DNA from: an uncultured Solirubrobacterales bacterium
Lineage (GTDB): Bacteria; Actinomycetota; Thermoleophilia; Solirubrobacterales; Thermoleophilaceae
Reading direction: 5' to 3'
NCBI GenBank assembly: GCA_902806245.1
Contig: CADCVU010000088.1
Location: forward strand, 1 to 40,022
DNA: 40,022 nucleotides
The notes under the pieces were generated by a model, which worked only from the letters and a program-made list of their open reading frames with translations, was not told the DNA's origin and searched no databases. How positions within the stretch are numbered: position 1 is the stretch's first letter; each line of letters starts with the position of its first letter. Position numbers and translations under genes: made by a program. Shown in pieces: positions 1 through 40,022 of this stretch.

Positions 1-910
1 GATCGGCCCCCTCCACCTCCTCGAGCGCGCGGCGCTTGATCTCGCCGTCGGCGACGATCGTGGCCAGCGCACGCCAGGCGTTGGCCCCGAGCGTGTTGCG
101 CATGGCGAAGATCCAGTGCGGTAGCTGGTGGGCGACGCGCGTGAGGTCGGTCTGCGGAGCGTCGGCGAAGCGCGCGACCAGGCTGCCGGGCTCCGGGTCG
201 CGCAGCTGGCGCTCGAGCCGCCCGTAGAACTCGAAGTAGTCGTCGCCCTCGCTCAGCCCGACAAGCCGGTTGGCCTCGCCCATGAGCTTGTCGAGCAGCG
301 CGGTGATCTCCGTCTCGTCGCGGGCGCGGTCGCCGAAGATTACGCGCAGGGTGATGCGGTCGAACAGCTCCTCCCAGTCCGACCAGGTCAGCCCGTCCGC
401 CAGGTATACGCGCGAGACCTCGTCGGCCACCACGGCTGCGAAGCGGTCGGCGTCCGGGTGCAGCGAGTCCGAGGTGGCGAGCACGGACTCGTTGAAGGCG
501 CGGCGGTCGCGCCACTCCTCGCCGCGCGACATGGTCAGGGCGTCGGGCTGGAAGTGGCACATGCCCTTGCCCTTGGCGCCGGCGTCGGAGGCGTAGACGT
601 TGGCGGAGCGGTCGAGCACCTCGCGGATCGCGTCGGTGCCCCAGAGGAGCACGATCCGCCCGCCGAGCAGACGCGCGCCCTGGCCGGGGTGGGCGGCGCG
701 GATCTCCGAGATCGCCCGGATCGCCCGCGCGTCGGTGTCGAGCCTCGCCATCAGCTTGACCATCCGCTCGCGGGCCGAGAACAGTCCGCGCGCCAGCGTG
801 GGCAGCAGGCCGAGGGCAACGAACCGGAGACTCTCGCCCAGCGAGGCGGCGGGCAGGCCGCCCGGCTGCTCGCCGGCGCGCTGCCGCGGGGGCGCGGAGG
901 CCTGCGTCAC
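1..910 (-). CDS. Cytochrome P450, N-terminal part; runs off the left edge of the window
   Basis: Minus-strand reading from GTG at 910 is open to the window edge. It contains P450-like text (..FQPDALTMSRGEEWRDRRAFNESVLA.., ..LTRVAHQLPHWIFAMRNTLGANAWRALATIVADGEIKRRALEEVEGAD). Start overlaps the stop of the upstream gene (GTGA, 907-910). Confidence 0.85.
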   Translation of the reverse strand, partial: MTQASAPPRQRAGEQPGGLPAASLGESLRFVALGLLPTLARGLFSARERMVKLMARLDTDARAIRAISEIRAAHPGQGARLLGGRIVLLWGTDAIREVLDRSANVYASDAGAKGKGMCHFQPDALTMSRGEEWRDRRAFNESVLATSDSLHPDADRFAAVVADEVSRVYLADGLTWSDWEELFDRITLRVIFGDRARDETEITALLDKLMGEANRLVGLSEGDDYFEFYGRLERQLRDPEPGSLVARFADAPQTDLTRVAHQLPHWIFAMRNTLGANAWRALATIVADGEIKRRALEEVEGAD

Positions 911-2841
911 GCGCGGCCCGCGTAGGCGGAGGCGTCCGAGTTGATCGCGCTCAGCGCTCGGCGCGTCCCGGCGATCCGCCTGCCGACCCTGCCGTTCCCG
1001 TCTCCGTCAGCCGATACCTGATGCCAAGGCAGAAAGGCGTTCGGCATCCCCTCGAGCGCCGGGCTGAGATCGGGGTGATGGCGGAGGATGACGTCCTTCA
1101 TCTTCGTGTTGTTGACCCAGTCGATGCCGGTCTGCGTGTAGACCTCGGGCGTGAAGTCGGTGGTGAAGAAGCGGTCGCTCTTGAGGCGCCGCGAGGCCAT
1201 CAGGATGAACACCCGAAACGCCGTGTCCGAGAACCCGAAGCCCGGCGGCAGCGGCTCGGCGTACATGCCGATCTGGAGGTCGACCTTGTCGATGTCGTTG
1301 TTGTAGACGCGGCGGATCTGCTCGGCCCACCGCTTGTTGTGGGTCAGCTCGTCGAACGAGCGCACGCGCGGCATCCGCATCTCCTCGCGGAAGTCGTTGT
1401 AGCGCAGGACTCCGCGCTCGCGGTCGCGCAGGATGTCCATGGTCGCGAGGTCCATGAGCTCGCCGTCGATGCGCCGGTGGCGCTGGAGCGCGCGCGGATA
1501 GTTGTGCAGGGTGATCGCGCCGGGATTCGCGATCCCCAGCGAGTACATGAGGTCGGTGTTGGTGTGGGCGTCCATGAACCCGCGGGTGCTCGCGCCCTGG
1601 AGCTCGACGAACTCGTGCTGGGCCAGCGCCTGGCCGTTCTCCGCGCTGTAGAGCGTCCAGTCGTCGGGGATCAGCGGGTGCATGCGGTAGACCGAGACGA
1701 ACTCCTCGGTGAGCTGAAAGCGCGCGCCGTGGTGCTCCTGCGGCGAGCCCATGATCCCGCTGAAGATCTCGGAGTCGCCGAAGCGCCCGAGGCGGTTCTT
1801 GATCGTCTGGCCGAGCACGCCCGACCAGTTCGCGTTCATGGCCGCCCACAACGCCGAGTTGTTCACGATCCCGGGGGTCCACTCGACGGTGTGGATCTTC
1901 GCCATCAGCGCGGAGTTGATGAGCCACGCGGTGTCGAACAGGCGCTGGTCGGTCCAGCGCGGGTTCTCCTTCTTGAGCACGTCGCAGATCGCGTTGTGCT
2001 CCTTGGTGAACAGCGAGGTCAGAACCGAGAGTCCGAACCACCAGTTCTCGTTGAAGCCGGCCATGTCGACGCCCGGCTGGTCGGGGTCCTCGGGCAGCCG
2101 GCCCTGCGCGTCGATCTTGAGCTTGCCGTCCTCGAAGGAGCGGACCTTGTTCTGATCGGCCTGGCTCGAGCCGTAGAGCTGCGAGCCGTCCCACCAGTGG
2201 GTCTCGGTGTTGCCGAAGTCGATCGAGTCGTCCAAGCGGCCGTTCGCCCTGCCGTCGGACCCGCTCGAGCCGTTCGGGCTCCCCTGCCCGCCGGGCACCG
2301 ACACGGTTCGGCGCACGTACATCTGGTCGTCGGGCCAGTCGTCGCCCGCCGGGAGCGGGACCTCGAAGACCTCGTCGGGCGTGCCGCGGCCGTGGAAGAA
2401 CCAGTTGTGGTTCTCGAACTGGATCCACGCCGCAGCGAGGACGTTGAGCGTGGTGGCCGGCTTGAAGTGGTCGCGGGTCATGAGCTCGAGCGAGACCGTG
2501 CGCGGGTTGGGGTCGTAGAGCCGCGGGGGGCGCTCCGGCTTGATCCGCCTCGGGTTGATGTTGCGCGAGAACGCCGAGCTCTGCGAGCCCATGTCGGGAT
2601 CGTCGAGGTCGTTCCACTTTCCGTCGGGCCGCCTGGCGGTGCGCGCCTCGGGCGGCGGCTCCTCCGTGCCGTGCTCCTGGATCTGCTTCTCGGAGTCGAA
2701 GAGGTTCTTGTCGCGCAGGTCGAGCCGCAGCGAGAGCAGGTTGAGCAGGCTGACGGGAAACGGCAGCTGGTGCCACTGGCGGCGCCGGTTGATCGGCGCG
2801 AACACGGTGTGCAGGGCGCGGTTGGCAAGCGATCTGCTCAT
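907..2841 (-). CDS. Animal-type heme peroxidase, alpha-dioxygenase (PIOX)/cyclooxygenase superfamily
   Basis: ORF from ATG 2841 (MSRSLANRALHTVFAPINRRRQWHQ..). Motifs AKIHTVEWTPGI (distal His region) and LTEEFVSVYRMHPLIPD (catalytic Tyr/proximal His region, compare YRMH of alpha-DOX and YHWHPLLPD of COX). Length about 644 aa fits alpha-DOX. Confidence 0.88.
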   Translation of the reverse strand: MSRSLANRALHTVFAPINRRRQWHQLPFPVSLLNLLSLRLDLRDKNLFDSEKQIQEHGTEEPPPEARTARRPDGKWNDLDDPDMGSQSSAFSRNINPRRIKPERPPRLYDPNPRTVSLELMTRDHFKPATTLNVLAAAWIQFENHNWFFHGRGTPDEVFEVPLPAGDDWPDDQMYVRRTVSVPGGQGSPNGSSGSDGRANGRLDDSIDFGNTETHWWDGSQLYGSSQADQNKVRSFEDGKLKIDAQGRLPEDPDQPGVDMAGFNENWWFGLSVLTSLFTKEHNAICDVLKKENPRWTDQRLFDTAWLINSALMAKIHTVEWTPGIVNNSALWAAMNANWSGVLGQTIKNRLGRFGDSEIFSGIMGSPQEHHGARFQLTEEFVSVYRMHPLIPDDWTLYSAENGQALAQHEFVELQGASTRGFMDAHTNTDLMYSLGIANPGAITLHNYPRALQRHRRIDGELMDLATMDILRDRERGVLRYNDFREEMRMPRVRSFDELTHNKRWAEQIRRVYNNDIDKVDLQIGMYAEPLPPGFGFSDTAFRVFILMASRRLKSDRFFTTDFTPEVYTQTGIDWVNNTKMKDVILRHHPDLSPALEGMPNAFLPWHQVSADGDGNGRVGRRIAGTRRALSAINSDASAYAGRA

Positions 2842-3004
2842 GGCGACACCAGGCCTCTCTGGGGATCGGCGATTTCTTGCGACGCAGCGGTCCGTCCTGG
2901 TGCATCCTCGCACAAGGCGGCCGGATATGACCGCCGGTAACAACGCGCGCCGCGGATCGCCCCAGAACCGCGAGGCGCCGCGTCCGCTGGCCTACCATGG
3001 TCCC

Positions 3005-3358
3005 GTGTCCGGCTCGATCCTGTGGCGCGCGGTTCTCGCTCAGGCCGTGGCGGTCGGCGTCCTGTTCGCGGTCCTTCTCGCCCTCCCGCTGCCGTCGGCG
3101 CTCTTTCGGGAGCAGGGGGCTTGGATCGGCCCGCTCTCGTGGCTCGGATGCGCGCTGGTCTCAGGCGCGGTGCTCCGTCTCGGCGGTGGTCGCACGGTCG
3201 CAGCAGCCGTGGTGTCGGGCTGCGCCGCCGTGGCCGCGAGCGTGGTGATCGGCCACTCGAGCGGCCTGGTCGCGGGAGTGTTGGTCTTCGGCCTGGCGTG
3301 CGCCACGCGGCTCGGTCACCCAAGCGGGGCTTCACCCTCCCGCGACGTCCCGGCGTAG
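3005..3358 (+). CDS. Small hypothetical membrane protein
   Basis: GTG at 3005, TAG at 3356-3358. About 117 aa with several hydrophobic segments (VLAQAVAVGVLFAVLLALPL.., AAVAASVVIGHSSGLVAGVLVFGLA). Confidence 0.55.
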   Translation: MSGSILWRAVLAQAVAVGVLFAVLLALPLPSALFREQGAWIGPLSWLGCALVSGAVLRLGGGRTVAAAVVSGCAAVAASVVIGHSSGLVAGVLVFGLACATRLGHPSGASPSRDVPA

Positions 3359-4147
3359 GAAGACCACGAGGCCGGCGGCCAGGGCCGGCAGGGCGTAGAG
3401 GGCGCAGACCCAGGCCGCCCGCGCCACCGGCGCCCAGTCCATGGGTTCGCGCACCAGCCCCAGCCAGGCCGAGAACTGCGTGGTCAGCAGGTAGGGCTGT
3501 ATCGGCTCGAGGCTCGAGAAGATCCCGAGCAGCTGCATGATCAGCGACCCCATGAGCGTGGCCACCACCGCCGCGGCCGAGTTGCGGGTCGCGGTCGAGA
3601 GGAGCAGGGCGATCGCGGCCACCGCGAGCAGCGGCATCAGGTAGACGCCGAGCACGAGCACCGTGAGCACGAGCGCCCGGGGCGCCGGCACCGGCGCCCC
3701 GGACAGGCTGGGCAGGGGCTCTAACCCAAAGGCGAGGATCCCCGCCGCCCCGGCCGCGAGCGCCATCAGGACCAGGGCCAGCACGGCGTAGGTAGCGCTG
3801 GCCATCGCCTTGGCGGCGAAGATCGGCGTGCGGTCGAGCGAACGGGTGAGGATGGTCTTGAGCGTGCCGTGGCCGTCCTCGGTGGCCACGACGTCCCCGG
3901 CCACCAGGGAGACGATCAGGGGGAAGAGCCAGATCGAGCCGAAGAGGAGGATCACCAGCGGGACGGCGAGACCGGAGCGGCGCACCTCGGCGCCGAAGGG
4001 GATGCCGTCGGGCGAGCCGTCGGAGAGGACGAGGACGAGGACGAACAGAAGCGGCACCCCGACCGCCGCGGCAAGCCCGAGGTAGGTGCGCTTCTGCGCG
4101 ACGAGCTTGCGCAGCTCCCAGCGGTAAGCGGTCAGGGCGCCGGTCAC
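3332..4147 (-). CDS. ABC-2 type transporter permease
   Basis: 271 aa, six or so hydrophobic segments, follows the ATPase with a GTGA 4-nt overlap (4144-4147). Confidence 0.85.
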   Translation of the reverse strand: MTGALTAYRWELRKLVAQKRTYLGLAAAVGVPLLFVLVLVLSDGSPDGIPFGAEVRRSGLAVPLVILLFGSIWLFPLIVSLVAGDVVATEDGHGTLKTILTRSLDRTPIFAAKAMASATYAVLALVLMALAAGAAGILAFGLEPLPSLSGAPVPAPRALVLTVLVLGVYLMPLLAVAAIALLLSTATRNSAAAVVATLMGSLIMQLLGIFSSLEPIQPYLLTTQFSAWLGLVREPMDWAPVARAAWVCALYALPALAAGLVVFLRRDVAGG

Positions 4148-5175
4148 GGCGACTCGGTCAGCCGCAGGAAGAGCTCCTCGAGACCTGGCCGGCTCGGCGT
4201 GAGCGCGTGCAGTCCGACCCCGTGGGCCGCGAGCTCGAGCGTCAGCTCGGCCACCGCCTCACGCTCGGCCCGCAGCGTGAGCCCGCCCGGCCCGGTGTCG
4301 GCATCGGAGACGCCAGCGTGGGCTCGGGCGAGCCCGAGAGCGACCTCGTCGTCGGTGGTCTCGAGCCGGTAGCCGCCGGCGGCGGCCGCGAGCAGATCGA
4401 TGAGCATGCCCTCGTGGACGACCGCGCCGGCGCGCACGATGGCCACGCGGTTGCAGAGCTCCTCGACCTCGGTCAGGAGGTGGCTCGAGAGCAGGACCGT
4501 CATGCCCTCGTCGGCCAGGCGCCGCACGAGAGCGCGCATGTCGCGCATTCCGCCGGGGTCGAGGCCGGTGGCCGGCTCGTCGAGGAGGAGGAGCCTGGGG
4601 CGTCGGATGAGCGCGGCGGCGATCCCGAGCCGCTGCTTCATGCCGTGGGAGTACCCGCCCACGCGGTGGCGGCGGCGCGCGGTGAGGCCGACGGTCTCGA
4701 GCGCCTCCTCGATGCGCGTCGCCGCCCCGCCGCCGTCGTAGGCGGCGAGTAGCTCGAGGTTCTTCTGGCCCGTGAGGTACGGATAGAAGCGCGGCGCCTC
4801 CACGAACCCGGCGACGCCCTCGAGGGCCTGGATGCCGTCGGCGATCGGGTCGCGCCCGAACAGCCGCACCGATCCCTCCGACGGTCGGATGAGGCCGAGG
4901 AGCATGCGCAGCGTCGTGGTCTTCCCGGCGCCGTTGGGGCCGAGGAAGCCGTAGACGTCGCCCGCTTCCACGGTCAGGTCCACGTGGTCGACGGCGATGA
5001 TCTCGCCGTAGCGCTTGACCAGTCCGCGGGCCTCGATCGGGAGCGCGCGGTCGGTCGCCTTCGAGGGGTGGGAAGCCGGGCGGGAGGCGGTCGCCGGCGC
5101 GCCGCGGCGAGCCGCCGCCGCGCCGGGCGCGGCGGGTGCCCCAGGGTGCGGGGCGGTCGACATCCCTTCGGTCAC
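4144..5175 (-). CDS. ABC transporter ATP-binding protein (ABC-2 exporter type)
   Basis: Walker A GPNGAGKTTTLRMLLGL, signature-like YSHGMKQRLGIAAALI, Walker B LLLLDEPATGLDP. Confidence 0.95.
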   Translation of the reverse strand: MTEGMSTAPHPGAPAAPGAAAARRGAPATASRPASHPSKATDRALPIEARGLVKRYGEIIAVDHVDLTVEAGDVYGFLGPNGAGKTTTLRMLLGLIRPSEGSVRLFGRDPIADGIQALEGVAGFVEAPRFYPYLTGQKNLELLAAYDGGGAATRIEEALETVGLTARRRHRVGGYSHGMKQRLGIAAALIRRPRLLLLDEPATGLDPGGMRDMRALVRRLADEGMTVLLSSHLLTEVEELCNRVAIVRAGAVVHEGMLIDLLAAAAGGYRLETTDDEVALGLARAHAGVSDADTGPGGLTLRAEREAVAELTLELAAHGVGLHALTPSRPGLEELFLRLTESP

Positions 5176-6383
5176 CGCAGCTCGCGGGCCGCGGCCTCCG
5201 CCGTCGCCGGCGGCACCGACCCGGCCACCGCGTAGGCCACGCCGTCGCGCTCGAAGCGGATCAGCGTTCCGAGCGCCGTCGCGAGCTTCGTGCCCTTGGC
5301 GCCGTCGACGGAAATCTCGGGCAGCTCGCGCAGCACATCCTCGCGTCCGCCGCCGCGCTCGTCGCGGGGCTCTGACCGTTGCGCGGGCTGCTCGATCACG
5401 GCGATGGCCGCGAGCCCGCGACCGTAGATCACCAGGGCGCCGGGGCGGCCTTCGTGGGCGATCAGCCGCACCTCGCGGCGGGGCAGGCTTGCAAGCTTCT
5501 CGGGGGCGGCGAGTCCGAAGGGCAGGGCTTTGCGGACGGCCGCGAGGCCGGTGACGCGCTTTCGATCCTTCTTGCCTCTGCTCCGCTCGTCGCCCTCCTC
5601 ACCTGGAGAGTCGACGCGGACCACGCGGGTCCCGACGGGCGGCTCGACGGCCACATCGGAGAGCGGCACGGCGTCGTAGGAGACATCCGTGACCGAGAGA
5701 TCGAGCACCGGTTCGGTCTCGCCCTTCGCGTAGACCGCGGCTCGGAGGGGCACGCCGCGAACGGCGTCCCAGGCGATCTCGGCCGCGCCCAGGAGGCCTC
5801 CGTCGTTGCGAGGGGCCACGCGCACCGAGTAGGCCGGGCGCCCGGCCCGGGACTCGGGGCGCGCTCCGGAGAGCCGGGCCCGCTCGGAGAGGCGCGCGAG
5901 CTTGCGCTCGATCTCGGCCAGCGTGGGGGGCCGGCGGCGATCCTCGCCACGCCGGCTCTCACTCTTCTCCCCCTTGGGCATCTCGGCGCGGTAGACCGTC
6001 TTCGAGCTCGCGTCGTAGAGAGTCAGGGCGCGGCCGTCGGAAGCCACCTGGGCATCGCCGCGGCGGGACTGGAGCTCGAGGCGCATGCGCCCGTCGGGAC
6101 GCGCCCAGAGACGGCCCGAGGCCCCGGCGAGGAGGGGCGGTGCCTCTCCCTCGGGCAGGGCGCCGGCCGGCAGCAACCGGTTGGCGAACTCGATCCGAGC
6201 ACTGACCCCGGCCGGGGGCGGCGCGGTGACGGCGCGCTGGACGGCCTCGGCCAGCGGACGCGGAGGCGGCGTCTCCCCTCCGCCGAGCGCGGCGGAGGCG
6301 ACCGCGGCGGTGACCGCCAGGCCGGCGAGAGCAACCACGAGGATGGTGAGACGAGCGCGGGACAAGGATCGTATGCGGCTCAT
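5172..6383 (-). CDS. LolA/RseB-like secreted or membrane-anchored protein in operon with the ABC exporter
   Basis: ATG at 6383 followed by a signal/TM segment (RLTILVVALAGLAVTAAVASAA) and a LolA-like body (ASGRLWARPDGRMRLELQSRRGDAQVASDGRALTLYDASSKTVYRAEMP). GTGA overlap with the ATPase. Confidence 0.65.
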   Translation of the reverse strand: MSRIRSLSRARLTILVVALAGLAVTAAVASAALGGGETPPPRPLAEAVQRAVTAPPPAGVSARIEFANRLLPAGALPEGEAPPLLAGASGRLWARPDGRMRLELQSRRGDAQVASDGRALTLYDASSKTVYRAEMPKGEKSESRRGEDRRRPPTLAEIERKLARLSERARLSGARPESRAGRPAYSVRVAPRNDGGLLGAAEIAWDAVRGVPLRAAVYAKGETEPVLDLSVTDVSYDAVPLSDVAVEPPVGTRVVRVDSPGEEGDERSRGKKDRKRVTGLAAVRKALPFGLAAPEKLASLPRREVRLIAHEGRPGALVIYGRGLAAIAVIEQPAQRSEPRDERGGGREDVLRELPEISVDGAKGTKLATALGTLIRFERDGVAYAVAGSVPPATAEAAARELR

Positions 6384-6424
6384 ATGGCCTCTCCGGATCG
6401 GATTGGTGGCTGGATCGCTCAAAG

Positions 6425-6497
6425 TAGGGGCGACGGGGATCGAACCCGTGATCTCCGGCTTGAAAGGCCGGCGTCCTAACCGCTGGACCACGCCCCC
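6425..6497 (-). tRNA. tRNA-Glu (anticodon TTC)
   Basis: Minus strand GGGGGCGTGGTCCAGCGGTTAGGACGCCGGCCTTTCAAGCCGGAGATCACGGGTTCGATCCCCGTCGCCCCTA; anticodon loop CTTTCAA, T-arm GGTTCGATCC; CCA not encoded. Confidence 0.93.
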
Positions 6498-6575
6498 GGG
6501 AGCATCGATTGTAGGTGGACGCCGGGTTCGCCCCGACACGGTTCCTCCGCCGCCGCGGCGGGTAGGCTGGCGGGC

Positions 6576-6815
6576 ATGGCTCAAGAAGATCCCAACCCCA
6601 AGGTCGACACCGACCCAGCGCCCGCCGAGGGCTCGAACGCCGAGAAGGACCCGGGCGACTGGGTGACCGGCGAGGAGCCGATGACCGGCGCGCAGGCGTC
6701 CTACCTGAAGACCCTCGCCGAGCAGGCGGGCGAGTCCTTCGATCCCAACCTCAGCAAGGCCGCTGCATCGCAGCGCATCGACGAGCTCCAGCAGAAGACG
6801 GGACGCGGCCGCTGA
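6576..6815 (+). CDS. DUF3072-like small protein
   Basis: 79 aa; DWVTGEEPMTGAQASYLKTLAEQAGESFDPNLSKAAASQRIDELQ matches the remembered DUF3072 pattern. Confidence 0.8.
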   Translation: MAQEDPNPKVDTDPAPAEGSNAEKDPGDWVTGEEPMTGAQASYLKTLAEQAGESFDPNLSKAAASQRIDELQQKTGRGR

Positions 6816-6821
6816 GGCGAC

Positions 6822-6840
6822 TCGCCGCCTCCGGCGGCGA
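6822..6840 (+). terminator. Hairpin downstream of the DUF3072 gene (terminator candidate)
   Basis: TCGCCGCC-TCC-GGCGGCGA, 8-bp perfect stem, 3-nt loop; no U tract. Confidence 0.35.
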
Positions 6841-6858
6841 CCTATGATCGCTCGCCCG

Positions 6859-6932
6859 GCCCCCGTAGCTCAGTTGGTCAGAGCGGCGGACTTTTAATCC
6901 GCGCGGCGAAGGTTCGAGTCCTTCCGGGGGCA
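6859..6932 (+). tRNA. tRNA-Lys (anticodon TTT)
   Basis: GCCCCCGTAGCTCAGTTGGTCAGAGCGGCGGACTTTTAATCCGCGCGGCGAAGGTTCGAGTCCTTCCGGGGGCA; cloverleaf arms pair. Confidence 0.95.
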
Positions 6933-6970
6933 TCTGGCCGCGCGGGCGCGACGCCGGCCGGCCCGCCCGC

Positions 6971-8617
6971 TCAGTGGCGGAAGTGTCGCCGCTTGGTCAG
7001 CACCATGGCCACGCCGGCGCGGTCGCAGGCCTCGATGACCTCGGTGTCGCGCCGCGAGCCGCCCGGCTGGATGATGCCGCGCACCCCGGCCTCGATCGCC
7101 ACCTCGGGTCCGTCGGCGAACGGGAAGAAGGCATCGGATGCCATGACGCCGCCGGACAGCGCCGTGCCGCCCTTCTCGACGGCGAGGCGCACAGAGTCGA
7201 CGCGGCTCATCTGCCCGGCGCCGATGCCTACCGTGGCCATGTCCTTGGCCAGGACGATGGCGTTCGAGCGCACGTGCTTGCAGACCTTCCAGGCGAACAG
7301 GAGGTCGTCCCACTCCTGCTCGCTCGGCTCGCGCTCCGTGACCACCTCCATGTCCTCGCGCGACTCCGGCGACTCGTCGCGGTCCTGCACGAGCAGGCCG
7401 CCGCGCACGCGCGCGAACTCGTGGTCGCGATCGGGCCAGCCGCGCCGCTCGGCGTCGCGCATGATGCGCAGGTTCTCCTTCTGCTGGAGGAGCTCGCAGG
7501 CGTCGTCGTCGTAGTCGGGCGCGAAGACCATCTCCACGAACATCTCGCTCAACTGCTCGGCCAGAGCGTTGTCGACGGGACGGTTGACGCAGACGACGCC
7601 GCCGAAGGCACTCGTCGGGTCGGTGGCGAGCGCGCGCTCGAAGGCCTCGCGCGGGCTGTCGGCCACGGCGCACCCGCACGGGTTGTTGTGCTTGACGATC
7701 GCCGCCGCGGGGCCCTCGAACTCGCCGATCAGCCGGCGCACGGCATCGAGGTCGAGCAGGTTGTTGAACGAGAGCTCGCGGCCGTGCAGCTTCGAGACCA
7801 TCGAGAGCAGGTGCGTGCGGGCGCCGGCCTGGGCGTAGTAGGCCGCGCGCTGGTGCGGATTCTCGCCGTAGGAGAGGTCGAGGATCTTCTCGTAGGCGCG
7901 CACGTAGAGGGCCGGGAACTCCTGCTCGCGCTCGGAGAACCAGCGCGCCACCGCGGCGTCGTAGCGCGCGGTCAGGGAGAAGGCCTCGAGGGCGAGCGCC
8001 TGCCGCGTCTGGGCCGAGATCCGGCAGCCGAGGGTGTGCAGCTCCTCGAGCACCGCGTCGTAGCTCTCGGGCTTGACCACCGAGGCCACGTAGGCGTGGT
8101 TCTTGGCGGCGGCGCGGATCATGGTCGGGCCGCCGATGTCGATGTCCTCGATGACCTCGGCGTCTCTGGCGCCGGGGCGGTTCGCGGTGTTCTCGAAGGG
8201 ATAGAGGTTCACGCACACGAGGTCGATCGGCTCGATCTCGTGCTCGTCGAGCGTGGCGGAGTGGGCGGGATCGGAGCGCACCGCGAGCAGTCCCGCGTGG
8301 ATGCGCGGATTGAGGGTCTTGACGCGGCCGTCGAGCACCTCGGGAAAGCCGGTCAGGTCTTCCACCGCGCGGCTCTCGATCCCGGCGTCGGCGAGCTTTC
8401 CGGCGGTGCCGCCGGTGGAGATGAGCTCGACGCCGAGATCGGCCAGCCCGCGGGCGAAGTCGATGACCCCGCGCTTGTCGGAGACGCTGATGAGCGCGCG
8501 GCGCACCCGCACCTCGGCGGGCGGGTTCAGCGGCGGCGCGGTCGCGGGAGCGCAGCCGGCGGGCTCGCGCTCCGCGCCGTTGGTCGCGTTGCCCGTGCCC
8601 TGATCAGTGCTCGCCAT
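6971..8617 (-). CDS. purH: Bifunctional AICAR formyltransferase / IMP cyclohydrolase
   Basis: VRRALISVSDKRGVIDFARGLADLGVELISTGGTAGKL.., ..YGENPHQRAAYYA.., ..VKHNNPCGCA... ATG at 8617 or in-frame GTG at 8626. Confidence 0.97.
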   Translation of the reverse strand: MASTDQGTGNATNGAEREPAGCAPATAPPLNPPAEVRVRRALISVSDKRGVIDFARGLADLGVELISTGGTAGKLADAGIESRAVEDLTGFPEVLDGRVKTLNPRIHAGLLAVRSDPAHSATLDEHEIEPIDLVCVNLYPFENTANRPGARDAEVIEDIDIGGPTMIRAAAKNHAYVASVVKPESYDAVLEELHTLGCRISAQTRQALALEAFSLTARYDAAVARWFSEREQEFPALYVRAYEKILDLSYGENPHQRAAYYAQAGARTHLLSMVSKLHGRELSFNNLLDLDAVRRLIGEFEGPAAAIVKHNNPCGCAVADSPREAFERALATDPTSAFGGVVCVNRPVDNALAEQLSEMFVEMVFAPDYDDDACELLQQKENLRIMRDAERRGWPDRDHEFARVRGGLLVQDRDESPESREDMEVVTEREPSEQEWDDLLFAWKVCKHVRSNAIVLAKDMATVGIGAGQMSRVDSVRLAVEKGGTALSGGVMASDAFFPFADGPEVAIEAGVRGIIQPGGSRRDTEVIEACDRAGVAMVLTKRRHFRH

Positions 8618-9248
8618 GTCGCCCACCCTCGATCACGATTCTCCGCCGCTTGCCGGCCTCTCCCCGCTCTTCGCGCAAAGCGCCGCGGGCGATCAGCCGG
8701 ATGGCCTCGGGCAGGAGCCGGTGCTCAGCGGCGTGGATCGTCTGCTCGACGCGCTCGATGTCGGGAGCATACGGAAGCTCGATCGCCTCCTGCAGGAGGA
8801 TCGACCCCGTGTCGACGCCCTCGTCGACGAAGTGCACGGTCACGCCGGTCACCCGAACGCCGTACTCGATCGCCTGCTCGATCGCCCGCACGCCCGGAAA
8901 GGCCGGCAGCAGCGACGGATGCACGTTGATCATCCGGCCCTCGAAGCGGCCGACGAAGCCAGGGCTCAGCAGCTCCATGAAGCCCGCGAGCACGACCAGG
9001 TCGACCTCGTGCGCGGTCAGGAACTCGGCCAGCGCCTCGTCGCGGGCGGTCCGAGTCGCGTGCTCCGCGACCGGGAAGACCGCGGTCTCGACGCCGGCGG
9101 TCTCGGCGCGCGCGAGGCCCTCTGCCTCGGCGCGGTTGGCCGCGACGCACACGACCTCGATCCCCTCTTCCCGGTGAACCGAGTCGAGGACGGCCTGGAG
9201 GTTCGTGCCCGAACCCGACACGAGCACGCCGACCCGGAAGGGCCTCAC
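8604..9248 (-). CDS. purN: Phosphoribosylglycinamide formyltransferase
   Basis: FRVGVLVSGSGTNLQAVLDS.., INVHPSLLPAFPG, VTVHFVDEGVDTGSILLQ. GTG start at 9248 overlaps the recQ stop (GTGA). Confidence 0.95.
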   Translation of the reverse strand: MRPFRVGVLVSGSGTNLQAVLDSVHREEGIEVVCVAANRAEAEGLARAETAGVETAVFPVAEHATRTARDEALAEFLTAHEVDLVVLAGFMELLSPGFVGRFEGRMINVHPSLLPAFPGVRAIEQAIEYGVRVTGVTVHFVDEGVDTGSILLQEAIELPYAPDIERVEQTIHAAEHRLLPEAIRLIARGALREERGEAGKRRRIVIEGGRHGEH

Positions 9249-11011
9249 CCCGCCCGGGCGAGCGGTGCCTTGAGCACGGGATAGGCGCCGCCGCTCGTGG
9301 CCAGCCGCCCCTCGCCGATCAGCTCGTCGATGCGGGCGAGGATGTCGGCCCGGCGGCGACGGGCCGAGGTCGCGTAGGCAGGCAGCCCGTCGTAGGAGTT
9401 GCGCTCGATCTTCTTGGTCCGCGCGCCGTGAAGGATCTCGGCGCACGTCGTGCGGCCCACTGCGGGGTGTGCGGCCCTCGCGACCGAAAGGATGGCGTCG
9501 TCGAGGTCGCCGACCTCGACCGGGTCCGGCGGAGCGGCGATCGGAACCAGGCCGCTGTCGCAGCCGTCGCAGCAGTCTCCCTCGGCGCTCGGCCGCGACC
9601 GGTCGCCGAAGTGATCGAGGATGGCCTTACGGCGGCACGATCCGGTCTCGACGTAGCCCCAGATCTCGCGGTACTGGCGCCACCGCGCACGCGTGCCCTC
9701 CGCCGCGAGCGCGTGGCACTGTGCGGCCGCGCGCCTGTCGAACGGCCGGGCCATCCGCCCGGCCACGCGATCGGCCGGCGACGGAGACGGCTCGATCACC
9801 CCCGCGCGGGCCAGGTGACCGAGCACCGCCCGCAGGGCATCGGCCTTGACCCCGAGGACCCGCCCGAGCTCGTCCGCAGCAGCGCTGTAGCGGCCCTCGA
9901 GGTCGACCGCGGCGTCGGTCAGGAGGCTCACGACCCGTCCCGGCAGCTTCTCGTCGAGCTCGTCGCGGCGGATGAAGTGCACGTGCAGAGCCTTGTCGCG
10001 GTTCTCGGCCAGTAGGAGCGCGCGGGAGAGCCGCCCGTCGCGGCCCGCGCGGCCCGCCTCCTGGTAGTAGGCCTCGAGCGAGGACGGCACGCTTGCGTGG
10101 ATAACCGTGCGCACGTTGGGCTTGTCGACGCCCATCCCAAAGGCGTTGGTGGCCACGACGACGCGAACCTCGTCGGCCAGGAAGCTCCGCTGGACGCCGG
10201 CGCGGCGCTCGCGCTCGAGGCCGGCGTGATAGGGCAGTACCCGCTCGCCGAGTGCTCGGGCGAGCTCCCCGGCGAGCTCCTCACAGCCGGCGCGCGTGCC
10301 GGCGTAGACGATCGCCGGGAGTGCGTCCTCCCGCGAGAGCTCGCCGATGATCATCCGCGCCTTCTCGTGACCGCCGGGCTGGGCCACCGCGAACGACAGG
10401 TTGGGCCGGTCAAAGCCGGTGGCCACTCGCGCCGGCTCGCGCAGTCCGAGCCGCGCCTCGATGTCGACGGCGACTCGCACGGTCGCGGTTGCGGTCGAGG
10501 CGAGAATCGATCGCGCCCCGAGGTAGCGCGCCGCGTCGGCGAGGCGGAAGTAGTCGGGGCGGAAGTCGTGGCCCCACTGGGAGACGCAGTGGGCCTCGTC
10601 GACCACGAACAGCCCGACGTCCGCCTCTCGGATACCCGCCACGAAACGCGGCGAGGAGAAGCGCTCGGGGGCGACGTACAGGAGCCGTAGGCTTCCGTCG
10701 CGTGCGCGAGCGAGCGCGGACTCGTTCGCACCCGTGTCCTGCTGCGAGTTGATCAACGCGACCCGGTCGCCGAAGTCTCGTGCGGCAAGCGCCTCGACCT
10801 GGTCCTGCATCAGCGACACCAGGGGTGAGACGACGATCGTGAGGTTCTCGGCCATCAAGCCGGGAAGCTGGTAGCAGAGCGACTTGCCCGAGCCGGTGGG
10901 CATGACCACGAGTGCGTCGCGGCCGGCGAGCGCGGCTTCGCAGGCCTCGCGCTGGCCGGCGCGGAAAGCGGAGAAACCGAAGTTCTCGAGCAGGGCGGCG
11001 TCGAGGTCCAT
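9245..11011 (-). CDS. recQ: RecQ-family ATP-dependent DNA helicase
   Basis: MDLDAALLENFGFSAFRAGQREACEAALAGRDALVVMPTGSGKSLCYQLPGL; VVDEAHCVSQWGHDFRPDY; AFGMGVDKPNVRTVIH; Cys cluster CRRKAILDHFGDRSRPSAEGDCCDGCD. Confidence 0.93.
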   Translation of the reverse strand: MDLDAALLENFGFSAFRAGQREACEAALAGRDALVVMPTGSGKSLCYQLPGLMAENLTIVVSPLVSLMQDQVEALAARDFGDRVALINSQQDTGANESALARARDGSLRLLYVAPERFSSPRFVAGIREADVGLFVVDEAHCVSQWGHDFRPDYFRLADAARYLGARSILASTATATVRVAVDIEARLGLREPARVATGFDRPNLSFAVAQPGGHEKARMIIGELSREDALPAIVYAGTRAGCEELAGELARALGERVLPYHAGLERERRAGVQRSFLADEVRVVVATNAFGMGVDKPNVRTVIHASVPSSLEAYYQEAGRAGRDGRLSRALLLAENRDKALHVHFIRRDELDEKLPGRVVSLLTDAAVDLEGRYSAAADELGRVLGVKADALRAVLGHLARAGVIEPSPSPADRVAGRMARPFDRRAAAQCHALAAEGTRARWRQYREIWGYVETGSCRRKAILDHFGDRSRPSAEGDCCDGCDSGLVPIAAPPDPVEVGDLDDAILSVARAAHPAVGRTTCAEILHGARTKKIERNSYDGLPAYATSARRRRADILARIDELIGEGRLATSGGAYPVLKAPLARAG

Positions 11012-11190
11012 GACGATGACACTACCGGGGGAATCGGCGGCTCGGAGGGCTTCGGCGTCGAGGTTTGACCGCTTGGTCACACCCTTCACCGAGTCGTCAC
11101 ACAGGTCGCACGCGCCCTCACGCCGGACGACCGCTCGCTCTCCTGAGCCGAGCCGCTGATAACGCTTGACCACCGCGCTGCTCGCGGTGA

Positions 11191-11625
11191 CTATCCGCGG
11201 GAATCGGCGTGGCGCCGGGCACGCCGACGCGCCACGACAGCGCCGACCACGAGGCCAAAGGCGAGGTGATCGGCGACCTGCGGGGCTTGAGGCAGGGACG
11301 CGATCCGCGGCAACCGCCCCCCGACCAGGCCCAGGTCGAGCGCGGCGATGGCGAGGCCGCCGGCAGCCCCTGTTGCGAGCGCTCCTCGTCGGGCCAGCAC
11401 GAGCGCCAGGGCCGCCGCCCACCCGAACGACAAGGCAGGGTGGATGGGCACGGCGGCGACAGAAGACGTCCCGGCCGCCGCTCACGCGGCAAGAGCAGCG
11501 TGCCGGCGGCGACCGCCGCCTCGAGCGGGTCGCGGCCGGTCGCCAGTGCGTGAGCCGTCGAGGGAAGGCTGCTGAGGACGGCGGCGGGAGCGCCCGCGGC
11601 CAAGCCGTCGCGGACGTGCTCGGGG
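11191..11625 (-). pseudogene. Small membrane protein, split by a frameshift
   Basis: N-terminal part (VRDGLAAGAPAAVLSSLPSTAHALATGRDPLEAAVAAGTLLLPRERRPG) lies in the 11118..11993 frame; the natural continuation (..SVAAVPIHPALSFGWAAALALVLARRGALATGAAGGLAIAALDLGLVGGRLPRIASLPQAPQVADHLAFGLVVGAVVA) is in another frame (11191..11451 ORF). Frameshift near 11455-11490. The 5' boundary is approximate. Confidence 0.5.
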
Positions 11626-12084
11626 AAGATCCACGACCGCTCCTCCTGATCCGGCGCACACGGCTCCAGGTCGACGCGGACGGTCAGGAGGTCGGTGCCC
11701 ATCGCTCTCACGACGAGGGCGTTGAGCCGCCGCCCGATCTGGCGCTGAAGTTCGGACGGATCGTCCTCGGGGAGCGGTTCCGCCGTACCCACGCGCCACC
11801 GGCGCCCGACCTTGACCCGCACCCGCGGGTCGACCTCGAGGTTGCGGACGTAGGCGGCCCGGCGGCCGTGCTCGGCCACGATCCAGAACGTGTCGCCGTC
11901 GAGCCCGTTGCCCCTGGGCGTCCGGGCGCGGAAGGCCTGACCTGCGCCCCGTGGTCTCGAGGACCGCCACCATCGGCGGGGCGATGCCAGCATCGACGGC
12001 TCGCTTCACCATCGGGTTGACCAGGCGGGTCGCCAGCACGGTGGAGACGCGTCGCTTGCGGTCGACCAAGGTTCTCGCGGCCAT
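11626..12084 (-). pseudogene. Deazaflavin-dependent nitroreductase (DUF385/Ddn-like), split by a frameshift
   Basis: N-terminal MAARTLVDRKRRVSTVLATRLVNPMVKRAVDAGIAPPMVAVLETTGRRSGLPR in the 11482..12234 frame; continuation TPRGNGLDGDTFWIVAEHGRRAAYVRNLEVDPRVRVKVGRRWRVG in the 11118..11993 frame. One extra base near 11920-11935 would explain it. The 3' boundary is approximate. Confidence 0.65.
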
Positions 12085-12086
12085 CG

Positions 12087-13685
12087 CTAAGCCGCCCCCC
12101 GCCTGGTCTCGGGCACGAGCTGCGGCCTCAAGCCTTCTTGGCCGGACCGCTGAGCACCCGGCCGTCGGGGTCGAAGCGCGAGCCGTGGCAGGGGCAGTCC
12201 CACGTGCGCTCGCCCCGTTCCAGTCCCCAGGCACCCCATGTGCGTGCAGACCGGCGAGACGGCGTGCAGCTCGCCCTCGTCGTCGCGGTAGACGCCGGCC
12301 TTCTCGCCGCCGAGCTGCAGGATCCTCGCCTCCCCGCGCGCGACCGCGGACACCGGAGCCTCCTCCCCCTTCCCGAAGCAGGCCCGAAGGAAGCGCTTCG
12401 GAAACTGTGCCCCCTGAGAGAGCAACTGCCGAGCGCTCGAGGCCGGCCTGGCGGCCGTCGGGCGCTCCGTTCCGATGTCCTCGAGGGAAACGCTCGTATC
12501 AGCCAGCTCGCCTCGATCGACCGAGACCTGCGAGCGAACGAGCGCCTGGATCGCCTCGGTCACGCCCCAGACGTTGACGTTCATGCCGGCCGCCAAGCGC
12601 CCGTCGCGCAGCCAGAAGGCGACGAACTCCCGCGTAGCCGGGTCGCCTCGGAGGACCACCTCGTCCTCGCCACCGGCGAACCCGGAGTACTCCATGCCCA
12701 CGTCGTACTGGTCGGAGTAGAAGTAGGGAACGCGGTCGTAGGGCTCGCCCCGGCCGAGCATCGCTCGCGCCGCGGCCGGCCCCTGGTTGAGCGCGTTGGC
12801 GCAGTGCTCGAGATGGAGCGGGCCGAACACCGGATGACGGTGGTCCGCGACGTCGCCGGCGGCGAAGATCCCCGGCGCGCTCGTCGCGAGCTTCTCGTCG
12901 ACCACGACCCCGCGGGTGACCTCGACGCCCGCCCGCTCGGCGAGCTCGGTCCGAGGTACGACGCCGATTCCCACCACGACGAAGTCACAGTCGAGCGTCC
13001 GGCCGTCGGTCAGCCGGACCCGCTCGACCCTCCCGGCCCCTTGGAAGGCCTCGAGGCCGGCGCCGGTCACGAGCTCTACTCCATGGTCGCGGTGGATGTC
13101 GGCGTACACCTCTCCGATCCTCGGCCCGAGGACGCGCTCGAGCGGCACCGCGCCCTGCTCGACGATCGTCACCTCGAGTCCCTTCTCGCGCGCCGAGGCG
13201 GCGACCTCGGCCCCGATCCACCCCGCGCCGATGACCACGAGGCGACCGCCGCGGGCGATGCCCTCGCGGATGCGCTCGGCGTCCGCCAGCTCGCGGAGTT
13301 AGAGCACGCCTTCGAGATCAGAGCCCAGCACGGAAAGTCGCCGGGGCGCGGCGCCGGTGGTGAGGAGAAGCCGGTCGTAGCCTAGGCGCTCACCACCGGC
13401 GAGGCCGACCTCCGAGGCCTCCGGGTCGATCGTCTCGACCGTCGTCGAGGCGCGCAGCTCGATCTCGTGCTGCGGATAGAACTCGGCGCCGTGGACGAAG
13501 ACCGACTCGCGGGCGGACTCGCCGCGGATGAGCTCCTTGGAGAGCGGCGGGCGCTCGTAGGGCGGCTCGGGCTCGGCGCCGATCAGCACGATCCGCCCGT
13601 CGAAGCCCTCCGCGCGCAGGGCCTCGGCCGCCTTGGCGCCGGCGAGGCTCGCGCCGACGATCACGTGGGTGGACTGCGCAGCCAT
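12087..13685 (-). pseudogene. BphA4-like FAD/NAD(P) ferredoxin reductase with C-terminal Rieske [2Fe-2S] domain, interrupted
   Basis: MAAQSTHVIVGASLAGAKAAEALRAEGFDGRIVLIGAEPEPPYERPPLSKELI.. reads to an in-frame TAA (13299-13301), then continues in the same frame LRELADAERIREGIARGGRLVVIGAGWIGAEVAASARE... Rieske half-motifs CTHMGCL and [21 protein letters not shown] are in different frames; three single-base deletions restore one frame. Confidence 0.8.
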
Positions 13686-14040
13686 TGGCCGTACCTCCGT
13701 CTTGCTCCGGGATGTCGGGCTGATGGGCGGCCGCGAGCGGTGCCCGTATCGGTCCGCGTCGCGCCGACGCCGCTTCTTACCTCTGGTGAGCAGAGGGAGG
13801 TCGCGCGCCGCGTGACGGTTGCGTCGGCGCCGGGGAAGTACGCAGGCGATCTGAGGCGAGGCGGTCCGCTCGAGCTCTCGGTGGCCTCGACAGGACGAGG
13901 GAACCTCTTCCTCCGCTACCGAGTGGCGCGGAGATCCTGAGTCGGGGTCTCCCGTTGCGGGCCTCCTGCTGCGTGCGGCTCGGTGGGGAATCAGGGCACG
14001 CCCCGGCGTAGGCAAGTGGGAGACCGGGCATGGTGAGCGC

Positions 14041-14730
14041 ATGCCCGATGCGGTCCTCGTAGCCGGCGGGACCGGTGCGCTCGGTGGTGCGGTCGTCGCC
14101 GAGCTCCTCGCCGCCGGGCGCCCGGTGACGGCGACCTATCGTGACGAGGCCGAGCGAAACCGCACGCAGGAGGAGCTCGACGGGTTGGGACGCCTCGACC
14201 TCGTGGCCGCCGACCTCATGGATCCCGCCTCGACCGAGGCCGCGGTGACGGGCGTCGAAGGCCTCGCGGCGGTGGTGAACCTCGTCGGCGGCTTCGCGGC
14301 GGGTCGGCTGGTGCACGAGACCGAGCCCGAGGAGTTCGAGCGCATGCTGGCTCTCAACCTGCGCCCCGGCTTCCTGCTGGCCCGGGCGGCGATGCCCCGG
14401 CTCACGGAGGCCGTGGGCGCGGCATGGGTCGGAGTGTCCGCCCGCCCCGCCCTGCGCCCGTTCCCGGGGGCGGCGGGTTACGTGACGGCCAAGGCCGCGG
14501 TGCTGGCCTTCACCCAGGCCCTCGACGCCGAGTACGCGCCACTCGGCGTCCGTTGCAACGCGATCCTGCCGAGCGTCATCGACACAGCGGCGAACCGACG
14601 CGCGCAGCCCGACGCCGACCACTCTCGGTGGGTCGCCCCCGAGCAGATCGCCAAGGTGATCCGCTTCCTGGTCTCCGAGGACTCCGCGCCGACGAGCGGG
14701 GCGGCCGTTCCGGTCTACGGCAGGGCCTGA
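14041..14730 (+). CDS. SDR-family NAD(P)-dependent oxidoreductase
   Basis: VLVAGGTGALGGAVVAELLAAGRPVTATYRDE.., YVTAKAAVLAFTQALDAEYAPLGVRCNAILPSVIDT. Confidence 0.9.
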   Translation: MPDAVLVAGGTGALGGAVVAELLAAGRPVTATYRDEAERNRTQEELDGLGRLDLVAADLMDPASTEAAVTGVEGLAAVVNLVGGFAAGRLVHETEPEEFERMLALNLRPGFLLARAAMPRLTEAVGAAWVGVSARPALRPFPGAAGYVTAKAAVLAFTQALDAEYAPLGVRCNAILPSVIDTAANRRAQPDADHSRWVAPEQIAKVIRFLVSEDSAPTSGAAVPVYGRA

Positions 14731-14767
14731 ACGTCCGGTAACTCGGATCGATCGGGTAGGACAAGGC

Positions 14768-15031
14768 TCAGGTCTCCCGCGCACGCTCCGAGGCGACGAT
14801 GGCCCGAAGGCTGGCGAAATCCTCGGCGCACGCCGGGCAGCCTCGTAGATGGGCCCTGAAGCCCGGGACCTCCGCCTCGAGGTCGGCGTTGACCAGCGTA
14901 AGCTCGACGCAGCGATCGAGCTCGGCGAAGCAGGTCTCGCAGGTGATCTCCGGTCCGTCGGGGCCCAGCAGACGGCCGACCAGGGCGTCGTCGCCCGGAA
15001 TGCGCCGCATCCTTCCGTCTGCACTCATCAT
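14768..15031 (-). CDS. Anti-sigma factor with zinc-finger-like Cys pattern
   Basis: 87 aa, ETCFAELDRCVELTLVNADLEAEVPGFRAHLRGCPACAEDFASL; ATG overlaps the sigma-factor stop (ATGA, 15028-15031). Confidence 0.7.
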   Translation of the reverse strand: MMSADGRMRRIPGDDALVGRLLGPDGPEITCETCFAELDRCVELTLVNADLEAEVPGFRAHLRGCPACAEDFASLRAIVASERARET

Positions 15032-15638
15032 CCTCCCTCTCCTGGGGCGTCCCCGGGAGCCAGGCCCTTACGTGCGAGCTCGGTCCGCAGCTTCCGGCGC
15101 GCGTCGTGCAGCATCTTGTAGACGGCGCCGCGCGTGGTGCCCTCGCGCGCGGCCAGCACGTCGATCGGAACCTCGTTGAGCGCGGCGGCCACCAGGATCT
15201 CGCGTTGACGCGGACTCAGAGCCGTCTCGATGGCCTCGCGGATCGCGGCGATCAGCTCAGCTCGCTCGACCGCCCCGCGGGCGAGCCGCCGGTCGCCTTC
15301 TCGAGCCGCGTCCACGCCTCCGCGTCGACCGGGATCTCCCGCCCTTGCCAAGCGCGGCGCCGAAGGCTGACCGCCGCCTCGAGCAGCGCGAACTTGTACG
15401 TCCAGGTTGTGAATTGACTGTCGCCACGGAAGTCGTCCAGCTTGGCCAGGACGGCCAGCAGGGCGTCGTCAGCGCTCTGCTGGGCGATGTCCTCGAACTC
15501 GTCGCCGCGGAGATGGGGGTGCGCCGCCCGCCTGCGGCCGACCTCGAAGTGAGCGGCGCGCAGGAGGAGAGCGTGCAGACGGGCGATAGCCGCTTCGCGC
15601 ACGTGTCCCTCTGCCCTCAGCTCCTCGAGCCAGCGCAA
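15028..15638 (-). pseudogene. ECF/sigma-70 family RNA polymerase sigma factor, split by a frameshift
   Basis: Region 2 in the 15252..15638 ORF (FEDIAQQSADDALLAVLAKLDDFRGDSQFTTWTYKFALLEAAVSLRRRAWQGR), region 4 in the 15028..15351 ORF (AIETALSPRQREILVAAALNEVPIDVLAAREGTTRGAVYKMLHDARRKLR). Single-base deletion near 15271-15290. Confidence 0.8.
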
Positions 15639-15887
15639 GACTCGCGATCGAGCGCGCCGGCCCCGCCGGCCGGCTCGACGGCAGGCGACCGGGGCGGCGT
15701 GGTCTTCACTCGAGGGACGCTACACGGTCTCAGGGACCCGGAACAAGCGACTCACGGATGGGCAGGGGAGCCGTGCTGCACCCGAGCGGAGGTAAGAAAA
15801 ACGCGGAGGCCCGCACCAAGGCACTGACAACCTTCGGCGGCGGCGCCCACTCCGCGCGAGGCCGCCGCCCTTCACGAAAGGATCCTC

Positions 15888-16157
15888 GTGTCCAAGTTCT
15901 CTCCGGCTCGCCTCTACGCGCTCGGCGTCGGCGGCGTGCTCGTCATCGGCGGCATCATCGGCTTTCTCTACAACGGGAGCTTCTCGGTCGATCCGGTCGA
16001 GCGCGATGCCGTCTTCAGCATCCTCGGCGTCAACGGCTGGCACAACGTGATGCATCTCGCAACGGGCGCGGCCGGCCTGGCGCTCGCCGGGGTGGCGGCG
16101 CGGGCCTACGCGCTGACCCTCGGGGCCGTCTACACGCTCGTCTTCGTCTCGGCCTGA
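15888..16157 (+). CDS. DUF4383-like membrane protein, apparently short
   Basis: MSKFSPARLYALGVGGVLVIGGIIGFLYNGSFSVDPVERDAVFSILGVNGWHNVMHLATGAAGLALAGVAARAYALTLGAVYTLVF; GTG start at 15888. Typical members continue further. Confidence 0.65.
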   Translation: MSKFSPARLYALGVGGVLVIGGIIGFLYNGSFSVDPVERDAVFSILGVNGWHNVMHLATGAAGLALAGVAARAYALTLGAVYTLVFVSA

Positions 16158-16254
16158 TCGTCGGAGACGGAGGCGCCGTGGCCTGGGCCTGACTTACGTC
16201 CACGGATGCGGTCTTCGCTCCCAGCGCGAGGTGCCGCGGCCGACCTATCTGAGC

Positions 16255-18529
16255 ATGCGTCGTCTGTCGCTGCCCGCGCTCCTCCTTGCCGTTCTACTTG
16301 TGCCGGCCAGCCTCGGCCTCGCCACGCTCCAGCGCGACTCGGCTCAGCAGGCCCTCGATGGAGCCCTGATTCATGAGGCCGCTCAGCAAACGGGCCGCCC
16401 TCGACGCGTACTTCGCTCGCGCCCGGGCGATCGTCCTGCTCACCGCTCAGAACCCCGCCTTTGGCGCCTTTTACGCCGAGAAGGGCACCCGAGAGGCAAA
16501 GATCACGGCCGGGGGGCGAACGGTGCGCGAGGCGAACTCCGCCCTCGCCTACCTGGAGCGGCTCTATCCGGAGAGCGTCGGCGAGGCCTGCTTCAGCGAC
16601 GAGAGCGGCGCTGAGAATGCTCGTGCCGTCCGCGGACGGGTAGCTCCGCTCGCCGATCTCTCGCTCGATGAGGCGGATGCCCCCTTCTTCGCCCCGGGTT
16701 TCGCCCTCCGCCGAGGTCAGGTCCATCAGGCCCGACCGTACGTCTCACCGGACACGAAGGAGTGGGTCATCGCGAACGTGACCCGAGCGCCGGGGGTCCG
16801 ACGGGCGCGAGCCATCGTCCACTTCGAGGTCACCATGGAGAGCTTCCGACGCGCCGCGGCCGTCCAGACGCAGCGCTTCCGGATGACGGTCGTGGACCGC
16901 CGCACCGCGCGGTAGTGATCGACGGCGATCGCGCCCAGCGGGTCGGGGCGCCGCTGGGGGCGCCGGGCGAGCGACGCTTCGCCGGTCTGGCGCGTACCGA
17001 TGCCAAGGCGAGGGTCGTCCCTCTCGGGGGCCGAAGGGCAGCCTCGGCGCCGGTCCGCGGGGAGGTGGGCAACGCCAACGACTGGCTGGTGGTGGCCACC
17101 GCGCGGACACCCGCCGCAACGGTCCTCGGGAGCTTCGGGGCGGGCTCGGTCGCCATGCTCGCCCTCGCGGGGCTGCTGCTCGCCTTTTCGGCGGTGACCC
17201 TGCGAGCGGGCACCCTGCGCCTGGAGGCCGAGACCGACCACCTCACGGGCCTCGCGAACCGACGCCGGTTTCTTCGGCGCCTCGAGGTCCTGGTCACCGA
17301 GGCCGAGGGCCGCGGCGCCTCGCTTGCCCCTGATGCTGCTCGACCTCGACACCTTCAAGGAACTGAACGACGCTCTCGGCCACCAGGCAGGGGACCGCCT
17401 GCTCGAGCAGATGGGACCTCGTCTCGAGGCCAGCGGTACGGGGGCGGACATCGTGGCTCGCCTCGGTGGCGACGAGTTCGCCCTGCTGCTCCCCCTCGGC
17501 GCTGACGAGGCCGAGGCGATCGCGGCCGCCGACAACCTCGGCCACGCGCTCAACTCCCCGTTCATGCTCAACGGACTCGGCATCCACGTCGAGGCGAGCG
17601 TGGGAATCGCGGTGGCTCCCCGGCACGCCTCCGACGCGGAGGGTCTGCTGCGCCGGGCCGACATCGCGATGTACAAGGCGAAGGCCGCGCGGACGGGTCA
17701 TGCGGTCTACACCGCCGGTCAGGAAGAACAGAGTCGCGACCGAGTTGTGCTCGCCGCCGACCTGCGCCGCGCGCTATCCGAAGGGGAGATACTGCTCCAC
17801 TTCCAGCCGAAGGCGGACATGCAGACCGGCGAGGTCGTCGGCGTCGAGGCGCTCGTGCGCTGGGCGCACCCGGAGCGAGGGCTCGTGAGCCCCGCCGAGT
17901 TCGTACCGTTCGCGGAGCAGACGGAGCTCATCCACCCCCTGACCGAACGTGTCCTCGACCTCGCCCTCGCCCAGTCCGCCCGCTGGCGTCAGGAGGGCCT
18001 GGAGCTTCGAATGGCGGTCAACATCTCGGTGGCGAACCTTCTCGACGCCCGACTGCCCGACCTCGTCCAAGCGCTGCTCGCCCGGCACGGTGTGCCGGCG
18101 CCGGGCCTCCAGCTCGAGATCACCGAGAGCGTCGTGATGGCAGACCCCGTGCGGGCGATGGACGTCCTTGCGCGGGTCGGGGAGTTGGGTGTCGGGCTCT
18201 CGCTCGACGACTTCGGGACCGGCTACTCGTCGTTGAGCCACCTGAAGCGACTGCCGGTGCAGGAGCTCAAGATCGACCGCTCCTTCGTGATGAACCTGGC
18301 CGACGACGGAAACGACGCGGCGATCGTTCGCTCCGCGGTCGATCTCGCCCGCAACCTCGGACTCCGGGTGGTGGCCGAGGGAGTCGAGACGGCCGAGGCG
18401 TGGCAGGCCCTGACCGACATGGGCTGCGAGCTCGCCCAGGGTTACTACCTCAACCGACCCGTGGCCGCCGGCCAGCTGACCCAGTGGCTCGCACGGCGCT
18501 CGGCGGCCGAGATCCTCGAGCGCACCTGA
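16255..18529 (+). pseudogene. Membrane sensor GGDEF-EAL protein (diguanylate cyclase/phosphodiesterase), split by three frameshifts
   Basis: N-terminal TM (MRRLSLPALLLAVLLVPASLGLA), sensor ORF 16373..16915, second TM and GGDEF start in the 16762..17505 ORF (LEAETDHLTGLANRRRFLRRLE), GGDEF/EAL remainder in 17324..18529 (ARLGGDEFALLLPLG; VVGVEALVRWAHP; LSLDDFGTGYSSLSHLKRLPVQELKIDRSFV; VAEGVET). Confidence 0.88.
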
Positions 18530-18550
18530 GGCTTCCCACGAGGGAGCGAC

Positions 18551-19978
18551 TCAGGCCAGCGTGACGAGCTCCTCGAGCGCGTACTTGCCGTTCGCCGCAC
18601 CCGTGCGTGCCAGCGGATAGTCACCCGTGAAGCACGCGTCGCAGTGGGTCTCGCGCTCGACGCCCACCGCCTCGTACACCCCCTCGAGCGACAGGTAGGC
18701 CAGCGAGTCGCAGCCGAGCTCGGCCGCCACCTCCTCGGCGGTGCGCTCGTGCGCGATCATCTCCTGCGGCGTCGACATGTCGATGCCGTAGTGGCACGGG
18801 TGGCGGATGGCCGGTGCGGAGATGCGCAGGTGGACCTCGGTGGCGCCCGCGCCGCGCAGCATCCCGACGATCTGGCGCGTGGTGTTCCCGCGGACGATCG
18901 AGTCGTCGACCACGACGACGCGCTGGCCGCCGACGACCTCGGGCAGCGGGTTGAACTTCATGCGCAGGCCGTGCTTGCGCAGCTCCTGACCGGGCTGGAT
19001 GAACGTGCGGGCCACGTAGCGGTTCTTGATCAGCCCGTCGTCGCGGGGGATGCCGGAGGCCAGCGAGTAGCCCGCCGCGGCCGGGTTGCCCGAGTCGGGC
19101 ACGGCCACGACGACGTCGGCCTCGACCGGCGCCTCACGCGCGAGGATCTCCCCCATGCGCCGGCGGGCGACCTGGGTGCGCACGCCCTCGAGCACCGAGT
19201 CGGGCCGGGCGAAGTAGATGTGCTCGAAGACGCAGAAGGCGCGGCGGTCGGAGTGGGCGATCTGGCGGCTCTCGAGGCCTCGCTCCGACAGGGAGATCAT
19301 CTCGCCCGGCGCAACCTCGCGCACCAGCTCGGCGCCGATGATGTCGAAGGCGCAGCTCTCGGAGGCGACGCAGTAGCGATCCCCCAGGCGTCCGAGCGAG
19401 AGCGGACGCAGACCGAGCGGATCGCGGAAGGCGACGACGGCATCGCGGGTCATGACCACGGTCGAGAGCGCGCCCTCGAGCCGTGGGACGACCTCGGCGA
19501 CGGCGTCCTCGACGGTGTCGGCCTCGTGGGTCGAGATGAGCGCCGCGATCAGCTCGGAGTCCGATGTCGAGCGCAGCTGCACCCCCTGTGCGCTCAGCTC
19601 GTCGTGAAGCTCGACCGCGTTGATCAGGTTGCCGTTGTGGGCGAGCGCGAGCTCACGATGGTCGGAGCGGTAGATCGGCTGGGCGTTCTCCCACGCCGAG
19701 GAGCCGGTGGTCGAGTACCGCACGTGGCCGAGAGCCATGTCGCCGCCGAGCGCGCGCAGCTTCGACTCGTCGAAGACCTGCGAGACGAGGCCGAGGTCGC
19801 GGAGGGTCATGATGTGGCCGGACTCGTCGCTCGTGGCGATGCCGGCCGATTCCTGGCCGCGGTGCTGGAGCGCGTAGAGCGCGAAGTAGGCGAGCCGCGC
19901 CACCTCGGATCCGGGTGCGTAAAGGCCGAAGACGCCGCACTCGTCGCGCGGTCCGTCCCGGTCGGGAATCGGCTCCAT
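18551..19978 (-). CDS. purF: Amidophosphoribosyltransferase
   Basis: MEPIPDRDGPRDECGVFGLYAPGSEVARLAYFALYALQHRGQESAGIA; PRPP motif RVVVVDDSIVRGNTTRQIV. ATG at 19978; in-frame TTG at 19987 also possible. Confidence 0.97.
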   Translation of the reverse strand: MEPIPDRDGPRDECGVFGLYAPGSEVARLAYFALYALQHRGQESAGIATSDESGHIMTLRDLGLVSQVFDESKLRALGGDMALGHVRYSTTGSSAWENAQPIYRSDHRELALAHNGNLINAVELHDELSAQGVQLRSTSDSELIAALISTHEADTVEDAVAEVVPRLEGALSTVVMTRDAVVAFRDPLGLRPLSLGRLGDRYCVASESCAFDIIGAELVREVAPGEMISLSERGLESRQIAHSDRRAFCVFEHIYFARPDSVLEGVRTQVARRRMGEILAREAPVEADVVVAVPDSGNPAAAGYSLASGIPRDDGLIKNRYVARTFIQPGQELRKHGLRMKFNPLPEVVGGQRVVVVDDSIVRGNTTRQIVGMLRGAGATEVHLRISAPAIRHPCHYGIDMSTPQEMIAHERTAEEVAAELGCDSLAYLSLEGVYEAVGVERETHCDACFTGDYPLARTGAANGKYALEELVTLA

Positions 19979-19983
19979 GGGGC

Positions 19984-22224
19984 TCAAGAGAAGTGGTCCG
20001 CGACGCCACGTTCGAAGGCAGTTGCAGCGGCGGCGACCTCGATCTCGAGTCTAGCGGTGGCGCCGGTCTCGACCGTCAGGTGCTCCCCGCCGGTCTCGCC
20101 GAGGATGAGGGCGGTGTCGGGCGCGAGGCTGGCGACGAGCTGCTCGACCGAGTCATGGGGGCCGGCCACCACCATCCCGCCGGGACCCTCGCCGAAGAGA
20201 GCCACCTCGAGCGCGTCCGCCTCCGCTTCGCCCTCGCCGACGCGCGCGACGAGCGCGTCTAGGTCGACCTGCGCGCCGACACCATGAGCCAGGCACGACT
20301 CGGCGAGGGCGCAGGCCAGGCCGCCGTCGGAGACGTCGTGAGCGGTGGCCAGCACGCCGGCGCGAACGGCCGCGCGGGCCGCTTCGAGGGCTCGGGCGTG
20401 CGCCTCGAGGTCGAGCTCCGGGAGGCCGTCCGCCATCTCGCCGCGCAGCGCTTCGAGCTCCGACCCGGCGAGCGCGGGAAGGAACGGACCGAGCAGGGCG
20501 ATGGCGTGGCCGTCCTCGACGAAGCCCGTTTCCGGCAGCGAGCCGGGATCGGGCACGCGCCCCACCATCCCGACCACCGGCGTCGGGTAGATCGGCCCGC
20601 CGCCGCCCTCGTTGTAGAGCGACACGTTGCCGCCCACCACCGCCACGCCGAGCCCGCGACACGCATCGGCCAGCCCGCTCACCGCCTGCTCGAGCTGCCA
20701 GGCGATGTGGGGCTTCTCGGGGTTGGCGAAGTTGAGGCAGTTGGTCAGCCCGAGCGGCTCCGCGCCGACGCAGGCCAGGTTGCGCGCGCACTCGAGCACG
20801 GCCTCGACCGCACCCGTGTAGGGATCGCAGGCCACGCGACGGCCGTTGCCGTCGATCGACATGGCTATGGCGCCGCTCGCCCCGTCGTGGGCCAGGTGCA
20901 GCACGGCGGCGTCGGAGGACCCCGGCCGGCGCACGGTCCGCGAGCCGACGAGGCCGTCGTACTGCTCGTAGGCCCAGCGCTTCGAGGCGATGTTGTTCGA
21001 GCCCAGCAGGGCGAGCAGCGTCGATCGGAGGTCGGCCCCGGCTGTAAGGCGCGCGCGCGGAGGCGCGTACACCGGCTCGGGCGGCCGCTCGGGAGCGAGG
21101 TCATAGAGCGGGCAGTCGTCTACGAGCGCCTCGACCGGCATGTCGCCGACCGGCTCGCCCTGCTCGAGCACCCGCAGGCGCCGGGTGTCGGTGACCGCGC
21201 CGATCGCCGTGCAGCGGACGTCCCACTCGTCGCAGACCGCGCGCACCGCATCGAGCCGCGCGGGCTCGACGACGCACAGCATCCGTTCCTGCGACTCCGA
21301 GACCATCACCTCGAAGGCCTCCATGCCCGGCTCGCGCCGCGGCACCCGCGCCACGTCGAGATCGATCCCGACCTCGCCCTTCGAGGCCATCTCCGACGCG
21401 CTCGAGGACAGGCCCGCGGCCCCGAGGTCCTGCAGCGACTCGAGCAGCTCGCGGTCGAGCAGCTCGAGGCAGCACTCGAGCACCTTCTTCTCCTCGAACG
21501 GATCGCCGATCTGCACGCTCGGTCGCTTCGACGCGCTCCCCTCGCCGAGCTCGGCGCTCGCGAGCACGGAGGCGCCGCCGATGCCGTCGCGGCCGGTCAT
21601 AGCTCCCAGCAGCACCACCAGGTTCCCCACCCCCGCCGCCGCGCTGCGCACCAGCCGCTTCCGCGGAGCGATCCCGACGCACATCGCGTTGATCAGGCAG
21701 TTGTGTTCATAAGGCTCGCCGAAGAGGATCTCTCCCCCCACCGTGGCCACGCCGATCGAGTTGCCGTAGTGGCCGATACCGGCCACCGCCCCGTTCATCA
21801 GATAGCGCGAGCGCGGCGAGTCGAGCGGCCCGAAGCGCAGCGAGTCGAGCACGGCGATCGGCCGCGCCCCGATCGCGAACACGTCGCGCAGGATGCCGCC
21901 GACGCCGGTGGCCGCGCCCTGGAAGGGCTCGACCGCGCTCGGGTGGTTGTGCGATTCGACCTTGAAGGCGACCGCGAGCCCGTCGCCCACGTCGACCGCG
22001 CCGGCGTTCTCGCCCGGGCCCATGACCACGTGCTCACCCTCGGTCGGCAGCCGCCCGAGCAGCTTGCGCGAGTGCTTGTAGGCGCAGTGCTCCGACCACA
22101 TCAGCGAGAAGACCGCGAGCTCCACGCGGTTGGGCTCACGGCCGAGCTTGTCGATGATGCGCTCGTACTCGGAGTCGGTCAGGCCGAGCTCTCGGTGGCG
22201 CTGCGCCGTCGCGACCTCGCTCAC
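19984..22224 (-). CDS. purL: Phosphoribosylformylglycinamidine synthase, large subunit
   Basis: GTG start at 22224, ..FSLMWSEHCAYKHSRKLLGRLPTEGEHVVMGPGENAGAVDVGDGLAVAFKVESHNHPSAVEPFQGAATGVGGILRD... Confidence 0.97.
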   Translation of the reverse strand: MSEVATAQRHRELGLTDSEYERIIDKLGREPNRVELAVFSLMWSEHCAYKHSRKLLGRLPTEGEHVVMGPGENAGAVDVGDGLAVAFKVESHNHPSAVEPFQGAATGVGGILRDVFAIGARPIAVLDSLRFGPLDSPRSRYLMNGAVAGIGHYGNSIGVATVGGEILFGEPYEHNCLINAMCVGIAPRKRLVRSAAAGVGNLVVLLGAMTGRDGIGGASVLASAELGEGSASKRPSVQIGDPFEEKKVLECCLELLDRELLESLQDLGAAGLSSSASEMASKGEVGIDLDVARVPRREPGMEAFEVMVSESQERMLCVVEPARLDAVRAVCDEWDVRCTAIGAVTDTRRLRVLEQGEPVGDMPVEALVDDCPLYDLAPERPPEPVYAPPRARLTAGADLRSTLLALLGSNNIASKRWAYEQYDGLVGSRTVRRPGSSDAAVLHLAHDGASGAIAMSIDGNGRRVACDPYTGAVEAVLECARNLACVGAEPLGLTNCLNFANPEKPHIAWQLEQAVSGLADACRGLGVAVVGGNVSLYNEGGGGPIYPTPVVGMVGRVPDPGSLPETGFVEDGHAIALLGPFLPALAGSELEALRGEMADGLPELDLEAHARALEAARAAVRAGVLATAHDVSDGGLACALAESCLAHGVGAQVDLDALVARVGEGEAEADALEVALFGEGPGGMVVAGPHDSVEQLVASLAPDTALILGETGGEHLTVETGATARLEIEVAAAATAFERGVADHFS

Positions 22225-22904
22225 GCGGGCACCGCGGCGCCCTCGGTCACGTGCTGGGCGACGGACTCGAACAGCTTCCCGCCGTCGACCGAGCCGGTAA
22301 GCGGATCGGTCGCGTGCTCGGGGTGCGGCATCAGCCCGAGCACGTTGCCCGCCGCGTTGGTGACCCCGGCCGCGTCGCGAGCCGATCCGTTCGGGTTGTG
22401 CCCCGCGGCGTAGCGCAGCGCGATCTGCCCGGCGGCCTCGAGCTCGTCGAGCTCCGCTTCCGACGCGTGGAAGCGCCCGGCGCCGTGCTTGACCGGAAGC
22501 GACAGCCGCTCCCCGCGCGCGCACGCGCGCGTGAAGGCGGTGGCGGGGTTGGCCACGCCGACCTCGACCTGGCGGCAGAGGAAGCGCAGCCCGGTGTTGG
22601 GCAGCAGGGCGCCGGGGAGCAGACCGGCCTCACACAGGACCTGGAAGCCGTTGCAGATGCCGAGCACAGGCCCGCCGGCGCGGGCGAACTCGGTGACCGC
22701 CTCCATGACCGGGGAGAAGCGCGCGATCGCCCCGACGCGCAGATAGTCGCCGTAGGAGAAGCCACCGGGCAGGACGACGACGTCGACACCGTGCAGGTCG
22801 CGGTCGCGGTGCCAGAGGATCTCGGCCTCGCCGAAGCGTCGGCAGGCGAGCAGGGCGTCGACCTCGTCGCACGACCCGGGAAAGCGGACGACGCCGAGCT
22901 TCAC
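22221..22904 (-). CDS. purQ: Phosphoribosylformylglycinamidine synthase, glutaminase subunit
   Basis: VKLGVVRFPGSCDEVDALLACRR.., VLPGGFSYGDYLRVGAIARFS, GICNGFQVLCEAGLLPG, GLMPHPEHA. Confidence 0.97.
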   Translation of the reverse strand: MKLGVVRFPGSCDEVDALLACRRFGEAEILWHRDRDLHGVDVVVLPGGFSYGDYLRVGAIARFSPVMEAVTEFARAGGPVLGICNGFQVLCEAGLLPGALLPNTGLRFLCRQVEVGVANPATAFTRACARGERLSLPVKHGAGRFHASEAELDELEAAGQIALRYAAGHNPNGSARDAAGVTNAAGNVLGLMPHPEHATDPLTGSVDGGKLFESVAQHVTEGAAVPA

Positions 22905-23137
22905 GCCCGCCCGCCGTCGTCGACCTGAACCTCGTAGTCCTCGATGAGCGGGTTGGCCAGCAGCTGCTCGCACATCTCCTCGACGCACGCGGGGTCTGCG
23001 ACCTCGAGATCGACCAGCCGGCCGACGTGGACGGACTCGACCCCCGTGAAGCCGAGCGCCGGAAGGGCGCGCTCGACCGCCTGGCCCTGCGGATCGAGGA
23101 TGCCCTCCTTGGGACGGATGAGGACGCGGACCTTCAC
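22901..23137 (-). CDS. purS: Phosphoribosylformylglycinamidine synthase subunit PurS
   Basis: VKVRVLIRPKEGILDPQGQAVERALPALGFTGVESVHVGRLVDLEV; GTG start at 23137; GTGA overlap with purQ. Confidence 0.94.
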   Translation of the reverse strand: MKVRVLIRPKEGILDPQGQAVERALPALGFTGVESVHVGRLVDLEVADPACVEEMCEQLLANPLIEDYEVQVDDGGRA

Positions 23138-23302
23138 CGCCGCGAGGTGGGTGCGGGAGGCAACACGGGAGCCACCACCCAATCTTAGGTGCTGGCTCGG
23201 AGGCCGCTCACGTCCGCGAGTCAGCGGGGCCGCGCTCCAGGATGAGGGTAAGGCGGATCGCGTCGTTCCGGGAGGACGACGCGGTGGGAAGCTACCAGCG
23301 GC

Positions 23303-24196
23303 TCAGGGTGCCGCCGTGCGCTCGATCCACGCCGAGAAGGGCTCGCCCGTGATCCGCTCGTAGGCTTCGATGTACCTCGCGCGCGTTCCTCCGGTTACAT
23401 CCTCGGGCAGCGGCGGCGCCGGCGGCGTGCGGTCCCACCCCGCGCCCGTCACCCAGTCGCGCACGAACTGCTTGTCGAAGGAGCGCTGGCCGCGGCCGGG
23501 CGCGTACTCGTCGGCCGGCCAGAACCGCGAGGAGTCGGGCGTGAAGACCTCGTCGCCGAGCACGATCTCACCGGCGGCGGTGCGGCCGAACTCGAGCTTG
23601 GTGTCGGCGAGGATGATCCCGCGCTCACGCGCGTGCGCGCCCGCGAAGCGATACAGCTCGAGCGAGAGCCGCCGCAGCTCCTCGAGCAGGTCGAGATCGC
23701 CGACGATCTCGGCGGCACGATCGAACGAGACGTTCTCGTCGTGGTCGCCGACCTCGGCCTTGGTGGCCGGTGTGAAGATCGGCTCCGGGAGCTCGGCCGA
23801 CTCCTCGAGGCCCGGAGGCAGCTCGATCCCGCAGACGGCGCCGGTCTGCTGGTAGTCCTTCCAGCCCGACCCGGTCAGGTAGCCGCGCACCACGCACTCG
23901 ACGGGGAACATCTCGAGCTCCTCGACGAGCAGCCCGCGCCCGCGCGCCGCGTCGGGCACCTCGGTGTAGGAGACGAGGTGGTTGCGGCAGATCTCGGCCG
24001 TGCGCTCGAACCAGAACGCCGACAGGCCGGCGAGCACCTTGCCCTTGTCCGGCACGGGCGTCGGGTGGACGACGTCGTAGGTCGAGACGCGGTCCGAGGC
24101 GACCATGAGCAGCCGGCCGTCGACGCGGTACATCTCGCGGACCTTGCCGCTGGCCACGAGCTCGAGGTTGTCCAGGGAGGTCTCGGCAGCGGCCAC
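23303..24196 (-). CDS. purC: SAICAR synthetase; also the C-terminal part of a continuous TetR-PurC ORF
   Basis: LELVASGKVREMYRVDGRLLMVASDRVSTYDVVHPTPVPDKGKVLAGLSAFWF..; GTG at 24196 is a possible internal start; no stop codon separates it from the upstream TetR reading frame. Confidence 0.93.
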   Translation of the reverse strand: MAAAETSLDNLELVASGKVREMYRVDGRLLMVASDRVSTYDVVHPTPVPDKGKVLAGLSAFWFERTAEICRNHLVSYTEVPDAARGRGLLVEELEMFPVECVVRGYLTGSGWKDYQQTGAVCGIELPPGLEESAELPEPIFTPATKAEVGDHDENVSFDRAAEIVGDLDLLEELRRLSLELYRFAGAHARERGIILADTKLEFGRTAAGEIVLGDEVFTPDSSRFWPADEYAPGRGQRSFDKQFVRDWVTGAGWDRTPPAPPLPEDVTGGTRARYIEAYERITGEPFSAWIERTAAP

Positions 24197-24844
24197 GGGA
24201 GCGAGGCTAACAGCGTCGGGCGCAGGGTCGGCGCTTCGCGTGCTGGCCCCGGCGAGCAACAGCGAGAGGACCTCGCCGAACAGGCCGTCGGGCACCGACT
24301 CGGGGTCGACGAGCCGCTGGAGGGAGAGCCCGTCGGCGAGGGCGTCGATGGCGGTGGCCAGCTGCTCGGCCGGCAGCGTCGGGCGCAGGCCGAGCTCGCG
24401 CGCCGATTCGTCGATCAGGCGAGCCGTCGCCGCGCGGGGCTCGGCGTAGGCCGCGGCGAAGCGGGGACGAACCTCGGGATCGCGCACGGCGTAGGCCCAG
24501 AACTCCATGAACAGGAGGATCTGGTCGGGCTCACGCTCGACGAAGCGCATCCACTCGGCCGCGGCGCCGTGGGCGCGCTCCTCAACGGTCGGGCGCTCGG
24601 CGACCGCCTCGGCCACCCGGCCGCTCACGCGCTCCACGTTGCGGGTCAGCAGGGCCAGGAAGAGCTCCTCCTTGCCGCTGAAGTTCGAGTAGAGCGCACC
24701 GGTCGAGAAACCGGCCTCCCCCGCCACCTCCTCCACGGATGCGCCCGCATAGCCCTCGCGCGCGAAGACCCGCGCCGCGGCCTCGAGCAACCGCTCGCGG
24801 GTCTCCGCCCTGCGCTCCTGACGGCTCGGCCGCGGACTCGTCAT
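24197..24844 (-). CDS. TetR-family transcriptional regulator, in frame with purC and without an intervening stop
   Basis: MTSPRPSRQERRAETRERLLEAAARVFAREGYAGASVEEVAGEAGFSTGALYSNFSGKEELFLALL is a canonical TetR HTH. Reading frame 24844 to 23303 is continuous (513 aa if fused); the lower boundary given here is the purC internal start, not a stop codon. Confidence 0.88.
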
Positions 24845-24880
24845 CAACGCGCAGCCTACCGATTGCATACCCGTGCCTAT

Positions 24881-24902
24881 TCGGATAGTGTCGGTTATCC
24901 GA
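24881..24902. promoter_or_regulatory. Inverted repeat between the TetR gene and the divergent diiron gene (candidate operator)
   Basis: TCGGATA-GTGTCGGT-TATCCGA, perfect 7-bp arms; overlaps a TAGTGT -10-like hexamer. Confidence 0.6.
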
Positions 24903-24931
24903 GCCCGAGATCGAGCCGTCAAGGAGCCCGC

Positions 24932-26218
24932 ATGGCCGTCACCGAAGCACCTCGCCTGGCCGTCGACAACGTCAGCTACGAGGACCTCTACGCGCGCTGG
25001 GAGCGCGGCAACTGGCGCGCCACCGAGCTCGACTTCTCGGCCGACCGCGAGCACTGGCACGAGCGCTTCTCCGATCTCGAGCGCCGGGCCGCCCTGTGGA
25101 ACTACGCGCTGTTCTTCTGGGGAGAAGACTCCGTCGCCGACAATCTCTCCCCCTACATCGACGCCGCACCGCGCGAGGAGCAGAAGTACTTCCTGGCCAC
25201 CCAGCAGGTCGACGAGGCCCGCCACGCCGTCTTCTTCGGGCGGTTCCTGCGCGAGGTCGTGGGCGTGGGCGGCGGCGACACCGCATCGACGCTCGCGGCC
25301 ATCGAGCCGCAGCTCACGTGGGGCTTCAAGAAGCTCTTCAACCGCCTCGACGAGATGGCCGACGAGCTGCGCGCAGATCGCTCGAAGCCGAAGCTGGCCG
25401 CCGCGGTCGCTCTCTACCACCTCCTCATCGAGGCCGCGGTGGCCCAGTCGGGCCAGCACTTCATCGCGAGCTACCTCGAGCAGCGTCAGGTCATGCCGGG
25501 CTTCCGCGAGGGGATCGAGAACGTCGCCTCCGACGAGCAGCGCCACATCGGCTTCGGCGTCAAGCTGCTGGCCGACCTCCAGGCCGAGGACTCCGACTGC
25601 GCCGCCGCCGTGGCCGAGGAGCTGCGCTCGACGGCGCGCTTCTCGGTCGCCCTGTTCGTGCCCCCGGGCTGGGACCGCCGCTACACCGAGGCGTTCGGAT
25701 ACACGCTCGAGGAGATCTACGCCGACGGCAACCGCTCGATCGAGTCGAAGCTACGGGCTGCGGGAATGCCGCTGGAGGAGCTGCCCGGTCCGCCGGTCAT
25801 GCCGCGCGGGCTCGACGCCGACGAGCGCGCACGCAACGTCATCGCCCTGCTCCAGGCCGGGTACCTGGGCGAGAAGAACGGACCGGCGGCCTCCGATCCC
25901 GGCTCTCAGCAGCTGCTCTTCGAGACCATGGCACGCACGGTCTCACCGGAGCACGGGCTCGATCGGCCCACGACCTTCCAGTGGGAGTTCAAGGACGCCC
26001 GCCCGTGGCACCTGCACGTCGACAACGGGTCGGCGCACGCGCACGCGCACGAGGGCCGGGTCGAGGACGCGGCCGTGCGGCTGAGCTGTCGCTTCGACGA
26101 CTGGGTCGACGTCTTCGCCGGGCGACTCGACCCCAAGCGGGCGATGGCCACCGGCCGGCTGCGGCCGCGCGGCAACGTCAGGGCGCTGCTGAGGATGGGC
26201 CGGATGTTCGGCGGCTGA
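24932..26218 (+). CDS. R2-like (ribonucleotide-reductase small-subunit-like) diiron protein with C-terminal SCP2-like domain
   Basis: Diiron ligand pattern: ..FFWGEDSVADN.., ..VDEARHAVFFG.., ..LLIEAAVAQSGQHF.., ..SDEQRHIGFG..; C-terminal AVRLSCRFDDWVDVFAGRLDPKRAMATGRLRPRGNVRALLRMGRMF resembles SCP2. Confidence 0.85.
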   Translation: MAVTEAPRLAVDNVSYEDLYARWERGNWRATELDFSADREHWHERFSDLERRAALWNYALFFWGEDSVADNLSPYIDAAPREEQKYFLATQQVDEARHAVFFGRFLREVVGVGGGDTASTLAAIEPQLTWGFKKLFNRLDEMADELRADRSKPKLAAAVALYHLLIEAAVAQSGQHFIASYLEQRQVMPGFREGIENVASDEQRHIGFGVKLLADLQAEDSDCAAAVAEELRSTARFSVALFVPPGWDRRYTEAFGYTLEEIYADGNRSIESKLRAAGMPLEELPGPPVMPRGLDADERARNVIALLQAGYLGEKNGPAASDPGSQQLLFETMARTVSPEHGLDRPTTFQWEFKDARPWHLHVDNGSAHAHAHEGRVEDAAVRLSCRFDDWVDVFAGRLDPKRAMATGRLRPRGNVRALLRMGRMFGG

Positions 26219-26241
26219 CCGACTCGAGGCCGGCCAGGTCT

Positions 26242-26589
26242 TCAGCGCGTCGCCGGCCCCGACTCGGACCCATCCTCGGTACCAGCCGCCCACTCGCGCA
26301 TGGCCTGCATGGCCGGGGCGAGACTGAGGCCGCGGTCGGTGAGTGAGTAGGTCACGGTGATGGGCGAGCCGGTGTCGACGTGACGCTCGACGAGTCCGGC
26401 CTCGCTCAGTTCGCGCAGGCGCTCGCTCAGAACCCGCTGGGATAGCCCGGGCACCGCCCGCGCGAGCTCCCCGAACCGGGCCGGGCGCTGGAGCAGCACG
26501 TCGATGATCACCGCGTTCCAGCGCTTGCCGAACAGCTCGAAGGCACTCGCAAGGCGGGGGCACGACTGTAGTTCCGCTGGCTCCGTCAC
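26242..26589 (-). CDS. HxlR-family transcriptional regulator
   Basis: CPRLASAFELFGKRWNAVIIDVLLQRPARFGELARAVPGLSQRVLSERLRELSEAGLVERHV. GTG at 26589 (or TTG at 26613). Confidence 0.9.
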   Translation of the reverse strand: MTEPAELQSCPRLASAFELFGKRWNAVIIDVLLQRPARFGELARAVPGLSQRVLSERLRELSEAGLVERHVDTGSPITVTYSLTDRGLSLAPAMQAMREWAAGTEDGSESGPATR

Positions 26590-26612
26590 GCATGCTACCT
26601 TAGCGACGTACA

Positions 26613-26635
26613 AAACGTAAGTAACGCTTACGTTT
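26613..26635. promoter_or_regulatory. Perfect inverted repeat between hxlR-like and doxX-like genes (candidate operator)
   Basis: AAACGTAAG-TAACG-CTTACGTTT, 9-bp perfect arms, 5-nt spacer. Confidence 0.7.
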
Positions 26636-26663
26636 CAGTCGTTTACCGAAAGGAAGTCGCGAG

Positions 26664-27182
26664 ATGGAAGCTGGACTGCTGTTGATCCAGGTCGTCGTAG
26701 GTGCCCTCGTGGCCGGCCACGGCGCCCAGAAGCTGTTCGGGGCCTTCGGCGGTCCCGGTCTCGAGGGGTTCGGTGGGTTCCTCGGCTCGATCGGTCTTCG
26801 GCCCGCGGGTCCTCTGGCCTTCGCGGCGGGAGCCAGTGAGCTCGTGGGTGGACTCCTGCTCGCCCTCGGGCTGGCCACGCCGCTCGCCGCGCTGTTGATC
26901 GTCGCGGTCATGGTCGTCGCCGCGCGCACCGCGCACGCCGGCAAGGGCGTATGGGCCCAGGAGGGCGGCTGGGAGCTCAACCTCACCTACGGCGTGGTCG
27001 CCCTCGGGCTGGCGGCCAACGGCGCGGGCGCCTGGTCGCTCGACGCGGTGATCGGGTGGGACGTCGCCGGTTTGCTGTGGGCGGTGGGCGCCCTCGTCCT
27101 CGGTGTGGCCGGCGGGCTGAGCGTGCTCGTGCTCGGACGTGACCGCCGCTCGGCGGATCGGACCGCCGCGGTCGGCGCCTAG
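26664..27182 (+). CDS. DoxX-family membrane protein
   Basis: LLLIQVVVGALVAGHGAQKLFGAFGGPGLEGFGGFLGSIGLRPAGPLAFAAGASELVGGLLLALGLATPLAALLIVAVM. Confidence 0.9.
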   Translation: MEAGLLLIQVVVGALVAGHGAQKLFGAFGGPGLEGFGGFLGSIGLRPAGPLAFAAGASELVGGLLLALGLATPLAALLIVAVMVVAARTAHAGKGVWAQEGGWELNLTYGVVALGLAANGAGAWSLDAVIGWDVAGLLWAVGALVLGVAGGLSVLVLGRDRRSADRTAAVGA

Positions 27183-27200
27183 CCGTCCCGGCGCATACCT

Positions 27201-27230
27201 CCGCCCCGTCGCGCTCAAGCGGCGGGGCGG
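27201..27230 (+). terminator. Hairpin downstream of the DoxX gene (terminator candidate)
   Basis: CCGCCCCG ... CGGGGCGG, 8-bp stem with 14-nt loop; no U tract. Confidence 0.3.
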
Positions 27231-27253
27231 GGCGCGCCGTTCCGGACCCCCGT

Positions 27254-28813
27254 CTACGCCGTCGTCGCGTCGGGGGGCCTGCCGCCCGAGGCCGCGAGCT
27301 CGGGCGGGACGGTCTCCGGCCTGCGGCTAAAGAACTCCGGGTGCCCGCCGGCCCGCCACCCGAGCATGAGGACCAACCCGAGCAGCAGGAAGCCGAGTCC
27401 GATGACGAGCGGCGGGGCGACCCCGAGCCAGGTTGCCCCGGTCTCGGAGTTGTCCTCCGGGTTGACGACGAACTCGATCACCGCGCGCACGAAGAGAAAG
27501 GCCAGCACGAGCGCGCCGATCAGTGGGGCGACTCCGATCAACAAGAGGTTCCTGGCCGATCTCAGGATCTCGCGCCGGTAGTAGACGATGCACGCGAAGC
27601 CGGTCAGCGAGTAATAAAAGGCGATCAGCAGCGACAGCGCGAGCAGGGTCTGCAGAAGGAAGTCCTCCAGCGCACTGTTGAGGACCACATACCAGAGCAT
27701 CGCCACCGCGCCGACGGCGACCGTGGCCACGTGCGGGGTACGGAAGCGGGGATGGACGCGGCCGAGCGCCTGCGGGAGCGCGTGCTGGTGGGCCATCGAC
27801 AGCAGCGTCCGCGAGGCGGGAAGGATCGTGGTCTGAGTCGAGGCGATGGCCGAGAAGACGACGCCGAGCACCACGAGCTTGTCGAGGGGCGAGCCGAGCA
27901 CCGCGGTGGCCGTGGTCGAGAGGATGGCCTCGTCCTCGAAGCGCGACGTCGCCCCCGGACCCAGGAACCCGATGACGGCGACGGTCACGCCGAGGTAGGT
28001 CACCAGCAGGACCACCGTCGAGAGGATGGCGGCGAGCCCGGGTGACCTGGTCGGGTTCTCGGTCTCCTCGGTCAGGTTCACGCAGCTCTCCCAGCCCCAG
28101 TACACGAACACGCTCACCAACAGTCCGCCCACGACGAAGTCGTTGAGCGACGGAGCGCCGAACGGGTTGAACCAGTTGAGCGACGGGGTCGCCGAACCGG
28201 GCGGCGCGTCGCCGCTGAAGACCTTGACGATCGCCACCACCGCGAAGAGCAGGAGCGCGGAGATCTGGACGACGATCATCGCGTTCTGGACCCGCGCCGA
28301 GAGGTGCGTGCCGGCGACCGTGACGGCGGTGAGAACGACGATCGCCGCGACCGCGAGGGCCATCACCGCCCACTTGGACCCGGCGGCGGCGTCCCAGCCC
28401 ACGAGCTCGAAGAGGTAGCGCGCCCCCACGTCGGCCAGCGAGCCGATGATCAGCAGCCCCGTCAGCACGACCGCCCAGCCGCCGATCCAGCCGACGTAGG
28501 GCCCCATCGCCCGCGTGACCCACGAGAAGGTGGTCCCGCAGTCGGGATCGACGCGATTCATCCAGAAGAAGGCCGCCGCGATGAAGAACATCGGGACAAA
28601 GGCGACGAGCAGGGCCGCGGGCGCCACCAGCCCGAGCGCGGCGACGATCGACCCGAGCACCGCCGCCAGCGAGTAGGCCGGCGCGGTCGAGGCGACTCCG
28701 ACCACCAGTCCCTCGCCGAGGCCGATCGCGTTGGGGACGAGCCCCTTCCTGCCGGGTCGCGCGGACTCGTCGATCGCGGGGGCCGGAGTCGGTGAGGCGG
28801 AGGCGCTGGTCAT
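27254..28813 (-). CDS. APC-family amino acid permease
   Basis: [91 protein letters not shown]; many TM segments; ATG at 28813. Confidence 0.93.
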
Positions 28814-28902
28814 CGAGTTGTCCCCGCAACATAACGGCCTCGCGGCGATCGAGCCTCGCTCGAGATCTCCACCCACCGTCCGCCTGAGGGGGGTCAACAG
28901 GC

Positions 28903-30800
28903 TCAGCGCCTGACGGCGAACGACCACGTCCTCTTGCTGGCGAGCGGATTTCCCGCCGGGTCCTTGATGCCCGTCGTAACCGTCGTCGTGTAGGTCGCTC
29001 CTCGCCTCAGGGCGTTGCGCGGATCGAGCTTCGCCCGCTTGCGGGCGGCGTCGTAGGTCACGGTTGCCGTGACCGGCGTTGTGGTTCCCCTGCGGACGAG
29101 CTTCACGGTCGTCTTCGTGACCGTGCTCGACCGGACTCCCTCCGAGAACGTCGCGAAGACGTTCGCGGCCGGCGCGACGCCGGTCGCCCGAGGAGATGGG
29201 CTCGAACCGGTGACCTTGGGCGCGACGGTATCGACCCTCCAGCTGCGGCTGGCCGGCGTCGCGTCGCGGTTGCCGGCCGCGTCGGTGGCGGCCACCTCGA
29301 TCGTGTGAGAGCCCTGGCTCAGCCCGGAGTAGGCCTTGGGCGATCCGCAGCCCTCCCAAGAGCCTCGATCGCGACGGCACTGGAAGCTCGAGCCCGGCTC
29401 CGACGAGGCGAAGCCGAAGCTCGCGCTCGTCGAGCGCACCGTCCCGGAGGGACCTGTGGTGATCGAGGTGCTGGGGGCGGTCGTGTCCGTAGACCTGACC
29501 GTCCACGTGCGCGAGGCGGGCGTCGTATCCGCGTTCCCGGCGGCGTCGACCGCCCGCACCTCGAAGGTGTGCGATCCGCCGCTAAGCCCGGAGACCACAT
29601 GCCGGTCACCCGGGCCGGAGCAGGGTCCGAACGGGCCGCCGTCGATTCGGCACTCGAAGCGGACACCTCCAGGGCTCGAGAACTCGAACCTTGCGCTTGT
29701 CTGCTCGGTGGTTGAGCCCTGGCCGGGACCGGCGAGGACGCTCGTCTCCGGCGGCGTGCGGTCGACCTCCCAGTTGCGGCTGGCCATCGGGCTGGTGTTC
29801 CCGGCCCGGTCGACCGCCACGACCCCGAACGTGTAGAAGCCATCGTTGAGCCCGGAGGCCGTGTAGCCGTTCTGGCCGAGCACGGTTGCGTCGGGGCCGC
29901 GTTCACTCCGCAGCGGAACTCAACTCCCGCCTCCGTGGAGGAGAAGTTGAACTTGGCGCTCGTCGCGTTGGTCGGCTTACCCTCGGCCGGACCTCCGGTG
30001 ACCGTCGGCGGATTCGCCGGAGGAGTGCGGTCGATGGTGAACGACCGCCTCGCGACGGCGCTCTCGACGCCGTTCGGGTCAACCGCCTGGACGTCCAGGG
30101 TGTAGCGCCCTTCGGAAAGGGGGGATTGCACGGAGCCGAACAGCGAGAAGCCCCGGCTGCGGTTGGGGTCGGCGGGGTCCGCCCCGAGCCTGCAGGCCTG
30201 CCACACGCCGCCGTTCTGGCTGCACCGGAAGCCCACCGGGCCCGCGACGCTGTTGACCGCGTAGAAGTAATAGCCGGTGTAGGGGCCGTTCGAGTGGCGA
30301 TCGTCCGGGTGGTCGAACGTCACGACCGGTCGGACGGTCAGGGTCTTGGTGCTGGTGTCCGATCCGGCGTCGCTCGTCACCCTCACGCCCACCGAGCGAG
30401 CCCCGGCTAGGGCGTAGGAGCGGGTGAGGGTCGCGGTCGTCCCGCCGTCGACCTCGTAACCGTTGGAGATGTCGCCGTCGGCGTTCCACTCGTAGCGGGT
30501 GATCGACTGGTCCGTCCCGCCGGTGCTGCCGCCGGTGGACGCCGATGCGTCGAAGGTGACGCTCTGCCCGGTCTCGGCCGGATTGGGCGAGACGGTCAGG
30601 ACGGCCGTCGCCGGGTCGGTCTCGATCGGCGGCGGCTCACAGGGATCCTCGCGGGGACACGCCGCGCTCGCGGCCACCGCTGAGCCCAGGAGCGTGACGA
30701 GGGCGGCCGACAGCGCCACCAGCGCCGCGAGGCTGCGCGGGATGCCGTCGAGCAGCGACTTCTCGGTCACCGGGCTCGACATAGAAGTGTACGAACTCAT
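28903..30800 (-). pseudogene. Secreted PKD/Ig-like repeat protein with C-terminal Big_5-like domain, split by one frameshift
   Basis: Signal peptide (LAALVALSAALVTLLGSAVAASA), PKD-like PNPAETGQSVTFDASAS.., repeated ..FRC/FEC/FQC..C.. modules with SGLSxGSHTxEVxAxDAAGNxDxTPASRxW; C-terminal PSPRATGVAPAANVFATFSEGV..IKDPAGNPLASKRTWSF. Frames 29319..30854 and 28903..29883 join near 29885-29895 by one base. Confidence 0.8.
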
Positions 30801-31099
30801 CTCGATCTCCTTACAGAAAGAGGGTCTAACGCGTAGAAGTACGTCCAAGGTCAACTCGATAAGTCAAGGTAACTTCAGAGGCGGGGTCCGCGGAGGGGGG
30901 TAAACCGAACTCCTGGAGTGAGGGGGACTCGAGACCGCCGGAGCGGACGCGATGAGGGACCAGCTCTAAGCCGCCCCGCCCGGTTGTGAACGCCGAGGCG
31001 CCGCCTGAGGCGCGCGCGCGAACTTCTTACAGATGGTGCCGGTGGCCGAGCCCGGCGCTGCCCGCCCGCCTCCGTCTCCTCGCCGAGCTGCCGAGCCGT

Positions 31100-31921
31100 T
31101 CAGGCCGGCGGCAGCTGCGTGATGGTCCAACCTTCGTCCTCGTCGTAGCGGAGCTGGAGGGGCTCGCGTCCGCCGGGACCGCGCACCGTCGCCAGACCCC
31201 GGGTCAGGTCGATGCTTGTACGCAGCTCGAGGCCATCGACGTCGGTGTCCGAGATCCGGGCGCCGTCGTAGCTGAAGCTGCCTCCCGGCGAGCGGTCGAT
31301 CGCGGCGGCCTGGGCCTCGACGAAATCCTCACAGCTTCCCGTGGTACCGAATTGGCGGGAGCCCGGCCCGGAGGCGAGCTGGCGCCGGGGGCCGGCCGCG
31401 AGCACCTCGCACGCGTCGTCGCCCTCACCCTCGACCATGGCGCCGAGGTACTCCTTCACCGTCGCCTCGGCCCCGTCGATGTCCCGCGAGTCGCCGGTGC
31501 CTCCGCTCGCGAGGCCGATCGTGAACAGAGCGACCGCGAGGAGCGACAGAACGGCGGCGATGAGCCCGAGGGTGAGCCCGGCGATCGCGAGCCCGCGCCC
31601 GCGGGCAGTCGCGCCCCGGTCGACGCGCCGCTTCCCGACGAGCCCCAGGACGAACCCGGTGACGCCGAGCACGAGCGTGAGCGGTGAAAGGAGGCCTATT
31701 GAGAAGAGCAGCAGGATGAGCGCCGCGAGCCCGAGCACGAAGCCGGCCACGGCAATGCCGTTGCCCGGAGGCTGAGCGGCGGGGCCGAAGCCGCCGGACG
31801 GAGGCGGGGGCGAGGCGGGGCGCGGCGGCTCCCCGGGCGGCGGCGAGGCGGGCACGCCGGACTGTGGCGAGGAGGGTGGCGACTGCTCGAAGGTGCTCAT
31901 AAGGGAGTTTTGTGCTTTCAC
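31100..31921 (-). CDS. DUF4190-like membrane protein with Pro-rich N-terminus and extracytoplasmic domain
   Basis: PPGNGIAVAGFVLGLAALILLLFSIGLLSPLTLVLGVTGFVLGLVGKRRVDRGATARGRGLAIAGLTLGLIAAVLSLLAVALF. GTG at 31921 (ATG at 31900 alternative). Confidence 0.75.
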   Translation of the reverse strand: MKAQNSLMSTFEQSPPSSPQSGVPASPPPGEPPRPASPPPPSGGFGPAAQPPGNGIAVAGFVLGLAALILLLFSIGLLSPLTLVLGVTGFVLGLVGKRRVDRGATARGRGLAIAGLTLGLIAAVLSLLAVALFTIGLASGGTGDSRDIDGAEATVKEYLGAMVEGEGDDACEVLAAGPRRQLASGPGSRQFGTTGSCEDFVEAQAAAIDRSPGGSFSYDGARISDTDVDGLELRTSIDLTRGLATVRGPGGREPLQLRYDEDEGWTITQLPPA

Positions 31922-32028
31922 GTCTCCGTCCTCTCTGTCCGTCGGCTGGCTACGCTGCCCACCTTCGCCGACCGGGCGACGGCGTTGGATACGGCGAGCA
32001 TGCAGACGCGGGTGTGGCTAACCGCCCT
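31922..32028 (-). promoter_or_regulatory. Leader motif copy A (candidate structured 5' UTR)
   Basis: Minus strand AGGGCGGTTAGCCACAC at 32028-32012, 107 nt before GTG 31921; related to copies B and C. Confidence 0.55.
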
Positions 32029-32125
32029 CCGTCCGTCCGGACATACCGGTGCGGTGGCCGACCGCAACGTCCTCGGTGGAGAGTTCGAGCTCTGCGGTAC
32101 CGACCCCGTCACCGGCTTCTATCGG

Positions 32126-32147
32126 GGCCCGTGCTGCAGCACGGGCC
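32126..32147. repeat. 22-bp perfect palindrome (possible terminator of the DNRLRE gene)
   Basis: GGCCCGTGCTGCAGCACGGGCC equals its reverse complement; intergenic. Confidence 0.6.
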
Positions 32148-32290
32148 GAAGACCGGGGAAGTCACACGATCTGCGCGGTGGTGACGGTCCCTGAAACCCG
32201 GCGGTCTTCGACCGACACGAAGCGGGGGGCCACGTCGATTCGGCGTGACCCCCGGCTTGCGTCCGGCGGCCGTGCGTCCGCGTTCGCAGC

Positions 32291-33934
32291 TCAGCTCCCC
32301 GGCTGCTCGTAGTCGATGGCGAGGAAGGGCGTCCGCGAGCCGCTCGCGTAGTTGCCCGAGCGGAACTTCCGCCAACTGAAGGTGTCCCGCCTGGCCTCGT
32401 CCTGAGGCTGGATGCGGACCCCGTGGTTGGGTACCTCGTTGTCGACCCACTTCTGGGCCAGCGAGGTGATCGGAAACCCGACCCAGCCCGCCGGGCAGGC
32501 GGAGCTGTAGCCCTTCGCGCTGTGCGAGGAGCCGTAGCGCGCCCCTACCGCGGGCTGCCTGGCCCACGTCGCCGAGGTCACGCCCCAGCTATCCGCGACG
32601 CGGTGGACCACGGTCGTGCGCGGCTGACACGACCACGACCAGTGGTTGTAGAGGCCGAGGGACGCGGAGGTGACCCGCGCGCCCCGCGGGATGCCGTCGA
32701 GCCCGTTGCTTCCATCGCCGGCCCGCCGGGGGAAGCGGATGAGGCTGCGGTGGAGGTTGCGGCCGTTGTAGCTGCCCGACCTGAGCTCGGTGCTCTTGCC
32801 GTAGTTTGCACTCGGCGAGTCGGACGATACGTAGGTGTCCGCGTTGGTCGTCAGGTTGGCGAGGGTGGCGATGGTCACCGGTCCCTCGGCCGAGCGCAGG
32901 AACGCCTGGTCGGGGCGGAGCTCGAGGACCTGCCTCCCGCCGTGATCGACGAGCCGGGTCGCGACCCGGGCCTGGCGGAGCGGCTCCTGGCTATGGCGAC
33001 CGACCTTCTCACCCCACATTTGGGCGGGGTCGGCGACCGCAACGCGCCTGCCCCGCTCGTCGCGGAGCTCCAGGCGCTCGTCGGCGGTGAGCCGTGCCCT
33101 GAGGCCTCGGAGCTCGAGCCCGAAGCGCAGCACGAGCGCCCCGCGGGGGGCGGGGCGCACGACGACGCGCTCCTCGAAGCCCTGCGCCCGCGCCGAGAGC
33201 GCCAGGTCGACTCCAGGCTCGACGTCCCGGTAGGTCGCCTGGGCGCCGCCGAGCTCGGGCCGCGGGAGCCGCTCGCCCTTCCAGTTGAGCCCGAGAGCGC
33301 CCTGCTCCCCCTCGATGCGGGCGAGCGAGCGGTCGCCTCCATCCGAGAAGGCCAGCTCGGTCGCGGCGGCCTTCGGGCGTAGTTTCCCGTCGGCGTCCTC
33401 GAGATCCACGTCGAGCCCTCGCCACCGTCCACCCTCGCGGATGCGGACCGGAGCGCTGTAGAGCTTTGCGCTGCGGCTCCCCGACGGGTCGACGAAGATC
33501 GAGCGGGTCTCGGTGCGAAGGCCGAGAACCTCGACCGGCCGGCCGAGCGACCTCGCTCGCCGGGCGGCCTGCCCGGCGGTCGGGCGCTCCTCGAGGAAGG
33601 CCTCGTCGAGCGCAGTGACGGCGGCATCCGACGCGGCGGGCTCGCCGCCTCGCTCGCTCCCGACGGCGACCGACAGCGCGCCTCCGGTGGCGAGACCGCA
33701 GGCGAGCGCTCCCGCGAGGAGCGCGCGCCGCAGCGGGCTGTCCAAGGCGCCTCGAAAGCGGCGTCTGAGTTCGGGGGCTGCGGTGGGATTGGATGCGGGA
33801 TCGTGCGATTCCATGGGGTCGGCTCCTCTCTGAGCGTTCGTGATCTCGGCCGGCTCGATCGGAGATCGGCTGGCGTGGGCGGCGCGGACCTGGAGGGCGG
33901 TCACGGCTCTCCCGTCCGAGCGAATGCTGGTCAT
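32291..33934 (-). CDS. Secreted DNRLRE-domain cell-surface protein
   Basis: N-terminal hydrophobic segment LRRALLAGALACGLATGGALSVAVG; C-terminal NADTYVSSDSPSANYGKSTELRSGSYNGRNLHRSLIRFPRRAG..VTSASLGLYNHWSW..VHRVADSWGVTSATWARQPAV is DNRLRE-like. ATG at 33934 or 33814. Confidence 0.82.
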   Translation of the reverse strand: MTSIRSDGRAVTALQVRAAHASRSPIEPAEITNAQRGADPMESHDPASNPTAAPELRRRFRGALDSPLRRALLAGALACGLATGGALSVAVGSERGGEPAASDAAVTALDEAFLEERPTAGQAARRARSLGRPVEVLGLRTETRSIFVDPSGSRSAKLYSAPVRIREGGRWRGLDVDLEDADGKLRPKAAATELAFSDGGDRSLARIEGEQGALGLNWKGERLPRPELGGAQATYRDVEPGVDLALSARAQGFEERVVVRPAPRGALVLRFGLELRGLRARLTADERLELRDERGRRVAVADPAQMWGEKVGRHSQEPLRQARVATRLVDHGGRQVLELRPDQAFLRSAEGPVTIATLANLTTNADTYVSSDSPSANYGKSTELRSGSYNGRNLHRSLIRFPRRAGDGSNGLDGIPRGARVTSASLGLYNHWSWSCQPRTTVVHRVADSWGVTSATWARQPAVGARYGSSHSAKGYSSACPAGWVGFPITSLAQKWVDNEVPNHGVRIQPQDEARRDTFSWRKFRSGNYASGSRTPFLAIDYEQPGS

Positions 33935-34037
33935 CTCGGTCCTCTCCGGGGGGTGAAGCATCTGGCCGTACCCTCACCCTTGGGAGGCACGCTTTCCGTA
34001 CGGAGACCCCGCGGACCGGCGTGCGGCTAACCGCCCT
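33935..34037 (-). promoter_or_regulatory. Leader motif copy B (candidate structured 5' UTR)
   Basis: Minus strand AGGGCGGTTAGCCGCAC at 34037-34021, 103 nt before ATG 33934; downstream GGAGAGGA Shine-Dalgarno-like element. Confidence 0.6.
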
Positions 34038-34137
34038 GTGGCGGTCGCGCTGGGGCACGCCGAAGCGCTTCGAAGGCGGGCCGGCGTACGGGTAGCCCCA
34101 CCCTCACCGCCTCCTGCTCCGTCACAATCATCCTCAA

Positions 34138-34491
34138 GTGCCCATGACCGTCCTGATCGTCGATGACCACGAGAGCTTCCGCTCGAGTGCCCGCCTGCTG
34201 CTCGAGTCCGAGGGCTTCGAGGTGGTCGGGGAGGCCTGGGACGGCGTCTCGGGTCTCCGGGCGGTGGCCGAGCTGCACCCACAGCTCGTCCTCCTCGACG
34301 TCCAGCTGCCCGATGTCGACGGCTTCGACGTCGCCGCCCGGCTCACCGGACAGGACGATGCCCCGCAGGTCGTGCTCACCTCGAGCCGCGAGTTCACCGA
34401 CATCGAGCCGCTGGTTCACCGCAGCGGAGCACGCGGCTTCGTCGCCAAGAGCGAGCTTTCCGAGGAGGCGCTAACAGCGGTCCTCCGCTGA
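34138..34491 (+). CDS. Response regulator, receiver domain only
   Basis: MTVLIVDDHESFRSSARLLLESEGFEVVGEAWDGVSGLRAVAELHPQLVLLDVQLPDVDGFDVAARLT..; no output domain before the stop. Confidence 0.9.
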   Translation: MPMTVLIVDDHESFRSSARLLLESEGFEVVGEAWDGVSGLRAVAELHPQLVLLDVQLPDVDGFDVAARLTGQDDAPQVVLTSSREFTDIEPLVHRSGARGFVAKSELSEEALTAVLR

Positions 34492-34507
34492 GGCGCGGCA
34501 GCCTGGC

Positions 34508-35146
34508 ATGCGCGTAGTGATCGCCGAGGACTCCGTGCTGCTCCGCGAGGGGTTAGCCCGGCTGCTCGAGGACTCGGGCTTCGAGGTCGTCGCCCGGGCC
34601 GGCGATGGCGAAGACCTGATCCGCAAGGTCTTCGCCCATAAGCCCGACGTGGCCATCGTCGACGTGCGCATGCCGCCGACCAACACCGACGAGGGACTTC
34701 GCGCCGCCCGGCGCATCCGCGAGGAGCTCCCGGACACGAGCGTGCTCGTCTTGTCGCAGTACGCCGAGGAGGAGTACGCCGCCGAGCTGATCGGCGAACG
34801 GGCCGCCGGGGTCGGCTACCTGCTCAAGGACCGGATCGCCGAGGTGGATAACTTCACCGACGCGGTGCGGCGCGTGGCCGCCGGCGGGTCTGCCCTCGAC
34901 CCTGAGATCGTCTCGCTCATGCTCGGCCGCAGGCGGCAGCCGCTCGATGAGCTCACCCCTCGCGAGCGGGAAGTGCTCGCCCTCATGGCCGAGGGCCGGT
35001 CGAACCAGGCGATCGCAGAGACGCAGGTGGTCACCGAGCGGGCGGTCGAGAAGCACGTCACGAGCATCTTCGGCAAGCTCGACCTGCCGCCGACCGGGGA
35101 GACCCACCGCCGGGTCCTGGCGGTGCTCGCCTACCTAAGGTCCTGA
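34508..35146 (+). CDS. NarL/LuxR-family response regulator
   Basis: MRVVIAEDSVLLREGLARLLEDSGFEVVARAGDGEDLIRKV..VAIVDVRMPP.. plus LTPREREVLALMAEGRSNQAIAETQVVTERAVEKHVTSIFGKLDL. Confidence 0.95.
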   Translation: MRVVIAEDSVLLREGLARLLEDSGFEVVARAGDGEDLIRKVFAHKPDVAIVDVRMPPTNTDEGLRAARRIREELPDTSVLVLSQYAEEEYAAELIGERAAGVGYLLKDRIAEVDNFTDAVRRVAAGGSALDPEIVSLMLGRRRQPLDELTPREREVLALMAEGRSNQAIAETQVVTERAVEKHVTSIFGKLDLPPTGETHRRVLAVLAYLRS

Positions 35147-35184
35147 GTCGCGCCGCGCGGCGGAGATCGCCCCCATCCTGCGAC

Positions 35185-36240
35185 TCAGCGGATGCCGCGC
35201 TGGGTCAGTCGCCGCACGCGGTCGACGTCGGGGCGGGTGACGAAGCTCGGACCGGTGGGCACGAGCGTTCCCCGCGCGGGCACGACTCCGTAGCGGCCCT
35301 GCTGAGCCAGGAACAGCACCGGCAGGTATCCCTGCAGGAACGGCTGCTGGTCGACGGCGAAGGTCAGGCGATAGGCCTCGAGCGCGTCGAGGACCTCGGG
35401 CGAGAGGTCGAAGCTCGCGACCTTTACGCGGCTGGTCAGGTACTCCTTGCGCAGCCCTTCGAGGGCCGGCGCGGCGCCTGCCGGCCCGAGCGTGAGCATC
35501 CCGTCGGCACGACGCTCGGTCACCGCTCTGGCAACCTCTCGCTCGGCCGCGGCCCGATCCTGGAGGTCGATCCGCAGCACATCCGTCGTGCTTCCCGCGC
35601 TACGCAGGGCGGCGGCGAAGCCCCGGCAGCGCTCCTCGAGCGCGACGTTGTCGCGCTCGTGCTCGACGCAGATGGCTCGCCGCACCCCGTGTCGGGCCAT
35701 GCGCTCGCCGGCGGCCTGGCCCGCCCGGCGGTCGGGCTGACCGACGTGGGCGAGCACGCCCAGCCGAGCGGCCGCGGCGGTGCCGGAGTTCATCGACACG
35801 ACGGGGATGCCGCTGCGCACAGCCGACCTGATCGCAGGGCCCAGCGCTCGAGAGTCGGGGACCGAGACGACCAGGCCGTCGGGTCGCGAGGCAACCGCCT
35901 CGCGAATCAGGCCGCGCATGCGCCCCATGTCGGTGCTGTCGGGGGCCGAGTAGGTGACGGACACGCCGAGCTCACGCGAGGCCTGCTGGATGCCGGAGTT
36001 GACGACCGCCCAGAAGGGATCCGAGGCCTGGCCGTGCGTGACGACGGCAATGCGCATGCGGCCGGAGCGCCGCTGCCCGACCGCCGGCGCTGCGGCAGCG
36101 CTCAGCGTGGGTGCCGGCTCGGCGCGCGCGGTGGGCAGCCGAAGATCGGGCTCCCGGCGGTGCTCGACCCTGCCGCAGCCAGCAAGGCCGGCCACGAGTC
36201 CCGTGACCATCAGCGCCAAGACGATGGCGCGAAGTCTCAC
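35185..36240 (-). CDS. Periplasmic (ribose/LacI-type) substrate-binding lipoprotein
   Basis: Lipobox-like LVAGLAGCG; RIAVVTHGQASDPFWAVVNSGIQQASRELGVSVTYSAPDSTDMGRMRGLIREAVASRPDGLVVSVPD. GTG start overlaps the histidine kinase stop (GTGA). Confidence 0.88.
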   Translation of the reverse strand: MRLRAIVLALMVTGLVAGLAGCGRVEHRREPDLRLPTARAEPAPTLSAAAAPAVGQRRSGRMRIAVVTHGQASDPFWAVVNSGIQQASRELGVSVTYSAPDSTDMGRMRGLIREAVASRPDGLVVSVPDSRALGPAIRSAVRSGIPVVSMNSGTAAAARLGVLAHVGQPDRRAGQAAGERMARHGVRRAICVEHERDNVALEERCRGFAAALRSAGSTTDVLRIDLQDRAAAEREVARAVTERRADGMLTLGPAGAAPALEGLRKEYLTSRVKVASFDLSPEVLDALEAYRLTFAVDQQPFLQGYLPVLFLAQQGRYGVVPARGTLVPTGPSFVTRPDVDRVRRLTQRGIR

Positions 36241-37994
36241 GTCGATCTCCCTGGCGCACTTCCGGAGCCGTCGGCACCGGGAAGGTCCGCCTGCGCCTGC
36301 GCCGGCGCCGGCGCCGTAGCGTCCGCTCCGTTGGCCGGCACAGCCCTCGGCGCGTCGAGCGGCGGCGCGGCGCCTCTGCCTGACCCCAGCGTCTCGGCGA
36401 GCGCGGGTCGCCAGGGAACGCGGGCCCGGACGCGAGTGCCCCGGCCGGGCGGGCTGTCGACGAGCAGGGTTCCGTCGACCGCGCCCAGCCGGTCGGCCAG
36501 GCCGCCGAGTCCCGACCCCCGGCTCGGGTCGGCACCGCCGATGCCGTCGTCCTCGACGAGCACCTCCAGGTGGTCGCCGACTTGCTCGACGCGCACGCGG
36601 ACCTCGTTGGCATGCGCGTACTTGGCGACGTTGGTCAACGACTCGGTGACCACGAAGTAGGCGGCCGCCTCGACGGCCGGGGATGAACGTCCCTCGAAGT
36701 CGATGCCGCAGTCGACCTCGAGCGGAAACCGCCGGGTGAGCGCCTGCAGGGCGGGGCCGAGGCCGCGGTCGGTGAGGATCGCCGGGTGGATGCCGCGGGC
36801 GAGCTCGCGCAGTTCCTCGAGAGCAGCGGCGAGCTTCTGGCTGGCTCGCTCGACCAGGGCGGTCGTCTCGCCGTCACCCAGGGCCTTTCGCTTCAGCAAC
36901 CGCATCTCGAGGGCAAGCGCGACGAGCTGCTGCTGCGCGCCGTCGTGGAGGTCCCGCTCAAGGCGCCGACGGGCCTCGTCGGCGGCCTCGACGATGCGCG
37001 CGCGTGAGGCGCGCAGCTCCTCGAGGCGGGCGCGCAGATCGGCCTTGAGGTGCTCGTTGTCGAGCGCCAGAGCCGCGCCCGCGGCGGCCGCCTGCACGAG
37101 CTCCGGACCCGCATCGAGGTCGGCCTCATGGACGATCGCCGCGACGCGGCGACCGCCGCGGTCGACCGACGTCCAGGTTCGGCCCGATCCCGGCGCGGGC
37201 ATCTCCACGCGCTCGCCCTGCTCGTCGACGAAGATCTCGCGCTCGGGCAGCCAGTAGGCGATGGCCAGCGACCGGTCGCCGAGGCTCTCGGCCAGGACCT
37301 CGCGAACCGGCCCCTCCGCCGGCGCGCGCGCGGCCAACAGTGCCCGAGCCAGGTGGCGCAGGGCCGTGGCGAGCGCGCCGAGGGCGGCGAGCCCGACGAC
37401 GCCGGCCGGGACGGCGAGCGCGAGCACGCCCACCGCCGTCAGCGGCCCGAGCGCCAGCGGTCCCAGAAAGCGCCCGGCGGCGCCCCCCAGGCCCTGGACG
37501 GCGAGCGCCACAAGGCCCGCCACGAGCGCCATGGTGAGGAGCGCCGCAGCGACCGTCACGAGGGCGACCGGCAGGCGAACTGCCAGCAGCACGACCGTCC
37601 GCGCGAGCCCCGCGGAGCGCAGCGTGACACGTAGGCCGGGCCAAGGGAGCCGGCCGGCGGGCGCCTGCCTGTGCAGCCGCGGGATACGCGCGTAGAGCAG
37701 CCGGTTGGCCAGCCACCGCTCGGCGACGGCGTATCGCCGGCCGACCTCCCCCGTCAGAGTCAGGATCGGGATGCCCACCCACACCGGTAGCAACAGCAGG
37801 CCGGCCGCCCCACCCACGATCAGCAGCACCGCCGCCCCCGCCACGAGCGGCAGTCCGGCGACGACGTAGGCGAGTACCCGCCCCGCGGTAGCGACGCGTT
37901 CGACGAGGTCAAGACCGTCGAGCTCGCGTGCCACGGCCGCGCTGACCGCTCCTGCGCTCCTGCCGGGGAGAGAGCTCTGGGTGGCGGCGCTCAT
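36237..37994 (-). CDS. Membrane sensor histidine kinase (NarL-partner type)
   Basis: Several TM segments, then ARRRLERDLHDGAQQQLVALALEMRLLKRKAL (HisKA_3) and VTESLTNVAKYAHANEVRVRVEQVGDHLEVLVEDDGIGGADPSRGSGLGGLADRLGAVDG (HATPase). Confidence 0.93.
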   Translation of the reverse strand: MSAATQSSLPGRSAGAVSAAVARELDGLDLVERVATAGRVLAYVVAGLPLVAGAAVLLIVGGAAGLLLLPVWVGIPILTLTGEVGRRYAVAERWLANRLLYARIPRLHRQAPAGRLPWPGLRVTLRSAGLARTVVLLAVRLPVALVTVAAALLTMALVAGLVALAVQGLGGAAGRFLGPLALGPLTAVGVLALAVPAGVVGLAALGALATALRHLARALLAARAPAEGPVREVLAESLGDRSLAIAYWLPEREIFVDEQGERVEMPAPGSGRTWTSVDRGGRRVAAIVHEADLDAGPELVQAAAAGAALALDNEHLKADLRARLEELRASRARIVEAADEARRRLERDLHDGAQQQLVALALEMRLLKRKALGDGETTALVERASQKLAAALEELRELARGIHPAILTDRGLGPALQALTRRFPLEVDCGIDFEGRSSPAVEAAAYFVVTESLTNVAKYAHANEVRVRVEQVGDHLEVLVEDDGIGGADPSRGSGLGGLADRLGAVDGTLLVDSPPGRGTRVRARVPWRPALAETLGSGRGAAPPLDAPRAVPANGADATAPAPAQAQADLPGADGSGSAPGRST

Positions 37995-38773
37995 CCAGCG
38001 CCCCGCACGGTCACGTCGCCGCTGTCGCTGAGCGCCCGGATCTCGAATGGAGCGTCGCCGCTCGCATCGAGGTCCATGACCCTGCGCCGGCCGCTGTTCG
38101 AGTCCGCCTCGGCGCGGTAGGTGCCGGACGGAACGTCGGCCTCGAGGTCGCCGCTCTCCGAGCGCAGGTCGAGGCGCTGCGGCGAGCACGCGGCACCTGC
38201 GCGCGCGTCGCCCGACACGGTCTTCACGGCGAGTGAGAAGCCGCAGAAGGCATCGACGGTCACGCCGCCCGAGCCGGTCAGCACCTGCGCCGAGCCGCGG
38301 AAGGCGGCGAGGCGAACCGCGCCCCGGCCCGTCCGGACCACGACCGCCACGTTGTCGGGCACGGTCAGCCGATAGCTCGCCGAGCAGCGCCCGGCGATTA
38401 CCCGTGGGCAGCGCGAGCGCAGCCGCACCACCCCGCCCGCAGCACTGCGTCGCTCGTCGACCGCATGACCGAACGAGAAACGCTCGGTGCGCCGGACCGC
38501 GAGCGAGCCGGTGGCGCGGCCGACGACCTCGGCGCTGGCGCCGGCGAGGTCGAGCTCGACCCGGTCGGGGGTGCCTTGGACCGCGTAGGAGGTGACGCGG
38601 GTGGTGGAGGTGAGGGCGTGGCCGGCCGCAAGCGCCACCCCGACCAGCACGAGGATCCCCGTCGAGGCGGCGACCAGCACGGTCCAGGAGAAGCGGGGAC
38701 TCGGCGCCGCGCCGCCGGCGGCAGCATGCGGGGCAGCCGCCCCGTCGACCGAGGAAGGGGCTTGCACGGACGC
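37991..38773 (-). CDS. DUF4097-like membrane-anchored protein
   Basis: One TM segment (TVLVAASTGILVLVGVALAAG) followed by a beta-repeat DUF4097-like region (VVVRTGRGAVRLAAFRGSAQVLTGSGGVTVDAFCGFSLAVKTVSGDARAG..DLRSESGDLEADVPSGTYR..). ATGA overlap with the kinase. GTG start at 38773 is a guess; the ORF extends to 38791. Confidence 0.75.
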   Translation of the reverse strand, partial: ASVQAPSSVDGAAAPHAAAGGAAPSPRFSWTVLVAASTGILVLVGVALAAGHALTSTTRVTSYAVQGTPDRVELDLAGASAEVVGRATGSLAVRRTERFSFGHAVDERRSAAGGVVRLRSRCPRVIAGRCSASYRLTVPDNVAVVVRTGRGAVRLAAFRGSAQVLTGSGGVTVDAFCGFSLAVKTVSGDARAGAACSPQRLDLRSESGDLEADVPSGTYRAEADSNSGRRRVMDLDASGDAPFEIRALSDSGDVTVRGAG

Positions 38774-38853
38774 CACCTTAGCGCGGCGCAATAGGGAAAC
38801 AGCGAGGTCAGAGCGGTGACTTCTTCGCGACCACAGCGTTCGTCGGCCGCCGC

Positions 38854-38960
38854 AGGGCGGTTAGCCGCACGGTCGGTTCGCGGGGTCGCCGTATGGAACG
38901 GCGGCGTCTCGCGGGCGAAGCTACGGTCAGCCGCTTTCACGAGCCCGGAGAAGAGACGAG
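38854..38960 (+). promoter_or_regulatory. Leader motif copy C (candidate structured 5' UTR)
   Basis: AGGGCGGTTAGCCGCAC at 38854-38870, 107 nt before ATG 38961; CCGTA (38889-38893) can pair with TACGG (38922-38926). Confidence 0.6.
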
Positions 38961-39170
38961 ATGACCCTCACGACCCACCAGCCGCACGACGCCGCCGGCG
39001 CCAGCTGCGTACGGATGGCCGCCGCGACGCGGTCGTGCTACGACCCCCCGGAAACTCGGCTGGCCCAGCCTCGGCCGTCGAATGCGGACCGCCCGGGTCG
39101 TCCGTTGACGCGGCAGGGCTTCCTGCATGAGAAGTGCGTCCGAAGTCTCGCTACAAACCCTCCTAGATGA
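38961..39170 (+). CDS. Small ORF (69 aa) between leader C and the FAD oxidoreductase
   Basis: ATG follows GGAGAAGAGACGAG; its TGA overlaps the downstream ATG (ATGA, 39167-39170). No recognised domain. Confidence 0.4.
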   Translation: MTLTTHQPHDAAGASCVRMAAATRSCYDPPETRLAQPRPSNADRPGRPLTRQGFLHEKCVRSLATNPPR

Positions 39171-40022
39171 CCACGCTCGCGCCCGAGACCACCACCTGCT
39201 GCATCGCCGGATGCGGTCCGGCCGGCGCGATCCTCGGCCTCCTGCTCGCCCGCGCCGGCGTCCACGTCCTCGTGCTCGAGAAGCACGAGGACTTCTTCCG
39301 CGACTTCCGCGGGGACACGATCCATCCCTCGACGCTCCAGGTCATCGACGAGCTCCGCCTCGGCGAGCGCTTCGCCGCCGTGCCGCAGCAGCACGTCTCG
39401 AAGCTCGGCGCACTGACCGACCAGGGCATGGTCACTATCGCCTCCTTCGAGGGCCTGCGCCTCGCCCATCCCTACATCTCGTTCGTTCCGCAGTGGGACT
39501 TCCTCGACTTCCTCACCGACGCGGCGGCGGAGTTCCCCGGCTTCAACCTCCGGATGGGCGCAGAGGTCGTAGACCTGCTCGAGAACAACGGACAGACGAC
39601 GGGCGTTCGTTACCGAGCCGACGACGGCCTGCACGAGGTCGGCGCCACGCTCACCGTGGCCGCGGACGGCCGCCGTTCGCTCGTGCGCCGGCGCGCCGGC
39701 CTCGAGCCGGTGACCTACGGCGCGCCCATGGACGTCCTGTGGTTTCGCCTCTCGCGCGAGGAGTCCGATCCGCCCGAGACCTTCGGCCGGTTCAGCACCG
39801 GCCACATCGTCGCGATGATCGCTCGCGGGGACTACTGGCAGGTCGGCTACGTGGTTCCCAAGGGCGCCGACGCGACGCTGCGCCGGCAGGGCATCGAGAC
39901 GCTCCAGGCCTCCCTGGCCGAGCTGATGCCGGCCTTTGCCGAGCGAACCCGGCGTGAGCCGGCGAGCTGGGACGACGTGAGCACGCTCGAGGTGCAGGTG
40001 AATCGCCTGAGGCGCTGGCACA
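39167..40022 (+). CDS. FAD-dependent oxidoreductase/monooxygenase; runs off the right edge
   Basis: TCCIAGCGPAGAILGLLLARAGVHVLVLEKHEDFFRDFRGDTIHPSTLQVIDELRLGERF; VAADGRRSLVRRRAGL. Confidence 0.92.
   Translation, partial: MTTLAPETTTCCIAGCGPAGAILGLLLARAGVHVLVLEKHEDFFRDFRGDTIHPSTLQVIDELRLGERFAAVPQQHVSKLGALTDQGMVTIASFEGLRLAHPYISFVPQWDFLDFLTDAAAEFPGFNLRMGAEVVDLLENNGQTTGVRYRADDGLHEVGATLTVAADGRRSLVRRRAGLEPVTYGAPMDVLWFRLSREESDPPETFGRFSTGHIVAMIARGDYWQVGYVVPKGADATLRRQGIETLQASLAELMPAFAERTRREPASWDDVSTLEVQVNRLRRWH

Follow-up and report, generated by a model that had tools for sequence, protein, structure and literature searches.

The window analysed here, a 40,022-nt stretch of DNA, is contig CADCVU010000088.1 (C88) of an uncultured Solirubrobacterales bacterium, whose assembly comprises 2.3 Mb in 229 contigs. 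At one end, a gene for a predicted alpha-dioxygenase (alpha-DOX) is followed by the first part of a cytochrome P450 gene (Table 1), and Thermoleophilaceae MAGs are among the nearest relatives for this locus.

Table 1. Positions of the genes, the overlap and the diagnostic residues at the alpha-DOX/P450 locus of the window
Feature	Position	Strand	Remarks
Predicted alpha-dioxygenase gene	910-2841; stop codon 907-909	(-)	644 aa, ATG at 2841, intact; PF03098, 342 bits, E = 9.5e-102
Distal heme His145 (rice H157), in WIQFENHNW	2407-2409	(-)	Alignment to rice alpha-DOX
AKIHTVEWT: His317 and Thr322, carboxylate-binding (rice H311, T316)	1876-1902	(-)	Alignment to rice alpha-DOX
LTEEFVSVYRMHPLIPD: Phe381, catalytic Tyr385, proximal His388 (rice F375, Y379, H382)	1663-1713	(-)	Alignment to rice alpha-DOX
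Arg552, carboxylate-binding (rice R559)	1186-1188	(-)	Alignment to rice alpha-DOX
GTGA overlap of dioxygenase stop TGA (907-909) and P450 start GTG (908-910)	907-910	(-)	4 shared bases
P450 gene, first 303 aa	2-910	(-)	GTG start 908-910; cut by contig edge
C-helix WRDRR (W133, R137; WxxxR motif)	500-514	(-)	W130, R133, R134 invariant in alignment A1
I-helix HWIFAMRNT: Asn272 (Asp in most orthologues), Thr273 kept	92-118	(-)	Alignment of orthologues

The initial annotation had described a GTGA shared by the peroxidase stop and the P450 start, and the bases on the minus strand agree. This overlap is not a product of chance, because a -4 overlap recurs in three related loci (L002, L004 and L005) and the start/stop spacing in the remaining adjacent loci is near zero (-7 to +22 nt). 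The dioxygenase and the P450 would thus be translationally coupled at this site. Third-position GC was 0.96 in both genes. No other match above 31% identity to the missing end of the P450 was found elsewhere in the same assembly. Further along the window, a 470-aa ORF with no Pfam match (5172-6584, minus strand) overlaps a tRNA-Glu gene (6424-6497) with its 5' end, and its true start therefore probably lies further in.

The An_peroxidase domain (PF03098) of the dioxygenase was closer to alpha-DOX than to cyclooxygenase (COX). Its top solved relatives were the alpha-DOXs of rice (380 bits) and Arabidopsis (359 bits), against 62 bits for COX-2; the match to the rice enzyme (4kvj) spanned residues 17-606, nearly end to end, whereas that to COX-2 was confined to a short stretch. 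The active-site residues, whose roles have been described in rice numbering (PMC8720084), were conserved throughout: the heme ligands His157 and His382 (H145 and H388 in the dioxygenase), the catalytic Tyr379 with its flanking Phe375 and Phe552 (Y385, F381 and F545), and the carboxylate-binding His311, Thr316 and Arg559 (H317, T322 and R552). Nearly all of 53 aligned bacterial alpha-DOX sequences contained the same functional residues. In that alignment, the distal heme His was replaced by Arg in five proteins and by Asn in one. The dioxygenase is likewise homologous over its full length to the plant enzymes (rice 4kvj/4kvl, Arabidopsis 4hhr) and to the cyanobacterial CsDOX, CalDOX and LepDOX (PMC8720084), and shares every catalytic, heme- and carboxylate-binding residue with them; in the 4kvl chain, Phe stands in the place of the catalytic Tyr (rice Y379). 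A difference was found in the substrate channel, where M325 of rice alpha-DOX corresponds to Leu in the dioxygenase of the window. Two peptides had initially been read as the distal-His and Tyr-x-x-His regions of this enzyme family. Both exist, and the Tyr-x-x-His assignment was right (YRMH, with Tyr385 catalytic and His388 proximal), but AKIHTVEWT is the carboxylate-binding segment and not the distal-His region, the distal ligand being H145.

Judged by these residues and its best matches, the dioxygenase is an alpha-dioxygenase, so that its expected product would be a 2-hydroperoxy acid and not the 8- or 10-hydroperoxide of linoleate. The alpha-DOXs characterised so far are those of plants and three cyanobacteria; they form a 2(R)-hydroperoxide, which is described as decaying on its own to the Cn-1 aldehyde (PMC9305512). 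By analogy, the enzyme of the window would form the 2(R)-hydroperoxide of a free fatty acid, which would decay in the same way.

The 303-aa P450 fragment of the window alone gave no Pfam, NCBIfam or PDB match. Close relatives (L002-L004) encode full-length proteins (439-456 aa) with 63-65% identity to it. PF00067 was matched by 45 of 46 alignment members, but not by the incomplete window copy on its own. The heme-thiolate Cys and the Arg of the ExxR motif were present in 45/45 orthologues, and the Glu of that motif in 40/45 (Asp in 5/45); in the window, this region lies beyond the contig end. Structure prediction, as suggested in the initial annotation, was applied to the P450 of L004, whose AF2 model (pLDDT 91) matched P450 folds. 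CYP184A1 of Streptomyces avermitilis (7wzm, with oleic acid) was the best PDB match by both sequence profile and fold, at about 21% identity and a TM score of 0.67-0.73. On the evidence of its full-length orthologues, the partner protein is a true P450.

The association of the two genes extended well beyond the window. Sixty-two related loci were retrieved from genome contigs with the window's own protein as query, and the pairing rate therefore holds for the relatives of that protein; 59 loci had enough flank to judge P450 presence. A P450 was located near alpha-DOX in 56 of the 59 (46 directly downstream, five upstream, three divergent and two one gene away), spanning Thermoleophilia, Mycobacteriales and Propionibacteriales. 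Since so many loci are paired in several gene orders, the pairing survives rearrangement. The linked P450s grouped in one clade (support 98/93), which excluded eight sister proteins and a further 14 P450s taken from three genomes. On the dioxygenase tree, the linked label required three changes compared with 15.7 when shuffled, and the alpha-DOX and P450 distance matrices were correlated (Mantel r 0.80), to which shared species history contributes. The concern raised in the initial annotation, that orthologues of the P450 might be unlinked in relatives, was thus resolved in favour of linkage. An independent survey covered 397 genomes from the phylum; alpha-DOX was present in 20, mostly outside the linked clade and with no P450 of the linked family in the flanks read. 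Many alpha-DOXs occur without a P450 nearby, so that alpha-DOX does not need one, a point against the two-gene module proposed below. In Amycolatopsis saalfeldensis (L033, about 5860-7908), alpha-DOX lies in two open pieces next to an intact P450, reflecting either a pseudogene or a sequence error.

These results provide good support for the dioxygenase and P450 genes as a functional unit. Because the pair is kept in over 50 related genomes, the P450 probably handles the alpha-DOX product. Alternatively, the two heme enzymes might simply be co-regulated, for example in response to lipid or oxidative stress, and act on different molecules. Related P450s of Rhizobium and Paracoccus, which are encoded near ferritin-like, sigma-factor or Mn-catalase genes with no alpha-DOX beside them, would be compatible with such adjacency without joint chemistry, but the persistence of the pairing through changes in gene order across three bacterial groups makes this quite unlikely.

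The initial annotation had proposed a two-gene bacterial analogue of the fungal Ppo/linoleate diol synthases. The conserved dioxygenase/P450 unit that this implied was recovered, whereas the link to Ppo was not, given the residues and best matches of the dioxygenase. Ppo and other DOX-CYP fusions (PMC13049297) likewise team a PF03098-type dioxygenase with a P450, and the Tyr-x-x-His motif is present in the window. However, Ppo is a single fusion protein, whereas the window has two genes with a stop and a start between them, and the dioxygenase has the active site of an alpha-DOX, including the carboxylate-binding trio (H311/T316/R559 in rice). Alpha-DOX also outscored COX by more than 300 bits, and the P450s formed a clade of their own. 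A direct bacterial counterpart, with a linoleate 8- or 10-dioxygenase and a P450 hydroperoxide isomerase, is thus scarcely credible, and the parallel with Ppo appears to be one of layout, not one shown by descent.

Hydroperoxide-only P450s generally lack the acid-alcohol pair of helix I. The P450 of the window, with Asn272-Thr273, departs from the acid-alcohol pattern of O2-activating monooxygenase P450s. Most linked P450s retain it, with Asp as the acid in 39/46 and Thr as the alcohol in 42/46; besides the window, the exceptions were Gly-Thr in L002 and L033 and Ala-Asn in the mycobacterial-type L011, L014, L035 and L051. By comparison, an Asp-Thr type pair was kept in 14/14 control P450s (other P450s of three genomes). 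In the sister P450 groups, which include rhizobial and Streptomyces proteins, the helix-I segment was one residue shorter and mostly had no Thr, as in CYP152. Ordinary O2 activation therefore seems to be lost often across the wider P450 clade, though only in a minority of the alpha-DOX partners. Several hydroperoxide-only P450s without the pair have been described (PMC13049297). With most members keeping the pair, hydroperoxide chemistry by the linked P450s is no more than possible.

The CYP152 fatty-acid peroxygenases (1izo) share the fatty-acid/peroxide context with the linked P450s, and the shortened I-helix segment with their sister groups. Membership of the linked P450s in CYP152 was nevertheless rejected, as only 107 C-terminal columns aligned to the family profile (E = 4.4e-8), the helix-I Arg-Pro was missing and the two were separate on trees. 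The comparison with known hydroperoxide P450s covered CYP152, to which no link was found. Among more distant relatives, P450s on Rhizobium and Paracoccus plasmids (L181-L184; about 30% identity) lack the acid-alcohol pair; it is these that have ferritin-like, sigma-factor or Mn-catalase genes as neighbours. They are possibly stress-linked peroxide P450s; as alpha-DOX partners they were rejected, since no alpha-DOX lies beside these genes.

The gene neighbourhoods offered further context. On a plasmid of Streptomyces sp. NBC_00069 and in genome G443 (L177, L124), alpha-DOX is the fifth gene in a row that starts with a TPP decarboxylase, followed by an FAD-linked oxidase, a P450 and a lipase-like alpha/beta hydrolase, and that ends after alpha-DOX with a small ORF. 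This six-gene operon, whose P450 is a distant cousin of that in the window, looks like a full alpha-oxidation route. Its order would fit a sequence from lipid release through the 2-hydroperoxide, 2-hydroxy acid and 2-oxo acid to the Cn-1 aldehyde, with tentative assignment of the individual steps. In L003, an aldehyde dehydrogenase gene overlaps the P450 stop by ATGA, and its product scores as succinic semialdehyde dehydrogenase. Many mycobacterial loci have an acyl-CoA oxidase gene after the pair, some also a short-chain dehydrogenase/reductase (SDR) gene. On its readable side, the pair in the window is flanked by none of these additional genes, nor by one for the 215-aa protein described below.

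Two conserved families with no Pfam match were also observed at the mycobacterial loci. The gene for a protein of about 215 aa immediately precedes alpha-DOX in most of 38 loci (L009-L063; e.g., L011:848-1492, plus strand); the protein is conserved, its AF2 model had a pLDDT of 80, its fold matches were all weak (Tcur_1030, 4mve, was the best, followed by lipocalins), and it had no match in the window's genome. Members of the second family, about 365 aa long, are encoded after the acyl-CoA oxidase of mycobacterial cassettes (L011:6625-7767, plus strand, and eight other loci).

These neighbourhoods bear on the main alternative, in which the P450 is an ordinary monooxygenase, dependent on O2 and a redox partner, that works beside or after alpha-DOX in catabolic alpha-oxidation. 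It might oxidise the Cn-1 aldehyde or hydroxylate the chain, and the aldehyde dehydrogenase, SDR and acyl-CoA oxidase would pass the products on to beta-oxidation. The genes after the pair in many mycobacterial loci and in L003 are in line with this reading, as are the Asp-Thr pair retained in most linked P450s and the nearest solved folds (CYP184A1 with oleic acid, CYP97 and CYP102). However, the acid is replaced in the window and several orthologues while all control P450s keep the pair, the L003 enzyme scores for a different aldehyde, and no ferredoxin recurs in the cassettes; near the alpha-DOX/P450 pairs, no convincing ferredoxin ORF was found, and the pattern matches look like wrong-frame noise. 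The monooxygenase explanation is a serious possibility, albeit one that we lean against.

Taken together, we give about an even chance to a two-gene fatty-acid alpha-oxidation module in which alpha-DOX makes a 2-hydroperoxy acid and the P450 acts on that product. In the first step, which complete active-site conservation suggests, alpha-DOX would use its Tyr385 radical and O2 to convert a free fatty acid to the 2(R)-hydroperoxide. In the second, the co-translated P450 would act on this product or a derivative, most likely on the short-lived 2-hydroperoxide ahead of its decay to the Cn-1 aldehyde. It would reduce or rearrange the hydroperoxide or use it as an oxidant, yielding a 2-hydroxy, 2-oxo or doubly oxidised acid. 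The module context is favoured by the hydrolase, FAD-linked oxidase and TPP decarboxylase in NBC_00069 and G443 and by the aldehyde dehydrogenase in L003. The more specific proposal, that the linked P450s are a previously undescribed clade devoted to the alpha-DOX product and converting 2-hydroperoxy acids, in an independently built, Ppo-analogous tandem based on alpha-DOX, is advanced tentatively, at slightly short of even confidence. Hydroperoxide chemistry is favoured by the lack of a convincing ferredoxin nearby, the loss of the acid or alcohol in several orthologues including that of the window, and the sister groups without the pair. The missing-ferredoxin argument is weakened because actinobacterial P450s often have their redox partners encoded elsewhere in the genome. 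Moreover, the many linked P450s that keep the acid and the alcohol argue against a hydroperoxide-only reading, and the lack of the heme-binding half of the window's P450 in the assembly counts against the main reading.

A bacterial alpha-DOX/P450 pair was not found reported in the open-licence literature, and earlier reports elsewhere are possible; the pairing is apparently unreported. In the window, the alpha-DOX gene overlaps a P450 gene, whereas a P450 partner is not mentioned for the known alpha-DOXs in two publications on these enzymes (PMC8720084; PMC9305512). If our reading is correct, the spread of this P450 together with alpha-DOX across actinobacteria, including mycobacteria, would mean that bacteria control the fate of the hydroperoxide. 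It would also provide a second, independent dioxygenase-P450 tandem to set beside fungal Ppo and the COX cascade, and the pair could be a possible tool for producing 2-hydroxy acids or shortened aldehydes.
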